Part shown: piece after piece, positions 1 to 64,000 of the stretch
Position numbering within the stretch: position 1 is the first letter of the stretch
Layout: each line of letters opens with the position of its first letter
Assembly (NCBI RefSeq): GCF_005298075.1
Contig: NZ_SZZH01000006.1
Coordinates: forward strand, 310,001-374,000
Direction: 5' to 3'
Source: Nakamurella flava
GTDB taxonomy: Bacteria > Actinomycetota > Actinomycetes > Mycobacteriales > Nakamurellaceae
DNA: 64,000 nucleotides
Made by a program: the position numbers and the translations under genes
The notes under the pieces: model-generated
Told to the model about the DNA's origin: nothing
Database searches by the model: none
Seen by the model: the letters and a program-made list of their open reading frames with translations, nothing else

Positions 1-2023
1 CCAGTGTGTAGGTTGCGTTCGTCGTGGCGATCCGCACCCCGCTGTGCACCTCGTCCAGGGTCGCCCGGACGGTGTCGAGGTTCGCTCGTCCACCCGTCGG
101 GCGGCTCCGGTAGGCCGTCGATCCCGCGGTGAGCAGGGCCTGGTCGAGGGCGTCCAGCACCGGGGCCGGGTCCTGGGGTTGGGTCTGCGCCGCGAACGAG
201 GCCCGTAGCTGCGCCACTTCGGCCTGCGCGGTGCGGACGGCGTCGAGGTAGCCGGCGTCCAGTTCGGCGTTGCGCGCCGACTCCGGGTACTGCAGCGTCG
301 CAGACGTGGTGGCGCGCCCCAGGGTGGTCCCGAGGTCGACGCCGCTGATCAGGCCGCCCTGGCCGAGGGTGACGAGCACGTCCTGCAGTCGCTGAATCGA
401 CGCCAGGCTGGGCGACCACTGGCGGTTGGGCACGATGATCGCGGTCGCTGGCGTGCGGCCCGAGCTGGTCGTGCTCTCGTCCCGGATCTGCTGGTAGAGC
501 AGTCCGGTCAGCGCGTTGACGCGCACCGACCAGTTGTTGCCCGATTCCTGGCCGGCGAGCACCGCCAGATCGCCGAGACCGCCGCTCTGCGCCAGCGCCG
601 CGCGCAGGCCGGTGTCGGCGCCGCCGTCCGTCGTGACGACCACGGCATCGGGCTGCGATCCGTCATCGGCGCCGCTCACCCCGGCGGCGGCGAGGATCGT
701 GCCGGTGAAACCGGCCTGCCCCAGGAAGGTGGCGGTGGCGTCGTCCAGCAGGCCCTGCGCCGGGAAGGCGGTGGTCGTGGTGAGACGGGCCGCCAGATCG
801 GTTCCCAGGACCCGCTCGGCGACGGCCTGGCCGGCGGTGACGGCGCCCGGGATGTCGGCGGTCAGGCCGCTCCGGGTCAGGGCGACGGTGTCGGGGTCGG
901 CCAGTGGCAGCAGCAGGGTCGGGAACCGCTGGACGACTGTTCGCAACCCCTCCAGGTACCGCCGGGCGTCCGCGCTGCCCGCGCCGGTGGTGACCTGGTT
1001 GCCGTCGGCGCCGACCGCGGTCGTGCCGGTGCCGGGCGTCGCCGCTCCGGTCGTCGTGGCCGGCGCGGCCGAACCGGACGTCGTCGGGCTCGCCGACGAG
1101 CTGGCCGGGACACTGCTGGTCGGGGTCCCGGACGATCCGGAGGGGGTCAGGGCGAGCGGCTGCTGCGGCCCGGTCAGCACCTCGTAGCCGCCGCTCATCC
1201 GGTCCAGCTCGTCGAGCAGCTGGGGGTCGAGCACCAGGGTGATCGCCCCGGCCGGCAGTTGCTCGGCCGTACTGCCCCGCAGGCCCTCGAGCAGCACGGC
1301 GAGGCGACCACCGGGGGCGATCGCGGTGGCCAGGTCGTCGTTGCGGAAGACCCCGCCGACCCCCAGGTGCGGGGTGTCGACGAACGGCCACAGCATCCCC
1401 ACCCCGAGCGCGCCGACCGTCGGCTCGCTCGGAGTGCTGCTCGACGACCCGGGGACCCCGAGGACGGGCAGGACCAGGTGCAGTTCCCCGACCCGGGCGG
1501 CCAGCGGACCGGACTCCAGGGCCACGTCGCCGTTGACGTTGAGCAGCAGGGGGTAGACGCCGGCGCTCTGCACCCCGATACCCCCGGTGCCGCTGAGCGG
1601 CACGGTGGCGGTGAACGGCGCCGACTGCCCGGGGTCGAGCCGACCCAGCAGCGAGCTGAACCGCGGCGGCACGGCCGCGGTGGGTTCACCGGGTTCGCTC
1701 AGTTCGCGTTCCAGGGCGGCGGTCGAGTCGACGGCGGTGCCCCGCTGGAAGCGGTAGATGAGGTCGGTGATGGCCTCGGACCCGGTGTTGGTGACCGACC
1801 CGGTGACGGTGACCGAGGTGGGACCGGCCGTGGTGACCAGGACGGGGTCGACGGAGTCGACGGTGAACGCGAGCCGGCCGGCGTAGTCGTCCTCGGGCGC
1901 GGTGCGGGTCAGCGATCCGGCGGCCAGGGCCGGTCCACCGGCGGCGATCAGCAGCAGCGCCGCGACCATCAGCAGGATGGCCGCCCGGGCCGCGCGACGC
2001 AGGGCGCCGCGACCTCGGATCAC
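1..2023 (-). CDS. DUF6049 family secreted/membrane-anchored protein (3' end outside window)
   Basis: The reading frame starts at a GTG whose last two bases overlap the TGA of the NUDIX gene (GTGA overlap), so the two are translationally coupled. The first ~40 residues are an Arg-rich stretch followed by a long Ala/Leu hydrophobic segment ([20 protein letters not shown]), a signal peptide. A beta-rich extracellular region follows ([20 protein letters not shown]). About 674 codons are visible and the gene runs off the left edge. In Mycobacterium the NUDIX gene mutT4 is followed by Rv3909, of this family, and then by the MurJ flippase gene; the same order is expected here. The function is unknown. 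Identification rests mainly on this gene order. Confidence 0.75.
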
Positions 2024-2496
2024 GCCGTTGCTGCCAGCAGCTCGACGGCCCGGCGGGCCAGTCGTCTCTCCCCGGCGTAGGCGAGCCGGGCGTCGAGGTC
2101 CGCGAGCGGGACCCAGGCGACCTCGGTCACCTCGATGTCGTCGTCGGACAGCTCGCCGTCGACGGCCTCGAGGAGGAAGTGGTGGACGCGTTTGTGGACG
2201 AGCCGTCCGGCGGCGACGAACGTGTAGTCGACGCTGCCGAGACTCGCGGTGATCCGCCCACAGATCCCGGTCTCCTCGGCGACCTCGCGGACGGCGGCCT
2301 GCTCGGTGGTCTCCCCGGCCTCGATGTGTCCCTTGGGCAGGGACCAGCGCAGACGCCCGCGCCGGTCGAGCCGGCCGATGAGGGCGGCCGCCGCTGCTCC
2401 GTTCGCGGTGCGGACGACCAGCCCGCCGGCGGACGTCTCGTCCGCGGCCCGCCGACGCCGGATCGGCGTCGGGGTCGGCTCACGGTCGGCGGGCAT
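2020..2496 (-). CDS. NUDIX hydrolase (MutT4-like)
   Basis: A 158-residue single-domain protein. The complete Nudix box lies at about residues 56-78, from GHIEAGE through REVAEETGI, and holds the catalytic Glu residues that bind the metal-pyrophosphate. Such enzymes hydrolyse nucleoside-diphosphate-linked substrates, often oxidised nucleotides; the substrate here cannot be read from sequence. The N-terminus is a short Arg/Pro-rich tail. The gene faces the CCA-adding enzyme gene and couples to the DUF6049 gene downstream, the same arrangement as pcnA-mutT4 in mycobacteria. An ATG start six bases after a TACCAT box suggests a leaderless mRNA. Confidence 0.85.
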
Positions 2497-2502
2497 CCTG
2501 CG

Positions 2503-2508
2503 ATGGTA
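2503..2508 (-). promoter_or_regulatory. -10 box of a leaderless promoter for the NUDIX gene
   Basis: TACCAT on the minus strand ends six bases before the ATG at 2496. This spacing puts the transcription start at or next to the start codon, and there is no ribosome binding site. No clear -35 box. Confidence 0.5.
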
Positions 2509-2596
2509 GTGCGGCAGGTCCCCGTGACCGGGGAGGACGGTCGCCCGCCCAGGTCACTGCGACGGCAATTCGGGGGGCCGGCGAGCTGCCGGCCCG

Positions 2597-2602
2597 TAGA
2601 CT
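2597..2602 (+). promoter_or_regulatory. -10 box of a leaderless promoter for the CCA-adding enzyme
   Basis: TAGACT ends eight bases before the GTG at 2611. It helped decide the start, because the frame stays open far upstream into the divergent NUDIX gene. Confidence 0.5.
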
Positions 2603-2610
2603 CGCGCGAC

Positions 2611-4131
2611 GTGCCGTCCCCCGTTGACCCGACTCCTCCCGCGACCGGTCCTTCCCCGGCCGGCGCCCGTCCCCACCGGCTCGACGCGTTGCAGCAGGCC
2701 GCGGTGGCCGGGCTGATGCGGGTGGCGCCGGTGGCCGACGAGCTGGGCCAGCGGTTCACCGCCGCCGGGCACGAACTCCACCTGGTCGGCGGCTCGGTGC
2801 GGGACGCCCTGCTGGGCCGGCTCGGCGACGACCTCGACTTCACCACCGACGCCCGCCCGGAGCGGGTGCTCGAGCTGGTCGAGGGCTGGGCCCACTCGAC
2901 GTGGGAGACCGGGGTGACGTTCGGGACCGTGGGCGTGAACCGGGGCGGGCTGCGCCTGGAGATCACCACGTTCCGGTCCGACGTCTACGACGGTGACACC
3001 CGCAACCCGGTGGTGACGTTCGGCGACACCCTGGAGGGCGATCTCGGGCGGCGGGACTTCTCGGTCAACGCGATGGCAGTGTCGGTGCCCGGGCACAAGT
3101 TCGCCGACCCGTTCGGCGGGCTCGACCAGTTGGCGACCAAGGTGCTGGACACTCCGGGCACTCCGGAGCAGTCGTTCCACGACGACCCCCTGCGGATGCT
3201 GCGGGCCGCCCGTTTCGTCTCCCAGCTCGGCTTCACCCCGGCGCCCCGGGTCGTCGCGGCGATGACGGCCATGGCCGATCAGATCACCCGCATCACCGCG
3301 GAGCGGGTCGGGGCCGAGCTGAACAAGCTGCTGCTGGGGGCGCATCCGCGGGCCGGTCTGGCGTTGTTGACGCAGACCGGGCTGGCCGATCACGTATTGC
3401 CCGAGCTGCCGGCGCTGCGGCTGGAACGGGACGAGCACCTGCAGCACAAGGACGTCTACGAGCATTCGCTGACCGTGCTGGACCAGGCCATCGCCCAGGA
3501 GGAGGACGGCCCGGACCTGACGCTGCGGTGGGCGGCGCTGCTGCACGACATCGGCAAGCCGGCGACCCGCCGTTTCGAGCCGGGACAGGGCGTCAGCTTC
3601 CACCATCACGAGGTGGTCGGGGCCAAGCTGGTCCGCAAGCGGCTGCGGGCCCTGCGGATGCCGAAGTCGATGATCGACGACGTCGCCCAGCTGACGTTCC
3701 TGCACCTGCGGTTCCACGGATACGGGACCGGGGCGTGGACGGATTCGGCCGTCCGTCGCTACGTGACGGACGCCGGTGATCTGCTCTCCCGTCTGCACAA
3801 ACTGGTGCGCGCCGACTGCACGACCCGCAACCCGCACCGGCGGCGGGCGTTGCAGCGCTCCTACGACGACCTGGAACGGCGGATCGGCGAGATCGCCGCG
3901 GCCGAGGACCTCGCGCGGGTCCGTCCCGATCTGGACGGCAACGCGATCATGGAACTGCTGGGCATCCCCGCCGGGCCGCTGGTCGGCAAGGCCTGGAAGT
4001 TCCTCAAGGAGCTGCGGCTGGAACGGGGCCCGCTCGATCGGGACGTCGCCGAGGCCGAACTGCTGGCCTGGGCTCGCGAGCAGGGGATCACCCCGGCGGC
4101 CGGTGCCGCCGGGGATGCCGACGGTCAGTAG
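2611..4131 (+). CDS. CCA tRNA nucleotidyltransferase (CCA-adding enzyme)
   Basis: A 506-residue cytoplasmic enzyme that adds or repairs the 3' CCA end of tRNAs. The nucleotidyltransferase head has the class II signature GGSVRDALLG and the metal-binding DLDF (about residues 54-71), then RRDFSVNAMA, and FHDDPLRMLRAARF of the RNA-binding neck. A C-terminal HD domain follows, with HKDVYEHS and LLHDIGKP, as usual for actinobacterial members. Length fits the mycobacterial PcnA homologue (about 480). The frame is open upstream, but the GTG at 2611 is preferred because a TAGACT -10 box precedes it and upstream codons lie in the divergent gene. The 3' end overlaps cydB by 7 bp, tail to tail. Confidence 0.93.
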   Translation: MPSPVDPTPPATGPSPAGARPHRLDALQQAAVAGLMRVAPVADELGQRFTAAGHELHLVGGSVRDALLGRLGDDLDFTTDARPERVLELVEGWAHSTWETGVTFGTVGVNRGGLRLEITTFRSDVYDGDTRNPVVTFGDTLEGDLGRRDFSVNAMAVSVPGHKFADPFGGLDQLATKVLDTPGTPEQSFHDDPLRMLRAARFVSQLGFTPAPRVVAAMTAMADQITRITAERVGAELNKLLLGAHPRAGLALLTQTGLADHVLPELPALRLERDEHLQHKDVYEHSLTVLDQAIAQEEDGPDLTLRWAALLHDIGKPATRRFEPGQGVSFHHHEVVGAKLVRKRLRALRMPKSMIDDVAQLTFLHLRFHGYGTGAWTDSAVRRYVTDAGDLLSRLHKLVRADCTTRNPHRRRALQRSYDDLERRIGEIAAAEDLARVRPDLDGNAIMELLGIPAGPLVGKAWKFLKELRLERGPLDRDVAEAELLAWAREQGITPAAGAAGDADGQ

Positions 4132-5159
4132 CCGTGGTCCAGGCCGCCCTCGTGCGGTCGGATGCGCTCGCGGAAGACGTAGTAGTTCCAGATCTGGTAC
4201 CCGATGATCAGCGGCAGGAAGATCCCGCCGACCCAGGTCATCAGGACCAGTGTGTAGTGCTCGCTGGCCGACCCGTCGATGGTCAGGCTGAACGCCGGGT
4301 CGAGGGTGGACGGCAGCACCTGCTGGCGGGTGAACAGCGAGATGAAGATGGTGATCGTCGAGAAGACGATCGTCGCGCCGCTCATCGCGAACGCCATCCG
4401 GTCCCAGTGCCGGGTCAGCGCCAACCAGATGCTGGCCAGGGTGACGGCGGAGATGACCGGGAAGACCCAGGGCAGCACGCCGAACGAGGTGAACAGGCCC
4501 TTGCCGACGTAGCCGAGCCAGACGAAGGCCAGGATGGCGACGGTGGCCAGCGCGCCCCAGAGCAGGGCGGCCTTGCGGGCACGGACGTACAGCACGGTGT
4601 CGGTGTGCAGCCGGAGCAGCAGGAACGTCGCGCCGTGCAGCATGAACAGCAGCAGCGTGCCGAGCCCGCCGACCACCGAGAAGAGCGAGAAGTTGTCGCC
4701 CAGCCCGCCGACGGCGCGCCGGTCGCCGTCCAGGGCCAGGCCCTCGATGAGCTTGGCCATGACGACGCCCCACAGGAACGAGGGCACGAGGCTGCCGAAG
4801 AACGACGCCCAGTCCCAGGCGTTGCGCCAGACCTGCTTGTCGACCTGGTTGCGGTACTCGAAGGCGACCCCGCGCAGCAGCAGGGCCAGCAGGATGGCCA
4901 CGAAGATCGGGTACATGCCGCTGAACAGCGCGCCGTACCAGACGGGGAACGTGGAGAACATGACGCCGGCCGCGGCGATGACCCACACCTCGTTGCCGTC
5001 CCAGAACGGGCCGATGGTGCCGGTCAGGGCCCGTTCTTCGGCCTCGGTGCGGGCCAGCAGCGGGCGCAGCAGGTCGACACCGAAGTCGAAGCCCTCCAGG
5101 AAGAAGTAGAGGGTGAAGCAGACGGCGATCAGCCAGAACCAGAGGTTGACCAGGGTCAT
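4125..5159 (-). CDS. cydB: Cytochrome bd ubiquinol/menaquinol oxidase subunit II
   Basis: A 344-residue polytopic membrane protein with typical CydB features: an N-terminal FFLEGFDFGVDLLRP segment, FWDGNEVWVI, and about eight to nine hydrophobic helices. With CydA it forms the high-affinity bd-type quinol oxidase of the plasma membrane, which works at low oxygen and resists respiratory inhibitors. The start is the ATG two bases after the cydA stop. The frame stays open far upstream only because it shadows cydA. The ABC exporter genes cydDC, often next to cydAB in actinobacteria, are absent here; the next gene is the convergent CCA enzyme. Confidence 0.95.
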   Translation of the reverse strand: MTLVNLWFWLIAVCFTLYFFLEGFDFGVDLLRPLLARTEAEERALTGTIGPFWDGNEVWVIAAAGVMFSTFPVWYGALFSGMYPIFVAILLALLLRGVAFEYRNQVDKQVWRNAWDWASFFGSLVPSFLWGVVMAKLIEGLALDGDRRAVGGLGDNFSLFSVVGGLGTLLLFMLHGATFLLLRLHTDTVLYVRARKAALLWGALATVAILAFVWLGYVGKGLFTSFGVLPWVFPVISAVTLASIWLALTRHWDRMAFAMSGATIVFSTITIFISLFTRQQVLPSTLDPAFSLTIDGSASEHYTLVLMTWVGGIFLPLIIGYQIWNYYVFRERIRPHEGGLDHGY

Positions 5160-5161
5160 GA

Positions 5162-6595
5162 TCAGAGGCTCCCGCTCCGGTCGGAGTCGCTGGGGCCCTC
5201 GCTGTAGCTGGGGGCCGGGGCGGCGACGATCTCGGCGGACGGCTTGTGGTCGATGCCGGCCCGGGCGGTGACCGACAGCAGGTAGATGTCGAGGCCGATG
5301 AGGGCCAGGTAGATCGCCCACAGTCCGATGAGGCCGACCAGCACCTCGGTGAAGCTGTTCGGACTGACGCCCTGGTCGACCCGCAGCAGGCCGTAGACCA
5401 TGAACGGCTGCCGGCCCATCTCGGTGGTGATCCAGCCGAAGAAGTTGGCCAGCCAGGGCAACGGCACGATCCACACCAGCCAGCGCAGGAACAGCCGGTT
5501 GGTCAGCAACCGGTCCTTGCGCCCCTTGCGGCCCCACCACCACAGGGCCAGGCCGCCGAAGGCGGTGGCCAGCAGCACCATCCCGATGCCGACCATGAGC
5601 CGGAACGAGTAGTAGACGGGGGCGACGGGCGGGATGTAGTCGCCGGGGCCGTACTGCTGCTGGTACTCCTCCTGCAGCCGGATCATGCCCTCGTAGGACG
5701 AGTTCAGGGAGTTGTCGGCCAGCACCGACCCCAGGAACGGGATCTCGATGTTGAAGGTGTTCCGCTGCCCCTCCTGGTCGATCACCGCGATGGCCGACCA
5801 GGGTGCGGGGGCCTCGGAGTCCTCCCACTGGGCCTCCATGGCCGCGAACTTCATCGGCTGGTCCTCGCGCGCGGTCTGCGCGGCGGTGTGGCCGCTGAGC
5901 GCGGAGAACAGGGTGCCGACGGCGCCGACCACCAGCCCGAGCTTGAGGGCGGGCCCGAAGATCTCGACGTGGTGCCGGCGCAGCAGGTGGTAGGCGGCCA
6001 CGCACAGCACGAGGAACGCGGCCACGGTCCAGGCACTGCCCTGGACGTGGAAGAAGTAGATCCAGGCCTTGGGGTTGAAGACGACGTCGGAGAAGCTCGT
6101 CAGGATGGCCTGACCGTTCTCGATGCGGTAGCCGACCGGGCGCTGCATCCAGGCGTTGGCGACGATGATCCAGAACGCGCTGACCTGGGTGCCGATGGCG
6201 ACCAGCCAGATGCTCGCGAGCCGGACCCAGTGCGGCAGCCGGTCCTTGCCGAACCACCAGAGCGCGATGAACGTGCTCTCCAGGAAGAACGCCATCAGCA
6301 CCTCGAGGGCCAACGGCACCCCGAAGATGTTGCCCACGAAGCGCGAGTACTCGCTCCAGTTCATGCCGAACTGGAACTCCTGGACGATGCCGGTCACCAC
6401 ACCGACCGCGAAGTTGATCAAGAACAGGTGACCGAAGAAGTTGGTCATGTTCTCGTAGCGCTGCTCCTTCTTCGCGTAGGAGAGCGTCTCCATGATCGCG
6501 ATCATGAAGGCGAGCCCGACGGTGAGCGAGACGAAGAAGAAGTGGAAGATGCTGGTCGAGGCGAACTGGAACCGCGACAGGCCGATGACATCCAT
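5162..6595 (-). CDS. cydA: Cytochrome bd quinol oxidase subunit I
   Basis: A 477-residue membrane protein, the haem-bearing subunit of cytochrome bd oxidase. Seen: the N-terminal FQFASTSIFHFFF with the His ligand of haem b595 (His18), the conserved acidic FFLEST helix, FFHVQGSAWTVAAF for the second His ligand, and MGRQPFMVYG, the conserved motif after the quinol loop. The loop is the short (Bacillus/actinobacterial) form. The C-terminal 40 residues are an Ala/Ser/Pro-rich cytoplasmic tail. cydB follows after two bases, so one transcript is expected. The upstream 139 bp hold an inverted repeat (6662-6684). Confidence 0.95.
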   Translation of the reverse strand: MDVIGLSRFQFASTSIFHFFFVSLTVGLAFMIAIMETLSYAKKEQRYENMTNFFGHLFLINFAVGVVTGIVQEFQFGMNWSEYSRFVGNIFGVPLALEVLMAFFLESTFIALWWFGKDRLPHWVRLASIWLVAIGTQVSAFWIIVANAWMQRPVGYRIENGQAILTSFSDVVFNPKAWIYFFHVQGSAWTVAAFLVLCVAAYHLLRRHHVEIFGPALKLGLVVGAVGTLFSALSGHTAAQTAREDQPMKFAAMEAQWEDSEAPAPWSAIAVIDQEGQRNTFNIEIPFLGSVLADNSLNSSYEGMIRLQEEYQQQYGPGDYIPPVAPVYYSFRLMVGIGMVLLATAFGGLALWWWGRKGRKDRLLTNRLFLRWLVWIVPLPWLANFFGWITTEMGRQPFMVYGLLRVDQGVSPNSFTEVLVGLIGLWAIYLALIGLDIYLLSVTARAGIDHKPSAEIVAAPAPSYSEGPSDSDRSGSL

Positions 6596-6661
6596 GGTGG
6601 GCAGAATTCCCTATCTGCGGCCACTCAGCCTGTTGGCAGTCGGGGAGCGCCGACGACGCTT

Positions 6662-6684
6662 CGTGGTGACGTCAGACCACCACG
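6662..6684. promoter_or_regulatory. Inverted repeat upstream of cydA, candidate operator
   Basis: CGTGGTG, nine bases, CACCACG, with TGACGTCA inside, lies 67-89 bp before the cydA start. On the minus strand TTGACG overlaps one arm and could be a -35 box, although no good -10 follows at the usual distance. A redox or oxygen regulator site is a guess; it does not match the Rex consensus. Confidence 0.35.
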
Positions 6685-6734
6685 TCAAAGGTTGTGCCCT
6701 CCCCCGACGGACCCACAGCTCCGATCCAGGAGGG

Positions 6735-9668
6735 TCAGGACACCTCCGTGACGTAGGAGAACCAGAACGTCCCACCGGACTGCACCAGGAAGGTGAAGGA
6801 CACCGGTACGGATTGGCCGGGGTCCAGCCGGCCGTTCGGCAACGGAACCGAGTACGTGGTGTTCAGACCGCCGGTGGACAGCACCGGGGCGGTCGGGCTC
6901 AGGTTCTGCACGGTCACCGCCTGGCCCCCGACGTCGAAGGTGGTCGTGGGACTCGACGGAGGGGCAACGACCAGAGATGCCGGACGCGTCACGCCCGGCC
7001 GCGGGATGCCGTTGGCCTCGCTGATCGACGTCAGTCGGACCCGCATCGCGGTGATCGGCACAGCCGAGCGATTGGTGACGACCCGGTTGACGGTGAGGGT
7101 GGTCGCCCCACCCGGGGTCCGGGTGACGATGCGATTGGGTGATGCCGCGACATCGGCGGCCCCGGCCAGCAGGGTCGACGGTGCCGCTCGGGTGGGAGCC
7201 GGGCTGTCATCGCCGATCGGAGAGGGCGCCCCGATCATCGAGGGCACCCCGCCGACCGGACCGCCGGCGCTGGACACCAGCGCGAAGTCGGCCACGTTGT
7301 CGCCGGTGTTCTGCAGTCCGTTGCCACCCGACCTGAGACGAACCCAGGCGTACTGCTGTGTGGGGGAGCCGGCGAGGGCGGGGAGAGCGGTGCCGCTGTG
7401 CGGACCGGTGAGCGGTCCGACGGCATCGGTCGCGGTGGTCGCGGGGTCCGGTGCGACGACCTTCAACCCACCCGAGCCCAGTGACGGCACCGTCGTGTCC
7501 GCCGGGGTCGTGCTGGTCAGGGAGTATCCCGCGGCGGCGACCAGGTGGGAGCGGCCCGGAGCGACGGTGCCGGACGCTGCGGCCAGTGGGACGGTGGTCC
7601 CGCTGCCGGTGACGATCTGGTAGCCGACGAGGGGGATCGGGCTGGTTCCGGTGTTGGTCAGCACGACATAGCCGTCGGTGGCGCCGCCGGGGCCCGACTG
7701 GCGGAACTCGGACACGACCAGCGAACCGGGTTGGGCCAGGACGGAGACCGAGGCGACCGGTGAGGTCGAGGCCAGATGCGTGCTGTCGCCGAGGTAGGTC
7801 GCGGTCACGTCGTACGCACCCAGACCCGGTGGAGTCCAGGACAGCGCCGCCGTTCCGTCGGCGGCCACCATGGCGGTCCCGATCGCGACCGTCGACCCGG
7901 TGGATGGACCCGACGTGGCCGTGGCGGCGAATCGCACCGATCCGGTACCGATCGGCGTCACCGCGGCGGAGACGGTGATCGGCTGGGCGACCCGGGTCGA
8001 TGCGGGGGCGGTCACGGTGGTCGCGGTGGCGCTGCCGGCCTGATGCAGAACGGTGCAGCCGATCGAGCTGGTGGACAGGGTGTCGACCTGGAATCCGGTG
8101 GCGCCCTGGTTGGTGACCGACACCGCAGCGCCGGTGGACAGGTCGCGACAGGCGGCGTTGGCCCCGTTCTGTTGCACGACGGTGGCGCCGGCGGGGACCT
8201 GGTCGGTGATCGTCACCGGGGTGTTGGCCGATCCCGGGGCGGCGCCGACGGTGAAGGTGGTCCCGCCGGTGTCGTCAGTCGTCCCCGTGCCCGGGGTGAC
8301 CGTCGCGTCCTCGGGAACCGCGGCCCCGAAGATCCAGCCCGGCTGGACGGTGGCGTTCGCGGCGGTGCCCCCGGCCGGGATCAGCTGGGAGACGACCGAC
8401 ACCGAACCCTTGCACTTGCTCAGAGCCTGGGCGCGGAGTGCGGCGCCGGCCGCGGCGTAATCGCTGGTCAGGTAATAGTCCGAGTTGACGGTCCGGCCGG
8501 AGATGGCGGCAAGATTCTCGGCCGCCGAGGTGATGCCGGGGCCGACACCGACGGCCACCACACGGGTGCCTTCCGCCTTCAGCGCGTTCGCCGAGAACAC
8601 CCCGTTCTCGAACTCCCGCGCCCGGGTCGCCGATCCCGGGCCCTGCGCGTACTCGGGATTGTTCGGATACCACGTCGGGTTGGGGGGCAGACCGTAGAAG
8701 GTCGGATTGCCGTCGGTGATCATCATGGCGATGTCGTAGTGATGCTCGTTCTCCGCGACCTGGGCCAGGCCCCGGTCCCAGTTCGTACCCCCGCCGACGG
8801 TGGTCCCGCTGATCCAGCCGTTGACCGCGTCGGCGCCGGCCTGGGTGGACACCGCCGTCCGCGGCCGGTTCTGGTTGCCGGTCGTGTTGGCCGGTGAGTT
8901 GTTGGAGAACGTGTACAGGCTGACGTCGGACGGAGTGCCGACCAGAGAGTTGACCAATGCCCGGCCGGCTCCCTGCAGATCCGGCAGGTTGGCCCCGACC
9001 GAGCCCGACACGTCCAGGATCAAAGCGACCGACAGCCCGCAGCCGGCGAGGCCGGGGTTGATCCGGGATTGCTGCCACACGCCACCCGAGGCGAGGGGAG
9101 TGGTGTTCCGATTGGTCGGATCGCTCATGAACCCGGCGTTGGTGGTGCTGGCGCCGGTTCCGGACCGGTAGACGGTTCCGGCGACCATCTGCGGAGTCTG
9201 GAAGGCGTAGGGCGTCGCCACCGGTGTTTGGCCGGAAGAGGTCTGGGTCCGGACCACCCCGTTGGCGTACCAGCCCGACGGCGCGCTGATCTGCTTCACG
9301 AAGAAGCGGGCGTTGACGTTGGCTCCACCGGTCTGTGTGTCGGGCACCGTGAACGAGCAGTCGCCGGCGGCGTCAGCGGTGCACACGGCCCACGTGGGAT
9401 TGACCGGGTCGGACGACGTCACGGCGGAGAACAGTCCGAGCTGCACGCCCGGCAGCGGTGTCACTCCGGAGACGCCGGTCCGGTCGCCGCCCGTCTTGAC
9501 CGTGACGACCGAGGTGGTCGCGGTCGCCGCGGGGACCGCGGCGTCGGCCGGGGAGATCGAGGGCGCAGCGGCGGTGCCGGCACCCAGGCCGGCCACCACC
9601 AGACCGGCGGTCAGGGCAACGCTGACAATGCGGCGGGCACGGCTGCCGTGCAACGGACTGCGGGTCAC
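6735..9668 (-). CDS. Large secreted protein with von Willebrand A domain, Ig-like repeat and lamin-tail-like domain
   Basis: A 977-residue exported protein. The GTG at 9668 is chosen because AGGAG sits five bases upstream; a GTG 33 bases earlier is possible. Residues 1-45 form a signal peptide. A von Willebrand A domain starts near residue 215 with a MIDAS motif DVSGSVG (219-225) that binds a divalent metal; AMMITDGNPTFYG and VVAVGVGPGI follow. Next come Thr/Gly-rich beta domains, one Ig-like (about 570-650) and one resembling a lamin-tail domain (SEFRQSGPGGATDGYVVLTN). There is no LPXTG motif or C-terminal helix, so it is probably released or held by other contacts. An adhesive or matrix role is inferred. 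It stands alone between cydA and an MFS gene. Confidence 0.8.
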   Translation of the reverse strand: MTRSPLHGSRARRIVSVALTAGLVVAGLGAGTAAAPSISPADAAVPAATATTSVVTVKTGGDRTGVSGVTPLPGVQLGLFSAVTSSDPVNPTWAVCTADAAGDCSFTVPDTQTGGANVNARFFVKQISAPSGWYANGVVRTQTSSGQTPVATPYAFQTPQMVAGTVYRSGTGASTTNAGFMSDPTNRNTTPLASGGVWQQSRINPGLAGCGLSVALILDVSGSVGANLPDLQGAGRALVNSLVGTPSDVSLYTFSNNSPANTTGNQNRPRTAVSTQAGADAVNGWISGTTVGGGTNWDRGLAQVAENEHHYDIAMMITDGNPTFYGLPPNPTWYPNNPEYAQGPGSATRAREFENGVFSANALKAEGTRVVAVGVGPGITSAAENLAAISGRTVNSDYYLTSDYAAAGAALRAQALSKCKGSVSVVSQLIPAGGTAANATVQPGWIFGAAVPEDATVTPGTGTTDDTGGTTFTVGAAPGSANTPVTITDQVPAGATVVQQNGANAACRDLSTGAAVSVTNQGATGFQVDTLSTSSIGCTVLHQAGSATATTVTAPASTRVAQPITVSAAVTPIGTGSVRFAATATSGPSTGSTVAIGTAMVAADGTAALSWTPPGLGAYDVTATYLGDSTHLASTSPVASVSVLAQPGSLVVSEFRQSGPGGATDGYVVLTNTGTSPIPLVGYQIVTGSGTTVPLAAASGTVAPGRSHLVAAAGYSLTSTTPADTTVPSLGSGGLKVVAPDPATTATDAVGPLTGPHSGTALPALAGSPTQQYAWVRLRSGGNGLQNTGDNVADFALVSSAGGPVGGVPSMIGAPSPIGDDSPAPTRAAPSTLLAGAADVAASPNRIVTRTPGGATTLTVNRVVTNRSAVPITAMRVRLTSISEANGIPRPGVTRPASLVVAPPSSPTTTFDVGGQAVTVQNLSPTAPVLSTGGLNTTYSVPLPNGRLDPGQSVPVSFTFLVQSGGTFWFSYVTEVS

Positions 9669-10017
9669 CAGGGCTCCTGGAAGGTCGCCGACTCGTGCCA
9701 CCGCAGTGCTGGGTGATCACGGGAGCCGAACGTGAGGCGGCACCGCCGACGCAGCACGACTGCGCATCGGAGCCGAACGGGACCAGTCCATTGCATCCTC
9801 GCCGGCATCCCGACCACCACCGGGCGGTTGAGTGAAGGTTCGCCGACGTCATGACCGGACCGTGGTCGGGCCGATCACGCCATGGACCGCGGGCGGCTCG
9901 GATGGTGTGACCATTCGGCCGATGAGGATGGCAACGGGGCCCACCCCTTGACCGGCGTGGGGCGGAGGGATAGCGGCATGCTGTCCGACCTCCCGGTCGG
10001 AGCGGGTCGGTGAGGCC
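9669..10017. other. Intergenic region without a recognisable gene
   Basis: Upstream of the von Willebrand protein gene and downstream of the MFS gene. Short open frames here have no coding pattern or initiation signal. AGGAG at the left edge is the ribosome binding site of the gene at 6735-9668. No terminator with a T-tract was found. Confidence 0.5.
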
Positions 10018-11535
10018 TCAGACCGCCGCGGCGGTCGACGACGGTGTCCGCCGCAGCCTGCTCATCATGACGCCGTAGCCGATCCCGGTGATCAGGAACA
10101 GCCCACCGACCAGGAACACCGGCGCATAGCCGTGCCCGTTGTAGGGCACGAGCACTACGCCGAGCGCGAAGGCGCCGACGTAGCACACGTTGTTGAGGGT
10201 GTCGTAGAGCGCGAAGACGCGGCCGACGTAGGCGTCGTCGCTGTCCTGCTGGACGACGGAGTCCATGCAGACCTTGCTGGACTGGTAGGCGAACCCGACC
10301 ACGAACGCCGCGATCAGGGTGGAGATCAGGGTGAACTGGCTGCCGGCGGCGGCGGCGACGATCGCGCAGACGCTGAGCATGATCGCGACCCAGCGGGTGC
10401 GGCCGAGCTTGCGGACGGTCGGGGCGGTGACGACGGCGCCGAGGAACACCCCGAGCGCACCGAACCCGAGGACCTCGGCGATGCCGGACGGCCCGGTCCG
10501 CAGCACGCCCTGGCTCTCGGTGAAGTAGTGCTGGAACAACAGCAGCACGACCATCGTGCACAGGCCGAACCCGAACCGGACGATCATCACGACGACCACG
10601 GCCAGGCCGACGGTCGGCCGCTGGACGATGTGCCGCAGCCCGCTGGTGAAGCCCAGCAGCACGGCGCGCAACGGCTCGGCCGGCTCGTCGGTCTCGTCCG
10701 GTCCGAGGGCGGTGCGCCGGTACCGGGTGGCCAGCAGGGCGGCCAGGCCGTAGAACACGGCGACGGTGGCGGTGATGAAGGCGGCGTCGCTGACCGACCC
10801 GCCGAGGGCGCTGCGCAGGGCGATCGCGTACCCGCCGCCGATGGCGGTGGCCACCGCCCCGACGGTAGTGGCAAGTGCGTTCGCGCCGACCAGGGAGTCG
10901 CGGGCGACGGTGTGCGGCATGGATGCCGAGAGGCCGGATCCGACGAAGCGGCCGACGCCCATGATGAGCAGGGCGGTGCCGAACAGCACCGGGCTGGGCC
11001 AGTTGCCCCACACCTGAGCGGCCGCGAGGAGCACGAGGACGGCCCGTAGGACGGTCGCCCAGACGATGACCTGCCGTCGGCTCCACCGGTCGAGCAACGC
11101 TCCGGCGAACGGCCCGACCAGCGAGTACGGCAGCAGCAGGACGGCGAACCCGGCGGCGATGGCGGCCGGTTCGGTCTGTCGTTCGGGGCTGAACAGGATG
11201 ATGACGGCCAGCGCGCCCTGGAAGGCGCCGTCACCGAACGAGCTCAGCAGGCGGACCAGGACCAGGCGGCGCAGCGACCGCACCCGCCACAGGTCACGCA
11301 GTCCCTTGACGGAGGGTCGATCGGTGCCGGCCGACCCGGGGTCCGGCAGGGTGGCCACGACGGGGCGCGGACCGTGCGGCCGGTGGTGCGGGTTGCCCCC
11401 GTCAAAGCCGGGGGTGTCGGTTCCGCTGGGGCCGGGTACCGCTCCGTCGGCTCCCGCCGCCGCCACTGTGGTGGTGGCGGTTCCCGGGTGCGCACGGCCG
11501 GTCCCGGAGCTGCGGGGACGGGGCGACTCGGTCAC
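10018..11535 (-). CDS. MFS transporter (Rv0037c-like)
   Basis: A 505-residue membrane protein with about twelve hydrophobic helices after a Pro/Gly-rich cytoplasmic N-terminus of ~85 residues. The loop motif GALLDRWSRRQVIVW (between helices 2 and 3) marks the major facilitator superfamily, and TESQGVLRTGPSGIAEVLGFG lies in the second half. The substrate is unknown. Start GTG 11535 is preferred because a TACCGT -10 box lies eight bases upstream; a longer version from 11610 would run into the divergent promoter. It faces the YqgE gene across 86 bp, as Rv0037c faces Rv0038 in M. tuberculosis. Confidence 0.85.
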   Translation of the reverse strand: MTESPRPRSSGTGRAHPGTATTTVAAAGADGAVPGPSGTDTPGFDGGNPHHRPHGPRPVVATLPDPGSAGTDRPSVKGLRDLWRVRSLRRLVLVRLLSSFGDGAFQGALAVIILFSPERQTEPAAIAAGFAVLLLPYSLVGPFAGALLDRWSRRQVIVWATVLRAVLVLLAAAQVWGNWPSPVLFGTALLIMGVGRFVGSGLSASMPHTVARDSLVGANALATTVGAVATAIGGGYAIALRSALGGSVSDAAFITATVAVFYGLAALLATRYRRTALGPDETDEPAEPLRAVLLGFTSGLRHIVQRPTVGLAVVVVMIVRFGFGLCTMVVLLLFQHYFTESQGVLRTGPSGIAEVLGFGALGVFLGAVVTAPTVRKLGRTRWVAIMLSVCAIVAAAAGSQFTLISTLIAAFVVGFAYQSSKVCMDSVVQQDSDDAYVGRVFALYDTLNNVCYVGAFALGVVLVPYNGHGYAPVFLVGGLFLITGIGYGVMMSRLRRTPSSTAAAV

Positions 11536-11543
11536 GAGATCAA

Positions 11544-11549
11544 ACGGTA
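11544..11549 (-). promoter_or_regulatory. -10 box of a leaderless promoter for the MFS gene
   Basis: TACCGT on the minus strand, eight bases before GTG 11535. On the other strand CACAAT (11608-11613) is eight bases before the YqgE ATG, so both divergent genes may be leaderless. Confidence 0.45.
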
Positions 11550-11621
11550 CGCGTGGCCCGCGGCCGCATGCTCGCCCCAGGACGCTTTCCACCGGTCGAG
11601 GGCCGGGCACAATATGCGGCG

Positions 11622-12224
11622 ATGACTGCGCACGAGGGGTTCGAGCCCGGTGGGGCGGGCAACAGCGCGCTGCGCCCGGGTGCGCTCCTGGTGGCGACCC
11701 CGGAACTGGGTGACCCCAACTTCCGTCGCACCGTCGTCTACCTGGTGGCGCACGGCGAGGACGGCACGGTCGGTCTGGTCCTTAATCGGCCGAGTGAGAC
11801 GGCCGTGCACAACGTGCTGCCCGAATGGGCGCCGCACGTCATCAAGCCGCAGGCGCTCTACGTCGGCGGGCCGGTGCAGACGAACGCGGCCATGTGCGTC
11901 GGCGTGTGCCGGACCGGGGTGGACCCGCGTCGGCTGGACGGGGTGATCGGGGTGACGGGGCCGGTCGTGCTGGTCAATCTGGACGCCGACCCGGCAGAGC
12001 TGTCCCCGTCGTTGCGCGGGGCCCGCGTGTACGCGGGCCGGGCCGGGTGGAGCCCCGACCAGCTGGCCGGTGAGGTGGCGGAGGGGGCCTGGGTCGTCCT
12101 GCCGGGCCTGCCGGACGACGTGCTGGCCGGGCCGCGGGTCGATCTGTGGTTCCGGGTGCTGAAGCGGCAGGGTTTCCCGTTGGCCTGGTTGGCCTACCAC
12201 CCGCAGGACGTCACCCGGAACTGA
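11622..12224 (+). CDS. YqgE/AlgH family protein (UPF0301)
   Basis: A 200-residue cytoplasmic protein of the YqgE/AlgH family, whose biochemical role is unsettled. Family signature residues are visible: PGALLVATPEL near the N-terminus, FRRTVVYLVAHGEDGTVGLV, LNRPSETAVHNVLP, YVGGPVQ, then a C-terminal region with ARVYAGRAGWSPDQLAGEV and LPSDVL-like LPGLPDDVL. Similarity to M. tuberculosis Rv0038 is strong from memory, including the shared neighbours. The ATG at 11622 is chosen over an upstream in-frame ATG that lies in the divergent promoter. Confidence 0.9.
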   Translation: MTAHEGFEPGGAGNSALRPGALLVATPELGDPNFRRTVVYLVAHGEDGTVGLVLNRPSETAVHNVLPEWAPHVIKPQALYVGGPVQTNAAMCVGVCRTGVDPRRLDGVIGVTGPVVLVNLDADPAELSPSLRGARVYAGRAGWSPDQLAGEVAEGAWVVLPGLPDDVLAGPRVDLWFRVLKRQGFPLAWLAYHPQDVTRN

Positions 12225-12235
12225 GTCCGTCCTGA

Positions 12236-12697
12236 TCAGGCCTGATGAGTGGTGCGGGGAAGCTTGCTGATGGCGCAGCCGCCGCCGCTGCAGTCGCACC
12301 CGCCGCAGCTGGCCCCGGCGGTCGGACGGCGCGCCGGGATCGGGACGGTGCGGGCGGCCTTCTCGCCGAGGGTGCCGCCGGCGACCAGGAGGCCGAGGGT
12401 GCCGATGACGCCGAGTACGGCCATCACGATGGCGGTCAGCGTGGGGGGTTGTAGCGCCAGGATCAGCACGCCGAGCACGAGGCTGACGACGGCGGCGCCG
12501 GCGACCACGGGGGCGGCGACCCGGTTCGCGGTGGCGAACGCGTCCTCACTGGCCAGCGCGGCCGGGGTGTGGACGCCCAGGCGACCCTCCCGGCGCAGGG
12601 TGCCGATCCAGCCGGCTCGGGCGGTCACCGCGCACAGCAGGCCCAGACCGATCAGCACGACGGCGAGCGGGATGGTGAGCAGGAACGGAGCGGACAC
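12236..12697 (-). CDS. SdpI-like membrane protein with a cysteine-rich tail
   Basis: A 153-residue protein with three hydrophobic helices (about residues 4-24, 60-80 and 88-110). GRLGVHTPAALASEDAFATANR between the first two matches the conserved loop of the SdpI family, named after the Bacillus immunity protein. The last 30 residues contain GASCGGCDCSGGGCAISK, four cysteines in eleven residues, which could bind a metal; this is not a usual SdpI feature. It occupies the place of Rv0039c between YqgE and leuS. The GTG start follows a TACCAT box by six bases; the longer frame lacks any initiation signal. Confidence 0.7.
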   Translation of the reverse strand: MSAPFLLTIPLAVVLIGLGLLCAVTARAGWIGTLRREGRLGVHTPAALASEDAFATANRVAAPVVAGAAVVSLVLGVLILALQPPTLTAIVMAVLGVIGTLGLLVAGGTLGEKAARTVPIPARRPTAGASCGGCDCSGGGCAISKLPRTTHQA

Positions 12698-12703
12698 CCT
12701 GTG

Positions 12704-12709
12704 ATGGTA
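12704..12709 (-). promoter_or_regulatory. -10 box of a leaderless promoter for the SdpI-like gene
   Basis: TACCAT on the minus strand, six bases before GTG 12697. Confidence 0.5.
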
Positions 12710-12806
12710 GCCGCGGGCCCCCGGACCCTCGCCGCTCCGCTGCGTCGCGATCGACCGGCGAGCGGGACGAAGCCGGACCCACCACCGACGACCAGGAAGG
12801 CCCCCC

Positions 12807-13400
12807 GTGCGACTCGACCCCCTCGACCCACCCTCCCCGGAAGCGGCCGACCTGGCGGCGGCGATCGTCGCCTCCCGGGCGAGGGCGCTGCCGGGTGTGC
12901 AGGTCGCCGACCCCGACGGGAGACTGCAGGGCCCGTTCGCCTGCCTGCCGTACACCCCGCCACTGAGCCGCGCGGTCCAGCAGGTGGGATCCGAGCTGCG
13001 TCGGTCGACCCGGTTGTCGAGCGCGGTGACCGAGGCGGTGATCCTGTCCGTCGCGACCCATTGGCGCGCGGACTACGAGTGGTACGCCCACGCCCGGTCG
13101 GCGGTCGAGGACGGCAGCCTGGACCCCGAGGACCTCAACCGGATCGCGGCCGGGGAGCGGGGGCTGGCCGACCCGGCGGCGGACGTGGCCAGTGCCTTGA
13201 CCCGCGAGCTGCTGGCGACCACCGCGGTGTCGGACGGGCTCTGGTCCGAGGCGCGGACCGCGCTGGGTGACCGTCGAGCCGTCGAGGTCGTGCTGTTGGC
13301 CGGCTACTACTCGTCGCTGGCGATGCTCATCCGCACCTTTCACACCCCGTTGCCGGCGGGGGCGCAGGTACCCCCTGAATGGAACGACCGGACCGCGTGA
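12807..13400 (+). CDS. Carboxymuconolactone decarboxylase (CMD/AhpD-like) family protein
   Basis: A 197-residue all-helical protein. SRAVQQVGSELRRSTRLSSAVTEAVILSVATHW followed by YEWYAHARSA is the characteristic helix pair of CMD-family proteins. The Cys-x2-Cys of AhpD-type peroxidases is absent: EWYAHA has only the His, so thiol peroxidase activity is unlikely. This fits the decarboxylase-like branch, whose members are often uncharacterised. A ribosome binding site AGGAAGG lies six bases before the GTG start. The gene is divergent from the SdpI-like gene and just upstream of the leuS leader. Confidence 0.75.
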   Translation: MRLDPLDPPSPEAADLAAAIVASRARALPGVQVADPDGRLQGPFACLPYTPPLSRAVQQVGSELRRSTRLSSAVTEAVILSVATHWRADYEWYAHARSAVEDGSLDPEDLNRIAAGERGLADPAADVASALTRELLATTAVSDGLWSEARTALGDRRAVEVVLLAGYYSSLAMLIRTFHTPLPAGAQVPPEWNDRTA

Positions 13401-13480
13401 CCGGGATGCGGTGATCGTCGTCGTCGTGTCGGCGGCTGGGCGGTCGAGTCAGTACGGACACCGACGTCCCCTCCCGGCGG

Positions 13481-13486
13481 TACCAT
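13481..13486 (+). promoter_or_regulatory. -10 box of the leuS leader transcript
   Basis: TACCAT, six bases before the ATG of the leader peptide. It implies a leaderless mini-ORF, so ribosomes would engage the RNA as soon as it emerges, which suits attenuation. Confidence 0.55.
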
Positions 13487-13492
13487 CGGCGC

Positions 13493-13528
13493 ATGTCAGC
13501 GGTACTGCTTCTTGCCGGGCCGCGCTGA
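13493..13528 (+). CDS. leuS leader peptide (MSAVLLLAGPR)
   Basis: An 11-residue ORF with three consecutive leucine codons, CTG CTT CTT. CTT is rare in such GC-rich DNA, which would make translation sensitive to charged leucyl-tRNA. It lies between a -10 box and a strong terminator upstream of leuS. Leader peptides rich in the regulated amino acid are the sensor in ribosome-mediated attenuation; that this one works so is inferred from layout. A chance ORF is possible, but the Leu run, the position and the foldable RNA together argue otherwise. Confidence 0.65.
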   Translation: MSAVLLLAGPR

Positions 13529-13575
13529 TCACCAGGAGCTGGTCGCCCTCCGGGGTGGCCGCCGGTCGGCGCGGC
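13519..13575 (+). promoter_or_regulatory. Attenuator RNA fold of the leuS leader
   Basis: Bases 13519-13530 (GCCGCGCTGATC) can pair with 13564-13575 (GGTCGGCGCGGC): twelve pairs, two of them G-U. Inside is a small hairpin ACCAG-GAG-CTGGT (13531-13543). CAGGAG (13533-13538) is also complementary to CTCCTG (13581-13586) in the 5' arm of the terminator, giving a competing antiterminator. A ribosome stalled on the Leu codons would cover the 5' strand of the long stem but leave CAGGAG free. One that reaches the stop codon would cover CAGGAG. The switching logic is inferred. Confidence 0.55.
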
Positions 13576-13578
13576 GAT

Positions 13579-13606
13579 CCCTCCTGAGCCTCAGGAGGGT
13601 TTTTTT
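13579..13606 (+). terminator. Intrinsic terminator in the leuS leader (attenuator)
   Basis: CCCTCCTGA, loop GCC, TCAGGAGGG, then seven T: a nine-pair perfect stem. It ends 71 bases before the leuS start and after the leader peptide, so it would stop leuS transcription when leucine is ample. Confidence 0.85.
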
Positions 13607-13677
13607 GTGCCCGGGGTTCAGGCAGACGGACAGGCCGACTGAGTTTGCAGACAGCAGTGCGAGGAGAGTCGAGAACG

Positions 13678-16572
13678 GTGTCGAACAGCGTGACGGATGC
13701 GACGGTGGAGATCTCGGGAGGCGTGGGCGACGCGCCCCCGTTCCGGTACACCCCGGAGCTGGCCGGGCAGATCGAGAGCCGCTGGCAGCAGTACTGGGCC
13801 GACCACCACACCTTCGAGGCGCCGAACCCGAGCGGCCCGCTGGCCCCGGTGAGCCCGGCCGAGGTCCCGGCCGACAAGACCTACCTGCTGGACATGTTCC
13901 CGTACCCGTCCGGGCAGGGCCTGCACGTCGGGCACCCGCTGGGCTACATCGGCACCGACGTCATGGGCCGCTACCTGCGGATGACCGGCCGAAACGTGCT
14001 GCACACCATCGGTTACGACGCGTTCGGTCTGCCGGCCGAGCAGTACGCCGTCCGCACCGGCACCCACCCGGCGACGACGACCGCGGCCAACATCGCCCGC
14101 TACCGTGAGCAGCTGTACAAGCTGGGCTTCGCCCACGACCAGCGGCGCAGCGTGGCCACCACCGATCCGGAGTTCTTCCGGTGGACGCAGTGGATCTTCC
14201 TGCAGCTGTTCAACGCCTGGTACGACGAGTCGGCGGGTCGGGCGCGGCCGATCGCCGAGCTGGTCGTCGAGTTCGAGTCCGGCGGCCGGCCGACCCCGGA
14301 CGGCCGGCGCTGGTCCGAGCTGAGCAAGGTCGAGCAGGGCAAGGTCGTCTCCGACCACCGGCTGGCCTACGTCGACGAAGCGCCGGTGAACTGGTGCCCG
14401 GGCCTGGGGACGGTGCTGTCCAACGAGGAGGTCACCGCCGACGGCCACAGCGAGATCGGCAACTTCCCGGTGTTCCGGCGGAACCTGCGTCAGTGGATGA
14501 TGCGGATCACCGCCTACGGCGACCGGCTGCTGGACGACCTGGACCGGTTGGACTGGCCGGAGTCGGTGAAGTCGATGCAGCGCAACTGGATCGGCCGCTC
14601 CTACGGTGCCGCCGTGACGTTCCCGGTGGCCGGGACCGAGGAGAGCTTCGAGGTCTACACCACCCGCCCGGACACCCTGTTCGGCGCGACCTACGCCGTG
14701 CTGGCCCCCGAGCACCCGCTGGTCGACGCGATCACCGCCGCGCAATGGCCGGAGGGCACCGACGAACGGTGGACCGGCGGCGCGGCGACTCCGGCCGACG
14801 CCGTGGCGGACTACCGGCTGGCCGCGTCCCGCAAGTCCGACCTGGATCGGCAGGAGAACAAGACCAAGACCGGCGTCTTCACCGGGGCGTTCGCCGTCAA
14901 CCCGGCCACCGGTGGCCGGCTGCCGGTCTTTGTCGCCGACTACGTGCTGATGGGCTACGGCACCGGCGCGATCATGGCCGTCCCCGCGCAGGACACCCGC
15001 GACTGGGAGTTCGCCACCCCGTTCGGGCTGCCGATCATCCGCACCGTGCAGCCGCCGGCCGACCATCCGGACGACGAGCCGTTCATCGGTGACGGGCCGG
15101 CGATCAACAGCGCCAACAGCGAGATCTCGCTGGACGGGCTGAGCGTGGCGCAGGCCAAGGCGGCCATGATCGAGTGGCTGGTCGCGAAGGGCTTCGGCCG
15201 CGCGCAGAAGCAGTACAAGCTGCGGGACTGGCTGTTCTCCCGGCAGCGCTACTGGGGCGAGCCGTTCCCGATCGTCTACGACGCCGACGGCGTGGCCCAT
15301 GCGCTGCCCGACGAGCTGCTGCCGCTGGAACTGCCGGAGGTGGCCGACTACTCGCCGCAGTCCTTCGACCCGCAGGACGCGACCTCCGAGCCGGTGCCGC
15401 CGCTGGCCCGGGCGACCGAGTGGTCCACCGTCGAGCTGGACCTGGGCGACGGTGTCCAGACGTACCGGCGTGAGCTGAACGTCATGCCGCAGTGGGCCGG
15501 GTCCTGCTGGTACGAGCTGCGGTACCTGGATCCGACCAACACGCAGACGTTCTGCGACCCCGAGGTCGAGCGGTACTGGATGGGCCCGGACCCGGCCCGC
15601 CTGGGTGACCCGGGTGGCGTCGACCTCTACGTCGGCGGGGTCGAGCACGCGGTGCTGCACCTGCTGTACTCCCGGTTCTGGCACAAGGTGCTGTTCGACC
15701 TGGGCCACGTGTCCAGCGAGGAGCCGTTCCGGCGGCTGTTCAATCAGGGTTACGTGCAGGCGTACGCGTACACCGACGAGCGCGGCGTGTACGTCCCGGC
15801 CGACCAGGTCGTCGAGACCCCCGGTGCTGACGGCGATCCCGTGTTCACCTACGAGGGCCGGCCGGTCAGGCGTGAGTACGGGAAGATGGGCAAGTCGCTG
15901 AACAACGTGGTGACGCCCGACGAGATGTGCGATCGCTTCGGGGCGGACACGTTCCGGCTGTACGAGATGGGCATGGGCCCGATGGACGTGTCCCGGCCCT
16001 GGCAGACCAAGGACGCGGTCGGGTCGCAGCGCTATCTGCAGCGGTTGTGGCGGCTGGTGGTGTCCGAGCAGACCGGTGAGGTCGTCGTCGCGGATGTCGA
16101 ACCGGACGCGGAGACGCGGAAGATCCTGCACCGCACCATCGACGGCGTCCGGACCGACTACGCCGCGATGGGCTACAACACCGCCATCGCCAAGCTGTAC
16201 ATGCTGACCAACCACCTGACGAAGTCGTCTTCGCCGGTGCCGCGGTCGGTGGCCGAGGCCCTGGTGCTGATGACGGCGCCGCTGGCCCCGCACATCGCCG
16301 AGGAGATGTGGTCGCGGCTGGGGCATTCCGGATCGCTGGCCCACGGCCCGTTCCCGGAGGCCGACCCGGCCGAACTGGTCGAGGACGCCGTCGAGTACCC
16401 GATCCAGGTCAAGGGCAAGGTCCGATCGCGGATCACGGTGGCCGCCGACGCGCCGGCCGCGGTCATCGAGGCGGCCGCGCTGGCCGACCCGAAGATCGTC
16501 GAACTGCTGGCCGGTGCGACGCCCCGCAAGGTCGTCGTGGTGCCCGGCAAGATGGTCTCGATCGTCCCGTGA
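13678..16572 (+). CDS. leuS: Leucyl-tRNA synthetase
   Basis: A 964-residue class I aminoacyl-tRNA synthetase that charges tRNA-Leu. Seen in order: [16 protein letters not shown] with the HVGH form of the HIGH motif, the CP1 editing domain with [20 protein letters not shown] and [12 protein letters not shown], the [14 protein letters not shown] catalytic segment, KMGKS (the KMSKS loop, with Gly at position 3 as in mycobacterial LeuRS), and the anticodon-binding and C-terminal domains. GTG 13678 is chosen: GAGGAGAG lies nine bases upstream and the protein then starts close to the family's usual N-terminus. It is controlled by the leader at 13481-13606. The stop overlaps the lactonase GTG. Confidence 0.97.
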
Positions 16573-17591
16573 CCCGGTTCCTGGTCGGCTGTTACACCGA
16601 CGGCGACGGTGGCGAGGGCGTCGGCCTGACCGTCGCGTCCCACGATCCGGCGTCGGGTCGGTGGACGGTCGAGCAGCCGGCGGTCGCCGGGGTTGTCGCG
16701 TCGCCGACCTACCTGGTGGCCGGCCCGGAGGGTCTCGCACTGGCGGTCAGTGAGGTCCCGGACGGCGTGGTGTTCGCCGTGTCGGTGGCGGGAGTTGTTG
16801 GGGCGGATGTGGTCTCGACCGGTTCGACCGGTGGCGAGTTTCCCTGCCATCTGGCAGTCGACCCGTCGGGGCGGTGGGTGGTGAGTGCGAACTACGGCTC
16901 GGGCAGCCTGTCCGTCCACGCGCTGACGGCGGACGGCATCGGCGCGCGGACCGCGCTGGTCGAGCACACCGGCAGTGGCCCGAATGTCGATCGGCAGGCC
17001 GGCCCGCACGTCCACATGATCCATTTTCTCAGCGAGACGTTGCTGCTGGCCGTGGATCTGGGTGTGGACGCCATTTTCGCTCACCGGCTCGACGGTGCCA
17101 CCGGTGCGCTCACCGAGGTGCAGCGGTCGGCCGTGCCGGCTGGTTTCGGACCCCGACATGTGGTGTCGCTGCCCGGTGACCGGCTGGCCGTCGCCGGTGA
17201 GCTGGCGGGCGAGATCGCCCTGGCCAGGGTCGATCTCAGCACCGGTGCGGTGACGGTGCTGGATCGGCATCCGGGTTCGGCGGCGGGTGAGCAGTACGGT
17301 CCGAGTGCCATCCTGGCCATGGCCGATGGCCGTTTCGTGCTGCTCGCCAACCGCGGCCCGGACACCGTCTCGTCGTGGCGGGTGGACGGGGATCGGCTTG
17401 CCGCGGTGGACGAAATCCCCACGGGCGGAGCCAATCCCCGCGACATGACGCTGGTCGGGGACCTGCTCTACGTCGCCAACCAGGACGACCACACCATCAC
17501 GGTCATCGAGGTCGATCTGGCGACCGGGGATCTGCGTCGACGTGACGAGGTGCTCAGTCTGCCGAGCCCGACACGGTTGCTGCCGCTCTGA
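16569..17591 (+). CDS. Lactonase family beta-propeller protein (6-phosphogluconolactonase-like)
   Basis: A 340-residue protein of the seven-bladed propeller lactonase family. [49 protein letters not shown] and [10 protein letters not shown] are the recurring blade motifs. Family members hydrolyse 6-phosphogluconolactone or related lactones; which one is not visible. The GTG start overlaps the leuS TGA (GTGA), so the gene is probably coupled to leuS and under its attenuator. It ends exactly where the convergent small gene ends. Confidence 0.85.
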
Positions 17592-17939
17592 TCAGGCGTA
17601 CCGCACGACATTGAGCTGCCGAGCGAGGTCGTCCGCCTCCGCAGGGTCTGTTCCGGCGACGCCGGGATAGAACCACTTCTCCCACACCGCGATGACGTCG
17701 CCCGCCGTGAGCGGGGTGAGGCTGTCAGTACGACCGAGCATTTCGACGAAGTCGTCGATCTCATTATCGTATTCGTCGGTGGGACAGCCCATCTCGAGCA
17801 GGCCTACCGGGTCGGCAGTGTCGACGACGGCCTTGACGCGACTGCGCAGCGATCGGCGTTGCGGGCCGGTGGGTGACCGCTCGGGTCTCGGAACTTGAAT
17901 AGCCACCTCATCAACTATTGCCGAACTTATTTCGGTCAT
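17592..17939 (-). CDS. Small unknown protein, paralogue of the gene at 34812 (DUF1871-like)
   Basis: A 115-residue acidic protein. DPVGLLEMGCPTDEYDNEIDDF, then LTAGDVIAVWEKWFYPG and a C-terminal LARQLNVVRYA, align with DPEGLLALGAPDDEYSAQVGEL, ITAADVLEVWVARFGPD and LVRALNDVRPA of the protein at 34812-35108. The spacing of DEY, VW and the C-terminal LN-VR matches throughout, so they are paralogues. The layout resembles DUF1871; the function is unknown. Base composition of the N-terminal part is less GC-rich than neighbours. CATACT lies six bases before the ATG. Confidence 0.65.
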   Translation of the reverse strand: MTEISSAIVDEVAIQVPRPERSPTGPQRRSLRSRVKAVVDTADPVGLLEMGCPTDEYDNEIDDFVEMLGRTDSLTPLTAGDVIAVWEKWFYPGVAGTDPAEADDLARQLNVVRYA

Positions 17940-17962
17940 GAAACCAGTATGCGCGGAGAGTG

Positions 17963-18003
17963 ATCTCTGGGTCGCGTAATTGAACATTATGTGACCCAGA
18001 GAT
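17963..18003. repeat. 41-bp near-perfect palindrome, candidate recombination site
   Basis: ATCTCTGGGTCGCGTAAT at 17963-17980 and the reverse complement of ATCTCTGGGTCACATAAT at 17986-18003 match at 16 of 18 positions, around a five-base centre TGAAC. The outer 11 bp are perfect. The site lies between the small unknown gene and the recombinase pair. Paired inverted arms around a short spacer are what tyrosine recombinases bind at a crossover site, so an attachment or transposon-end site is likely. It could also be an operator of the gene at 17592. No second copy was found in the window. Confidence 0.55.
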
Positions 18004-18161
18004 TCGGACTCGGGTACCGTCCAGACCATGACCCCGGCCCCGGTTTCCCGCCGCCGCACGCGGCGATCGGAGCTGTGCGTGCGGTCCGGGGGTGTCTCCG
18101 TCCATCGACCGGGGCCGCCGCGATCGGTCGCCGGGTCATCGGCCGGGCGGGTGCTGTCACC

Positions 18162-19336
18162 GTGACACTTCTCCCCACTCGACCATTCGAGCCGGCGGTC
18201 GGCGACGAGGGCCGGGGTGAGGTGCGCCCGGAGCTGTGGGAGCAGGTCCTGGCCGCGGTGGCCGGGTCGACCGCGGCGGCGACGCAGGAGGCCTACCGGC
18301 GGGACTGGGCCCGGTTCGCGGCCTGGGCCGGCGAGCAGGGGTATGTGGCGTTGCCGGCGTTGCCGGCGGTGGTCGCCGGGTACCTGACCGCGGCCGCCGC
18401 CGAAGTCGACGAGTCCGGCCGGCCCCGGTACAAGACCGCCACCCTGATCCGGTGGGTGGCCTCGATCAACCAGATCCACCGGGCCGCTGGCCACCCCGGG
18501 CCCGGCGCAGCGAGCTGGTCCGCCGCACCCTGGGCGGCATCAAACGCCAACACGGCACCCGCCCGTCCCGGCGGGACCCGCTGCTACTGACCGACCTGCG
18601 GGCCCTACTCGGCCCCATCGGCCAGTCGTTCGGGGGGTGGCCGGCCGGGGTCGCCGCCCGCCGCGACGCCGCCCTGATGCTGCTCGGGTTCACCCTGGCC
18701 GCCCGCCGCAGCGAACTCACCACCCTGACCCTCGGGGACCTGACCCTGCACGGCGACGACGGCCTGCACGTGCTGCTGCGCCGATCCAAGACCGACCAGG
18801 AAGGCCGCGGCCAGGTCAAGGCCGCCCCCCGCGGCCGCAACCTCGCCACCTGCACGCCCTGCGCCGTGACCCGGTGGGTGCAGCTCGTGCACGCCGCCGA
18901 CACCGCCACCCCGACCCCGGACGGCCGGGACGGGCAACGCCTCGCGCTCATGCCGGTCCTGCGCCGGCAGATCCGCCCCGTGCCCGGTGACGGGCACGTG
19001 TGCCGCGACCCCCTCCCCACCCCGGCCGACCCGACCGCGCCGGTGTTCCGGGTGGTGCACCGCACCGGCCGCCTCTACCCCCGCGCGATGGGCGGGGACG
19101 CGGTCAACCAGGTCATCGCCCGCCGCGCCGCGGCCGCCGGCTGGCCCCCGGAGAAGATCGCCCTGCTCGGCGGGCACTCCCTACGGTCGGGGTTCATCAC
19201 CGAAGGGTTCCGGGCCGGCGGAGACCCCGCCGCGATCATGCGGCAGACCGGGCACCGCAACCCCGCCCAACTGGAGACCTACCGCCGCGAACACTCCCCC
19301 CTGGTCGGCAACATCGTCCAACAACTCGACCTATGA
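18162..19336 (+). pseudogene. Tyrosine recombinase/integrase, frameshifted
   Basis: The N-terminal SAM-like DNA-binding domain (AATQEAYRRDWARFAAW onward) is in one frame. Near 18498-18507 the frame changes and the whole catalytic domain follows in another. The related copy at 42400 has one more base at this place (CCCCGGGCGCAG versus CCCGGCGCAG) and reads through, so a one-base deletion is the simplest cause. Catalytic residues are intact: Arg in AARRSELTTL, Lys in RRSKTDQ, HSLR, the later GH and Tyr in LETYRRE. ATCTPCAVTRW adds a Cys pair also found in the next gene. No slippery heptamer was seen, so programmed frameshifting is not supported. The GTG start is tentative. Confidence 0.75.
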
Positions 19337-20364
19337 CCAGCACCCCGCCACCGCCGGCGCCGGTGGGGGAGCAGCCCGTCAAGATGTCGCCGGCGTACCG
19401 GGCGGCGTGGGAGCTGTTCGTCGACTGGTGCACCACCACCGGCCACACCCCGCTCCCCGCCGGCTCGAGCACGGTGCTGGCGTTCCTGCACGATTGCCCG
19501 GCCGCCCCGGCGACCCAGGCCCTGCGGGTCCGGGCCATCACCACCGCCCACACCCACGCCGGCCACCCCGCCCCGCCCCGCACCCCCGAGATCCTGGACG
19601 TCCTGCGCGGACGGGCCCGGCGGCCCGACCCGCGGATCCCGCTCCCGCCCGGGCACGTCGACCAGCTCCTGACCGCCCTCCCGATCCACGGGTGGACGCA
19701 AGGCTGGTTCGGCCGCCGCGACCGCGCCCTACTCGTCCTGGCCGACACCGCCCTGACCTACCGGGCCATCGCCGAACTGACCGTCGGCGACATCTACTTC
19801 ACGCCCGCCGGCGCCAGCGTCCACAGCGGGAACGACGTCGTCGAGCTGCCAGTCGGGACAAGCCCCGTGCGATGCCGGCCCTGCGCCCTGGCTCTGTGGA
19901 TCGACGCCCTGCAGCTCGCCGCCACCAGCGCCACCGTCCGGGTCGCTCGCACCGTCCACCGCGCCGCACCGCTCACCGCCGACAGCCCGCACCGTTGCCG
20001 ACAACCCGTCACCATCACCGACGGCGCCCTACCGCTGCTGCCCGCCGCCAATCCCTGGGGCCAACTCGACCTGCAACCCGCCCCGATCACCCGTCGGACC
20101 GTGTCCCGCCTCGCCCGCAACGACGAGCCCCGCAACCACCGGCACCACCCACCACCAGCCGGCGAATCACCGACCCCGCCGCCTGCGGCCCCGCCCCCGC
20201 GCGTGCGGCTGGAACCGCTCGACTCAGCCAGGGCGGCCGCCGTACGGAACGCCACCGCAGCCGCTCTCGCGCCGCTGACCGTCGTTCTCGATGACCTTGA
20301 CGCTGCCGCAGTCGAACTCGAACGTAAGTCCGTGGCGCTATTGAAAAAATTTGTAGGCGAGTGA
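19333..20364 (+). CDS. Recombinase-like partner protein, active site degenerate
   Basis: A 343-residue protein starting ATGA-coupled to the recombinase stop. The N-terminal half has a core-binding-like domain (YRAAWELFVDWCTTTGH, LAFLHDCP), then RRDRALLVLADTALTYRAIAEL, aligned with the Arg box of tyrosine recombinases but with altered spacing. RCRPCALALWIDAL matches TCTPCAVTRWVQLV of the preceding gene, showing common descent. The Lys, HxxR and Tyr positions cannot be found. The second half is Pro/His/Arg-rich low complexity, ending in a helix-forming tail. A non-catalytic subunit that works with the neighbour is inferred. It meets the next gene tail to tail, 17 bp apart. Confidence 0.65.
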   Translation: MTSTPPPPAPVGEQPVKMSPAYRAAWELFVDWCTTTGHTPLPAGSSTVLAFLHDCPAAPATQALRVRAITTAHTHAGHPAPPRTPEILDVLRGRARRPDPRIPLPPGHVDQLLTALPIHGWTQGWFGRRDRALLVLADTALTYRAIAELTVGDIYFTPAGASVHSGNDVVELPVGTSPVRCRPCALALWIDALQLAATSATVRVARTVHRAAPLTADSPHRCRQPVTITDGALPLLPAANPWGQLDLQPAPITRRTVSRLARNDEPRNHRHHPPPAGESPTPPPAAPPPRVRLEPLDSARAAAVRNATAAALAPLTVVLDDLDAAAVELERKSVALLKKFVGE

Positions 20365-20381
20365 CATCTACTCACTCAGTA

Positions 20382-21236
20382 CTATTTGACAGTTAAGTCA
20401 ATTGACGCTTCGAATCGTGTTGAATACCCACTTCGTTTGGCGACCAGCCAGTCAGCGTACTGCAGCAAGCCCAAGGCTAATGCAATGGACGGGCAGATGG
20501 TCAGAACGTTAACGGTTCCTCGAACTAATGTGCCCGTCTCGGTCTCTTCAAGGGACTCGAATTCCGCAGAATTTAGGTGAGCCCAGGATCGAGCGTGAGC
20601 GTGACCACTGGCAACACGCCACAAGATGACAGCGCTGTCCGGCTTTGCGCATCTCGATTCTCGAGCCGCTACCTTGATGCATTCAACGGCGGCAGGGCCG
20701 TTCACGATCTGCTCACGACTCATTGCCCATGGTAATAGTTCGAGCTTTTCGGTAAGCCTGGCGCTATGCGCTTGTCGCAGGCTCAGACCCAGGCGCTGTC
20801 GTTTACGAGCAGAATAGGTAAGTTCGATTGCAGTGATCTCATCAATTGCATCCCTGTTCCACATTTGAAACGCGCGGGCGAAGCGCTCCTTCTGAGAATC
20901 GGGAGACGCAATCCAGATCGCGTATGCCGCCGCCTCGATGACAACCCGTGTGAGCGTCCAAGCCGAGTGAGATGGCCATTCGGCTAACCCTCCCGGTGGC
21001 TGCCCTGTTAGCCGACGCAGTACTTGCATATGGTCTCTGGCAGCGGCCAAATGAACATTGCACCAGTAAGGTGGTGTCGGATGCCTCATTAGCTTGAGGT
21101 CGTCGCCGAAAGAGCTAGCCGGTAAGACCCTAAGAGGGCGCTCTGCCTCGTAGAGTTCATGGAACGCCCGGTAGTAGGACTCGATCTCCAAGAGGGCTGA
21201 CTGTTCAGTTGAGAGTCCACCAGGCACTTCGTGCAT
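20382..21236 (-). CDS. Unknown protein with HEPN-like R-x6-H motif
   Basis: A 284-residue mostly helical protein with no close named family I recognise. It shares a plan with the protein at 26964-27824: DHMQVLRRL, a central TRVVIEAAAYAIWIASPDS (compare LLRGAVESAATACWLAFPAD), and a C-terminal WRVASGHAHARSWAH (compare WRLCSAMAHGRRWAQ). Arg207 and His214 form an R-x6-H as in HEPN nucleases; activity is inferred only. GC content is well below that of the core genes, which suggests acquisition. GAGAGG lies about six bases before the ATG. It is third in the RHS - membrane protein - unknown series on this strand. Confidence 0.65.
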   Translation of the reverse strand: MHEVPGGLSTEQSALLEIESYYRAFHELYEAERPLRVLPASSFGDDLKLMRHPTPPYWCNVHLAAARDHMQVLRRLTGQPPGGLAEWPSHSAWTLTRVVIEAAAYAIWIASPDSQKERFARAFQMWNRDAIDEITAIELTYSARKRQRLGLSLRQAHSARLTEKLELLPWAMSREQIVNGPAAVECIKVAARESRCAKPDSAVILWRVASGHAHARSWAHLNSAEFESLEETETGTLVRGTVNVLTICPSIALALGLLQYADWLVAKRSGYSTRFEASIDLTVK

Positions 21237-21367
21237 CGGCAGCCTCTCAAGTCTATCGGACGCCTCGATCGGTAGCGGTAACTATGAGGATAAAGCTGGC
21301 ACGCGATGTCCATCAGATCCTTCCAGCGCCAGGCGCCGCTGGTTGACTGTCGGAGGTATTGCCCCCT

Positions 21368-21580
21368 CTAGGATCGCTTTTTGTACCACCACTTTCCTGT
21401 GTAGAAGAAGATCGGTATGAATAGTAGTATGAGTAGTCCAAATGCGGTACTTGCCACTACTCCGTACCCTTGAGTGATTCCTAGGGTAGTCAGTGCGATA
21501 GCACACACGAAACCTAGAATTGAAATCGCTATCTTGGCCTTTCGGAAACCCTCTTCGTCATACTCGCTGGTAGGCGTCAT
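21368..21580 (-). CDS. Small two-helix membrane protein, candidate RHS immunity protein
   Basis: A 70-residue protein with a charged N-terminus (MTPTSEYDEEGFRKAK), two hydrophobic helices (about residues 17-37 and 42-62) and a basic end KWWYKKRS. GAGGAGA lies two bases before the ATG. It follows the RHS gene by 80 bp on the same strand, the usual place for an immunity gene of a polymorphic toxin. The RHS tail itself looks membrane-active, so a membrane-borne antidote would make sense; this is inference. The base composition is AT-richer than most of the window. Confidence 0.6.
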   Translation of the reverse strand: MTPTSEYDEEGFRKAKIAISILGFVCAIALTTLGITQGYGVVASTAFGLLILLFIPIFFYTGKWWYKKRS

Positions 21581-21660
21581 TGGTCTCCTCGGGTTCTAGT
21601 GAATGCAACATGCTACCAAGCAAGGGGAACCAGCGAGCCGGGCGGCCCCCTTGCTTCCAA

Positions 21661-24600
21661 CTAGCAGGCGTTCTCGGAACAGTAATCCTCGCCCACCTGA
21701 GCCGAGGTGGTAGCAACGCCGTAGGCTGCTGATGCTCCCCATCCGGCTTGCGCCGAGTCATAGGCTCCCGCGACAGATTTGCCAAGGGCCCCACCCAGGA
21801 CGCCCACGGTGACGTCTGTTGCGATCCCACCAAGGACTTCGTCAGATGATTTGCCCTTCATGACGTCCGAGGCGGCACCCAGAGCGCCAGCGACAATACC
21901 GGCTCCGATACCCCACCAGCCGGGGAAGAAACTCCCGACCATGCCGATGGCGTCACTGGCGACTCCCAGAAAGTCTGCAAAGTCCAGGCCGCTTGGGTCG
22001 CTATAGGTGACGGGGTTGTTGCCGGCGTAGGCGTAGCGGTTGGCTTCCTGGCCGGAGGGGTCAGGTTGAGTGAAGCGGCCGGTATTGGGGTTGTAGTAGC
22101 GGGCGCCCATCTTGTACAGGCCGGTGGGGTCGAGGTAGGCGCTGGTGTATCGCCATGGGTTGTTGGTGGCTTCGGAGCCGGTGGCGGACAGGGTGTTGCC
22201 GTACGGGTCGTAGGTGTAGGCGGCGGCGCTGGCGCCGGAGGAGTTGGTGACCAGCAGGACGGAGTTCAGGTTGTCCAGGGTGTAGTAGAAGCTGGCGCCG
22301 GGGTCGTTGTGCCAGGCGACGAGGGTGCCGTTGGGTTCGCGGATGTACTTTTCGCCGCTGCTGCTGGTGGTGCGTTGTCCGACCTGTCCGCTGGCCAGGT
22401 TGGTTGTGAAGCCGGTGCCGCCGGCCTGGGTGCGTTCGTTGTTGCTGACGCCGGCGTAGGTCAGGGACGCGGTTCCGCCGCTGGTGGTGCCGGTGAGCTG
22501 GTCGAACCCGTTGTAGCTGTTGCCGCCGCTGGTCTGGTTGCCCTGGCCGTCGTAGGTGTAGGTGGTGGCCCCGGACGGTGCGGTGCACGAGCTGCTGGTG
22601 CCGGTGCCGGACCAGCAGAGCTGGTCGGCGGCGTTGTAGCCGTAGTTGGTGGTCGCCGCGGTGCCCAGGCTGCTGCCGGTGATGGCCTGCTGGGTGCGGT
22701 TGCCGTTGAGATCGAAGACCCAGGTGCCGGTGCCGGTGGTGACGCCGCTGCTGTTCTTGACGGTGGCGGTCTTGAGCTGGTTGGCGCTGTCGTAGGTGTA
22801 GGTGGTGGTGTTGTTGTTCTGGTCCTTGATGGTCTGCACCAGACCGGTGTCGGTGTTGGTGCCGGTGGTGTAGGTGTAGGCGCGTTTGACCAGGGTGCCG
22901 CCGGAGGGGTTCAGGCCGGTGACGGCGGTGAGCCGGCTGCTGGTGTCCCAGGTGTAGGTGTTCTTGCCGCCGGTGGGGAACTTGTTCTCGGTGCGCCGGT
23001 TGGCGTTGTCGTAGGAGAACCCGATGCACTTGGTGGAGTTCGGGAACGACGGGGTGGCCGGGCAGGACCCGCCGGGCTCGGCCAGGGAGGTCAGCCGGTT
23101 CGCGGCGTCGTACCGGTAGGTGATGACGTCCAGGGACCCGTTGCCGCCGTCGGCGCTGGTCAGCTGGTTACCGACCCGGTCGTAGGTGGCGTAGCTGTTG
23201 AGCCAGGCCGCACTGGCCTCGGTCTTGGTCAGGGGCCGGTTCTGGGCGTCGTAGGTGATGGTGGCGGTGCCGGCGGCGCCGGTACGGCTGGTCATGTTCC
23301 CGGCGGCGTCATAGCCCTGGGTGACCCCGGACGCGGCGCCGCAGTTGCTGGAGGTGGTGGACACCTGCCGGATGCGGTCGTTGGCGTCGTAGCAGGTCCA
23401 GGTGGTGGTGCCCTTGCCGTCGACCTCGCTGGTCTTACGGCCGGCGGCGTCGTAGGTGAACGTGTGCGCGCCCAGCGGCGAGGGGTAGGTGATCGTGGTG
23501 ACGTTGCCGGCGGTGTTGTAGCTGTAGCTGGTGACGTTGCCCTTGCCGTCGGTCACCGAGCACAGCTGCCCGGACTTGCCGCCGCACGAGGCGGCGGTCG
23601 CTCCGGAACCGCCCTGGTACTTGTAGCTCCAGGTGCCCAGGGCGCCGGCGCCTCCGCCGGCCGGGGCGCCGCGGACCTCGCTGGCGGTCTGGCCCCACGA
23701 GTTGTAGGTCAGGGTCGACTTGTTGCCCTCGGCGTCCTTGACGCTGGTGGGCCGGTAGTCGGCGGTGGCGCCGCCCCCGATCGCCGTCGGGTAGGTGTAC
23801 TCCACGGTCCGCCCCGCCGCGCCGGTGCCGCCGCTGCCGCCGGTCGGGGAGGTGACCTTGGTCAGGTTGTACGTCGAGGTCGCGAACTCCATGTTCGTGG
23901 CGTCGTTCAGAGCGCTGGTCCGCTTGGTCAGCTCTCCGTGGGCGGCCCACACGCTGCCCGTCGAGTGGTTCAGGGCGTCCTTGACGTCCTCGACCTGCTT
24001 GGTCGCGGTGACGTAGGTGTAGGTGGTCGTGTTGTTGTTCGAGTCGGTCACCGTGGTCTGGGTGGACGAGGGGTAGGCCCACGTCCAGGTGCCGGACACC
24101 GCGGTGTCGTTGGCGCCGAACACGGTCGAGGTCACCTTGCTGCCGGTGCCGTAGGCGAAGTCGGTGCGCCGGCCGGAGCCGTCGGTGATCGAACCGAGCC
24201 GGTTGGCCGAGTTGTAGGCCCAGGTCGTCTGCTGGCCGGTGGCGTCGGTGACCTTGGTCAACGCGCCCTTGGGGCCGCCGTAGACCAAGGTGATGGTCCG
24301 GTTCAGCGAGGTGTCGGTGATGGTCGTGGGCTGGGTCGGGTTCGGCGAAGCCGAGTACCCGAAGTTCACGACCCGCCCCTGGGTGTCGGTGATCTTGGTG
24401 AGCTTGCCGCCGGCGTAGGTGTAGGTGATCTTGTTCTGGCCGGTGACGTCCTCGGTGCGGACCAGCTGCAGGTTCGCACCGTCGGAGATGTAGACGTTCT
24501 TGACCTGGGCCGGGTGGAACACCAGCTCATAGGTCGCGCCGGGGCTGGTCTCCCAGTTCGGGGAACCGTTGACGGTGCGCGTGAGATGGGCGTTGATGTC

Positions 24601-26256
24601 GTTGGGCACGTTGAACACCCCGGTAGACCCGGTCTCGACGAACTTGAATGCGGTGCCCTTGCCGTCGGTGTAGCGCATGGAGCCGTCGGAGTTGCGGTAC
24701 AGCTGGGTCTCGAACAGGCCCATGTTCAGGGTCGGCCGGAAGTCGTTGAACGAGTTGTAGCGGACCCCGATCCCTACGGCCGGACCGACGCCCTTGAGGC
24801 CGAGGAGCTGTTGGGTGACCAGCAGGTTGCCGTTGGTCGGGTTGACCTCGACCTGGGTGCGGTCGTTGATCGACCGAGAGGACGGCTGCTGCGAGCCGCG
24901 GGACCCGGACTGCTCGACCGCGGACCCGGACGCCGGGCCGACGACGTTGCTGTTAGTGAAATAGCTCTGGGCGTCGACGATCACGTTGATCGACCCGGAC
25001 GTCGAGTTGTTGCGGACCTTGATCTTGCCGTCGGTGCACCCAACCCGGGTGATCACCGTGTTGGAGGTGATCGCGTCGGCGGAGAAGTTCATCGACGCCG
25101 CGGTCGGCGTCGACTCATCCGACGGCCACACCGTGACTGACCCGTCCGGAGCGGAGGCCGAGTCGGCCATCACGTGGAACACGACACCGGCGGCGTTACA
25201 GATGTCGGCCGGGACGCCCTGGGCACCGGCGACCTGCACGTCACGGGTCGTTCCGGCGGCCACCTTGTTAGTCGAATTGGTCTGCAGCAGCCGGTAGCCC
25301 AGCGGGGTCCACGCCGGGTTGGACGGTTGACCGTCGAAGTAGCCGAGCACGTTGACCTTGATCGGCACCGACGGGTTGGCGTTGGTCATCTTGATGGAGA
25401 ACTTGCCCTGCGCGTCCAGGTCGATGATCGTGCCGATCGAGACCTTCTTTGGGAACTCGTACCGGATCGTCGTCGGCGGCGGGGTGGTCGCCGCCGACGG
25501 GAACGCCACGAACTCACCCGGACCAGTCGAGGCAGTCGAGTCGACCTCGAGGTTGGCGTAGATCGCGGTCGCGGTGATGGGGATCTGCCCGACACCGGTG
25601 GCCTGGATGGGGCTGGAGGTCTGCCCGGACGACAACGGACCCACGGTTCCGAGATCGGCCAGGCCGGAGACGTACCCGCCGGGGGCGGGCGCGCCATTAC
25701 CGGTGGTGAAGTAGCCCTGCACGTCGATCTGGATGTTCGGGATCGTCGCCCCGGCCGCCCACAACTTGATCTTGCCGTCGTCACCGTTCTCGATGACCAC
25801 GGTGTTGGAGGCGCCGTCGACCTCCTCGAAGTTCAGCAGGGTCTGCGCCGCCGCCGCCGAGCCGCCGGTGTTGGCCTCCGCCGAGATCCACCCGTTGGAC
25901 GAGCTCGGGTTGATGATCGACACCGTGGCCACGATCGCGGCCACATTGCTGGTCGGCAGACCCGCGGCCCCGTTCACCGTGATCACCCGCGGCGTCGCGG
26001 TCAGATCACCGCTGAACCCGACTCCGGAGGTGTTGTTGACCAGCGTGGCCTGCGGGATTGGAACGAACTGACCGCCCGTACCCGTCGGGTCCGCCGCCGC
26101 CGGAGCACCGGTGGGCGCCGCGGCGACCTGCACCCCGAACACCACCAACACCACCGCCACGATCCCGGCGATCAGCCGCCGACCCCTACCGCGCCAGCCG
26201 CCGCCGCAGCGCAGAGCGGCCTGATTTCGGGCATGGCGAAGCAGGGCAGCAGACAT
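21661..26256 (-). CDS. Secreted RHS/YD-repeat protein with a variable C-terminal tail
   Basis: A 1531-residue exported protein. The signal peptide (residues 1-50) has an Arg-rich start and IAGIVAVVLVVFGVQVAAA. Three beta-domain repeats follow, ending IDVQGYFTTG, VNVLGYFDG and VDAQSYFTNSN. Then come some twenty YD repeats (TYTYDSANQL, FDLNGNRTQ and similar). The RHS core closes with YKMGARYYNPNTGRFTQPDP and NRYAYAGNNPVTYSDPSG. After the core a 108-residue tail is rich in Gly, Ala and small-residue helices and ends in Cys. In polymorphic toxins this tail is the effector; its glycine-zipper look suggests membrane insertion. The ATG at 26256 gives a proper signal peptide; the frame is open a little further. 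Confidence 0.88.
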   Translation of the reverse strand: MSAALLRHARNQAALRCGGGWRGRGRRLIAGIVAVVLVVFGVQVAAAPTGAPAAADPTGTGGQFVPIPQATLVNNTSGVGFSGDLTATPRVITVNGAAGLPTSNVAAIVATVSIINPSSSNGWISAEANTGGSAAAAQTLLNFEEVDGASNTVVIENGDDGKIKLWAAGATIPNIQIDVQGYFTTGNGAPAPGGYVSGLADLGTVGPLSSGQTSSPIQATGVGQIPITATAIYANLEVDSTASTGPGEFVAFPSAATTPPPTTIRYEFPKKVSIGTIIDLDAQGKFSIKMTNANPSVPIKVNVLGYFDGQPSNPAWTPLGYRLLQTNSTNKVAAGTTRDVQVAGAQGVPADICNAAGVVFHVMADSASAPDGSVTVWPSDESTPTAASMNFSADAITSNTVITRVGCTDGKIKVRNNSTSGSINVIVDAQSYFTNSNVVGPASGSAVEQSGSRGSQQPSSRSINDRTQVEVNPTNGNLLVTQQLLGLKGVGPAVGIGVRYNSFNDFRPTLNMGLFETQLYRNSDGSMRYTDGKGTAFKFVETGSTGVFNVPNDINAHLTRTVNGSPNWETSPGATYELVFHPAQVKNVYISDGANLQLVRTEDVTGQNKITYTYAGGKLTKITDTQGRVVNFGYSASPNPTQPTTITDTSLNRTITLVYGGPKGALTKVTDATGQQTTWAYNSANRLGSITDGSGRRTDFAYGTGSKVTSTVFGANDTAVSGTWTWAYPSSTQTTVTDSNNNTTTYTYVTATKQVEDVKDALNHSTGSVWAAHGELTKRTSALNDATNMEFATSTYNLTKVTSPTGGSGGTGAAGRTVEYTYPTAIGGGATADYRPTSVKDAEGNKSTLTYNSWGQTASEVRGAPAGGGAGALGTWSYKYQGGSGATAASCGGKSGQLCSVTDGKGNVTSYSYNTAGNVTTITYPSPLGAHTFTYDAAGRKTSEVDGKGTTTWTCYDANDRIRQVSTTSSNCGAASGVTQGYDAAGNMTSRTGAAGTATITYDAQNRPLTKTEASAAWLNSYATYDRVGNQLTSADGGNGSLDVITYRYDAANRLTSLAEPGGSCPATPSFPNSTKCIGFSYDNANRRTENKFPTGGKNTYTWDTSSRLTAVTGLNPSGGTLVKRAYTYTTGTNTDTGLVQTIKDQNNNTTTYTYDSANQLKTATVKNSSGVTTGTGTWVFDLNGNRTQQAITGSSLGTAATTNYGYNAADQLCWSGTGTSSSCTAPSGATTYTYDGQGNQTSGGNSYNGFDQLTGTTSGGTASLTYAGVSNNERTQAGGTGFTTNLASGQVGQRTTSSSGEKYIREPNGTLVAWHNDPGASFYYTLDNLNSVLLVTNSSGASAAAYTYDPYGNTLSATGSEATNNPWRYTSAYLDPTGLYKMGARYYNPNTGRFTQPDPSGQEANRYAYAGNNPVTYSDPSGLDFADFLGVASDAIGMVGSFFPGWWGIGAGIVAGALGAASDVMKGKSSDEVLGGIATDVTVGVLGGALGKSVAGAYDSAQAGWGASAAYGVATTSAQVGEDYCSENAC

Positions 26257-26709
26257 GGTGATCCCCCGAAGAAGGAAGGTGTCAACTCGAAGACCCAGAT
26301 CCCACCCTGTAGGCCAAACGAGCATGTGAACGAGCTATGACAGCCTCGCACAATCGGGGCATAGCCATGCCACAGCGACAACTGAACCAATGGATAGATA
26401 CCGTAGGCAGAGGGATCGTTACCCGAATGCAAGAAATCGTCGCGGGACGTTACGCAGTCGAGATAACAAACTGTCACAGCGATATGCCGCTCGATAGATC
26501 TGAGCGGGCGACATCGGACCCTCGGACCAGCGAGGACACCAACGACCAAGATCAACATTCCGGGTCGAAACCGGTCATAGGTTGAGCAACCCGATCGTGT
26601 CCTATCGACCGCCGATGTTCATGTGCTTCGTGCCGACGCATACACCGTGGCGTGCGGGCGAGGTGCGTAGGCCTGGCTTTGGGGATGGGTCATCGAAGCG
26701 GCTGACACC
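26257..26709. other. AT-richer intergenic region
   Basis: Lies upstream of the RHS gene. On the minus strand TTGACA at 26280-26285 could be a -35 box for RHS but lacks a -10 at normal spacing. The short frames here have no initiation signal or coding bias. No repeat or RNA gene was recognised. Confidence 0.4.
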
Positions 26710-26868
26710 ATGGTCAAGATGGCCAATGTCGAGGTGGGCGGACGTTGCAAGATCAGCGTTGGCCTGGTCGCCATCACGGTCCGGGGCCACCTCGGTGCGG
26801 TCTATCAGTTGGAGCTGACCGAGCCGATCAAGTCAGGACAAAAGCTTGACTTCCTAGATGATTCGTAA
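26710..26868 (+). CDS. Possible 52-residue small protein
   Basis: ATG to TAA in a frame with a coding-like codon pattern: MVKMANVEVGGRCKISVGLV and then ITVRGHLGAVYQLELTEPIK. The frame is open for 13 codons upstream to a TAG. No ribosome binding site is convincing. It may be a relic of a longer gene. No family is recognised. Confidence 0.3.
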   Translation: MVKMANVEVGGRCKISVGLVAITVRGHLGAVYQLELTEPIKSGQKLDFLDDS

Positions 26869-26963
26869 ACGCTGCGCCCAACTGACCCAACGTGAACGAA
26901 CGCGATGCTCCTATTTGGAGTGGCAGGGAAAGATCGGTAGCGGCCACGGAAGGGGCACTGCGG

Positions 26964-27824
26964 ATGACAGAGCGCAAAAGACCGGTACCAGCTTGCCCGG
27001 CATGGTTAACTGAGGAACAATGCTTAGAAATGCTGGGCCAGTGGCTTCTGTACTCGCCGGAAGTTCGGTCAGCCGAACAAGCGCTGATGGGTGGACATTT
27101 TCCTCACTCAGGCACCGACCTGTTTGCAGACGACCTCGCCACCAGCCCGGAGCAGATATCGCACCGCATTACGTCGCGGATCGACGTCGCGGCGGACCAT
27201 ATCGAGTCCCTGCGACTGAATATCTTTCAGGAGGAGCAGATGGCTCCTCCCTACGCCATGTTCTCCTTGCTGCGCGGAGCAGTTGAAAGCGCTGCCACCG
27301 CGTGTTGGTTGGCCTTCCCGGCCGACGCCGTGACCCGGCGGCTTCGCGCCCTACGTGTAGCCCATCACGAGGCGAAAGACCACGAGACGTACGTCCACCA
27401 CCAGATGGAACGCAACCCGAACCTTCCGCAACCAGAAGGTAGCCCACCCACGACCGCGCCGAAGAGGCTGCTCGAGGCGCTCCAGTTCAACCCTGCTAAG
27501 AACAAGCTGACCTACGTCGAGATTATGAAGGATGTCGATAAAGAGATCCAGATCGTTCCCGGCCGAGCGTGGTGGTGGGAGATCGAGAACTGTTGGCGCC
27601 TCTGCTCGGCAATGGCGCACGGACGGCGATGGGCCCAATCAACCGTTCTGAAAATGGAGATAGTATCCGAACCAGAACAAACGCAGTCTGTGACTGCGAG
27701 GTTCACGCCCTCCGCTCAATGGCTGGCCTGGGCAATCGTTCATGCCGTTGGCATGATGGACTTGGCCTTATATCGAGCGCAAGAGCTGGGTACTCGCCGT
27801 GACGGCCAGGAATCGACAACCTGA
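26964..27824 (+). CDS. Unknown protein with HEPN-like R-x6-H motif (paralogue of 20382-21236)
   Basis: A 286-residue helical protein. It shares with the gene at 20382 the helix containing LLRGAVESAATACWLAFPAD and the C-terminal WRLCSAMAHGRRWAQ, both at like distances from the C-terminus. Arg212 and His219 fit the HEPN R-x4-6-H pattern. ATG 26964 has GGAAGG about ten bases upstream; a GTG at 26892 would add 24 residues but has no such signal. It lies on the far side of the RHS gene, facing away, so the two paralogues bracket the RHS unit. Function unknown; a role linked to the RHS locus or defence is speculation. Confidence 0.65.
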   Translation: MTERKRPVPACPAWLTEEQCLEMLGQWLLYSPEVRSAEQALMGGHFPHSGTDLFADDLATSPEQISHRITSRIDVAADHIESLRLNIFQEEQMAPPYAMFSLLRGAVESAATACWLAFPADAVTRRLRALRVAHHEAKDHETYVHHQMERNPNLPQPEGSPPTTAPKRLLEALQFNPAKNKLTYVEIMKDVDKEIQIVPGRAWWWEIENCWRLCSAMAHGRRWAQSTVLKMEIVSEPEQTQSVTARFTPSAQWLAWAIVHAVGMMDLALYRAQELGTRRDGQESTT

Positions 27825-28057
27825 AAGTTCTGCCCAGGCCTCGGCGAGGTGTGATCGTTTCCGAGACACCTGCGGCGGCGGGCTGTTGGCCCAGCTCACC
27901 CGTGTCTCAGATCGTTCGTCCGGCGCTGTGTCCGACCAACCCGCGTCTTTGAGACGACGCTGCGGGGGACGGCGCCAAGGTCGGGACTGACCCGAGCGCT
28001 ATCGGCACCACTTGGTGTCTTGGTAGACCAACGTCATACGAGACGGGCAATCACCGG

Positions 28058-28236
28058 CTAGCGGTTCGGGATCTTCCCGCTGTTATGCAGAGCGAGGACG
28101 ACAACGACGAGGACGACGTACCAGACTGCCCGGGCGATGACCGGCCAAGAGCGGCGGAGGAAGCTGCTGCCCGGGGGTGGCCTCTGTTGGGGTTTTCCGC
28201 TCTTCCGTTATGTGGGGTCGTCAACGGGGTATCCAT
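28058..28236 (-). pseudogene. Small single-helix membrane protein, frameshifted
   Basis: From ATG 28236 the frame reads MDTPLTTPHNGRAENPNRG. Adding one C to the five-C run (28173-28177) joins it to PGSSFLRRSWPVIARAVWYV and VLVVVVLALHNSGKIPNR then TAG: about 59 residues with one clear transmembrane helix. Without that base the helix is out of frame and has no start of its own. A real mutation or a sequencing error in the homopolymer are both possible. The 233 bp before it (27825-28057) show nothing recognisable. Confidence 0.4.
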
Positions 28237-28332
28237 GACGTCGTCGACGAGGTGTCAACGGCTGCCAGCGTCGTGTCGTGGACGACTTATCTGAGGTGTC
28301 CGCGACAGCGAATCTCAGCTGAGGGCCGGTCG

Positions 28333-29104
28333 TCAGCTCGTTGGTCCGGCGTCCGTCGAAGGCGGGGAGTCCTGGTCGTACCGGTAGGTGACATCGAAGC
28401 CCTCGCCGAGAGCGGTTCGGACGCGGTCTGTCAGCGCGCGGCCCTGCTCGATCCATCGTTTGTCCTGTTCTGGGGTGGTTTCTCCTTCGCCGGCGCGGTG
28501 CCATTCCTCGGCCCACGCCAGCAGGTCACTGATCAGTTCTCCGCCAAGGGGGAGCATGTCGAGTTGCCGAATGTTCGCACCGTGCCGCCCGGCGCCGCCC
28601 TTGATCCACAACGGGGTTGAACTCCATGTGCACGGAGAAGCGCCAGCGCGGCTGGCCTTGCGCGGGAGCGCGTGTCCATGGGGGTGGTGGCAGGTCGGAC
28701 TGCGGCATCCATCTGCCCGACTCACCTCGTCGAATCGCGTAGCCCCGGGCGTCGGCACGGAGCTGGGCGGCGTGCTCGTCCAGGTCGACGTCGTCATCGA
28801 CTTGAAGGGCTCGGCGAATCCGCTCGTCGTGGATACCGGCTTTGCGGGCTTCGCCGACGAATGCGGTCGCTGACTGCCGACCGTGGATGACGGCTTCGTC
28901 GAGCAGCAGGCTCCAGTCGAACAGCACGTCGTTGGGCATCGGCGGAAGATTTTGGCGCCGCGCCGCGAGCGTGTAGAGCGCCAGGGGAGCGAACCCGGCC
29001 TCGGTCATGCTGCCAAGTCCGTTGGCCTGTAGCCACGCCTTCAACGCCTTGGTGCGGTCAGGCAGCTTCGGTACGGGGCGGGGCGAGTCCGCTTCGGTCG
29101 GCAT
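28333..29104 (-). pseudogene. Unknown actinobacterial protein, frameshifted
   Basis: The frame from ATG 29104 encodes about 160 residues (KLPDRTKALKAWLQANG, FDWSLLLDEAVIHGRQSA, RWRFSVHMEFNP). At a run of four C (28613-28616) the sense passes to another frame: LWIKGGAGRHGANIRQLDML, LLAWAEEWHRAGEGETTP, GRALTDRVRTALGEGFDVTY. Removing one C gives a continuous protein of about 256 residues. The second half resembles a widespread actinobacterial protein of unknown function ending in 'LGEGFDVTY'-type sequence. A TTG at 29110 is an alternative start. It faces the operon at 29152. Confidence 0.55.
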
Positions 29105-29139
29105 AGACAAGGATGCCCGATTCGGTCGACCTGAGGTCT

Positions 29140-29145
29140 TAGCCT
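29140..29145 (+). promoter_or_regulatory. -10 box of a leaderless promoter for the 29152 operon
   Basis: TAGCCT ends six bases before the GTG at 29152, which supports that start over the in-frame ATG at 29161. Confidence 0.5.
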
Positions 29146-29151
29146 TGCGGG

Positions 29152-29664
29152 GTGTCCGGCATGTTTCACGTCAGCTCGTCGGTCAATCGTGCGTCGATCG
29201 AGCGGCACGGCTTGGACTGGACGTACATGCGTGATGCACCGGGGATCGCCGGCAGTCGGGCCCCCGAAGTCGCCGGCGTCTTCCTGGTCTCCGACTACTC
29301 GACGGTCCTTTTCTTCGTCCGCATCAACAACACCGGCGGCCCGGTCGACGTCTGGGCTGTCGAGGACGTCCCCGACAGCGACCTGATCGACAACGGAACC
29401 GGCTTCGTCTATGTCCCGTACCCGATCCCCGCCCATCGCCTGACCCTGCATGAGCCGGGACCGACCAGCGCCGGACATTCACCGGCCGACCATCACGGGG
29501 AAGCCGTTCCTCCCGTGGTCGCCACCCTCTCGGGCGCCCCGGAACCACTCAGGCCATGGACCGAGTACACGCCCGATCTCGACGCATCTACCGCGCGGGA
29601 TCTACCGTTCTCCAACAAGTCTGACCTGCTGAAGCGACCGCCCACCGGCACACTGACCCGGTGA
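29152..29664 (+). CDS. Unknown conserved actinobacterial protein
   Basis: A 170-residue soluble protein. The first 100 residues look like a compact domain: MFHVSSSVNRASIERHGLDW, APGIAGSRAPEVAGVFLVSD, VRINNTGGPVDVWAVEDV, YVPYPIPAHRLTLHEP. This recalls short 'FHVSSSxNRxSIxxHGLDW' proteins seen in other actinobacteria, with no assigned role; the 'house-keeping His plus Arg' look is reminiscent of ADP-ribose-binding folds but that is a guess. The last 60 residues are Pro/Asp-rich linker. It overlaps the next gene by GTGA. Confidence 0.6.
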   Translation: MSGMFHVSSSVNRASIERHGLDWTYMRDAPGIAGSRAPEVAGVFLVSDYSTVLFFVRINNTGGPVDVWAVEDVPDSDLIDNGTGFVYVPYPIPAHRLTLHEPGPTSAGHSPADHHGEAVPPVVATLSGAPEPLRPWTEYTPDLDASTARDLPFSNKSDLLKRPPTGTLTR

Positions 29665-30323
29665 CCCCCGCAGATCGGCCCGGTCGACCGGACGACGGAG
29701 AGGCGCGTAGGCGGCTGGCGGCGATACGTGCCCAGCACCTCGCGGCCCAACCGCCGGTCGATGTACCCCTGTCGCAGGAGCTGCCGGTCGCGCTCGCGGT
29801 GAACCTGGTTCTGGCTCGCAGCGACGATGTCGTCGTCACCCTGCCCCTGGCGATGCTGTCCACTGCTGGGCTCGAGCTGTCCATTCGAGCCGTCGCCCGC
29901 CGCGGCGGCGACCGCGACGGCGTCCAACTCGCCGGCCCGCCCGTGCCCCTCCCCGGAAGAGACCCGGCACCGCCGTTCCTGTTCGGTGTGGTCTACGCGG
30001 ACGGCCGGCGAGCCGACAACGCCGACGCGCGACCCAGTGGCCCGCCCGGCCCATTCTCGGACTCGACTGAACCCCGGTTGACCTTCCAAGGCGGCGGTAC
30101 TCAGCACTCCGGTCGGGTGTCCACGGTGTCCTACTTCCTGACCCCCGCCCCGGAGCGAGGCGACCTCACCCTCGTCACCGCCTGGCCCCACCATCACCTC
30201 GCGGCCACCCGGACCACCATCACCGCCGCCGAACTGGACGCCGCCCGCAGCAGGATCGTCACCCTGTGGCCCGAGCACGCACAGCCCCCCGCCGCCCCGA
30301 CCCGCTGGCTGCCACGGCTCTGA
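29661..30323 (+). CDS. Unknown conserved actinobacterial protein, coupled to 29152
   Basis: A 220-residue protein beginning at a GTG that overlaps the previous TGA. Pattern: VPLSQELPVALAVNLVLARS, LSTAGLELSIRAVARR, FLFGVVYADGRRADN, RLTFQGGGTQHSGRVSTVSY, FLTPAPERGDLTLVTAWPHH, ATRTTITAAELDAA and ending LWPE. This sequence plan (LAR, VEYADGRRA, GGG, W-LTPLPP, WP, ETR) is common in actinobacterial unknown proteins and is mainly beta. No signal peptide. The short phrase 'WPHHHL' follows the beta core. Function unknown. Confidence 0.65.
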   Translation: MTPADRPGRPDDGEARRRLAAIRAQHLAAQPPVDVPLSQELPVALAVNLVLARSDDVVVTLPLAMLSTAGLELSIRAVARRGGDRDGVQLAGPPVPLPGRDPAPPFLFGVVYADGRRADNADARPSGPPGPFSDSTEPRLTFQGGGTQHSGRVSTVSYFLTPAPERGDLTLVTAWPHHHLAATRTTITAAELDAARSRIVTLWPEHAQPPAAPTRWLPRL

Positions 30324-30400
30324 TTTTCGGGACAGCGGGCTCACACAGCAGGTGGCTGGGGCGTCTGCAGTGCGTTCATACCCTCGCGCATTCCCTGGAG

Positions 30401-31441
30401 ATGTCCGTGCCGACAGCGTCATCGCAGCGATCGTGGAGCACAGTGGCGATGTTTGTTGCCCTGGCGGCGACGTGGGGGTCGAGCTTCCTGCTGATCAAGA
30501 TCGGCCTGGAGGGGCTGACGCCCGAGCAGGTGGTGTGGGGTCGATTGGTGACGGGAGCCGCTGCCTTATTGGCGATTTCGGCAGCGACCCGGACACCGTT
30601 GCCGCGGGACCTCGGGTTGTGGGGGCACCTCGTGGTGGTCGCTCTCCTGCTGTGTGTGGTGCCGTTCTCACTGTTCGCGTGGGCCGAGCAGCATGTCTCA
30701 TCAGGGATGGCCAGCGTGATCAACGCGACCACGCCGCTGATGACCATGCTTGTCGGCCTGGTGGCGCTGTCGCAGGAACGTCTGTCCCGCGAACGTCTCA
30801 CCGGCCTGCTGCTGGGTTTCGCCGGAGTGATGGTCGTCGTCGGGATATGGGACCGGTCGACCGGCGGAGAGCTGGCCGGCCAGGTGGGTTGCCTCGGTGC
30901 CACCGCGAGCTACGGACTCGGGTTCGTCTACCTACGGCGCTTCGGCTCCGGCCGTCAGCTTCCCGCGCTGAGCGTTGCCACGGCACAAGTCCTGCTGGGT
31001 GCTCTGATCATGTTGTTGGCGACTCCGATCGTCATGGAGCCGGCTCCGCTTCTCACCCCTCGTGTCGTGGGTGCCATCGCCCTCCTGGGCGTGACGGGTA
31101 CCGGGCTGGCCTACGTGTGGAACACGGCGATCGTCCGACGCTGGGGGGCCACCAACGCCGCCGCGGTCACCTACCTCACCCCGCTGGTCGGTGTCCTTCT
31201 CGGGGTCGTCGTCCTGGGTGAGGACGCCACCTGGAACCAGCCGGTCGGTGCGCTGGTCGTCGTCGCCGGCGTGGTCATCTCCCAGGGCCGGGTCCGCCCT
31301 CCGCGACGTCTCATCGAGGCGACTGACCAGGAGTCGGCTGCTGCCGCTCCGACAACGGTGCCGTCGTCGAGTGGGCTCGAAGCGACCACCCCACGCCGGC
31401 GATCGCGACGACTCCGATCGCGGCGCCGGCCAACCAGGTGA
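30401..31441 (+). CDS. EamA/DMT family transporter
   Basis: A 346-residue membrane protein with ten hydrophobic helices, the tandem EamA repeat: ALAATWGSSFLLIKIGLEGL in the first half, AEQHVSSGMASVINATTPLM, then VAYVWNTAIVRRWGATNAAAV-like sequence and LTPLVGVLLGVVVLGE in the second. Such proteins export metabolites or amino acids; the substrate is unknown. The ATG at 30401 with GGAG directly before it is preferred to upstream frames. The last ~45 residues are a Ser/Arg-rich tail that overlaps the 3' end of the convergent gene by 131 bp. Confidence 0.85.
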   Translation: MSVPTASSQRSWSTVAMFVALAATWGSSFLLIKIGLEGLTPEQVVWGRLVTGAAALLAISAATRTPLPRDLGLWGHLVVVALLLCVVPFSLFAWAEQHVSSGMASVINATTPLMTMLVGLVALSQERLSRERLTGLLLGFAGVMVVVGIWDRSTGGELAGQVGCLGATASYGLGFVYLRRFGSGRQLPALSVATAQVLLGALIMLLATPIVMEPAPLLTPRVVGAIALLGVTGTGLAYVWNTAIVRRWGATNAAAVTYLTPLVGVLLGVVVLGEDATWNQPVGALVVVAGVVISQGRVRPPRRLIEATDQESAAAAPTTVPSSSGLEATTPRRRSRRLRSRRRPTR

Positions 31442-32312
31442 GCACATCGGGGCGGATGATCGACTGGCCGCGCAGGGCCTGCCAGGTCAGCAACGCGGTG
31501 GTCGCGGTGAGGACCGTTGCGGTGACGACGACGAGTCGGGCGCGGACGTCGACCTGGCGCAGCACCGGAACCCGGCGGCTCAGCAGTTCACAGACCAGGA
31601 GGGCCAGCGGAATGATCTGCAAGGCATGCATTCCCAGGAAGTGGGCGATGCGCAGGTCGCCACCCTCGGTGCTCCACCCGACGATCGGCAGGCCGGCTCC
31701 GTCGTCCGGCACCCCGACGGAGTGGGCGCCGATGGCACCCGCCGGGGCCTGCAACTGGGCCGCCGTCGGCAGCACCATCAGGAAGGCGACCGCCATGCCC
31801 AGGATCGAGATGAGGGCACCGGAGCGGATGGCCAGGTTGCGGGCGCGGTCCGGGCCCGGGCTGGCCAACAGGAACAGCGACAGGACGAGGGTCGCCACCC
31901 AGGCGACGACGATCGCGGCGCCCATCACCGCCCACAGCGTGGCGTCCAGACCGGTGGACACGTTGAAGTGACTGGTGGTGCCTCGGAGCACGGCGGCCAC
32001 GATCACCACCATCTCGACACCCAGCATGAGTGCAGCGAGAGTGCCCATCCACCAAGCAGTCCGCTGGAACCGGGTGAGCTGCCGCAGCAACCATGACCAG
32101 GTCAGGGCGTAGATGGCGATCGACACAGCGAACTTCAACGGCTTGGCCCAGATGGGCTGACCGGTGAGCGTGCGGCCGTCCGCCACCAGTCCGCCGACCG
32201 CGATCAGGGCGCAGATCGCCATCGCCGCGGTCAGGGCCAGCAGTGGTCGGTGCCAGGGCAGCGGTGCGCTCGGGATCCGTTGGCGGGGAGGGCTTTCGGT
32301 CAGTCTGATCAT
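31311..32312 (-). CDS. Unknown polytopic membrane protein
   Basis: A 333-residue protein with about eight hydrophobic helices. Notable features: GQPIWAKPLKFAVSIAIYAL after the first helix, WSWLLRQLTRF, a Glu in the LGVEMVVI helix, and DLRIAHFLGMHALQIIPLAL with two His in a membrane helix. This 'HFLGMHALQ' pattern recurs in actinobacterial unknown membrane proteins and might bind a cofactor, which is a guess. AGGAGCG lies five bases before the ATG. It heads the same direction as the MerR gene behind it. Confidence 0.75.
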   Translation of the reverse strand: MIRLTESPPRQRIPSAPLPWHRPLLALTAAMAICALIAVGGLVADGRTLTGQPIWAKPLKFAVSIAIYALTWSWLLRQLTRFQRTAWWMGTLAALMLGVEMVVIVAAVLRGTTSHFNVSTGLDATLWAVMGAAIVVAWVATLVLSLFLLASPGPDRARNLAIRSGALISILGMAVAFLMVLPTAAQLQAPAGAIGAHSVGVPDDGAGLPIVGWSTEGGDLRIAHFLGMHALQIIPLALLVCELLSRRVPVLRQVDVRARLVVVTATVLTATTALLTWQALRGQSIIRPDVLTWLAGAAIGVVAIAGVGWSLRAHSTTAPLSERQQPTPGQSPR

Positions 32313-32378
32313 CGGGCGCTCCTGGTGTGACCGGGGGGCGGGATTCCGGCCGGGTCGTCCCGGCGACGGACCGTGCTG

Positions 32379-33023
32379 TCAGAGCTGGGGGTACTGTTTG
32401 CGCGCGTGGTGCTCCTGGGCCATCCGTCGGAGGGCGAGGATCAGAGCGTCACCGAGAACCGTCCCGGTCACGACTGTCTCGACCATCTGGTCGCGTTCGC
32501 CGTCCGAGTCGCGGACCAGCTGCAGATCCGCCTCGGCGACGACGTCCGCCGCCATCGCCGCGGCGCGCACCAGATCGCTGTAATCGGTGCCGTCCAGGTG
32601 CTGGAACGTGGCCAGGACGTCGACTGCCGCGGCCCGGCCGGGATTGCCGGCCGAGACCTGCCAGCCCTGCCGGAGGACCAGCTCGTCGAGCGCTAGCTCG
32701 GCGGACTGCCGGTCGACCGCGGTCGCCGCGGCGACGAAGCCGGACACCGAACGTTGAGCAGCGCTGAGCACCTCATTGACCGAGGTCGACTCGTCGTCCA
32801 TCGCCGCGATGACTTCTGTGGCGTGGGCGATCGACAGGCCGCCGATGTCCAACAGTGCCCGCACCAGAGTCAGGCGGCGGACGTGCGACTCGTCGTACTC
32901 GGTCTGCGTCCGGCTGGTCGGCAGGCCGGCGTGCAGCAGACCGGTCCGCAGGTAGTACTTGATCGTCGCGATCGGCACGCCCGTCCGCTCGCTCAACCGG
33001 CCCACTCGCATACTCGAAACCAT
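32379..33023 (-). CDS. MerR family transcriptional regulator
   Basis: A 214-residue regulator. The N-terminal winged helix MRVGRLSERTGVPIATIKYY followed by LRTGLLHAGLPTSRTQTEYD and RRLTLVRALLDIGGLS is the MerR DNA-binding domain (residues 5-75). The C-terminal ~130 residues are helical and unlike metal-sensing MerR proteins: no Cys cluster, so an organic ligand or none. A 12-bp perfect palindrome (33025-33036) abuts the start codon, probably its own operator. CACTAT eight bases before the ATG may be a leaderless -10 box. Divergent from the DUF421 gene. Confidence 0.85.
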   Translation of the reverse strand: MVSSMRVGRLSERTGVPIATIKYYLRTGLLHAGLPTSRTQTEYDESHVRRLTLVRALLDIGGLSIAHATEVIAAMDDESTSVNEVLSAAQRSVSGFVAAATAVDRQSAELALDELVLRQGWQVSAGNPGRAAAVDVLATFQHLDGTDYSDLVRAAAMAADVVAEADLQLVRDSDGERDQMVETVVTGTVLGDALILALRRMAQEHHARKQYPQL

Positions 33024-33024
33024 A

Positions 33025-33036
33025 ACTATCGATAGT
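33025..33036. promoter_or_regulatory. Palindrome at the MerR start, candidate operator
   Basis: ACTATCGATAGT, a perfect 12-bp palindrome one base from the MerR-family start codon and overlapping its presumed -10 region. Autoregulation is inferred. Confidence 0.5.
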
Positions 33037-33178
33037 GACGATCGCAAGTGTTGGCCGACAGTCCACGACAACGTCCAGGACCGGCCCGACCGGTCCTCCC
33101 GCCCCGGCTGGTCAGCCAGCACCAGGAGCATCATCGGCAGCGGGCCGAACCCCCGGCCCCGTCCCCGCGGGAGCCGGT

Positions 33179-33772
33179 ATGTGGCAGGACCTGATGACCA
33201 TCCAGATCCCCGTGCTGGAGAAAGTCGTCCGCACCGTTCTGGTCTATGCACTGATCGTGTTGATCTTCCGGGTGATCGGGAAGTCGGCGATCCAGAGCAT
33301 GAATACCATGGATTTCGTCGTGATCTTCCTGCTGTCGAACGTGGTGCAGAACGCGATCATCGGTGACGACAATTCGCTGCTGGGTGGGGCCATCGGCGCC
33401 GTCACGCTGGTGACGGTCGACCAGATCGTCGACCGGCTCGCCTACCGCAGCCCCTTCGTCCGCAGCCTCGTCGAGGGCCGGGCCACGCCAGTCATCACCG
33501 ACGGCCGATTGGACCGGAACGCGTTACGCCGGCTGGGCATGCGCCCAGCGGAACTGGAGCACGCCGTGCGGGTGCAGAACGGGGAATCGGTCGACCAGGT
33601 GTGGTCCGGCGTCGTCGAGCCGAGCGGGCAGCTGGTCCTCGACCTCCGCACACAGGACCAGTCTGCGACGCAGGCCGACGTCCAGGCGCTGACGGAGCGG
33701 CTGGCCCGCATCGAGGCGCTGCTCACCGCGGGGGCGGGTGGTCCCACCGTCAGCTCGACCCCGAGGAGCTGA
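33179..33772 (+). CDS. DUF421 (YetF-like) membrane protein
   Basis: A 197-residue protein with three N-terminal helices (VLVYALIVLIFRVIGKSAI, DFVVIFLLSNVVQNAI, GGAIGAVTLVTVDQIV) and a soluble C-terminal domain with GRATPVITDGRLDRNALRRL and GMRPAELEHAVRVQN, the hallmark of DUF421. The family is widespread with little known function; spore germination and membrane roles exist in Bacillus. GCGGGAG lies upstream of ATG 33179. The longer frame to 33035 is Pro/Gly-rich and unlikely to be translated. Residues 170-197 are a short Gln/Ala coiled tail. Confidence 0.85.
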   Translation: MWQDLMTIQIPVLEKVVRTVLVYALIVLIFRVIGKSAIQSMNTMDFVVIFLLSNVVQNAIIGDDNSLLGGAIGAVTLVTVDQIVDRLAYRSPFVRSLVEGRATPVITDGRLDRNALRRLGMRPAELEHAVRVQNGESVDQVWSGVVEPSGQLVLDLRTQDQSATQADVQALTERLARIEALLTAGAGGPTVSSTPRS

Positions 33773-33935
33773 TCGCTCGCGCCGGACGGTGGGTGCCGAT
33801 GGCGATGGCGACCGCGCGGGTGGGTACCCATCCAGGGCTGGGGTGGCGTCGAACCACCCGGACGGCGGGGCTCCAGGAGCCGGCCGCGGCCGGCTCGGTG
33901 AGCCGGTCCGAGACGAAGACGGAAGGAAGTGCTCG

Positions 33936-34775
33936 ATGACCGAGATCACCGCTCACCACGGCCTGTTCAAGGACACCAACCTGCACGTCGACGACACCGG
34001 CGGCAGCGGCCGTCCGGTCGTTCTGATCCACGGCTGGCCGCTGTCCGGCGAGGCCTGGAAGGATCAGGTCCCGGCGTTCGCCGACGCGGGCTACCGGGTC
34101 GTCACGTACGACCGTCGTGGCTTCGGGCGCAGCGACAAGCCGTTGACCGGTTACACCTACGACACCCTGTCCGAGGACCTGCAGTCCATCCTCGAGGGAC
34201 TGGATCTGACCGACGTCACCCTCGTCGGGTTCTCGATGGGCGGCGGTGAGGTCGCCCGGTACCTGTCGAAGTTCGGCAGCGACCGCATCCGCAGCGTCGT
34301 GTTCGCCTCGGCCGTCCCGCCGTACCTGCTCAAGACCGGGGACAACCCGGACGGTCCGCTGGAGAAGTCGGCCGCCGCGAAAATGGCCGCCCAGCTGACC
34401 GCGAACCAGGACGAGTTCTACGACCAGTTCACCACCGAATTCTTCTCCGCCAACGGCGTTCTCAAGGTGACGGAGCAGCAGCGGCAGGAGGCGTTGGCCC
34501 TCGCCCACCAGGCCAGCAAGCCGGCCGCGCTGGCCTGCATGGCCGCCTTCGGCGGCACGGACTTCCGTGACGACCTGACCAAGGTCACGGTCCCGACCCT
34601 GGTCATCCACGGTGACGCCGACGCGACGGTGCCGTTCGAGGGATCCGGGGCGCGTACGGCCGCGGCCATTCCGGGCAGCGAGGTCAAGGTCATCTCCGAC
34701 GCCCCGCACGGGGTCACCGTCAGCCACGCCCCGGAATGGAACGAGGCGGTTCTGGACTTCCTGCGTCGGCACTGA
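33936..34775 (+). CDS. Alpha/beta hydrolase, non-haem chloroperoxidase type
   Basis: A 279-residue enzyme. VVLIHGWPLSGEAWKDQ gives the oxyanion region, YDRRGFGRSDKP the typical loop, GFSMGGGEVARY the nucleophile elbow with Ser about residue 98, then HGDADATVPFE for the acid and DAPHGVTVSHAPEWNEAV for the His. This order and length match the cofactor-free bromo/chloroperoxidase (perhydrolase) group. Their physiological substrate is often an ester. GGAAGGAAG lies seven bases before the ATG. It is the only gene on this strand before the hairpin at 34785. Confidence 0.9.
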   Translation: MTEITAHHGLFKDTNLHVDDTGGSGRPVVLIHGWPLSGEAWKDQVPAFADAGYRVVTYDRRGFGRSDKPLTGYTYDTLSEDLQSILEGLDLTDVTLVGFSMGGGEVARYLSKFGSDRIRSVVFASAVPPYLLKTGDNPDGPLEKSAAAKMAAQLTANQDEFYDQFTTEFFSANGVLKVTEQQRQEALALAHQASKPAALACMAAFGGTDFRDDLTKVTVPTLVIHGDADATVPFEGSGARTAAAIPGSEVKVISDAPHGVTVSHAPEWNEAVLDFLRRH

Positions 34776-34784
34776 GCAGAGAAC

Positions 34785-34806
34785 GTCCCGGTGGACCCGC
34801 CGGGAC
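34785..34806. terminator. Hairpin between convergent genes
   Basis: GTCCCGG, eight-base loop, CCGGGAC just after the hydrolase stop and before the 3' end of the gene at 34812. No T-tract, so termination is plausible in GC-rich DNA but unproven. Confidence 0.45.
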
Positions 34807-34811
34807 ATGGG

Positions 34812-35108
34812 TCAGGCGGGTCTGACGTCGTTCAGCGCCCGGACGAGCTGGTCGACCGCCTGCGGGTGGTCGGCCAGCCACGTGTCGGGGCCGAACCGGG
34901 CCACCCACACCTCCAGCACGTCAGCGGCGGTGATCGACCGGGCCCGCAGTCGCCGGGTCAGCTCGCCCACCTGAGCGCTGTATTCGTCGTCGGGGGCGCC
35001 GAGGGCGAGCAGGCCTTCCGGGTCGGCGGCAGTGATCACCGTCTGGACGCGGCCGCGCAGCTCGTCGGCCGCCGCGCTCGCTTCGCCGTTCGTCGTGTGT
35101 TCGTCCAC
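34812..35108 (-). CDS. Small unknown protein, paralogue of the gene at 17592 (DUF1871-like)
   Basis: A 98-residue acidic protein. LRGRVQTVITAADPEGLLAL, GAPDDEYSAQVGELTRRL, ITAADVLEVWVARFGPDTWL and LVRALNDVRPA match the protein at 17592-17939 in order and spacing, but here codon use is as GC-rich as the core genome. This copy may be the resident one. The plan resembles DUF1871, single-domain helical proteins of unknown role. It faces the hydrolase gene at 35263 across 154 bp. Confidence 0.65.
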   Translation of the reverse strand: MDEHTTNGEASAAADELRGRVQTVITAADPEGLLALGAPDDEYSAQVGELTRRLRARSITAADVLEVWVARFGPDTWLADHPQAVDQLVRALNDVRPA

Positions 35109-35262
35109 CGGATGGCCTCCCGTCGCCCAGGGCCATGACCGGCCCGATCTCGCCGCCGGATCCTCTCAGCCCCCGACTCGTGATCGGCGTCGCGGTCGCT
35201 CGACCGGGCCCGCACGGGTGGAGCCGCCGTAGGATCGCCCGACCGGCAGCCGAGGGGACAGC

Positions 35263-36150
35263 ATGGCGAACAGCGAGCAGGCGGCCCGCGAGGTCTTCCT
35301 CCGGCGGTACGACGAGGTCATGCAGTCCTGGCCGGACGCCGGCGGCACTCCACGGCACCTCGACCTGACCTCGGAGTTCGGGACGACGCGGGTGTGGGCG
35401 GCGGGGGCCGACCCGGCCGATGAGTCGGTGCCCGCCCTGGTTCTGCTGCCGGCCTACCAGGCCACGTCCGCCGAATGGATCCCGCTGGCCCTCGCCCTGG
35501 GCGCGACGAGGCGGGTGTTCGCGGTCGACATCCCGGGTGACGCCGGACGGAGCGTCGCCGGTTCCCGCGCCCTCGACGACATCACCGCCCTCGTCCACTG
35601 GCTGGACAGCGTGCTGGACGGGCTGGGACTGGCGAACACGGAGATCGGTGGCCACTCCTACGGCGCGTGGATCGCCCTGCGGTACGCCGTCGACAGCCCC
35701 GACCGGGTGGGCCGGCTGATCCTGGTGGATCCGACGATGGTGTTCCTACCGCTCTTCCCGACGTACATCCTGCGGGCCGCCCCGGCGATGAGTCGCCCGT
35801 CCCCGCAACGGCGGCTCGGCGTGATCCACTGGGAGAACAAGCGTTCCGGTCATGAGCTGGACGAAAGCTGGCTGCAGCTGGCCGAATTGGCCGGCGGCGC
35901 CTTCCCCTCCGTACCGTCCGCCCGGACCCCGATCCCGAAAGCCACGATGCTGCAACGGCTCACGATGCCGGTGGAGGTTGTCGTCCCCGGAAGAAGTCGG
36001 GTACATGTGGCCCGGACCCTGGCCCGCCGGGCCAGGACCCGGTTGCCGCGCGGCACCGTGCACACCGTCAAAGACGCCGGCCACTACAACGTCCCGTGGG
36101 TCGGTGCTGCTGAGATCGCCGGTGCCATCACGGATTCTGCGACCGGTTGA
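35263..36150 (+). CDS. Alpha/beta hydrolase
   Basis: A 295-residue hydrolase. LVLLPAYQATSAEWIPLALA marks the strand-turn after the first strands, FAVDIPGDAGRS the typical DxPG loop, IGGHSYGAWIALRYA the nucleophile elbow (Ser in GHSYGA), and VKDAGHYNVPWV the catalytic His. Family members of this type include esterases and epoxide-type hydrolases; the substrate is not evident. The N-terminal 30 residues are a helical extension. Upstream is a 154-bp divergent intergenic space with no clear operator. Confidence 0.82.
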   Translation: MANSEQAAREVFLRRYDEVMQSWPDAGGTPRHLDLTSEFGTTRVWAAGADPADESVPALVLLPAYQATSAEWIPLALALGATRRVFAVDIPGDAGRSVAGSRALDDITALVHWLDSVLDGLGLANTEIGGHSYGAWIALRYAVDSPDRVGRLILVDPTMVFLPLFPTYILRAAPAMSRPSPQRRLGVIHWENKRSGHELDESWLQLAELAGGAFPSVPSARTPIPKATMLQRLTMPVEVVVPGRSRVHVARTLARRARTRLPRGTVHTVKDAGHYNVPWVGAAEIAGAITDSATG

Positions 36151-36202
36151 CCGGGGTGCCCCAGTAGGGGTAGGGCACACCGGCCACCAGGACATCAGGA
36201 CG

Positions 36203-37330
36203 TCAGGAGTCGAGCTCGCCCCGGATGAACGCCTCGACCTTGTCGCGAGCGACGTCGTCGGCGTACTGCTCCGGCGGCGACTTCATGAAGTACGACGAGG
36301 CGGAGAAGACCGGGCCACCGATGCCGCGGTCCTTGGCGATCTTGGCCGCCCGGACGGCGTCGATGATGACACCGGCCGAGTTCGGCGAGTCCCAGACCTC
36401 CAGCTTGTATTCCAGGCTCAGCGGCACGTCCCCGAACGCGCGCCCTTCGAGGCGCACGTAGGCCCACTTGCGGTCGTCCAGCCACGGCACGTAGTCGCTC
36501 GGGCCGATGTGCACATTGCGGGCCCCCAGATCCCGATCCACCTGGGAGGTGACGGCCTGCGTCTTGGAGATCTTCTTGGACTCCAGGCGGTCCCGCTCCA
36601 GCATGTTCTTGAAGTCCATGTTGCCGCCCACGTTGAGCTGCATGGTGCGGTCCAGCAGCACACCGCGGTCCTCGAACAGCTTGGCGAGCACCCGGTGGGT
36701 GATGGTCGCGCCGACCTGCGACTTGATGTCGTCGCCGACGATGGGAAGGCCGGCGGCCCGGAACTTCTCGGCCCACTCCGGGGTTCCGGCGATGAACACC
36801 GGCAGGGCGTTGACGAAGGCGCAGCCGGCGTCGATGGCGCACTGGGCGTAGTACTTGGCCGCCTGCTCGGACCCGACCGGCAGGTAGCAGACGACGACGT
36901 CGACGGCTGCGTCCTTGAGTGCCTTGACGACGTCCACCGACGGCGCGGGCGACTCGGTGACGGTCTCCATGTAGTAGCGGCCGAGACCGTCCAGCGTCTC
37001 GCCGCGCTGCACCGGCACGCCGAGCGGCGGGACGTCGGCGATCTTGATGGTGTTGTTCTCGCTGTTCAGGATCGCCTCGGACAGGTCGAAGTCGACCTTC
37101 TTGGCATCCACGTCGAACGCGGCCACGAACTCGAGGTCGGAGACGTGGTAGTCGCCGAACTGCACGTGCATCAGTCCGGGGACCCGCGATCCAGGAACGG
37201 CGTTGCGGTAGTACTCGACGCCCTGGACCAGGGACGACGCACAGTTGCCCACGCCGACGATGGCGACGCGGATGGGGTGCCGTTCCCGGCCGGCCAGGCC
37301 GGGCTCGGAGAGGGTGGCGGTCTCGGTCAT
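36203..37330 (-). CDS. ino1: Inositol-3-phosphate synthase
   Basis: A 375-residue NAD-dependent enzyme that converts glucose 6-phosphate to 1L-myo-inositol 1-phosphate, the entry to phosphatidylinositol and mycothiol in actinobacteria. [20 protein letters not shown] is the NAD-binding loop; [79 protein letters not shown], and [20 protein letters not shown] are the family blocks with substrate-binding Lys and Asp. It is nearly colinear with M. tuberculosis Ino1 (Rv0046c). GGAGGAA lies five bases before the ATG. The PadR gene upstream mirrors Rv0047c. Confidence 0.96.
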
Positions 37331-37394
37331 GTGGTTCCTCCAACGGTTCTCGGTGTGAGAGTGCGGGTGGGACGGGACATGCGGCGGAGTGGAG

Positions 37395-37985
37395 TCAGGG
37401 GTGTTCGGGGGTCGGGCCGGCCGCTGACCGGCGACCCCGCCGTTCGGTGTCGATGAGTTCGTTGAGCCACCGGACCTCCCGGTCGGAGGCGTCGAGACCG
37501 AGCTGGTGCAGCTCGGCGGTGTACTGGTCGAGGCGTTCGGCGGCCCGAGCCATGGCCGTGCGCAGACCTTCTCGCTTTTCCTCGACCCGTCGCCGCCGTC
37601 CTTCGAGGATCCGGAGTCGGGTCTCGGCCGAGGTGCGGGCGAAGAAGGCCAGGTGCACGCCGAAGCCGTCGTCCGACCAGGCGTCCGGCCCGCCGTCGCC
37701 GAGCAGCTCGCTCAGGTGGTCGCGACCGGCGTCGGTGATCCGGTACGTCACGCGCGAGCGACGGCTGGACAGCGGAACGGCATCGACGTCCGCGACCGGT
37801 TCGTCCGCCGCGATCCAGCCCGCCTCGTTGAGTCGGCGGAGCGCCGGGTAGAGCGAGCCGAAGCTGAACGCCCGCAGCGTGCCCAGCGTGCTGCGCAGCC
37901 GCTCGCGCAGCTGGTAGCCGTGCATCGCAGATTCGGCGAGCAGGCCGAGGACGGCCAGATCGAGGACTTGCGCGTTGCGTACCAC
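37395..37985 (-). CDS. PadR family transcriptional regulator
   Basis: A 196-residue repressor. The winged helix [20 protein letters not shown], then [20 protein letters not shown] is the PadR DNA-binding domain; the C-terminal half ([20 protein letters not shown] and a helix rich in Arg/Glu) forms the coiled dimerisation part. GTG 37985 is preferred because the [14 protein letters not shown] start fits the family; the track's longer form enters the operator. Twelve bases of palindromic operator arms lie 34-50 bp upstream. The gene precedes ino1 as Rv0047c precedes Rv0046c, so it may also control ino1. Confidence 0.85.
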
Positions 37986-38018
37986 TGTCCGGCCCACCCC
38001 CTCGCTGCATCGCCCGGA

Positions 38019-38035
38019 TGTATCGCGACGATACA
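38019..38035. promoter_or_regulatory. PadR operator
   Basis: TGTATCG-CGA-CGATACA, a perfect 7-bp inverted repeat with three-base centre, 34 bp before the PadR start and 94 bp before the isochorismatase gene on the other strand. TATCG-CGATA arms are typical of PadR binding sites. It could serve both genes. Confidence 0.65.
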
Positions 38036-38128
38036 CACGTCGATCTGTACCGTTTCGACCCGGACAGGGCCTGGGCGGCCGAGTTAGGCTCCTGAGCGTC
38101 GCGAAACGACTGTGCCTGCGGAGGTGTC

Positions 38129-38692
38129 ATGACCACCCTGACCGACCGTCCGAACACGGCCCTGCTCGTCGTCGACGTCCAGAACGGCGTCGTGGCCACC
38201 AGCCCGAACCGTGACGAGGTGGTGGCCAACGTGGCCCGCCTGGTCGACCACGCCCGGGCGGAGGGCGTGCCGGTCGTGTGGGTCCAGCACAGTGACGAGG
38301 GCCTGCCCGAGGGGTCCGACGACTGGCAGTACGTCCCGGAGTTGACCCGGAACGACGACGAGCCCCTGGTCGCCAAGAACTGGGGTGACTCCTTCGAGAA
38401 CACCGATCTGGCCGACATTCTCGCCGAACAGAAGGTGGGTCGACTCGTCGTCTGTGGTGCTCAGTCGGATGCCTGCATCCGCAGCACCCTGCACGGTGCC
38501 GTCGTGCGCGGGTACGACGCCGTTCTGGTCGCCGATGCCCACACCACCGAGGACCAGACCGCGTGGGGCGCACCGCCGCCGCAGGACGTCGTGGCCTTCA
38601 CCAACCTGTACTGGCAGGGTCACCGGGCTCCGGGCCGGCAGGGCGGCATCGTCACCACCGACGCCGTGGATTTCGCACCCACCGACTCCTAG
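38129..38692 (+). CDS. Isochorismatase-like cysteine hydrolase
   Basis: A 187-residue hydrolase. ALLVVDVQNGVV holds the catalytic Asp of the triad, VAKNWGDSFENTDLADIL the Lys, and VVCGAQSDACIRSTLHGAVV the nucleophilic Cys (SDAC). The family cleaves amides or ethers such as nicotinamide, N-carbamoyl compounds and isochorismate; specificity is not visible. A ribosome binding site CGGAGG lies before the ATG. The PadR operator at 38019-38035 lies upstream and may govern it. Confidence 0.88.
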   Translation: MTTLTDRPNTALLVVDVQNGVVATSPNRDEVVANVARLVDHARAEGVPVVWVQHSDEGLPEGSDDWQYVPELTRNDDEPLVAKNWGDSFENTDLADILAEQKVGRLVVCGAQSDACIRSTLHGAVVRGYDAVLVADAHTTEDQTAWGAPPPQDVVAFTNLYWQGHRAPGRQGGIVTTDAVDFAPTDS

Positions 38693-38893
38693 GAGCCGTG
38701 CGTCCTCACCGGTGCTTCACGTGGAACATTTCTTGGCATGAGGACGGGGGCGTTCGCCGCCTCGCGGCGGGTCGTGATGCTCTCGCGCACTGCGAAACGA
38801 AGCCGGCGTCCGCGTCAGAAGCCCGGGGCGGACGGACGGGGAACTCTCGAGGCAGGTGCAGGGCCCCGCCGGGCGCTCTGACCTGCTGACTGA

Positions 38894-38899
38894 TATACT
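38894..38899 (+). promoter_or_regulatory. -10 box upstream of the YdeP-like gene
   Basis: TATACT, 62 bases before the GTG at 38962, inside CTGCT-N12-AGCAG (38883-38904), an imperfect dyad that could bind a regulator. The -35 is unclear. Confidence 0.45.
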
Positions 38900-38961
38900 A
38901 GCAGAGGTTGGCCAGTGGTGGCCGTGGTGAGCCGGCGTGGGCTCGGGCAGGGAGTGACGCA

Positions 38962-41340
38962 GTGCGGGATACGCAGAATGTCCAGGACTACCAGGAGTCC
39001 GATCTGACGGTCGGGCACCAGAAGGACCACGCCGCCGGGGTGACGGCCGTCGCGGTCTCCATGAAGCGGTCGCTGGACCACATGGGCGCGGTGCGCACGG
39101 CCAAGACGTTGCTCAAGCTGAACCAGGCCGAGGGCTTCGACTGCATGAGCTGCGCCTGGCCGGACCCGGAGGTGGGTCACCGGCACACCGCCGAGTTCTG
39201 TGAGAACGGCGCCAAGGCCGTGGCCGAGGAGGCCACCACGGCGCGGGCGACGCCGGAGTTCTTCGCCGCCCACAGCATCGCCGAGCTCGACGCCAAGTCG
39301 GAGTGGTGGCTCGGCCAGCAGGGCCGCATCACCCAGCCGATGGTCAAGCGCCCCGGTGCGACCCACTACACGGCGATCGAGTGGGACGAGGCGTTCCGGT
39401 TGATCGCCGCGGAACTCAACGGACTGAACTCCCCCGACGAGGCGACGTTCTACACCTCGGGCCGCGCGTCGAACGAGGCCGCTTTCGCCTACCAGCTTTT
39501 CGTCCGCGCCTTCGGCACCAACAACCTGCCCGACTGCTCCAACATGTGCCACGAGTCGACCAGCGTCGCCCTGGCCGAGGCCATCGGCATCGGCAAGGCG
39601 TCGGTCAGCATCGAGGACGTCTACCAGGCCAAGCTGATCATCGTCGCCGGCCAGAACCCCGGCACGAACCACCCGCGGATGCTGTCCGCCCTGGAGATCG
39701 CCAAGGACAACGGCGCCACCATCGTCTCGATCAACCCGCTGCGCGAGGCCGGTCTGACCCGGTTCAAGAACCCGCAGCGCCCCAGTGGCGTCGTCGGCGC
39801 GGGCACCGCCATCGCCGACCTGCACCTGCCGATCAAGGTCAACGGCGACATCGCCCTGTTCCAGGCCCTTGGTGCGCTGCTGCTCGAGTGGGACGCCCTG
39901 GATCACGATTTCATCGAGCGTCACACCACCGGATTCGACGCCTGGAAGGCTCACCTGGCGACGCTGGACTGGGACCAGGTCACCGAGGTCAGCGGGCTGT
40001 CCCGGGCCCAGATCACCGAGCTGGCCGAACTTCTCCGCGACTCGTCGGCCACCGTCTTCTGCTGGGCGATGGGTCTGACCCAGCACCGCAACGGGGTCGC
40101 CGCCATCCGCGAGCTCTGCAACCTGGCCTTCGCCCAGGGCAACATCGGCAAGCCCGGTGCCGGGCTGTTCCCGGTCCGCGGGCACTCCAACGTCCAGGGT
40201 GACCGGACCATGGGCATCTGGGAGCGGCCGCCGCAACACTTCCTCGACGCGCTGCAGAACGAGTTCGGCTTCGACCCGCCCCGCGAGCACGGGCTGGACG
40301 TCGTCGACTCGATCCGCGGCATGCGCGACGGCAAGGTCCATGTCTTCATCGGTCTCGGCGGCAACTTCGTGCAGGCCTCGCCGGACACCGACGTGGTCAG
40401 CGATGCCCTGCGCAACACCCGGCTGACCGTCCACGTGTCGACCAAGCTGAACCGGTCCCACCTGGTGTGCGGAGACACCGCGCTCATCCTGCCGACCAAG
40501 GGCCGCACCGAGAAGGACGTGCAGGCCGCCGGCGAGCAGTGGATCTCCGTCGAGGACTCGACCTGTTCGGTGCACGCCTCGCGCGGCCCGCTCAAGCCGG
40601 CCAGCCCGCACCTGCGCTCCGAGGTGGAGATCGTCACCGGCATCGCGCAGGCCACCCTGGGCGACCGCCACGGCATCGCCTGGCAGGCCATGCGCGACGA
40701 CTACAGCGTGATCCGCCAGCACATCTCGCGCGTCGTGCCCGGTTGCGCCTCGTACGAGGTGAACGTCCGCCGCCCCGGCGGGTTCGTGATGCCGCACCCG
40801 CCGCGCGACTCACGGACGTTCCCGACGTCGTCCGGGTTGGCCGAGTTCGCCGTGAACCCGATCGACACGATCGTCGCACCACCCGGGCACCTGCTGCTGC
40901 AGACCCTGCGCAGCCACGACCAGTACAACACCACCATCTACGGGCTCTCCGACCGCTACCGCGGGGTGGAGGGCGGCCGCAAGGTGATCTTCCTGCACGC
41001 CGACGACATCGCGGCGCACGGGTTCACCGACGGCCAGCTCATCGACATCGAGACCTGGTGGCCGGGCGACGATGTCGTCCGCGCGGTGGAGGACTTCCGG
41101 GTCGTCGCCTACGACACGCCCCGGGGCTCGGCGGCGGCGTACTACCCGGAGACGAGCCCGCTGATCCCGCTGGATTCCACCGCCGACGGCAGCAACACCC
41201 CGACGTCCAAGTCGGTGGTCATCAAGCTGCTACCCGCCGGACACAGCCCCAACCGGCGCAAGCCCGGCGACCCGCAGGACGCGGTCGGGTCGGACGACGG
41301 CCACAAGCGCTGGCCGGACGTGGATCCCTACCTGTCCTGA
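38962..41340 (+). CDS. Molybdopterin oxidoreductase, FdhF/YdeP family
   Basis: A 792-residue cytoplasmic enzyme of the formate-dehydrogenase-like family named after E. coli YdeP. GFDCMSCAWPDPEVGHRH and FCENGAKA near residues 60-90 supply the Cys for an iron-sulfur cluster. TFYTSGRASNEAAFAYQLF, LPDCSNMCHESTSVAL (with a Cys at the molybdenum-proximal position), GQNPGTNHPRML and VRGHSNVQGDRTMG are molybdopterin-binding blocks; no selenocysteine is needed. The electron partner and substrate are unknown; acid-stress roles are known in E. coli only. GTG 38962 with GGGAG seven bases upstream is the start. Confidence 0.9.
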   Translation: MRDTQNVQDYQESDLTVGHQKDHAAGVTAVAVSMKRSLDHMGAVRTAKTLLKLNQAEGFDCMSCAWPDPEVGHRHTAEFCENGAKAVAEEATTARATPEFFAAHSIAELDAKSEWWLGQQGRITQPMVKRPGATHYTAIEWDEAFRLIAAELNGLNSPDEATFYTSGRASNEAAFAYQLFVRAFGTNNLPDCSNMCHESTSVALAEAIGIGKASVSIEDVYQAKLIIVAGQNPGTNHPRMLSALEIAKDNGATIVSINPLREAGLTRFKNPQRPSGVVGAGTAIADLHLPIKVNGDIALFQALGALLLEWDALDHDFIERHTTGFDAWKAHLATLDWDQVTEVSGLSRAQITELAELLRDSSATVFCWAMGLTQHRNGVAAIRELCNLAFAQGNIGKPGAGLFPVRGHSNVQGDRTMGIWERPPQHFLDALQNEFGFDPPREHGLDVVDSIRGMRDGKVHVFIGLGGNFVQASPDTDVVSDALRNTRLTVHVSTKLNRSHLVCGDTALILPTKGRTEKDVQAAGEQWISVEDSTCSVHASRGPLKPASPHLRSEVEIVTGIAQATLGDRHGIAWQAMRDDYSVIRQHISRVVPGCASYEVNVRRPGGFVMPHPPRDSRTFPTSSGLAEFAVNPIDTIVAPPGHLLLQTLRSHDQYNTTIYGLSDRYRGVEGGRKVIFLHADDIAAHGFTDGQLIDIETWWPGDDVVRAVEDFRVVAYDTPRGSAAAYYPETSPLIPLDSTADGSNTPTSKSVVIKLLPAGHSPNRRKPGDPQDAVGSDDGHKRWPDVDPYLS

Positions 41341-41397
41341 GCGGACCCGGCGCCGGGTGTCGGTCGGCATGACTCCCCGCCTGCCGACACCGGGGTT

Positions 41398-41628
41398 TCA
41401 GGTGACGGTGGGGCCGCCGCCCTCGGTGCCCGGAGCGTTCTTCTGCTCGCGTTCGGCGCGCAATGCCTCGATGGACCTCTGGTTCTCCTTCCGGTCGCGA
41501 ATCCGGGCGAGGATGCCGAAACAGCAGACGGCGACCACGGCGATGAAGGCGAGCGAGCCGAGGAACACGCCGGTCCAGCCTTCGAGCAGGCCGGTTCCGG
41601 TCGAATCCGCGGCATGTTGCCAGGTCAT
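41398..41628 (-). CDS. Small single-helix membrane protein
   Basis: A 76-residue protein: polar N-terminus, a helix VFLGSLAFIAVVAVCCFGIL (about residues 21-40), then a charged helical tail ARIRDRKENQRSIEALRAER. Start ATG 41628 overlaps the stop of the preceding gene (ATGA). GGAGCG lies upstream. The arrangement of a small basic-tailed membrane protein in an operon with a rhodanese-like fragment has no recognised function. Confidence 0.6.
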   Translation of the reverse strand: MTWQHAADSTGTGLLEGWTGVFLGSLAFIAVVAVCCFGILARIRDRKENQRSIEALRAEREQKNAPGTEGGGPTVT

Positions 41629-41792
41629 GAGGCGCTCCGATCGGCGGTCTGGGGGTTGTGGACCGGCATGTCCGGCAGGCAGGACCACTGCAGGTGGCTG
41701 CCGTCGTCGTCGACCTCGGAGAAAACGACTGCCGGGTCGAGCAGGTGTGTCTCGGCCCGGTCGGCGTCCACCAGGACGTCTGCGCGGCTCAT
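41625..41792 (-). CDS. Truncated rhodanese-like protein
   Basis: A 55-residue protein starting MSRADVLVDADRAETHLLDP, then AVVFSEVDDDG, the start of the sulfurtransferase fold as in 'DVLVSTDWLxxHLxDPxVxxVEVDED'. The match stops after the acidic patch and the tail SHLQWSCLPDMPVHNPQT is unlike the family, so it lacks the active-site loop with the catalytic Cys. It may be a relic or a small standalone protein. GGAAGAGAG lies upstream of the ATG. It is first in a two-gene operon facing the OhrR-like gene. Confidence 0.45.
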   Translation of the reverse strand: MSRADVLVDADRAETHLLDPAVVFSEVDDDGSHLQWSCLPDMPVHNPQTADRSAS

Positions 41793-41842
41793 GGCATCTC
41801 TCTTCCGTCGGTGATCGCCGGTCGACCGCCGGGGCCGATCTG

Positions 41843-41856
41843 GTTAGTGCACTAAC
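41843..41856. promoter_or_regulatory. MarR/OhrR operator
   Basis: GTTAGTGCACTAAC, a perfect 14-bp palindrome in the divergent space between the OhrR-like gene and the two small genes. MarR-family regulators commonly bind such TTAG-CTAA dyads. Confidence 0.65.
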
Positions 41857-41885
41857 GAAATGTACACCAATGGGTGGGGCAGAGG

Positions 41886-41891
41886 TAGTTT
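41886..41891 (+). promoter_or_regulatory. -10 box of a leaderless promoter for the OhrR-like gene
   Basis: TAGTTT, six bases before the ATG at 41898. Confidence 0.5.
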
Positions 41892-41897
41892 GGCGAC

Positions 41898-42383
41898 ATG
41901 ACCGGTCCAGACGTACCCCAGGCCGTCCCCGCATCGGGCGAGGACCTGCTCGCCCTGGACCGGCAGGTCTGCTTCGCCCTCGCCGTCGCGTCCCGCTCCG
42001 TCATCGCGGTGTACCGGCCCCTGCTCGAACCGCTCCAACTCACGCATCCGCAGTACCTGGTCATGCTCGCCCTGTGGGAACGGTCGCCGCGGTCGGTCAG
42101 GGACATCAGTGCGTCCCTCCGACTCGACCCGGCGACCCTGTCGCCGTTGCTGAAGCGCCTGGAGGCGCTGGGGTATGTGACCCGTCGGCGCAGCGACGAG
42201 GACGAGCGCCGACTGGCCGTGGAGCTCACCGAGGTCGGACGAAGCCTGCGTCAGCAGGCGGAGGCGATCCCCCCGGCTGTCGTCGAACGCCTCGGCCTGG
42301 CCCGCTCGGATCTCGACGAGCTGCATCGGGTCCTGACCCGCGTCATCACCGCGACCGAGCGGACGGTCGCCGACCCGATCTGA
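41898..42383 (+). CDS. OhrR-like MarR family regulator
   Basis: A 161-residue MarR-type repressor. LDRQVCFALAVASRSVIAVY, with Cys25, then RPLLEPLQLTHPQYLVMLAL matches the peroxide-sensing OhrR group; the Cys is the site oxidised by organic hydroperoxides. SLRLDPATLSPLLKRLEALG is the recognition region and SDEDERRLAVELTEVG the wing. The peroxidase gene ohr, the usual target, is absent nearby; the operator at 41843-41856 instead faces two small genes. The insertion scar immediately downstream (from about 42384) may have removed ohr. Confidence 0.82.
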   Translation: MTGPDVPQAVPASGEDLLALDRQVCFALAVASRSVIAVYRPLLEPLQLTHPQYLVMLALWERSPRSVRDISASLRLDPATLSPLLKRLEALGYVTRRRSDEDERRLAVELTEVGRSLRQQAEAIPPAVVERLGLARSDLDELHRVLTRVITATERTVADPI

Positions 42384-42399
42384 GTCGGCCGCCGGCCCG

Positions 42400-42839
42400 C
42401 GGCCGCCAAGCTCGACGTCGACGGCCGTCTCCGGTTCAAGACCGCCACCCTGATCCGGTGGGTGGCCTCGATCAACCAGATCCATCGGGCGGCCGGCCAC
42501 CCCGGCCCCGGGCGCAGCGAGTTGGTCAGCCGCACCCTGGGCGGCATCAAATGCCAGCACGGCACCCGCCCCTCGCGGCGGGACCCGCTGCTGCTGACCG
42601 ACCTGCGGGCCCTGCCCGGGCCCTTGTCGCAGTCGTTTGGGGCGTGGCCGGCCGGGGTCGCCGCCCGCCGCGACGCCGCCCTGCTGCTACTCGGTTTCAC
42701 CCTGGCCGCCCGCCGCAGCGAACTCACCACCCTGACCCTCGGCGACCTCACCCCTGTACGGCGACGACGGCCTGCATGTGCTGCTCCGCCGGTCCAAGAC
42801 CGACCAGGAAGGCCGCGGCCAGGTCAAGGCCGGCCCGCT
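42400..42839 (+). pseudogene. Tyrosine recombinase fragment, near-copy of 18391-18836
   Basis: Encodes the middle of a recombinase: RFKTATLIRWVASINQIHRA, RSELVSRTLGGIKCQHGTRP, DAALLLLGFTLAARRSELTT and, after a one-base insertion in the C run at 42751-42754, LHVLLRRSKTDQEGRGQVKA. It begins without the N-terminal domain and stops before HxxR and Tyr, so it cannot act. Long stretches are identical to the region 2 gene at DNA level, in the same orientation 24 kb away. At 42839 it is joined to a relaxase-helicase fragment. Confidence 0.75.
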
Positions 42840-42841
42840 CC

Positions 42842-43447
42842 CAGATCAAAAAGGCGACCCGCGAGAACCTGCACCTGGCCTACGTCAACACCACGCACGG
42901 CGTGCAGGGCGACGCCAGCGAGCACGGCGACGAACTGCTCACCGACCGCACCAGCGCCCCCGCCGCCTATGTCGGGCTCACCCGCGGGCAAAAGTCCAAC
43001 ACCCTGCACATCGTCGCCCGCACCGTCGACGACGCCCGCGAACAATGGGTCACCGCCGCCGGCCGCGGACGCCCCGACCTCTGCCTGGCCAACGCACAAG
43101 CCGTCGCCGCCGGCGAAGCCGCCGACTACGCAACCCAGGAACAGGAACCAACCGTGAGCGTCGTCGACGACCGCGCCGCAAAAAAACCTCGCTCGAGACC
43201 CGAGCAGGAAAACCAGCCGCGCCCCGGGGAACCCGGCGGTCGGCAACTCACCCCCGCAGAACGGCTCGCGCGTGTCCGAACGCAATCCGCCACCCGATTC
43301 GCCGGACGGGCCGGCCGCCGCACAACGCCCGTCGACCGTCGGGAACGGGAAACCGTCGCCGACACCACGCACGAGGAGGACACCATCGACCTCGTCGACG
43401 ACGACAACCCCCGGCAGCAATACCGCGGCCACGGACCACGTCGCTGA
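42842..43447 (+). pseudogene. C-terminal fragment of a TraA/MobF-type conjugative relaxase-helicase
   Basis: The frame reads RENLHLAYVNTTHGVQGDAS, SAPAAYVGLTRGQKSNTLHI, then a charged C-terminal tail rich in Asp, Glu and Arg. 'AYVNTTHGVQGD' and 'AYVGLTRGQKSNTLHIVAR' are the end of the UvrD-like helicase domain of actinobacterial TraA relaxases (the helicase motif near GVQGD). The relaxase domain, Walker A motif and most of the helicase are missing, and there is no start. It is the remnant of a conjugative or integrative element. Confidence 0.75.
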
Positions 43448-43567
43448 TAAGCTTTGGGGCGGGCCAATGAGCTTTCCGGGTCGGATGTCGGTGCCTGCGG
43501 CGTGTACCTCGGCTCGATTGATGGGGGCCGGCCTGCCGGCCGTGCCGGTCTCACCCCCGAGAAGGTG

Positions 43568-44191
43568 TCACTCGAGAGTGCTCTCGTTGGCCACAGAACC
43601 ATCTACCACCTCAGCGTCGGGTGCCATCACCGTGACGTTCAAGACCGCGGCCGCGGGCCTGCCGACTGGCGGCGGCCACGCTCCGCCAGCCAGTAAGAAG
43701 TGATTCGGACGGAAATCTCCGGTCTCTACGAACCGTTCAGTTCCGGGGACCCACTCGAACGCCGTCGCGGTAGGTCGGTGATCGCTGTAGACCTCCCGCG
43801 CACGATCGATCCGCAGATCGAACGGGAAGCACCCGTCCGGAACAGGATCCGGGACGGCCTGCGGGGCCCTGAGATGTAGACCGAAACGAGAAACCTCCCC
43901 CGGCCTCGCTCCGGCCGTCCCGAAACCTGCACCGAATTCCGTAGCCAACCAGACGCGTGGCCGCGGGGCTTGAATCGAGATAACCCGTGCACCAAGGAAA
44001 ACGGGAGGGTCCTCGAGGAAAGGCAACTCGAACGGCGGTGGAGGCATCAATCGCAGAAAAGCTCTCAAACGAGATCCTACCGGATACGGACCGACTTGGT
44101 CCGGCCCGGTGAAACCGTTGTCCAACGCGCAGAAAACAACCAGCCGATGGTCAACATCGGTACCCGGCACAACCCGGTCCGCATCCGTCAT
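43568..44191 (-). CDS. Unknown protein, last gene of a three-gene operon
   Basis: A 207-residue cytoplasmic-looking protein. ATG 44191 overlaps the TGA of the upstream secreted protein (ATGA) and is preferred to 44212. Pro- and Phe-rich segments (LRLMPPPPFELPFLEDPPVF, RARPGEVSRFGLHLRAP-like GARPGEVSRFGLHLRA) and WLATEFGAGFG suggest a beta-rich fold. No family recognised. Partner in function of the two secreted proteins upstream, perhaps inferred from coupling alone. Confidence 0.6.
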   Translation of the reverse strand: MTDADRVVPGTDVDHRLVVFCALDNGFTGPDQVGPYPVGSRLRAFLRLMPPPPFELPFLEDPPVFLGARVISIQAPRPRVWLATEFGAGFGTAGARPGEVSRFGLHLRAPQAVPDPVPDGCFPFDLRIDRAREVYSDHRPTATAFEWVPGTERFVETGDFRPNHFLLAGGAWPPPVGRPAAAVLNVTVMAPDAEVVDGSVANESTLE

Positions 44192-44700
44192 AGGGTCGCA
44201 CACCTGTTCCATTGCTCGGTGGTGTTAGCCCAGCCGATCAGGTAGGCCGTGACCACTGAATATTGGTGTGAGGAAGGTGCCAGACTGGGCGTCGCGGTAT
44301 AGATGACGATTCCTTGCTGCCCACCTGACTCATAGGTGTAGGCAAGATTGCCCTCACCTGTGGCGGCGCCAGGGTTGTATCTCCCCTTAGATAAGATTTT
44401 GGAAATGCAGGCGTCAGTGTTGTAGTTGTAAGAGTGGCCGGCAGCGACGTGACGCACTCCGAACCCGCTGTTGTCGATGGAGTTGTGCTGTCCGCAAAAA
44501 AGAGCGATGTCGTGCTCGAATACGTTGGCCTCCCAGTACAGATCCCCCTGGTCGGGGCTGAAAAGGCACTGGTCCCACTCGGTCGACACGCTGTTGGTAG
44601 TGACGTCTGGGGCGTCTGGAGCCGCCGCGGCCGTGCCCGACACCCCGAAGATACCGATGAGCGCCGCAGCGAGCAGCGCGACTGGCGTCCGCCTGATCAT
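44188..44700 (-). CDS. Small secreted protein, middle of a three-gene operon
   Basis: A 170-residue exported protein: signal peptide MIRRTPVALLAAALIGIFGV followed by SGTAAAAPDAP (cleavage near residue 27). The mature part holds four Cys residues (DQCLFSPDQGDLYWEANVFE, ALFCGQHNSIDNSGFGVRHV, DACISKILSK, NRCATL), which could form two disulfides, and many aromatic residues. It starts two bases after the stop of the upstream gene and overlaps the next. No family recognised; a stable extracellular factor is likely. Confidence 0.65.
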   Translation of the reverse strand: MIRRTPVALLAAALIGIFGVSGTAAAAPDAPDVTTNSVSTEWDQCLFSPDQGDLYWEANVFEHDIALFCGQHNSIDNSGFGVRHVAAGHSYNYNTDACISKILSKGRYNPGAATGEGNLAYTYESGGQQGIVIYTATPSLAPSSHQYSVVTAYLIGWANTTEQWNRCATL

Positions 44701-44702
44701 GG

Positions 44703-45245
44703 TCAGCCCGCCTTCAGCAGCATGGATCGGATCTGGTCGTTGAACGGGTCACCTACGCTCGATTGATCGCCGAAACGGGAGCCACTGCTCACGCCACCGT
44801 AATTGCCGGCGGTGAACATGATGGTCTCGTTGCAGCCGTTGAAGACGCGGTACGACGATGCGTTCTGAAGTGTCCACATGCCGACCGGGTCGACCGTGTA
44901 ATACCACCCCTCAAGCGTTCCCATGTCGCGGAGGCCGTACCCCTCCGTGTCGCAGGGACCATCTTTTCCCTTGATCAGGGCGCTCGTCCCGCCGAATCCA
45001 GCATCGGCGTGAAAGGCAACCAGGAGCGTTCCGTCAGCCGCGGACTGGGCCTTCTCCAGGTCCATGTCGGAGGTTTGGACGCATGAGCTCTCCGGGTCCA
45101 CGGCGGGATTCTTGGAAATGTAGATGGTGCACTGCGTACTAGGCGCTGGTTCTGGCTCGGCGGTCGACGCATAGGTAATCGACGGGGTGCCCACGAATGC
45201 TAACGCAGCTGCCAAAGCGGCCGTTGTGATCCTTCTGCAGTTCAT
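44703..45245 (-). CDS. Small secreted protein, first of a three-gene operon (possible beta/gamma-crystallin-like fold)
   Basis: A 180-residue exported protein with signal peptide MNCRRITTAALAAALAFVGT (cleavage near residue 27). The mature part has LLVAFHADAGFGGTSALIKG and YGLRDMG, which recall beta/gamma-crystallin or peptidase-inhibitor I36 repeats ('nFgG' followed by a later 'SS' segment, here NASSYRVFNGCNETIMFTAG). Four Cys residues. ATG 45245 fits the signal peptide better than 45260. AT-richer than the core genome. The crystallin link is tentative. Confidence 0.6.
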   Translation of the reverse strand: MNCRRITTAALAAALAFVGTPSITYASTAEPEPAPSTQCTIYISKNPAVDPESSCVQTSDMDLEKAQSAADGTLLVAFHADAGFGGTSALIKGKDGPCDTEGYGLRDMGTLEGWYYTVDPVGMWTLQNASSYRVFNGCNETIMFTAGNYGGVSSGSRFGDQSSVGDPFNDQIRSMLLKAG

Positions 45246-45619
45246 GAACACCGTCCCCATGTCGAAGTAATGACCAAGTAAATAGACCGTACCTGGCGTG
45301 TCTTTGCGTTCGCAACGGGGACAATGGAGTAGTCCCCGTCGAATCTAGTTACATTGCGTAGTTTGTGCAGGTGAGAACCGCGCCGGCGCGGGGAAGCTGA
45401 CGCTAATTATTCACGCTAAAATGCTTGGATCCGCTATCTGGATGGGCCAGATGAACCTTCTGCGCTCAACTATCTTCGCATTGCATTCGGTGTCACTCCA
45501 GGACCACCGATGACGGGAGCCCGGCTCCGAACGCACGAAGCGGACGCCTCAGTCCCTCCAGCAGGTCACGCCAGGTAGGCAGGCGGTGCTCAGGAGCACA
45601 GGTCCGGCCGATTGGGTCG
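45246..45619. other. Intergenic region, AT-richer
   Basis: Upstream of the secreted-protein operon. TTACTT near 45267-45272 and TACGGT further up could belong to its promoter. No gene, repeat or RNA recognised; the short frames lack start signals. Confidence 0.4.
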
Positions 45620-46051
45620 TCAGTCGCGTCGTCGGGTGAGACCCGGTGGGAAGAGGCTGCGATCGGTGGGCAGGTCGATCGGGACGGGGTCGGGTCGGTG
45701 AGCGCGGCGGAGGCAGTCGGCCATCGTGTAGCGGGGGCTGGTGATGCGTTCCAGGCACGGCCACAGCCACCGCTCGAACCGCGCGGTATAGGCGGCGGTC
45801 CCGGCCTTACGGGTCTGGGCGTCGGTGATGACCGTCTGCTTCCACGCGGTGTGCAGGGCGGCCAGTTCTTCGACGACCCCGCGGTGCGCGGGCCAGCACT
45901 CGGCGACGACGTGCTTGTCGTTCAGCGAGGTCGACAGTCGCAGCGTGTCGACCCACCCGGCCAGTTCGTCCCAGTTGTCGCCGTCGGCGCGAGTGGACCA
46001 CCAGGCCGGCAGTAGGGGGCAGCCGTACTCCGGATCGCAACGTGATCTCAC
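45620..46051 (-). CDS. DUF4913-like protein, plasmid/ICE-associated
   Basis: A 143-residue protein from a GTG. WDELAGWVDTLRLSTSLNDK, then ECWPAHRGVVEELAALHTAW and TAYTARFERWLWPCLERI resemble DUF4913, a domain typical of actinobacterial plasmids and conjugative elements ('CW..H..vv.EL.aL...W', here with a following long helix). Its neighbours, a TraA fragment and a recombinase fragment, agree with such an origin. In-frame stops lie just upstream, so the gene may be truncated at the 5' end. Moderate confidence in the family. Confidence 0.5.
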   Translation of the reverse strand: MRSRCDPEYGCPLLPAWWSTRADGDNWDELAGWVDTLRLSTSLNDKHVVAECWPAHRGVVEELAALHTAWKQTVITDAQTRKAGTAAYTARFERWLWPCLERITSPRYTMADCLRRAHRPDPVPIDLPTDRSLFPPGLTRRRD

Positions 46052-46348
46052 CGCGTTCAGCGCTCACCAGGGCCGGGGAGGACCATCGACCGGTTCCCGC
46101 CGGATCCATCGTCAGCATGACGAACCCGGGCACGCAGCCATGCCGGTGGGCCCCGCTAGGGACGGGTCGAACGTATGCGCCACGCCGACCACCGCCGCCG
46201 ACCCGCCGGTGCGGTGGCTCAGCGACCTCATCCACGGTCTGTGCCAGGTGGTCGAGCGGGTACGCGTGCCCTGACCTCGCCCCGATTGGAGACCGGTCCG
46301 CAGGAGGCGAATGATGGCAGGCAGATCATTCGCTGGAAGGGGCTTTCG
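46052..46348. other. Intergenic region, possible gene remnants
   Basis: Between the DUF4913-like gene and malate synthase. Minus-strand codons such as PAGTGRWSSPALVSAERGEI look coding but are broken by stops and frame changes, consistent with debris of the mobile element. TGGAAGGGGC near its right end is the ribosome binding site of malate synthase. Confidence 0.35.
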
Positions 46349-48517
46349 TTGGTAGGCAATCAGAGCGTGACCGGTGACCTGCAGGTGGACCCGGCCCTGG
46401 CGGCGTTCGTCGCCGAGGAGCTGGTCCCGCGGGTCGGACTGACCCCGGAGTGGTTCTGGGGGACGGTCGCGCAGTTGCACGCACAGTTCGGTCCCCGGGC
46501 CGCCGACCTGATGGCCCGGCGGGACGAGCTGCAGGAGCGGATCGACGCCTGGCACCGGGAGAACGGCGCTCCGGGCGAGGACGACGTCGAGGCCTACGCG
46601 GCATTCCTCACCGAGATCGGCTACCTGCTGCCGCTGGAGGAGCCCACCATCTCGGTCAGCAACGTGGAGCGCGAGATCGCCGAGATCCCCGGCCCGCAGC
46701 TGGTCGTCCCGTCGACCGTCCCGCGGTACGCGCTGAACGCCCTCAACGCCCGGTGGGGGTCACTGTTCGACGCGCTGTACGGCACCGACGCGCTGGCCGA
46801 TCCGACCGGCACCCGGGGTTACGACGCCGACCGCGGCGCCCTGGTCATCGCCGAGGTCGACCGCCTGCTGGACGAACACTTCCCGCTGTCCGGGTCGAGC
46901 CACACCGCCGTCACCCGCTACCGGGTGCAGGACGGTGCTCTCATCGCCGACGTCGACAGCGCGGCCGACGGCTCGACACTGGCCGATCCGGCGCAGTTCG
47001 CCGGCTACCGGGGCGACCCGGGCTCGCCCGATGCGGTCCTGCTGCGCCACCACGGACTGCACCTGGAGTTGACCGTCGACCCGGGCAAGGGAGTCGGCCA
47101 GCAGCACCACGCGGGCGTGGCCGACGCGGTGCTCGAATCGGCCATCACCACGATCATCGACCTCGAGGACTCGGTGTCCACGGTCGACGGTCCGGACAAG
47201 GTCGTTGGCTACCGCACCTGGCTGGGGCTGGTCACCGGCGACCTCACCGCCACCTTCCGCAAGGGCGGCAAGGACGTCACCCGCACCGTCGCCGACGACC
47301 GGGTCTACACCGCGCCGGACGGCTCCGAGCTGGTGCTGTCCGGACGCGCGCTGCCGCTGGTCCGCAACGTCGGGCACCACATGCGCACCGACGCCGTGCG
47401 CACCGCCGACGGGGAGCCGATCCTCGAGGAGTGCCTGGACATCGCGGTGTCCGCGGTGGCCGCGCTGCACGACTTCCGCGACCTGGGCAAGCACCGGAAC
47501 TTCCCAGCCGGCAGCTTCTACGTGGTCAAGCCCAAGATGCACGGGCCCGACGAGGTCGCGCTGTCGGTCGACCTGTTCGCCGCGGTCGAGGAGGCGCTGG
47601 ACCTGCCGCCGAACACCATCAAGATCGGGATCATGGACGAGGAGCGGCGCACCTCGCTCAACCTCGAGGCGTGCATCGCGCGGGCGTCTGAGCGGGTCAT
47701 CTTCGTCAACACCGGCTTCCTGGACCGCACCGGCGACGAGATCCACACGGTCTTCGAGGCCGGGCCGGTCATCCGCAAGGACGACGAGAAGTCGGCCACA
47801 TGGCTGAAGTCGTACGAGGACCGCAACGTCGACGTCGCGCTGCGAGCCGGGTTCTCGGGCCGCGCCCAGGTCGGCAAGGGCATGTGGGCGCAGCCGGCCG
47901 GTATGCGGGCCATGCTGGCCGCCAAGGGGTCTCAGCCCAAGGCGGGCGCCAACACCGCATGGGTGCCATCGCCGACCGCGGCGACCCTGCATGCGCTGCA
48001 CTACCTGGAGACCGACGTGCTGGCCGTGCAGGCGGAACTCAAGAACCGGCCGCTGACCGACCGGAACAAGCTGCTCGTCGCCCCGATCCTGCCGCGGCGC
48101 GGCGAGGAGCTGACCGAGGAGCAGATCCGCCACGAGGTGGAGACCAACGTCCAGTCGATCCTCGGGTACGTCGTGCGGTGGGTCGGCATGGGCATCGGCT
48201 GCTCCACCGTTCCGGACCTGGAGGGCGTCGGGCTGATGGAGGACCGGGCCACGCTGCGGATCTCCAGCCAGGAGCTGGCCAACTGGCTGCGGCACGGCCT
48301 CATCGACGAGGCCCAGCTGCGCGAGACCTACGCCCGGATGGCCGTTCTCGTCGACGAGCAGAACGCCGGCGAGGCCGGTTACCAGCCCCTCGCTCAGGAC
48401 CCGGACACCAACCCGTCCTACCAGGCCGCGCTCGAGCTGGCGCTGGCCGGCCGCGAGGAGCCCAACGGCTACACCGAGCGGGTGCTGACCACCTGGCGGC
48501 AGAAGGCCAAGGCCTGA
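46349..48517 (+). CDS. glcB: Malate synthase G
   Basis: A 722-residue enzyme that condenses glyoxylate with acetyl-CoA to malate, the last step of the glyoxylate cycle. Family blocks: LESAITTIIDLEDSVSTVDG with the metal-binding Glu/Asp, YTAPDGSELVLSGRALPLVR, GSFYVVKPKMHGPDEVALSV, KIGIMDEERRTSLNL, IFVNTGFLDRTGDEIHT, AGFSGRAQVGKGMW, GANTAWVPSPTAATLHALHY, and MEDRATLRISSQELANWL. It is long like isoform G, with the inserted beta domain after residue 130. TTG 46349 is preferred: AAGGGG lies six bases upstream and the length then fits mycobacterial GlcB; a GTG at 46367 is the alternative. Isocitrate lyase is not in the window. Confidence 0.95.
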   Translation: MVGNQSVTGDLQVDPALAAFVAEELVPRVGLTPEWFWGTVAQLHAQFGPRAADLMARRDELQERIDAWHRENGAPGEDDVEAYAAFLTEIGYLLPLEEPTISVSNVEREIAEIPGPQLVVPSTVPRYALNALNARWGSLFDALYGTDALADPTGTRGYDADRGALVIAEVDRLLDEHFPLSGSSHTAVTRYRVQDGALIADVDSAADGSTLADPAQFAGYRGDPGSPDAVLLRHHGLHLELTVDPGKGVGQQHHAGVADAVLESAITTIIDLEDSVSTVDGPDKVVGYRTWLGLVTGDLTATFRKGGKDVTRTVADDRVYTAPDGSELVLSGRALPLVRNVGHHMRTDAVRTADGEPILEECLDIAVSAVAALHDFRDLGKHRNFPAGSFYVVKPKMHGPDEVALSVDLFAAVEEALDLPPNTIKIGIMDEERRTSLNLEACIARASERVIFVNTGFLDRTGDEIHTVFEAGPVIRKDDEKSATWLKSYEDRNVDVALRAGFSGRAQVGKGMWAQPAGMRAMLAAKGSQPKAGANTAWVPSPTAATLHALHYLETDVLAVQAELKNRPLTDRNKLLVAPILPRRGEELTEEQIRHEVETNVQSILGYVVRWVGMGIGCSTVPDLEGVGLMEDRATLRISSQELANWLRHGLIDEAQLRETYARMAVLVDEQNAGEAGYQPLAQDPDTNPSYQAALELALAGREEPNGYTERVLTTWRQKAKA

Positions 48518-48533
48518 CCGTCCTGCGAACGCA

Positions 48534-48564
48534 CCGCCCCACCTCCACACAGGAGGTGGGGCGG
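48534..48564 (+). terminator. Strong terminator hairpin after malate synthase
   Basis: CCGCCCCACCTCC, loop ACACA, GGAGGTGGGGCGG: 13 perfect pairs, 17 bases after the malate synthase stop, followed by TTGTCGTT. Confidence 0.75.
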
Positions 48565-48615
48565 TTGTCGTTGCCGACCACTGGCGGGTGGGGATCGACG
48601 GCAGCAGGATGGTGC

Positions 48616-49194
48616 ATGACCTTCCTCGCCGAACCGGAGCCGACGCCCGAGGTCGAGGCGACGTACGCCAACGACCGGGCCGCCTACGGCTTCGTGATGA
48701 ACCTGTCCCATCTGTGGGCGCATCAGCCCGAGGCGCACACCCGGCTCTTCGATCTGCTGGCCCTCGTCGGCGGTGACCTGTCGTTCCGCGAACGCGGGAT
48801 CCTGGTCACCGCCGCCGCGTCGACGATCGGTGATTCCTACTGCTCGCTGGCCTGGGGCTGGAAACAGTCCGACGCCGGCAATCTCGACGCCGTCGCCGGC
48901 GTTCTGGCCGGCACCGACGACGGTCTGACGCCCCGCGAAGCCGCGCTGGCGACGTGGGCCAGGGCGGTCGCCGGCGGCGCCGGCCGGACCACCCCGGAAG
49001 ACGTCGAGGCGCTGCGCGACGCCGGATGGTCCGACGACGAGATCTTCCGGGCCACCGTGTTCGTCGCGCTGCGGGTCGCCTTCTCGACGGTGAACGGCGC
49101 GCTGGGGGCCCGGCCGGACGCGGAACTGGCCGAGCGTGCCCCCGCAGCGGTCACCGACCTGGTCACCTGGGGCCGTCCGGTGGCCGGGCGCTGA
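48616..49194 (+). CDS. Carboxymuconolactone decarboxylase (CMD) family protein
   Basis: A 192-residue helical protein. LSFRERGILVTAAASTIGDS with YCSLAWGWK, then GLTPREAALATWARAVAGG and the ALRDAGWSDDEIFRATVFVA helix pair match the CMD/AhpD-like 'peroxidase-related' family. Of the usual Cys-x2-Cys only the first Cys is present (CSLA), so peroxiredoxin-type activity is doubtful. A weak AGGA lies before the ATG. The gene stands alone between the malate synthase terminator and the GntR gene. Confidence 0.75.
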   Translation: MTFLAEPEPTPEVEATYANDRAAYGFVMNLSHLWAHQPEAHTRLFDLLALVGGDLSFRERGILVTAAASTIGDSYCSLAWGWKQSDAGNLDAVAGVLAGTDDGLTPREAALATWARAVAGGAGRTTPEDVEALRDAGWSDDEIFRATVFVALRVAFSTVNGALGARPDAELAERAPAAVTDLVTWGRPVAGR

Positions 49195-49254
49195 TGAGAT
49201 CTGCAGCGTCGTGACCGCTCAGCGGGAGAGACGCTTCACGAGCGGTCGCAGAGG

Positions 49255-49902
49255 TCAGGCCCCACGGTCGATCAGCCGGTCGCCCAGCGTCCCGGCGTAG
49301 AGCTGCAGCCGGATCTCCCGCGCCTTGGCCATGTGGGCGGTGGCGATGGCAGCGGCGTCGTCGGCGCGATGCTCGGTGATCGCGTCCAGCAGTTCGCCGT
49401 GCTCGGCCAGGATGTCGTCCCAGCGGCCGGGGAACCGCAGCGTGGTCTGCGGGTGCAGGTGCGCGATGAGGCGGTCGATCACGTCGACCAGGGTGCCGTT
49501 GTGGCTGGCCGCCCACAGCGCCTCGTGGAAGAGCCGGTTGAGGCGCACGCGGTCCTCGTCGTCGTCCGGTCCGGCGGCCAGCATCTGCTCGTGGATGACC
49601 CGGAGCCGGTTGAGGTCCAGGCTGGTGGCCCGTTCCGCGGCGGCCCGGGCGGCCTGGCCCTCCAGCAGGATGCGCAGTTCGTAGATCTCCAGGATCTGCT
49701 CGGGGCTCCGCTCGACGACCCGGGTCCCACGGCTGGTGCGCTCGACCAGGCCGTCCTGCTCCAGCCGGCGCAGCGCCTCGCGGATGGGGGTGCGGCTGAC
49801 GCCCAGGCGCGCGGCCAGCGACGTCTCGACGAGCATCGCGTCGGGGCCGAACTCGTCGCTGAGGATCAGCGCTCGCAGCTGCTCGTACACCGGCACAGCC
49901 AC
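49255..49902 (-). CDS. GntR/FadR-type (FCD) transcriptional regulator
   Basis: A 215-residue regulator. The N-terminal winged helix has LAARLGVSRTPIREALRRLE with QDGLVERTSRGTRVV (residues 28-68). The C-terminal FCD domain shows RILLEGQAARAAAERATS, LNRLFHEALWAASHNGTLVD and TEHRADDAAAIATAHMAKAR, with the His/Asp residues that bind a metal and an organic acid. FCD regulators usually repress catabolic genes until a carboxylic acid binds. It faces the PrpF-ABC-CoA-transferase cluster; ACTGTATACAGT at 50036-50047 in the PrpF promoter is the likely operator. Confidence 0.9.
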   Translation of the reverse strand: MAVPVYEQLRALILSDEFGPDAMLVETSLAARLGVSRTPIREALRRLEQDGLVERTSRGTRVVERSPEQILEIYELRILLEGQAARAAAERATSLDLNRLRVIHEQMLAAGPDDDEDRVRLNRLFHEALWAASHNGTLVDVIDRLIAHLHPQTTLRFPGRWDDILAEHGELLDAITEHRADDAAAIATAHMAKAREIRLQLYAGTLGDRLIDRGA

Positions 49903-50019
49903 CGCGGCACCCCTTTCCCTGGCGAGGTCGCCCGCCGCCGGTGACCTGATGCGCCACCGGGTCTAGCAGTAGCAGCTCGCATACCCGACAAGCCCGTGAT
50001 GTTACCTGGAACACAGCTG

Positions 50020-50047
50020 TTGACATCTGCGCACCACTGTATACAGT
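50020..50047 (+). promoter_or_regulatory. Promoter of the PrpF-ABC cluster with GntR operator
   Basis: TTGACA (50020-50025), 16 bases, TACAGT (50042-50047). The 12-bp palindrome ACTGTATACAGT (50036-50047) covers the -10 box, so a bound GntR repressor would block RNA polymerase. GNTATAC dyads are typical FCD-subfamily sites. Confidence 0.7.
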
Positions 50048-50086
50048 CGGATCCAATCACATACCACTGGATGTTCGGAGACCGAC

Positions 50087-51241
50087 GTGAGCGAGATCGA
50101 AGTGGGCACAGCCGAGATGGCGGTGCCGGCGTCGTGGGTCCGCGGCGGCACCAGCAAGTGCTGGATCTTCCAGGCCGAGGACATCGACGCCCTCCCGGTC
50201 AGCCGGGACGAGTTCCTGCTGCGGGCGTTCGGCAGTCCGGACCTGCGGCAGATCGACGGCATCGGCGGCGCCACCTCGACCACCAGCAAGGCCATCGTCG
50301 TCGAGTCCCGCCGGCCGGGTCAGTCGCCGGACGAGATCGTCTACTCGTTCGCGCAGGTCAGCGTGGATCACCCGAAGGTGGAGTGGGTCAGCAACTGCGG
50401 CAACTGCGCCACCGCCCTGGCCCTGTACGTCGTCCAGCACCGCCTCGTCGGCCTGAGCGAGGACGCCACGGCGTTCCAGATGCTCAACCGGCCGACGGGT
50501 CTGGTGCTGCAGGCCACCGTTCCCACCCCGGACGGCCAGGCCCCGTCCCAGGGCGACCAGCTGGTCCGCGGCGTGCCGTTCCCCGGGGTGCCGGTCGACC
50601 TCGGCTTCACCGAGGCCACCTGGTCCACCCACGGCGCGCTGCTGCCGACCGGCCACCCGGTCGACACGCTCACCGTCGACGGCGCCGAGCTGGCCGTCAC
50701 CATGGTCGACGCCGGCGCCCCGGTGGCCGTGGTCCGGGCCGACGCCATCGGCCTCACCGGCGCGGACGATGCCGCCGCCGTGGCCGAGCGGATGCCGTTC
50801 TTCGCCGAGCTCCGGCGCCAGGCCGCCCGGGCGATGGGCCTGCCGGACGACGACCAGTCGGTCCCCAAGGTCGGGATCGTGGGCCCCGGCACCCCAGGGC
50901 CAGCCGGTCCGGTCACCGAGCTGAACGCCCGAATGATCTCGATGAGCGCCCCGCACCCCGCTATCGGCCTGACCAGTGCGGTCGCTCTCGCCGCTGCGGC
51001 CACCGTGCCCGGCACCCTGGTCCACGACCTCGCCCCGGCTGGAGCGAGCTACCGCATCGGCACCCTCTCCGGACCGATCTCGCTGGTCGTCTCCGGGATC
51101 GGCACCGACCACCGGGTGGTCGAGTTCCGGCGCAATTCCCGCCGCATCGTCGACGCCCTCGTCTACATCCCCGCCGACACCGTCGAGACCGAGCCGGCCG
51201 TGCCTTCCGCGGTCGTGAGCCCGGTCCCGAGTTCCGCCTGA
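50087..51241 (+). CDS. PrpF family isomerase (2-methylaconitate isomerase-like)
   Basis: A 384-residue enzyme of the PrpF fold (diaminopimelate-epimerase-like). ASWVRGGTSKCWIFQ near the N-terminus, GIGGATSTTSKAIVV, VSNCGNCATALALY and the C-terminal MSAPHPAIGLTSAVALAAA are family motifs; Lys in GGTSK and the Cys in NCGNC are catalytic candidates. The family shifts C=C bonds in unsaturated di- and tricarboxylates. Here it heads a transport and CoA-ligation cluster, so an itaconate/mesaconate-type substrate is inferred. GGAG six bases before the GTG. Confidence 0.82.
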   Translation: MSEIEVGTAEMAVPASWVRGGTSKCWIFQAEDIDALPVSRDEFLLRAFGSPDLRQIDGIGGATSTTSKAIVVESRRPGQSPDEIVYSFAQVSVDHPKVEWVSNCGNCATALALYVVQHRLVGLSEDATAFQMLNRPTGLVLQATVPTPDGQAPSQGDQLVRGVPFPGVPVDLGFTEATWSTHGALLPTGHPVDTLTVDGAELAVTMVDAGAPVAVVRADAIGLTGADDAAAVAERMPFFAELRRQAARAMGLPDDDQSVPKVGIVGPGTPGPAGPVTELNARMISMSAPHPAIGLTSAVALAAAATVPGTLVHDLAPAGASYRIGTLSGPISLVVSGIGTDHRVVEFRRNSRRIVDALVYIPADTVETEPAVPSAVVSPVPSSA

Positions 51242-51332
51242 TCACCCGATTCGTCCGGTCGTCCGCCGTCCGTCCTATCCCTGCACCAGCCGAGCCGCCA
51301 CGATAGAGAAGTCGTGTCGGAGAGGAAGACCA

Positions 51333-52472
51333 ATGAAGATCGCCCTCGAACACCTGAGCCTGACCTACGGGACCAACACCGTCGTCAAGGACCTCGACCT
51401 GCAGATCGCCGACGGCGAATCGCTGGTCCTGCTCGGTCAGTCCGGCTGTGGCAAGACCAGCACCATGCGGTGCATCGCCGGGCTCGAGCAGCCCAGCGGC
51501 GGCCGTATCACCATCGGCGACACCGTCGTGCACGACTCCGAGCGGCGGGTCACCGTCGCGCCGTACAAGCGGAACGTCGGCATGGTCTTCCAGTCCTACG
51601 CCGTCTGGCCGCACCGGACCGTCTTCGAGAACGTCGGGTTCTCGCTGAAGATGAAGAAGGTGCCCAAGGACGAGGCCGCCGTCCGCATCCGCAAGGCGCT
51701 GGCCATCGTCGGCCTGTCCGACTTCGAGTCGCGCGGCGCCAGCCAGCTCTCCGGCGGCCAGATGCAGCGGGTCGCCCTGGCCCGCAGCCTGGTCATGCAG
51801 CCCAGCGTGCTGTTGCTGGACGAGCCGCTGTCCAACCTGGACGCCCGGCTGCGCGAGCGGCTGCGCATCGAGCTCCGCGAGATCCAGCTCGAGCAGAACC
51901 TCACCACCGTCTACGTCACCCACGACCAGATCGAGGCGTTCGCGCTGGCCGACCGCATCGCCCTGATGCAGCACGGCCGGATCGTGCAGATCGGTACGCC
52001 TCAGGAGATCTATGCGGCGCCGACGACCAAGTCGATCGCCGACTTCCTCGGCGTGGGCAACATCTTCCCCTGCACCGTCGAGAACGAGGGTGGCCGTCAG
52101 GTCGCCAAGCTGAGTGGCTACCCGGTCGCCATCCCGGTCGCCGAGGTCCCCGAGATCGAGGGCCCGACCGTGCTGTGCCTGCGGTCCGAGGACCTGCACG
52201 TCACCCCGGCCGGACCGGACGACGTGAGCACCCCCGGCGCTTGGCGCGGCCACGTCGACGTCGCCAGCTTCCAGGGCGCGACCGTCCGCTACCGCATCAC
52301 CCTGGAGGACGGCCCTGTCCTCGAGGCCATCGCCATGCCCCGGGCCGGCGACTGGCTGCGCACCGGCGACACCGCCATGGTCCGCATCGCCCCCAACGCC
52401 GCTCAGGTCCTGCGCGACGACACCGCCTCCCCGGTCCTGCCCGCCCGCAAGCCGGTGGCGGTGGCGGCATGA
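51333..52472 (+). CDS. ABC transporter ATP-binding protein
   Basis: A 379-residue ATPase of the spermidine/iron importer type. GQSGCGKTSTMRCIAGLEQP is Walker A, QLSGGQMQRVALARSLVM the signature, LLLDEPLSNLDARL Walker B, YVTHDQIEAFALADRI the switch. A C-terminal TOBE-like regulatory domain (from about residue 245) is typical of this subfamily. The ATG at 51333 has GAGAGG upstream. The permease gene overlaps its stop by ATGA, so they are coupled. Energises uptake with the proteins at 52469 and 54225. Confidence 0.93.
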   Translation: MKIALEHLSLTYGTNTVVKDLDLQIADGESLVLLGQSGCGKTSTMRCIAGLEQPSGGRITIGDTVVHDSERRVTVAPYKRNVGMVFQSYAVWPHRTVFENVGFSLKMKKVPKDEAAVRIRKALAIVGLSDFESRGASQLSGGQMQRVALARSLVMQPSVLLLDEPLSNLDARLRERLRIELREIQLEQNLTTVYVTHDQIEAFALADRIALMQHGRIVQIGTPQEIYAAPTTKSIADFLGVGNIFPCTVENEGGRQVAKLSGYPVAIPVAEVPEIEGPTVLCLRSEDLHVTPAGPDDVSTPGAWRGHVDVASFQGATVRYRITLEDGPVLEAIAMPRAGDWLRTGDTAMVRIAPNAAQVLRDDTASPVLPARKPVAVAA

Positions 52473-54223
52473 CCACCACCTTGTCCCGTCCCCCGTCCAC
52501 CGAGAAACCGCAGCCCAAGGGCAGCTCTTCCGGGGTCCGCGCCGTCAAGAAGGTGCTGCCCTCCGGTCTGCAGCTGATCATCCTGGCCCTGCTGGTGCTG
52601 TTTCCGGTCGGCTTCGTCATCCTGGCCGCCTTCACCGACACCAGCCCCGGCCCCGGTTCGCTGGCCGACACCTCCTTCACCATCAGCAATTTCCAGGTGC
52701 TGTTCACCTCCAGTGCGCTGATGGCGATGCTGAACTCGGCGCTGGTCGGGATCGGCTCGTCGATCGTCGCCCTGGTCATCGGATCCGGGATGGCCTTCCT
52801 CGCGGCCCGCACCAACGTCCCCGGCCGCAAGCTCATCTACTTCTTCGGCATCGCCCCGCTGTTCCTGCCCGCGCTGGTCGGAGCCCTGGCCTGGGCCCAG
52901 CTGGGCAGCCCGGCCTCCGGCTACATCAACGTGGTCGCCCGCGCCGTCGGCGTTCCCGACCTCATCAACATCTACAGCTTCGGCGGGCTGATCTTCGTGC
53001 TCGGCCTGTACTACGCGCCGTACACGTTCCTGATGGTCCATTCGGCCCTGTCGCTGATGAACCCGGACCTGGAGGACGCGGCCAGCCTGCATGGCGCCCC
53101 GCTGTCGAAGATGTTGCGCACCATCACGTTCCCGCTCGTCATGCCGGCCATCGTCGGCTCCGGGATCCTGGTTTTCGCCCTCACCGTCGAGAATTTCCCG
53201 GTCGCCCAGGTGATCGGCGTCCCCGGCCAGATCGACACGCTGCCGACCCTGATCTACCGGCTGATGAACGCCTCGCCGTCCCGGCAGAACGCGGCCGCCG
53301 CCATCGCCGTCGTGCTCACCGCAGTGCTGATGATCGTGGTCTTCGTCCAGCAGCGGACGGTGGCCAAGAAGCAGTACACGACGGTCAGCGGCAAGGGTGT
53401 CCGCGCCCGCCGGGTCCCGTTGCGGAAGTGGCGCTGGCCGGCGGCCGTCGCCGCGTGGGCCTACTTCCTGCTCGCCGTCATCCTGCCGATCGGCGCGCTA
53501 CTGGTCACCGCGCTGCAGACCAGCCCGTACCTGGGTCAGCTGTCCGAGCTGTTCCAGCCCGGCGCGCTGTCGTTCTGGTCGATGGGCCAGACCCTGCAGG
53601 ACTCGGAGTTCTGGCACGTGCTGCAGAACAGCGTGATCGTCGGCCTGGGCACCGCCGTCGTCGGCACCGCGCTGTGTTTCGCCCTGTCCTACACCCGGTA
53701 CCGCACCAACGCCTGGGGCCGGAAGGCGCTGGAGTACATCGCGATGCTCCCGCTGGCCATCCCGGCCATCGTGCTGGGCCTGGGCCTGCTGTGGACCTGG
53801 CTGACCCTGCCGATCCCGGTCTACGGGACGCTGATCGTCCTGGTCATCGCGTGTATCGCCGTCTTCATCCCGCAGGGCTACCGCGGGGTCTCGTCGTCCA
53901 TCGTCCAGCTGGACAAGGACCTCGAGGACAGCGCGATCATGCTGGGAGCCCGCCGCCCCAAGGCGATCTCCTTCGTCACCATCCCGCTGCTGCGCGTCGG
54001 CCTGTCGTCGACGTTCCTGCTGCTGCTGATGCTGGGCATGCGCGAGCTCACCGCCGTGCTGTTCCTCTTCACCTCCGACACCCGTCTGCTGTCCATCGCG
54101 ATCTTCGACGCCTACGACAACGGGTCCTTCCAGCAGGCCGCCGAACTGAGCCTGCTCTACATCGTGGTCATCGGGATCCTCGCGGTCCTGGCCCGCCGCC
54201 TCGGCGCGAAGGATGTGCACTGA
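52469..54223 (+). CDS. ABC transporter permease, fused two-domain
   Basis: A 584-residue membrane protein with about twelve helices, two binding-protein-dependent transport domains in one chain (FutB/FbpB type). Each half carries an EAA-like loop: EDAASLHGAPLSKMLRTITF and EDSAIMLGARRPKAISFVTI, which contact the ATPase. The N-terminal 30 residues are Pro/Ser-rich cytoplasmic. ATG overlaps the ATPase gene TGA. With the lipoprotein at 54225 it forms the import channel. Confidence 0.92.
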   Translation: MTTTLSRPPSTEKPQPKGSSSGVRAVKKVLPSGLQLIILALLVLFPVGFVILAAFTDTSPGPGSLADTSFTISNFQVLFTSSALMAMLNSALVGIGSSIVALVIGSGMAFLAARTNVPGRKLIYFFGIAPLFLPALVGALAWAQLGSPASGYINVVARAVGVPDLINIYSFGGLIFVLGLYYAPYTFLMVHSALSLMNPDLEDAASLHGAPLSKMLRTITFPLVMPAIVGSGILVFALTVENFPVAQVIGVPGQIDTLPTLIYRLMNASPSRQNAAAAIAVVLTAVLMIVVFVQQRTVAKKQYTTVSGKGVRARRVPLRKWRWPAAVAAWAYFLLAVILPIGALLVTALQTSPYLGQLSELFQPGALSFWSMGQTLQDSEFWHVLQNSVIVGLGTAVVGTALCFALSYTRYRTNAWGRKALEYIAMLPLAIPAIVLGLGLLWTWLTLPIPVYGTLIVLVIACIAVFIPQGYRGVSSSIVQLDKDLEDSAIMLGARRPKAISFVTIPLLRVGLSSTFLLLLMLGMRELTAVLFLFTSDTRLLSIAIFDAYDNGSFQQAAELSLLYIVVIGILAVLARRLGAKDVH

Positions 54224-54224
54224 C

Positions 54225-55361
54225 ATGACCGTCTTCACCCGCCGCGCCGCTCTGCGGAGCGCCGCCCTGGCCGTCGCCGCCGGCCTCGCCGCCGTCGCCA
54301 CCACCGCCTGCGCCCCGCCGCCGGCCCCCAAGGAGGTCGTCACCCCCGCCGGTCAGATCCAGACCAGCGACGGACTGGTCATCGACGGCGAGCAGATCGC
54401 CGACCAGCAGCTGTGGGACGCCGCGGTCGCCGAGGGCAGCATCACCCTCTACACCGGCTACACGGAGAACACCGAGGCCGCGCTGCTCAAGCAGTTCAAG
54501 GCCGACACCAAGCTCGCCGTCAACGTCGTCCGGCTCACCCCGAACCGGCTGTTCGAACGGATCTCGGCCGAGTACGGCGCCGGCCGCCTGAAGGCCGACG
54601 TGGTCCGCACGTCGGACTCCGGGTTTGCCAGCTCGCTGAGCGAGAAGGGCGTCTTCCAGCCGTACGAGCCGTCGACCGCGGTGAACCTGCAGGAGGACGT
54701 GTCCTTCGACGGCGGCAACTACTACCGCACCTTCGACCCGATCTACACCTTCGGCTACAACACCGCGATCCTGGACGCGGAGGAAGCGCCGACGTCCTGG
54801 TCGGTGATGACGGACCCGGCGATGCGCGGCAAGATCGGCATCGCCCAGGTCGGCGCCGGTGGTAGCGCCCTGGCCCTGACCCGTTTCCAGCGGGCCGTGC
54901 TGGGCGACGAGTTCCTCACCGCGTACGCCGGCAACCGGCCGCGCATCTTCGACTCGCTCGGCGCCGAGCTGGACAGCCTGGCCCGCGGCGAGGTGCAGGT
55001 CGGCACCACCGTCGTCAGCGCGGTCAACCTGGCCCAGGCCCGCAACGCCCCGGTCCAGTTCGTCATCCCCCAGGAGGGTTTCGCGGTCTACGACTACTAC
55101 ACCGGCGTGGCCTCGACCGCGTCGCACGTCAACGCGGCCAAGGTCTTCCTCAACTGGAACCTGTCGAAGCGGGGTCAGAACGTGTTCCGCGAACTGGGCG
55201 AGTACCCGGTCCGCACCGACGTGCAGCCGCCGAACGTCCTGGGCCAGCAGTTCCCCGCATTCGACTCGCCGCAGGTTCACCGGGTGCTGCCCGACCAGGC
55301 CAAGGAATACGCCAAGCAGGACCAGGCCATGTGGAACGGGCTGTTCGGCTACAACGAGTAG
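54225..55361 (+). CDS. Substrate-binding lipoprotein of the ABC importer
   Basis: A 378-residue exported protein, one base after the permease stop. MTVFTRRAALRSAALAVAAG has a twin-Arg-like motif and VATTACAPPP a lipobox with Cys at about residue 30, so it is a membrane-anchored lipoprotein. The body (ITLYTGYTENTEAALLKQFK, LKADVVRTSDSGFASSLSEK, YTFGYNTAILDAEEAP) is the class II periplasmic-binding fold related to iron and phosphonate receptors; in this cluster it probably binds an organic acid. A hairpin follows at 55413-55448. Confidence 0.9.
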   Translation: MTVFTRRAALRSAALAVAAGLAAVATTACAPPPAPKEVVTPAGQIQTSDGLVIDGEQIADQQLWDAAVAEGSITLYTGYTENTEAALLKQFKADTKLAVNVVRLTPNRLFERISAEYGAGRLKADVVRTSDSGFASSLSEKGVFQPYEPSTAVNLQEDVSFDGGNYYRTFDPIYTFGYNTAILDAEEAPTSWSVMTDPAMRGKIGIAQVGAGGSALALTRFQRAVLGDEFLTAYAGNRPRIFDSLGAELDSLARGEVQVGTTVVSAVNLAQARNAPVQFVIPQEGFAVYDYYTGVASTASHVNAAKVFLNWNLSKRGQNVFRELGEYPVRTDVQPPNVLGQQFPAFDSPQVHRVLPDQAKEYAKQDQAMWNGLFGYNE

Positions 55362-55412
55362 TTCGCGCTGCACCTGGTTCCCGCCGCCGGTCCGCCGGCC
55401 GCGGTGAAGCTC

Positions 55413-55448
55413 GGTGGCAGGGCCCCACCCCGACGGGGTCCTGCCACC
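55413..55448 (+). terminator. Hairpin between importer and CoA-transferase genes
   Basis: GGTGGCAGG with GCCCC inside, paired to GGGG and CCTGCCACC: 13-14 pairs in two stacked blocks, 52 bases after the lipoprotein stop. No T-tract; it may be a partial terminator separating transport from catabolic genes, or stabilise the transcript. Confidence 0.5.
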
Positions 55449-55564
55449 GTCATCGTCACCAGTGAGGCAGGCGAGCCACTCCCGACCGTTTCGGCGACCG
55501 GCCGCCTGTCCTGTGTTCGACCCCGTACGGATCGCCCGCCCCCGACCCGAGGACACCGGCCGCC

Positions 55565-56872
55565 ATGACTGTGACTTCCGCACCGATCTTCCGATCCACC
55601 GAGCCGGATGCCAGGCGTCCGTTCGACAATGAGTCGATGTCAGACACCGGATCCGACACCCACGATTCCGCCGCCGGTCCGGCCCGTGGCCCGCTCGCCG
55701 GACTCCGGGTGCTGGATCTCGGCACCGTCTACGCCGCCCCGATCACCGCGATGCTGCTGGGCGACTGGGGAGCCGACGTCATCAAGGTCGAGCACCCCAA
55801 GGGCGATCCGGCCCGCACCCACGGCCTCAGCAAGGACGGCCACGGCCTCTGGTGGAAGGTCATCTCCCGCAACAAGCGGACCGTCACCCTCAACTTCGGC
55901 AAACCGGAGGGCCAGGACATCCTGCGCCGCCTGGTCGAGCAGGCCGACGTGGTCATCGAGAACTTCCGCCCCGGTGTCCTGGAGAAGTGGGGTCTGGGTC
56001 CCGAGGACCTGCAGAAGATCAATCCGGCTCTGGTGGTGCTGCGGGTCACCGGCTTCGGCCAGACCGGGCCGTACGCGACGCGCCGCGCGTTCGGCACGCT
56101 CGCCGAGGCGATGAGCGGCCTGGCCCACCAGACCGGTGAAGCGGACGGCCCGCCCACCCTGCCACCGTTCGGGTTGGCCGACGGGGTGGCCGGCCTCGCC
56201 GGCGCCTATGCCGTGATGCTCGCGCTCTACCACCGCGCCACCGGTGACGGGGCCGGCCAGATCATCGACCTGTCCCTGCTGGAACCGCTGGTCGGCATCC
56301 TCGGGCCGGGCCCGAGCGTCTACGACCAGCTCGGGCTCATCTCGGGCCGGCACGGCAACCGGTCCAGCAACAACGCCCCCCGCAACGCCTACCTGACCAG
56401 GGACGGCCGCTGGGTGGCGATCTCGGCCAGTGCCACGTCGATCGCCGAGCGGGTGATGCGGCTGGTCGGCCGCCCCGACATCGCGCAGGAGCCCTGGTTC
56501 CCCCAGGCCGGCGAACGGGTCCGGCACGCCGACCTCATCGACCCGCCGGTGGCGCAGTGGATCGCCGAACGCGACTACGAGGAGGTCTCCGCCGCCTTCC
56601 AGGAGGCCGGCGCCGCGCTCGCCCCGGTCTACGACATCGAGCAGCTGATGAACGACGAACACGTCATCGAACGTGAGGTGGTGACCACCATCGACGACGA
56701 GGACCTCGGCCCGCTGAAGATGCAGAACCTGATCTTCCGGATGGATCGCACGCCGGGATCGATCCGGCACGGCGGCCGACGGCTCGGTCAGGACACCGAA
56801 TCGGTGCTCGACGAGCTGCTCGGCCTGTCGGGCGACAAGCTCGACCAGCTCCGCGACGACGGCGTCGTCTGA
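55565..56872 (+). CDS. CaiB/BaiF CoA-transferase family protein (class III)
   Basis: A 435-residue enzyme of the family that moves CoA between carboxylates. GLRVLDLGTVYAAPITAMLL, WGADVIKVEHPKGDPARTHG, NKRTVTLNFGKPEGQDILRR, VVIENFRPGVLEKWGLGPED, and LPPFGLADGVAGLAGAYAVM are the family blocks, the Asp in LADGVAG being the expected catalytic carboxylate. Two starts are possible: 55565, with GAGGA ten bases upstream, and 55637, where GACAAT lies six bases before an ATG. Forms a pair with the CitE-like lyase that overlaps its end. Family members include citramalate and itaconate CoA-transferases. Confidence 0.9.
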   Translation: MTVTSAPIFRSTEPDARRPFDNESMSDTGSDTHDSAAGPARGPLAGLRVLDLGTVYAAPITAMLLGDWGADVIKVEHPKGDPARTHGLSKDGHGLWWKVISRNKRTVTLNFGKPEGQDILRRLVEQADVVIENFRPGVLEKWGLGPEDLQKINPALVVLRVTGFGQTGPYATRRAFGTLAEAMSGLAHQTGEADGPPTLPPFGLADGVAGLAGAYAVMLALYHRATGDGAGQIIDLSLLEPLVGILGPGPSVYDQLGLISGRHGNRSSNNAPRNAYLTRDGRWVAISASATSIAERVMRLVGRPDIAQEPWFPQAGERVRHADLIDPPVAQWIAERDYEEVSAAFQEAGAALAPVYDIEQLMNDEHVIEREVVTTIDDEDLGPLKMQNLIFRMDRTPGSIRHGGRRLGQDTESVLDELLGLSGDKLDQLRDDGVV

Positions 56873-57681
56873 TGAACCGCAGCTGGCTGTTCGCTCCCGG
56901 GCACTCGGATCGGCTGCTGGAGAAGGTGTTCACCGCCGGCGCCGACGCGGTCATGCTCGACCTGGAGGACGCCGTCCCACCCGAGGCCAAGGCGACCGCG
57001 CGGGGCATGGTGGCCCGGGTACTGGCCGACCGACCGGCCTGGGTGCGGGTCAACGCGGCCGGGAGCGACTGGTGCGCCGCCGACCTCGACGCCGTCGCCG
57101 AGCACGCCACGGGTATCCGCATCCCCAAGGTCGAATCCGCCGGGGACGTGGAATGGGTGCTCGACCGGGCCCCCGGCCGGCCGATCATCTGCGCGATCGA
57201 AAGTGCCCGCGGGGTGCTCGCCGCGCAGGAGATCGCCACCGTGCCCGGGGTGCGGCACCTGGCCATGGGTGGTGTCGACCTGCAACGTGATCTGCACACC
57301 AGCGGCGGGAACCTCCAGACCCTCTACGCGCGTTCGCATCTCGTCCTGGTCTCCCGGGCCGCCGGCCTTGCGCCGCCGATCGACAGCGTCTACCCGCGGA
57401 TCGACGACCTCGACGGACTGCGGGAGCAGGCCGAGTTCGCCCGGTCACTCGGCTTCGGCGGCAAGTCGGCCATCCATCCCCGCCAGCTACCCGTCGTGCA
57501 CGAGGTGTTCACTCCCGACGCGGCCGAGATCGAGTGGGCGAGGACGGTACTGGCCGCCTTCGGCGCGGCCGGTGGGCAGGCACTGCAGCTGCCCGACGGC
57601 GAGTTCGTCGATCTTCCGGTCGCCCAGCGGGCCCGTCGCGTGCTCGAGCTGGCGGGTCGACCCGAGCCGGTGGCCGGCTGA
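56872..57681 (+). CDS. CitE-like CoA ester lyase (HpcH/HpaI family)
   Basis: A 269-residue enzyme. RSWLFAPGHSDRLLEKVFTA, DAVMLDLEDAVPPEAKATAR with the Mg-binding acidic pair, VRVNAAGSDW, IRIPKVESAGDVEWVL, ICAIESARGVLAAQEIA, GGVDLQRDL and GGKSAIHPRQLPVVHEVF are typical of citramalyl-CoA/malyl-CoA lyases. It cleaves or forms 3-hydroxyacyl-CoA esters, here expected to give acetyl-CoA plus an oxoacid such as pyruvate. The ATG overlaps the CoA-transferase stop by one base. It ends two bases from the convergent regulator gene. Confidence 0.85.
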   Translation: MNRSWLFAPGHSDRLLEKVFTAGADAVMLDLEDAVPPEAKATARGMVARVLADRPAWVRVNAAGSDWCAADLDAVAEHATGIRIPKVESAGDVEWVLDRAPGRPIICAIESARGVLAAQEIATVPGVRHLAMGGVDLQRDLHTSGGNLQTLYARSHLVLVSRAAGLAPPIDSVYPRIDDLDGLREQAEFARSLGFGGKSAIHPRQLPVVHEVFTPDAAEIEWARTVLAAFGAAGGQALQLPDGEFVDLPVAQRARRVLELAGRPEPVAG

Positions 57682-57683
57682 GG

Positions 57684-60668
57684 TCAGTCGTCCCAGCCGC
57701 GGCGCAGTCCCGCCAGCACCCCCATGGGAGTGAGCATCCGCCCGGCCCGCCAGTGGCGGTCGAAGTCGTGCTCGGGCAACGCCGCTCGGACTTCATCGAG
57801 CAGCTGAAGGCTGAGTTCCCGCCAGGGCCATCGCATCCCGACCCGCCGGGTGATGGCGTGGGCCGCCCCGTACAGCCGGGCGGCCAGCGGGTGGTCGTGC
57901 TGCTGGGCGGCGAAGTTGGCCCGGGTCTCGATGAACGCGCCACCGGCCCCCGTCCCGGACGGGAAGTGGTCGGCCATGCATCGCTCGGTCCACGGGATCC
58001 CGATGTCCGGCCGGCCGGAGAACAGGGCGACGGCCAGCGGAGGACCGGCCGCCAGCCAGCTGGCCATCGGCACCCCGGCGGCCCCGGCCCGGTGCTGCAC
58101 GTCGACGGCCGCGGCCACCGCCGACGCCGGTCCGCCGACCACTGCGGTCGCCATCACGTCGGCGGCGTCCACGAGCAGACGGAGATGATCGGACTCGCTG
58201 TCGCCGATCAGCTCGCGCAGGTGCCCGTGCGTCCGGATCAGGAGCGCGTGGTCGTCGGTCACCCAGCACGCCGCGACGAGACCGATCAGCAGCAGTTCGA
58301 GGATCTCGTCGACCCGTCGCTCGCCGGGCGCCGGCCGGACGGCCAGGGCGGCGTCCATGGCGGGACCCGCCCGCTCCGGCCGGCCCTGCAGCGTCAGGAT
58401 GGCCGCCAGTGCGAGCCCGGTCACGGCCCGGTCCTGGGGGTCGCCGTCAGCGAGCAGCTCATCGGCCCGGGTGAGCCAGCGGGTCGCTTCGGCCAGTCGG
58501 CCGCGGTAGTACCAGTAGAACGTCAGCGGCGCGGCCAGCCGACCACCCGCCGCGGTGGGTCGGTCGACGAGCTGCCGGGTGAGGGTGGCCCGGACGGCCG
58601 CGTGGTCGTCGTCCAGCGCGTCGAACCAGGCCGGCTCGCCGGTGGTGCCCAGCAGGGGGCGTCGGCCGATGAGGTCGACGACGAAACCGTCACGCCGGTC
58701 CTCGATCTCATTGGATTCCGGGCCGTCGTGCAGGGCGTGGGCGGCATGCCCCCGGACGGTGACCAGCTGCCGGAACGTCGTGCGGCCGCCGGGCCGGACG
58801 GGGCCGACCCGCTGCAGCATCGACCGGTGCACGAGTTCGACCACGGTGTCGGCCGCCTCGTCGGTGCCCGCGCCCAGGACCGCGGCGGCTGCTGATCCGG
58901 TGAACGGCCCGGGGAGGACCGACAGCCGGCGGTGGGCGATTCGCTCGGTCTCCGACAGCAGCTGGTAGCTCCAGTCGATGGTCGAGTGCAGGGTCGACCG
59001 ATGGTCGCGGGCCCCCCGGCCCGGCCGCCGGAGCCGACCGGGGTCGGTGCTGACCTGGTCGGCGATCTCCGCCACCGAGAAGGCCGACGCCCGGGCCGCG
59101 GCCAGCTCCAGGGGGAGGGGCAGGCCGTCGAGGGCGACGCAGATCCGGATGACGGCGTCCATCACGGCCCGGTCGAGCTCGAGCGTCGGGTCGGCGGCGC
59201 GCAGTCGCTGCACCATGAGCTGGACCGCGGGCGAGTCGGCCGGGTCGTCCGCCCCGGTGCCGGCCGGCGGGAGGGCCAACGGCTCCAGTGTCCACCCGAT
59301 CTCTCCGATCACGCCGAGTCGTTCGCGGCTGGTGGCCAGGATGTGGGAGCCGGCGCCCGGTGCATCGTCGTCCAGCACACTCTCCGCGAACGCCGCCGAG
59401 GCGGTCAGCAGGTGCTCACAGTTGTCGAGCAGCAGCAGCACCCGGCGGGTGGCCAGGTACCGCCGGACGTTGTCGGCGCTGGAGGCGTCGGCCGACGGCA
59501 GGAACCCGATGGTCGATGCGACCACGTCCGCGATCGAGGCCGGGTCGCCCACGCCGACCAGGTCGACGAACCAGACGCCGTCGGCGAAGGTCTCGGCCAG
59601 CACCCGGCCGACCTCGACCGCCAGTCGGGTCTTGCCACACCCGGCGGGACCGCTGATGGTCACCAGGCGGTGCTGCGCGACGAGCGAACGGATGCGGTCG
59701 ACCTCGACGTCACGGCCGATGAGCGCGGCCATCGTCGGCGGCAGGTGGACATCGGCCGACGGCCGGGGCGGGGACACCGCTGGCAACCGGGCCGGTTCGG
59801 CGGCGGTGACGGTGACCCGGGCCGGAATCGCTGCTGGCAACCTGGCCGGTTTGGCGGCGGTGACGGTGACCCGGGCCGGAGCTGCCGCGACCAGGGTCGG
59901 GTCACCGTCCAGGATGCGGCGATGCAGGGTCTGCAGGTCGTGGCCCGGCTCGATGCCGATCTCGTCGACCAGGGTCCGCCGGGCGTCCTGGAACGACTCC
60001 AACGCCTGCTCGGTGCGACCGCTGCGGTGCAGGGCCTCCATCTGCAGTGCGCGCAGCGTTTCGTGGAACGGCAGCGCCGCGATGAGCGGTCGGAGGTCGG
60101 ACAGCGCGGTGTCCAGCGCACCCAACCCGACCAGGGCGGCGATCCGCCGTTCCTGCAGCTGCTGGTGGAGCTCGTCGAGTCGGGCGACCGCCGGCCGGGC
60201 CCAGTCGGCGTCGGCCGCGCGCCCGTAGGGCCGTCCCCGCCAGCGGTCCAACGCCTCGTCGGCCCCCGTGCGGGCGGCGTCGAGGCGGCCGGCGGCCAGG
60301 TCGTCGCGGACCCGGGACGACGCGTGGGCCAGGAACAGCGAGTCGACGGTGTCCGCGGTGCCGATCAGCCGGTAGCCGCCGTCGTCGTTCAGCAGCACCG
60401 CCGGGGCGTCGCCGCTGCGGCGGTCCGGCTCGAGCAGTTGCCGGAGCCGCCAGATGTGCGACAACAGGGTGGAGGCCGCCCCGGTCGAGACGTGGTCGCC
60501 CCAGGCGGCTTCGGTCAGCGCGTCGACCGAGACCTGTTGGTTGACGTGGATGGTGAGCAGGGCCAGCATCGCCGACCCCTTGGTCCCGACGACCGGCTGG
60601 TCCCTGCCGGGCTGCTCGACGAGCAGGGGACCGAGGTCGCGGACGCGCACGCCCGACGGTAACCCCAC
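57684..60668 (-). CDS. AfsR/SARP-type transcriptional regulator with ATPase domain
   Basis: A 994-residue regulator. The N-terminal winged helix (VRVRDLGPLLVEQPGRD with GTKGSAMLALLTIHVNQQVS) and bacterial transcriptional activation domain (to about 260) are SARP-like. An NB-ARC-type ATPase follows, with VTISGPAGCGKTRLAVEVGR (Walker A, about 335) and LLLLDNCEHLL (Walker B), then TPR-like helical repeats to the C-terminus. Between SARP and ATPase is a linker with a 54-bp tandem duplication. Such proteins activate antibiotic or metabolic genes in response to a ligand or phosphorylation. GTG 60650, five bases after TACCGT, is an alternative start. The target is unknown; the TRIC gene is divergent. 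Confidence 0.88.
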   Translation of the reverse strand: MGLPSGVRVRDLGPLLVEQPGRDQPVVGTKGSAMLALLTIHVNQQVSVDALTEAAWGDHVSTGAASTLLSHIWRLRQLLEPDRRSGDAPAVLLNDDGGYRLIGTADTVDSLFLAHASSRVRDDLAAGRLDAARTGADEALDRWRGRPYGRAADADWARPAVARLDELHQQLQERRIAALVGLGALDTALSDLRPLIAALPFHETLRALQMEALHRSGRTEQALESFQDARRTLVDEIGIEPGHDLQTLHRRILDGDPTLVAAAPARVTVTAAKPARLPAAIPARVTVTAAEPARLPAVSPPRPSADVHLPPTMAALIGRDVEVDRIRSLVAQHRLVTISGPAGCGKTRLAVEVGRVLAETFADGVWFVDLVGVGDPASIADVVASTIGFLPSADASSADNVRRYLATRRVLLLLDNCEHLLTASAAFAESVLDDDAPGAGSHILATSRERLGVIGEIGWTLEPLALPPAGTGADDPADSPAVQLMVQRLRAADPTLELDRAVMDAVIRICVALDGLPLPLELAAARASAFSVAEIADQVSTDPGRLRRPGRGARDHRSTLHSTIDWSYQLLSETERIAHRRLSVLPGPFTGSAAAAVLGAGTDEAADTVVELVHRSMLQRVGPVRPGGRTTFRQLVTVRGHAAHALHDGPESNEIEDRRDGFVVDLIGRRPLLGTTGEPAWFDALDDDHAAVRATLTRQLVDRPTAAGGRLAAPLTFYWYYRGRLAEATRWLTRADELLADGDPQDRAVTGLALAAILTLQGRPERAGPAMDAALAVRPAPGERRVDEILELLLIGLVAACWVTDDHALLIRTHGHLRELIGDSESDHLRLLVDAADVMATAVVGGPASAVAAAVDVQHRAGAAGVPMASWLAAGPPLAVALFSGRPDIGIPWTERCMADHFPSGTGAGGAFIETRANFAAQQHDHPLAARLYGAAHAITRRVGMRWPWRELSLQLLDEVRAALPEHDFDRHWRAGRMLTPMGVLAGLRRGWDD
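59779..59886. repeat. 54-bp tandem duplication in the regulator linker
   Basis: Two units, 59779-59832 and 59833-59886, differ at only a few bases. They encode PARVTVTAAKPARLPAAI and PARVTVTAAEPARLPAVS. The frame is kept (54 = 18 codons), so linker length can change by slippage without damage to either domain. Confidence 0.75.
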
Positions 60669-60868
60669 CGGTGGTCGACGTCAGCCCCCCGGTGCAGTCG
60701 GACTGGATCGTCACTGGATGCCGCCGCGGTAGGCATTCGTCCCGGTCGATCCAGCCGGTCGATCCCAGCAGTCGATCCGAGGAGACGATCCATGACCCCG
60801 CAGCCGCGTCCCGATCATCGCCGTCGAACGGTCGCCGTCGCGCGCCGACCCGACGCGATCTGACGGCC

Positions 60869-61501
60869 ATGCCCGGAACCGGCTCCCTGCAGGTCGTGCT
60901 GGATCTCGTGGGCATCGCCGTGGCGGCCTCCGCGGGTGCGTGGATCGCCGTGCGCAACGGTCTGCACCTGATGGGTGGGGTGCTCCTCGGCCTGGTCACC
61001 GGCCTGGGTGGGGCCCTGGTGCGGGACGTGCTGCTCGGCGCGGTACCCCCGGCCTGTCTGACCGACTGGCGGTATCTGGTCACCGCTCTCGCGGCGGGTC
61101 TGTTCGCCCAGCGCTTCCACGCGCTGCCGGCCCGGTTGGACCGGGCGGTCGACTACCTGGACGCCGTGTGGCTCGGTCTGTTCACCGTGGCCGGCGCGCT
61201 CAAGGCCGTGCACCTGGGGGTGCCCCCCATCACCTGCGTGCTCATGGGGGTGGTGACCGGGATCGGTGGCGGTGTCCTGCGGGATGTGCTGGTCAATCGG
61301 AAGCCGGTCGTCCTGACCGACGAGATCTACCTGTTCCCCTCGCTGCTGGCCGCCCTGGTCGTGGTCCTCGCGCCGATGGTCGGGGCGTCGGCGGCCGCCG
61401 TGACGGTACCGGCCGCAGCGCTGGGCACCGCGGTGCGGATGGTGGCCATCCGGCGCGGCTGGCACGGCCCTTCCGTGCGGCGGGCCGCCCCGCAGCTGTG
61501 A
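60869..61501 (+). CDS. TRIC cation channel family protein (UPF0126)
   Basis: A 210-residue membrane protein with seven hydrophobic helices in two repeats. VTGLGGALVRDVLLG and VTGIGGGVLRDVLVN are the twin GG-x2-RD motifs that line the pore of prokaryotic TRIC channels. They conduct monovalent cations; glycine transport has also been suggested for relatives. The first in-frame ATG of the membrane part is 60869; the longer frame upstream is Arg/Asp-rich and overlaps the divergent promoter region. No clear ribosome binding site, a point of doubt. Confidence 0.87.
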   Translation: MPGTGSLQVVLDLVGIAVAASAGAWIAVRNGLHLMGGVLLGLVTGLGGALVRDVLLGAVPPACLTDWRYLVTALAAGLFAQRFHALPARLDRAVDYLDAVWLGLFTVAGALKAVHLGVPPITCVLMGVVTGIGGGVLRDVLVNRKPVVLTDEIYLFPSLLAALVVVLAPMVGASAAAVTVPAAALGTAVRMVAIRRGWHGPSVRRAAPQL

Positions 61502-61624
61502 GGGCGGCACCGGTGGATCGCCGTTGGAGCGGGAGCGGATCGCCCCGTCCGACGCTGAAGCAGTTCCCGCCGATCCCGGCCGGACACCGACCGGCGGTCC
61601 GCCGCCACGCCCGAGGAGCACGAC

Positions 61625-62242
61625 ATGCCCGTCTACCAGGTCGCCCACTCCGGTCTGCCCCTGACGCTGACCCAGCGTGACCGGCTCGCCCGGGGTATCA
61701 CCAAGATCCACCACGATGTCACCAACGCCCCGGAACCGTTCGTGCGCATCGTGTTCCAGCCCATCCCGTTCGGGCTCCTGTACACCGCGGGGGAGATCGC
61801 CCCGTCGATCATCGTCGCCGGCAACATCCGCGACGGGCGTTCGGAGGCCTCGCGGCAGCAGATCATCCAGCGCTGCTACGACCTGGTCACCGAGGTCACC
61901 GACGCCATGCCCAGCCAGATCGTCGTCACCGTCGACGAGGTGCCCTACAGCTGGATCATGGAGGCCGGCTACTTCATGCCCCCGGCCAACGACGCCGCCG
62001 AGGACGCCTGGATCGCGCAACTCCAGCGGGCCTACCCCGGCGAGTTCGACGAGTGGGGCGCGAGCGGCAAGGCGCCGGCGCTGGAGACCGAGGCCGACGA
62101 CCAGTCGCGGCTGCAGCGGATCCGGCAGCTGACCGAGCGCTACGCGATGATCGCCCGGCGCAACGGTCACGACGTCAAGACCCTGCTCGGCCAGATGGCC
62201 GAGCAGCTGGACGGCGAGCCGGCCGCCAACGGCCGCCGCTGA
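61625..62242 (+). CDS. Tautomerase family protein
   Basis: A 205-residue protein beginning MPVYQVAHSGLPLTLTQRDR, with Pro2 free to act as the general base after Met removal as in the 4-oxalocrotonate tautomerase superfamily. ITKIHHDVTNAPEPFVRIVF and IQRCYDLVTEVTDAMPSQIV are the beta-alpha-beta units; VPYSWIMEAGYFMPP closes the trimer face. The C-terminal 60 residues are a helical extension not present in small tautomerases. Substrate unknown. GAGGAGC lies seven bases before the ATG. It leads a series with a racemase-like and an epimerase gene. Confidence 0.82.
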   Translation: MPVYQVAHSGLPLTLTQRDRLARGITKIHHDVTNAPEPFVRIVFQPIPFGLLYTAGEIAPSIIVAGNIRDGRSEASRQQIIQRCYDLVTEVTDAMPSQIVVTVDEVPYSWIMEAGYFMPPANDAAEDAWIAQLQRAYPGEFDEWGASGKAPALETEADDQSRLQRIRQLTERYAMIARRNGHDVKTLLGQMAEQLDGEPAANGRR

Positions 62243-62270
62243 ACGCGGCCCCGACGCAACGGTCCCGGTC

Positions 62271-63014
62271 ATGACCCACACCGGTGTTCTCGCCCAGAAC
62301 GTGCACGGGGCAGCGCAGTGCTTCGTCAGCTACTGCTGTGAGGGGGCTCGACGCCTCGGCGGGCACGTCTATCCCGACATCACCGTCGACTACATCGGTC
62401 TCGGCCACACCCTGGCCGCGGCGCAGCGGGACCCGTACCGGGCCCGGGAGATCATCGCCCGCAGCGTCTCCCAGCTGAGCCGGGCCGGCGCCGGGTTCTT
62501 CGTCTGCGCCGACAACACCGCCCATCTGGCGCTCGACCTACCGGGAGCCGACCTGGAGATCCCCGGGCTGCACCTGGCCCAACTGGTCACCGAGCAGGCC
62601 AGTGCTCGGGGGTTCCGGCGGCTCGGCCTGCTCGGGACCGGGATGACGATCGGCAGCGACCTGTACCCCCGGTGGTGTGCTGCCCAAGGCATCGACGTGG
62701 TCCGGCCGGCACCGGAGGACGTCCAGGCCGTCGACCGGATCGTCATGGGAGAGCTGATCAACGGCGGGCTGTCCGAGCAGTCCCGGCAGCAGGCGCAGCG
62801 GATCGTCCGGCGGTTCGCCGAGCAGGGGTGCGATGCGGTCGTTCTGGCCTCCACCGAACTACCCCGCCTGGTCGTGGGTCTGGAGCTCGCTCTCCCGGTC
62901 CTGGACACGGCGGACATCGCGGCCACGGCCGCCTTGGACGTCGCGCTGGACGATCGGCCGCTACCGACCTGGCGAGGTGGCCCGCATCCCGACCTGCCCC
63001 GTCCCACCGCCTGA
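62271..63014 (+). CDS. Aspartate/glutamate racemase family protein, second Cys replaced
   Basis: A 247-residue protein of the Asp/Glu racemase fold. GAGFFVCADNTAHLALDL carries Cys79, the first catalytic cysteine position, and RRLGLLGTGMTIGSDLYPRW, then ELINGGLSEQSRQQAQRIVR and AVVLASTELPRLVVGL follow. In racemases the last motif is G-C-T-E; here it is Ala-Ser-Thr-Glu, so Cys is Ser194. This fits one-base or isomerase-type relatives rather than a standard two-base racemase. It lies 28 bp after the tautomerase gene. Substrate unknown. Confidence 0.8.
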   Translation: MTHTGVLAQNVHGAAQCFVSYCCEGARRLGGHVYPDITVDYIGLGHTLAAAQRDPYRAREIIARSVSQLSRAGAGFFVCADNTAHLALDLPGADLEIPGLHLAQLVTEQASARGFRRLGLLGTGMTIGSDLYPRWCAAQGIDVVRPAPEDVQAVDRIVMGELINGGLSEQSRQQAQRIVRRFAEQGCDAVVLASTELPRLVVGLELALPVLDTADIAATAALDVALDDRPLPTWRGGPHPDLPRPTA

Positions 63015-63083
63015 CGCGGGCGGTTCGCGGCGCTGGTCGCCGGGGAACACTGCAGGGGGTTCCGGACGAGGGCGAGGTCGGCG

Positions 63084-63941
63084 ATGCGGGTAGCGGTGAC
63101 GGGCGGCAGCGGCAAGCTGGGCCGGGCGGTCGTGCGGGACCTGGTCGAGCACGGTCACGAGGTGATCAACCTGGACCGGGCGCCGTCGGCCGATCCGGTC
63201 GGCACCTTCGTCAAGGTCGACGTCGCCGACTACGGCCAGGTGCTGGGGGCGTTCCTCGGCGTGGACGACCGCTTCGACAATCTCGACGCGGTCGTGCATC
63301 TCGCGGCGATCCCGGCCCCGGGCCTGGTCCCCAACACGGCGGCCTTCGAGAACAACATCCTGTCCACCCATCACGTCTTCGCCGCGGCCCGCGCCGCCCG
63401 CATCCGCACCGTGGTGTGGGCTTCCAGCGAGACCGTGCTCGGTCTGCCCTTCGGCCCGGACGCCCCGCCGCCGTACATCCCGGTCGACGAGGACTACCAC
63501 CCGCGCCCGAACTCCGCGTACTCGCTGGCCAAGACGCTCGAGGAGGAGATGGCCGCCCAGTTCTGCCGCTGGGATCCGGAGCTGACGATGACCGGACTGC
63601 GGTTCTCCAACGTCATGGAGCCCGCGGACTACGCCGAGTTCCCGTCGTTCGACGACGACCCGAGCCGGCGCATCTGGAACCTGTGGGGGTACATCGACGC
63701 TCGGGACGGGGCTCAGGCCGTCCGTCTGTCGTTGACGCGCCCCGGTCCGGGCGTCGAGGTCTGCATCATCGCCGCCGCGGACACCGTGATGGGCCGCCCG
63801 AGTGCCGAGTTGGCCGCCGACGCGTTCCCCGATGTCCCCCTGACCCGTCCCCTCGACGGCCACGAGACCCTCCTGGGCATCGACAAGGCCCGTCGTCTGC
63901 TGGGTTTCGCGCCGGCGCACAGCTGGCGCGCGGAGGTCTGA
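63084..63941 (+). CDS. NAD-dependent epimerase/dehydratase
   Basis: A 285-residue enzyme of the extended short-chain dehydrogenase family. VAVTGGSGKLGRAVVRDLVE is the NAD-binding GGxGxxG loop, VVHLAAIPAP the conserved strand, VVWASSETVLG the Ser of the triad, and SAYSLAKTLEEEM the Tyr-x3-Lys. C-terminal WGYIDARDGAQAVRLSLTRP belongs to the substrate domain. Members act on nucleotide sugars or related hydroxy compounds; the substrate cannot be read. GAGG-type signal is weak before ATG 63084. It follows the racemase-like gene by 69 bp. Confidence 0.85.
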   Translation: MRVAVTGGSGKLGRAVVRDLVEHGHEVINLDRAPSADPVGTFVKVDVADYGQVLGAFLGVDDRFDNLDAVVHLAAIPAPGLVPNTAAFENNILSTHHVFAAARAARIRTVVWASSETVLGLPFGPDAPPPYIPVDEDYHPRPNSAYSLAKTLEEEMAAQFCRWDPELTMTGLRFSNVMEPADYAEFPSFDDDPSRRIWNLWGYIDARDGAQAVRLSLTRPGPGVEVCIIAAADTVMGRPSAELAADAFPDVPLTRPLDGHETLLGIDKARRLLGFAPAHSWRAEV

Positions 63942-63946
63942 ACGGG

Positions 63947-64000
63947 TCAGGCCGCCGCGAGAGGCGTCGGCGCGGGGCGGTCCGCCACCCGCTCGCCCCA
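63947..64000 (-). CDS. C-terminal end of a gene continuing beyond the window
   Basis: The minus-strand frame reads WGERVADRPAPTPLAAA then TGA at 63949-63947. The Pro/Ala tail is plausible as a protein end, tail to tail with the epimerase. Too short for a product call. Confidence 0.3.
   Translation of the reverse strand, partial: WGERVADRPAPTPLAAA

Follow-up and report, generated by a model that had tools for sequence, protein, structure and literature searches.

A Cre-like recombinase, its paralogue lacking the active site and a candidate lox-like site in Nakamurella and Nocardia

Cre-type enzymes are mainly known as one-protein systems of phages and plasmids, and MrpA of plasmid SCP2 is a possible precedent for the locus described here. 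Tyrosine recombinase genes also occur in larger sets, such as the RIT element, which is made of three consecutive tyrosine recombinase genes, and Tn554, which carries tnpA, tnpB and tnpC and inserts at a fixed att site. SCre is reported to recombine SloxP (PMC4957104), and a Cre-like recombinase encoded beside repABC on S. meliloti pSmeLPU88b has been linked to plasmid maintenance via concatemer recombination (PMC10194956). Judged by title and the start of the abstract, no open-access paper among the matches listed dealt with a lox-like site in Nocardia or a Cre that is co-translated with a dead paralogue. The long site strings occurred in no open-access paper, and the papers listed for GAACATTAT combined with recombinase were unrelated by title.

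The palindrome and recombinase genes of the window

The window, a stretch of 64,000 nucleotides of Nakamurella flava, contains a palindrome followed by two recombinase-like genes (Table 1). The initial annotation had described the palindrome as a 16/18 inverted repeat with a five-base centre, and this description holds for the 41-bp repeat. Taken only as a repeat, it is uncommon without being extreme: an equal or better one was present in 6 of 200 random 1350-bp window pieces when those containing the palindrome were excluded, and in 7 of 60 random pieces in an initial test that allowed them. Folded as RNA, it is far more stable than shuffled sequences (z -6.9). Its significance rests on conservation elsewhere; a terminator, or chance alone, was rejected as explanation, as the core was found again with changed arms. 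The full palindrome is single-copy in its own 4.84-Mb genome at up to 3 mismatches, and a search with the window's 41-mer gave just three weak matches, all to Lactiplantibacillus plasmids. The divergent gene on its other side has no Pfam or NCBIfam match.

Table 1. Positions of the features discussed, numbered from the first letter of the window
Feature	Position	Strand	Remarks
Divergent 115-aa gene, function unassigned	17592..17939	-	Other side of palindrome from recombinase
lox-like palindrome	17963..18003	+	18-bp arms (16/18 complementary), centre TGAAC
Palindrome core TAATTGAACATTA	17977-17989	+	Within lox-like palindrome
Catalytic Cre-like tyrosine recombinase gene	18162..19336	+	Frameshifted near 18503; start GTG 18162 likely, uncertain
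Open frame with N-terminal core-binding domain	18162..18590	+	Homologous part stops near 18503
Catalytic-domain frame	18500..19336	+	Arg, Lys, CxxC...HxC, HxxR, His, Tyr
Partner, non-catalytic paralogue	19333..20364	+	Cre-like front half, linker, 45-residue C-terminal helix
Copy B, internal fragment of close catalytic-gene homologue	42384..42850	+	Own frame change near 42750

The first gene had been taken for one intact recombinase gene, which it is not. The whole enzyme is not encoded by any single frame, and its catalytic domain lies in frame 18221-19336, where the Arg, Lys, HxxR, His and Tyr assigned to this gene are all present. Around the break, the gene differs by one base in length from copy B, which is in frame there; the window gene (copy A) looks disabled by a frameshift, unless this is an error in the sequence and not a real mutation. 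The frame of the partner is unbroken. A programmed frameshift was rejected, because only three of the 80 fetched loci, L137, L148 and L149, have a split catalytic gene, the other 77 encoding it in a single frame. Truncated copy B is 24 kb from the window copy and continues into unrelated sequence that is relaxase-like by eye. Copy C, a second gene pair located about 7 kb outside the window, has both genes open; its catalytic Lys position is Gly, and no palindrome was found near or upstream of it. The stretch beside the window copy is lower in GC.

The catalytic family and its co-translated paralogue

The solved protein closest to the catalytic family by sequence is P1 Cre (E 8e-28), and the structural model of homologue L129 likewise had P1 Cre as its closest solved relative by fold (Foldseek E 7.5e-11, TM 0.62 by query). 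An alignment of 55 homologues chosen from 79 catalytic frames (80 loci) shows no exception at Arg, Lys, His, Arg and Tyr. Because the patterns used to collect the loci included HSLR or QTG[HQ], the invariance of HxxR is partly by construction, which does not apply to R, K and Y. The third His position is occupied by His in 42 homologues and by Trp, as in Cre, in 13; the Cre-type residue set R-K-H-R-(H/W)-Y is present in all 55 and in the window's catalytic frame. The motif CxxC...HxC is likewise invariant in 55/55, suggesting a putative metal site. The XerC/XerD equivalog cut-offs were not reached, as the N-terminal piece of the window gene scored 13.5 bits for XerD, and L129 scored 33.9 (XerD) and 33 bits (XerC) against cut-offs of 329.6 and 335.15. 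No phage record matched homologue L051.

The two genes overlap by ATGA at 19333-19336, as originally reported, and in all of the 25 pairs examined except L107 the partner starts -3 to +6 nt from the stop of the catalytic gene. They are indeed paralogues: the catalytic protein and the partner matched each other with BLAST E-values of 5e-7 (window) and 4e-13 (copy C), and with 99.9% in hhalign. Their alignment covers 247 columns, reaches to about residue 266 and stops before HxxR-Tyr; in better alignments, too, the second protein has no HxxR-Tyr. Among 25 aligned partners, drawn from the partner frames of the 80 loci plus the window, a single one has Arg in the Arg I column (placed by eye) and the other 24 have Pro, Ser, Thr, Gly or Ala there; CxxC is missing in 15. 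The coupling of a catalytic with a non-catalytic paralogue recurs as an arrangement, with 26 adjacent pairs among the 80 named loci, 6 of them in Nakamurella. On a 57-row tree (quick method, long branches flagged), the pair or single state changed at least 7 times.

In the partner model (pLDDT 81, pTM 0.55), residues 9-266 are Cre-like (Z 11.6) and are followed by a linker of low confidence and a helix at 298-342. The rmsd of 11 A over 207 residues indicates that the domain angles differ between the model and its Cre-like match. In nine comparisons, some of which share loci, dN/dS ranged from 0.19 to 0.44 among the partners and from 0.10 to 0.27 among the catalytic genes. The partner evolves faster than the catalytic gene and, judged by these ratios, is under purifying selection.

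It could be argued that the partner is a decaying duplicate kept by operon structure, given its lost active site, its faster evolution, the missing CxxC in 15/25 and its being split in L050. We consider this very improbable, as dN/dS was in the above range in all nine comparisons, the start keeps its distance from the catalytic stop in 24/25 pairs, and the long C-terminal helix appears in the partner model and not in the catalytic model. A two-subunit machine, as originally proposed, is plausible; the partner may bind DNA and/or the catalytic subunit, in a half-site, accessory or regulatory role.

The candidate site in Nakamurella and Nocardia

A recombinase profile matched 7 of 17 Nakamurella genomes, a patchy distribution with several copies per genome, and the loci fetched from the 17 genomes contained 11 adjacent pairs, in 6 genomes. 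The core TAA-N3-AAC-ATTA lies just upstream of five of these pairs (window, L051, L052, L053 and L054), 0.2-0.3 kb before the first conserved codon, and on the opposite strand in L051. The arms differ among the Nakamurella loci and are still partly self-complementary. A search of 21 sources with the cores of the window and L060, at up to 2 mismatches, gave six matches, all upstream of a catalytic gene. TAANNNAACATTA, a pattern written after the matches of the seeded search had been seen, had 10 matches in the 17 Nakamurella genomes (7 for the reversed control), of which 5 were beside pairs (0.0005 expected by position).

The core was not near the other 6 of 11 Nakamurella pairs, and G400 and G404, which hold five of the pairs without core, have no exact TAANNNAACATTA match anywhere in either genome. 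Nor was it seen in the fetched stretches, some of which are near-identical, of 20 testable pairs outside Nakamurella; these are the 19 with available upstream sequence among the 20 non-Nakamurella pairs of the 80 loci, and the Nocardia pair L059. The expectation that the palindrome stands beside other copies of the pair therefore held for 5/11 Nakamurella pairs and failed for 6/11 and for 20/20 pairs of other genera. Sites of the coreless pairs could lie farther off, as they do in Nocardia. Further palindromes were noticed: L048, one L049 pair and L050 have another palindrome-like sequence in common, and two of three Rhodococcus pair plasmids carry two intergenic palindromes with common GTTTCGTA/TACGAAAC, 12-20 kb from the pair.

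Single-gene homologues in Nocardia led to the site CTGACCnCCGATAAGTGAACnTTATCGGnGGTCAG. Of 78 Nocardia genomes, 74 contain its core GATAAGTGAACNTTATC, in one copy (71 genomes) or two (3 genomes), against 0 for the reversed control, and it is present in none of the 394 non-Nocardia genomes of a phylum sample of 396, in which both Nocardia genomes match; the six non-Nocardia genomes of this sample with a homologue at E<=1e-30 are also without a Nocardia-type site. The recombinase profile matched 75/78 Nocardia genomes at E<=1e-20, including all 74 that bear the site (the copy of G464 is cut by a contig end). Among the four genomes in which no site was found even at up to 3 mismatches, three are without the recombinase and G437 has it in three pieces. 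This co-occurrence gives a Fisher p of 7e-7 with kinship ignored, and the four site-less genomes may not be independent losses. The proposed link of palindrome and recombinase is upheld by this co-occurrence and by the core upstream of 5/11 Nakamurella pairs. No adjacent partner was found with the partner profile in 10 Nocardia loci having site and gene in view (two being the same record). According to this result and the 20/20 coreless pairs of other genera, the palindrome, as far as its distribution tells, goes with the catalytic protein, not with the pair.

With the best recombinase per genome taken, 65 of 77 Nocardia sites are on the same contig as the recombinase and 12 on another. In 63 of the 65 the recombinase is downstream of the site on the same strand, at 0.2-115 kb, and in the other two the site is inverted relative to it, about 160 kb away (median of all 65, 11 kb). 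On the far strand upstream of the site, 18 of 20 Nocardia loci encode a protein head of the form C..PGC...YC, at a distance of 106-117 nt in 17 loci and of 510 nt in the remaining one; an ORF family including this protein is present in 20/20. The protein extends as a long coiled coil (by eye, nine loci read), and on the two Arthrobacter plasmids viewed a relative is encoded 0.3-1.9 kb away from a gene for an AAA/ParA-type ATPase. The exact Nocardia core also matched 16 viral contigs, which we estimate to be chance in so large a collection.

These positions bear on the possibility that the palindrome is an operator, bound by the recombinase-like proteins or the partner, which would regulate their own operon or the divergent neighbour without recombination. 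The recombinase-fold regulators SroF, YopR and MrpR of SPbeta-like phages offer a precedent for such a role and are among the structural matches of the partner; the nearness of the Nakamurella site to its gene and of the divergent coiled-coil gene to the site (about 0.1 kb in 17/20 Nocardia loci) would also fit. The Nocardia gene, however, co-occurs with a site from which it may be separated by at least 115 kb, which argues that the site is not simply the operator of the gene, and none of the 55 aligned homologues has lost the catalytic Arg, Lys or Tyr. We therefore regard the operator as unlikely.

A canonical dif-like sequence, separate from the site, was matched in 67 of 78 Nocardia genomes, so that a further site for resolution would seem superfluous. 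The site lies 11-908 kb from dif in 37 same-contig cases picked by eye. In 13 near-complete chromosomes its nearness to dif gave a combined 2d/L test of 1.4e-8, with shared ancestry ignored, with G452 included, whose sole match is 2.69 Mb away, and with a second dif-like match in G421 left out.

A Cre/lox-type reading and its relation to known systems

The best explanation, to which we assign a probability of roughly 0.6, is a Cre/lox-type module in which the palindrome would be the cognate binding and crossover site of the tyrosine recombinase encoded downstream. The inverted arms would each be bound by one of two recombinase molecules, with strand exchange in the short asymmetric centre (about TTGAACA), and recombination between the two sites of a replicon dimer would yield monomers. 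The Nakamurella enzyme, like that of several plasmid-bearing genera, is co-translated with a paralogue without active site. The module probably serves to resolve dimers or to segregate plasmids and some chromosomes, as its plasmid contexts and, in Nocardia, its copy number and location suggest. Against the Cre/lox reading count the 6/11 Nakamurella and 20/20 other testable pairs without core, and the missing Lys of copy C. Further points against it are the six non-Nocardia genomes that have a homologue and no Nocardia-type sequence, the three opened plasmid records without an annotated tyrosine recombinase, the lower arm symmetry at pair sites, the separate dif of Nocardia and the possible kinship of its four site-less genomes; no recombination event and no empty or recombined site came to light.

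The initial annotation suggested a two-subunit integration machine, that is, an integrative element moved by its own recombinase, with the palindrome as attachment site. This would agree with the patchiness and multiple copies in Nakamurella (7/17 genomes), the lower-GC stretch and the fragment copy B 24 kb away. Nevertheless, the proposal was not supported and appears improbable to us, since the family is closest to Cre and the search for a flanking att pair in its own genome found one full palindrome (at up to 3 mismatches, a threshold that a diverged-arm hybrid could escape). A further core match is present in L068. The Nocardia site is nearly genus-wide and single in most genomes, so a resident resolution or segregation site fits better than an attachment site.

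A more specific form of the Cre/lox reading, which we put forward tentatively and hold to be rather doubtful, is a heteromeric Cre, in which the catalytic subunit and the dead co-translated paralogue would each occupy one half-site, fixing how the site is oriented or which strands are exchanged first; the single-enzyme form of Nocardia would have become a second, dif-like system of the chromosome, next to a coiled-coil gene of plasmid type. Arm symmetry averaged 7.8/12 at five pair sites and 11.0/12 at 23 distinct single-enzyme sites (Mann-Whitney p 0.001; 24 before L146 and L221, the same Nocardia record, were merged), between groups that differ in genus and with the window's site, beside a broken gene, as the most symmetric pair site. 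The lower symmetry at pair sites favours half-site sharing. A heteromeric Cre would resemble XerC/XerD, which share dif, and differ in that one subunit is permanently inactive.

A Cre-type site and enzyme are nearly universal and mostly single-copy in Nocardia, tending to lie near dif, and in a related branch the Cre-type enzyme is paired with a dead paralogue. If confirmed, these findings would add a new recombinase/site family, allow a division of labour between half-sites to be tested in a natural system, and raise the question why a genus with dif retains a second such system.

Several relatives were found on plasmids. The Nocardia site matched 38 plasmid records, mostly with weak E-values, many being alphaproteobacterial plasmids. 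When six matches were opened, a tyrosine recombinase was found within 5 kb of the site in Rhizobium WL3, Paracoccus yeei and Methylocystis rosea (101, 166 and 161 bits with the family profile, all three without CxxC...HxC), and none was annotated in the stretches of Nocardia NBC_00511, Streptomonospora and Frondihabitans, where the gene table is incomplete. SloxP matched exactly on plasmid NC_008573.1 of Shewanella ANA-3; a tyrosine recombinase 3.5 kb away scored 206 bits with the family profile and is probably SCre, with another recombinase also nearby. The likening of the locus to RIT or Tn554 elements is not borne out by this match and the closeness of the catalytic family to Cre. The locus does not fit a RIT element, as there are two genes here, one without active site, nor Tn554, as the operon has no third gene.

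Among known systems are the alphaproteobacterial modules of toxin-antitoxin genes and a tyrosine recombinase: a like palindrome stands beside them on the plasmids of Rhizobium WL3 and Paracoccus yeei, and near a recombinase and repC on the Methylocystis plasmid. These modules differ from the present loci in their toxin-antitoxin genes, and have no annotated partner paralogue and no CxxC...HxC.

The XerCD/dif and XerH/difH systems resemble the Nocardia module in having mostly one site per genome, here often near dif, and the inner half-sites TAAT...ATTATG are similar to actinobacterial dif (PMC3025954, from which the Frankia dif was taken for comparison). In contrast to XerCD/dif, the enzymes are far under the XerC/XerD cut-offs, the centre has one extra base, and a canonical dif is separate; a strict dif pattern had no match in the window's own genome.

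The Cre/loxP family (P1 Cre; SCre/SloxP; Nigri/nox and Panto/pox) is like the present module in its homologous catalytic protein and in a site of two inverted arms with a short asymmetric centre, near the gene or some kb from it. SloxP also has CCGATAA...TTATCGG in common with the Nocardia and alphaproteobacterial sites. Compared with loxP (13-bp arms, 8-bp spacer), the sites listed here have the form TAA-N7-TTA, with symmetry that reaches beyond 13 bp and cleavage points that are predicted only. The present family is further set apart by CxxC...HxC, found in 55/55 homologues and in none of the four plasmid relatives compared over this region, by the co-translated non-catalytic paralogue, and by its nearly genus-wide chromosomal presence in Nocardia.

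Core motifs and other palindromes

The core, the central motif of the lox-like palindrome proposed as the site of the Cre-like recombinase, also occurs as two orphan copies, whose 3-kb loci showed no ORF from the Cre-like recombinase family of the pairs; these copies are possibly resident sites. One transposase-like ORF was noted by eye at L075.

Three N. endophytica pairs (L048, L049, and L050) lack the TAANNNAACATTA core and are headed by a common near-perfect palindrome, CGTCGGAGCGTTGCAACGTTCCGACG, which differs by one base in L050. Two Rhodococcus plasmids carrying pairs share GTTTCGTA/TACGAAAC in intergenic palindromes (L233, near 6267; L235, near 38818); for the Rhodococcus pairs, these palindromes are a candidate site.

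Features of the window and copy C

Positions of features
Feature	Position	Strand
Orphan core GCATAATCGAACATTATGC (L068)	G000:C2:89942	
Orphan core GCAGATAATCAAACATTATCTGC (L075)	G408:C1:4385878	
RHS-like gene, 1554 aa	window 21661-26325	-
Flanking gene, one side	window 20382-21236	-
Flanking gene, other side	window 26892-27824	+
Copy B recombinase fragment and adjoining sequence (relaxase likeness by eye)	window 42384-43447	

By eye, the two genes flanking the RHS-like gene seem distantly related to one another; one of them gave a sub-threshold DUF5677 match. Copy B, preceded by a MarR-like gene, continues into sequence that by eye resembles a relaxase C terminus, and these pieces look like remnants of a lost mobile element. 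In copy C, the second pair (L002/L061), both frames are open, and Gly replaces the catalytic Lys.

Coiled-coil protein beside the Nocardia site

A coiled-coil protein is encoded beside the site in the Nocardia loci, its head, C..PGC...YC...HTRWRAWRERQR, being matched as a motif in 18 of 20 (L203-L222). By eye this protein appears KfrA-like, and relatives are encoded by Arthrobacter plasmids; the one copy tested had no Pfam match.
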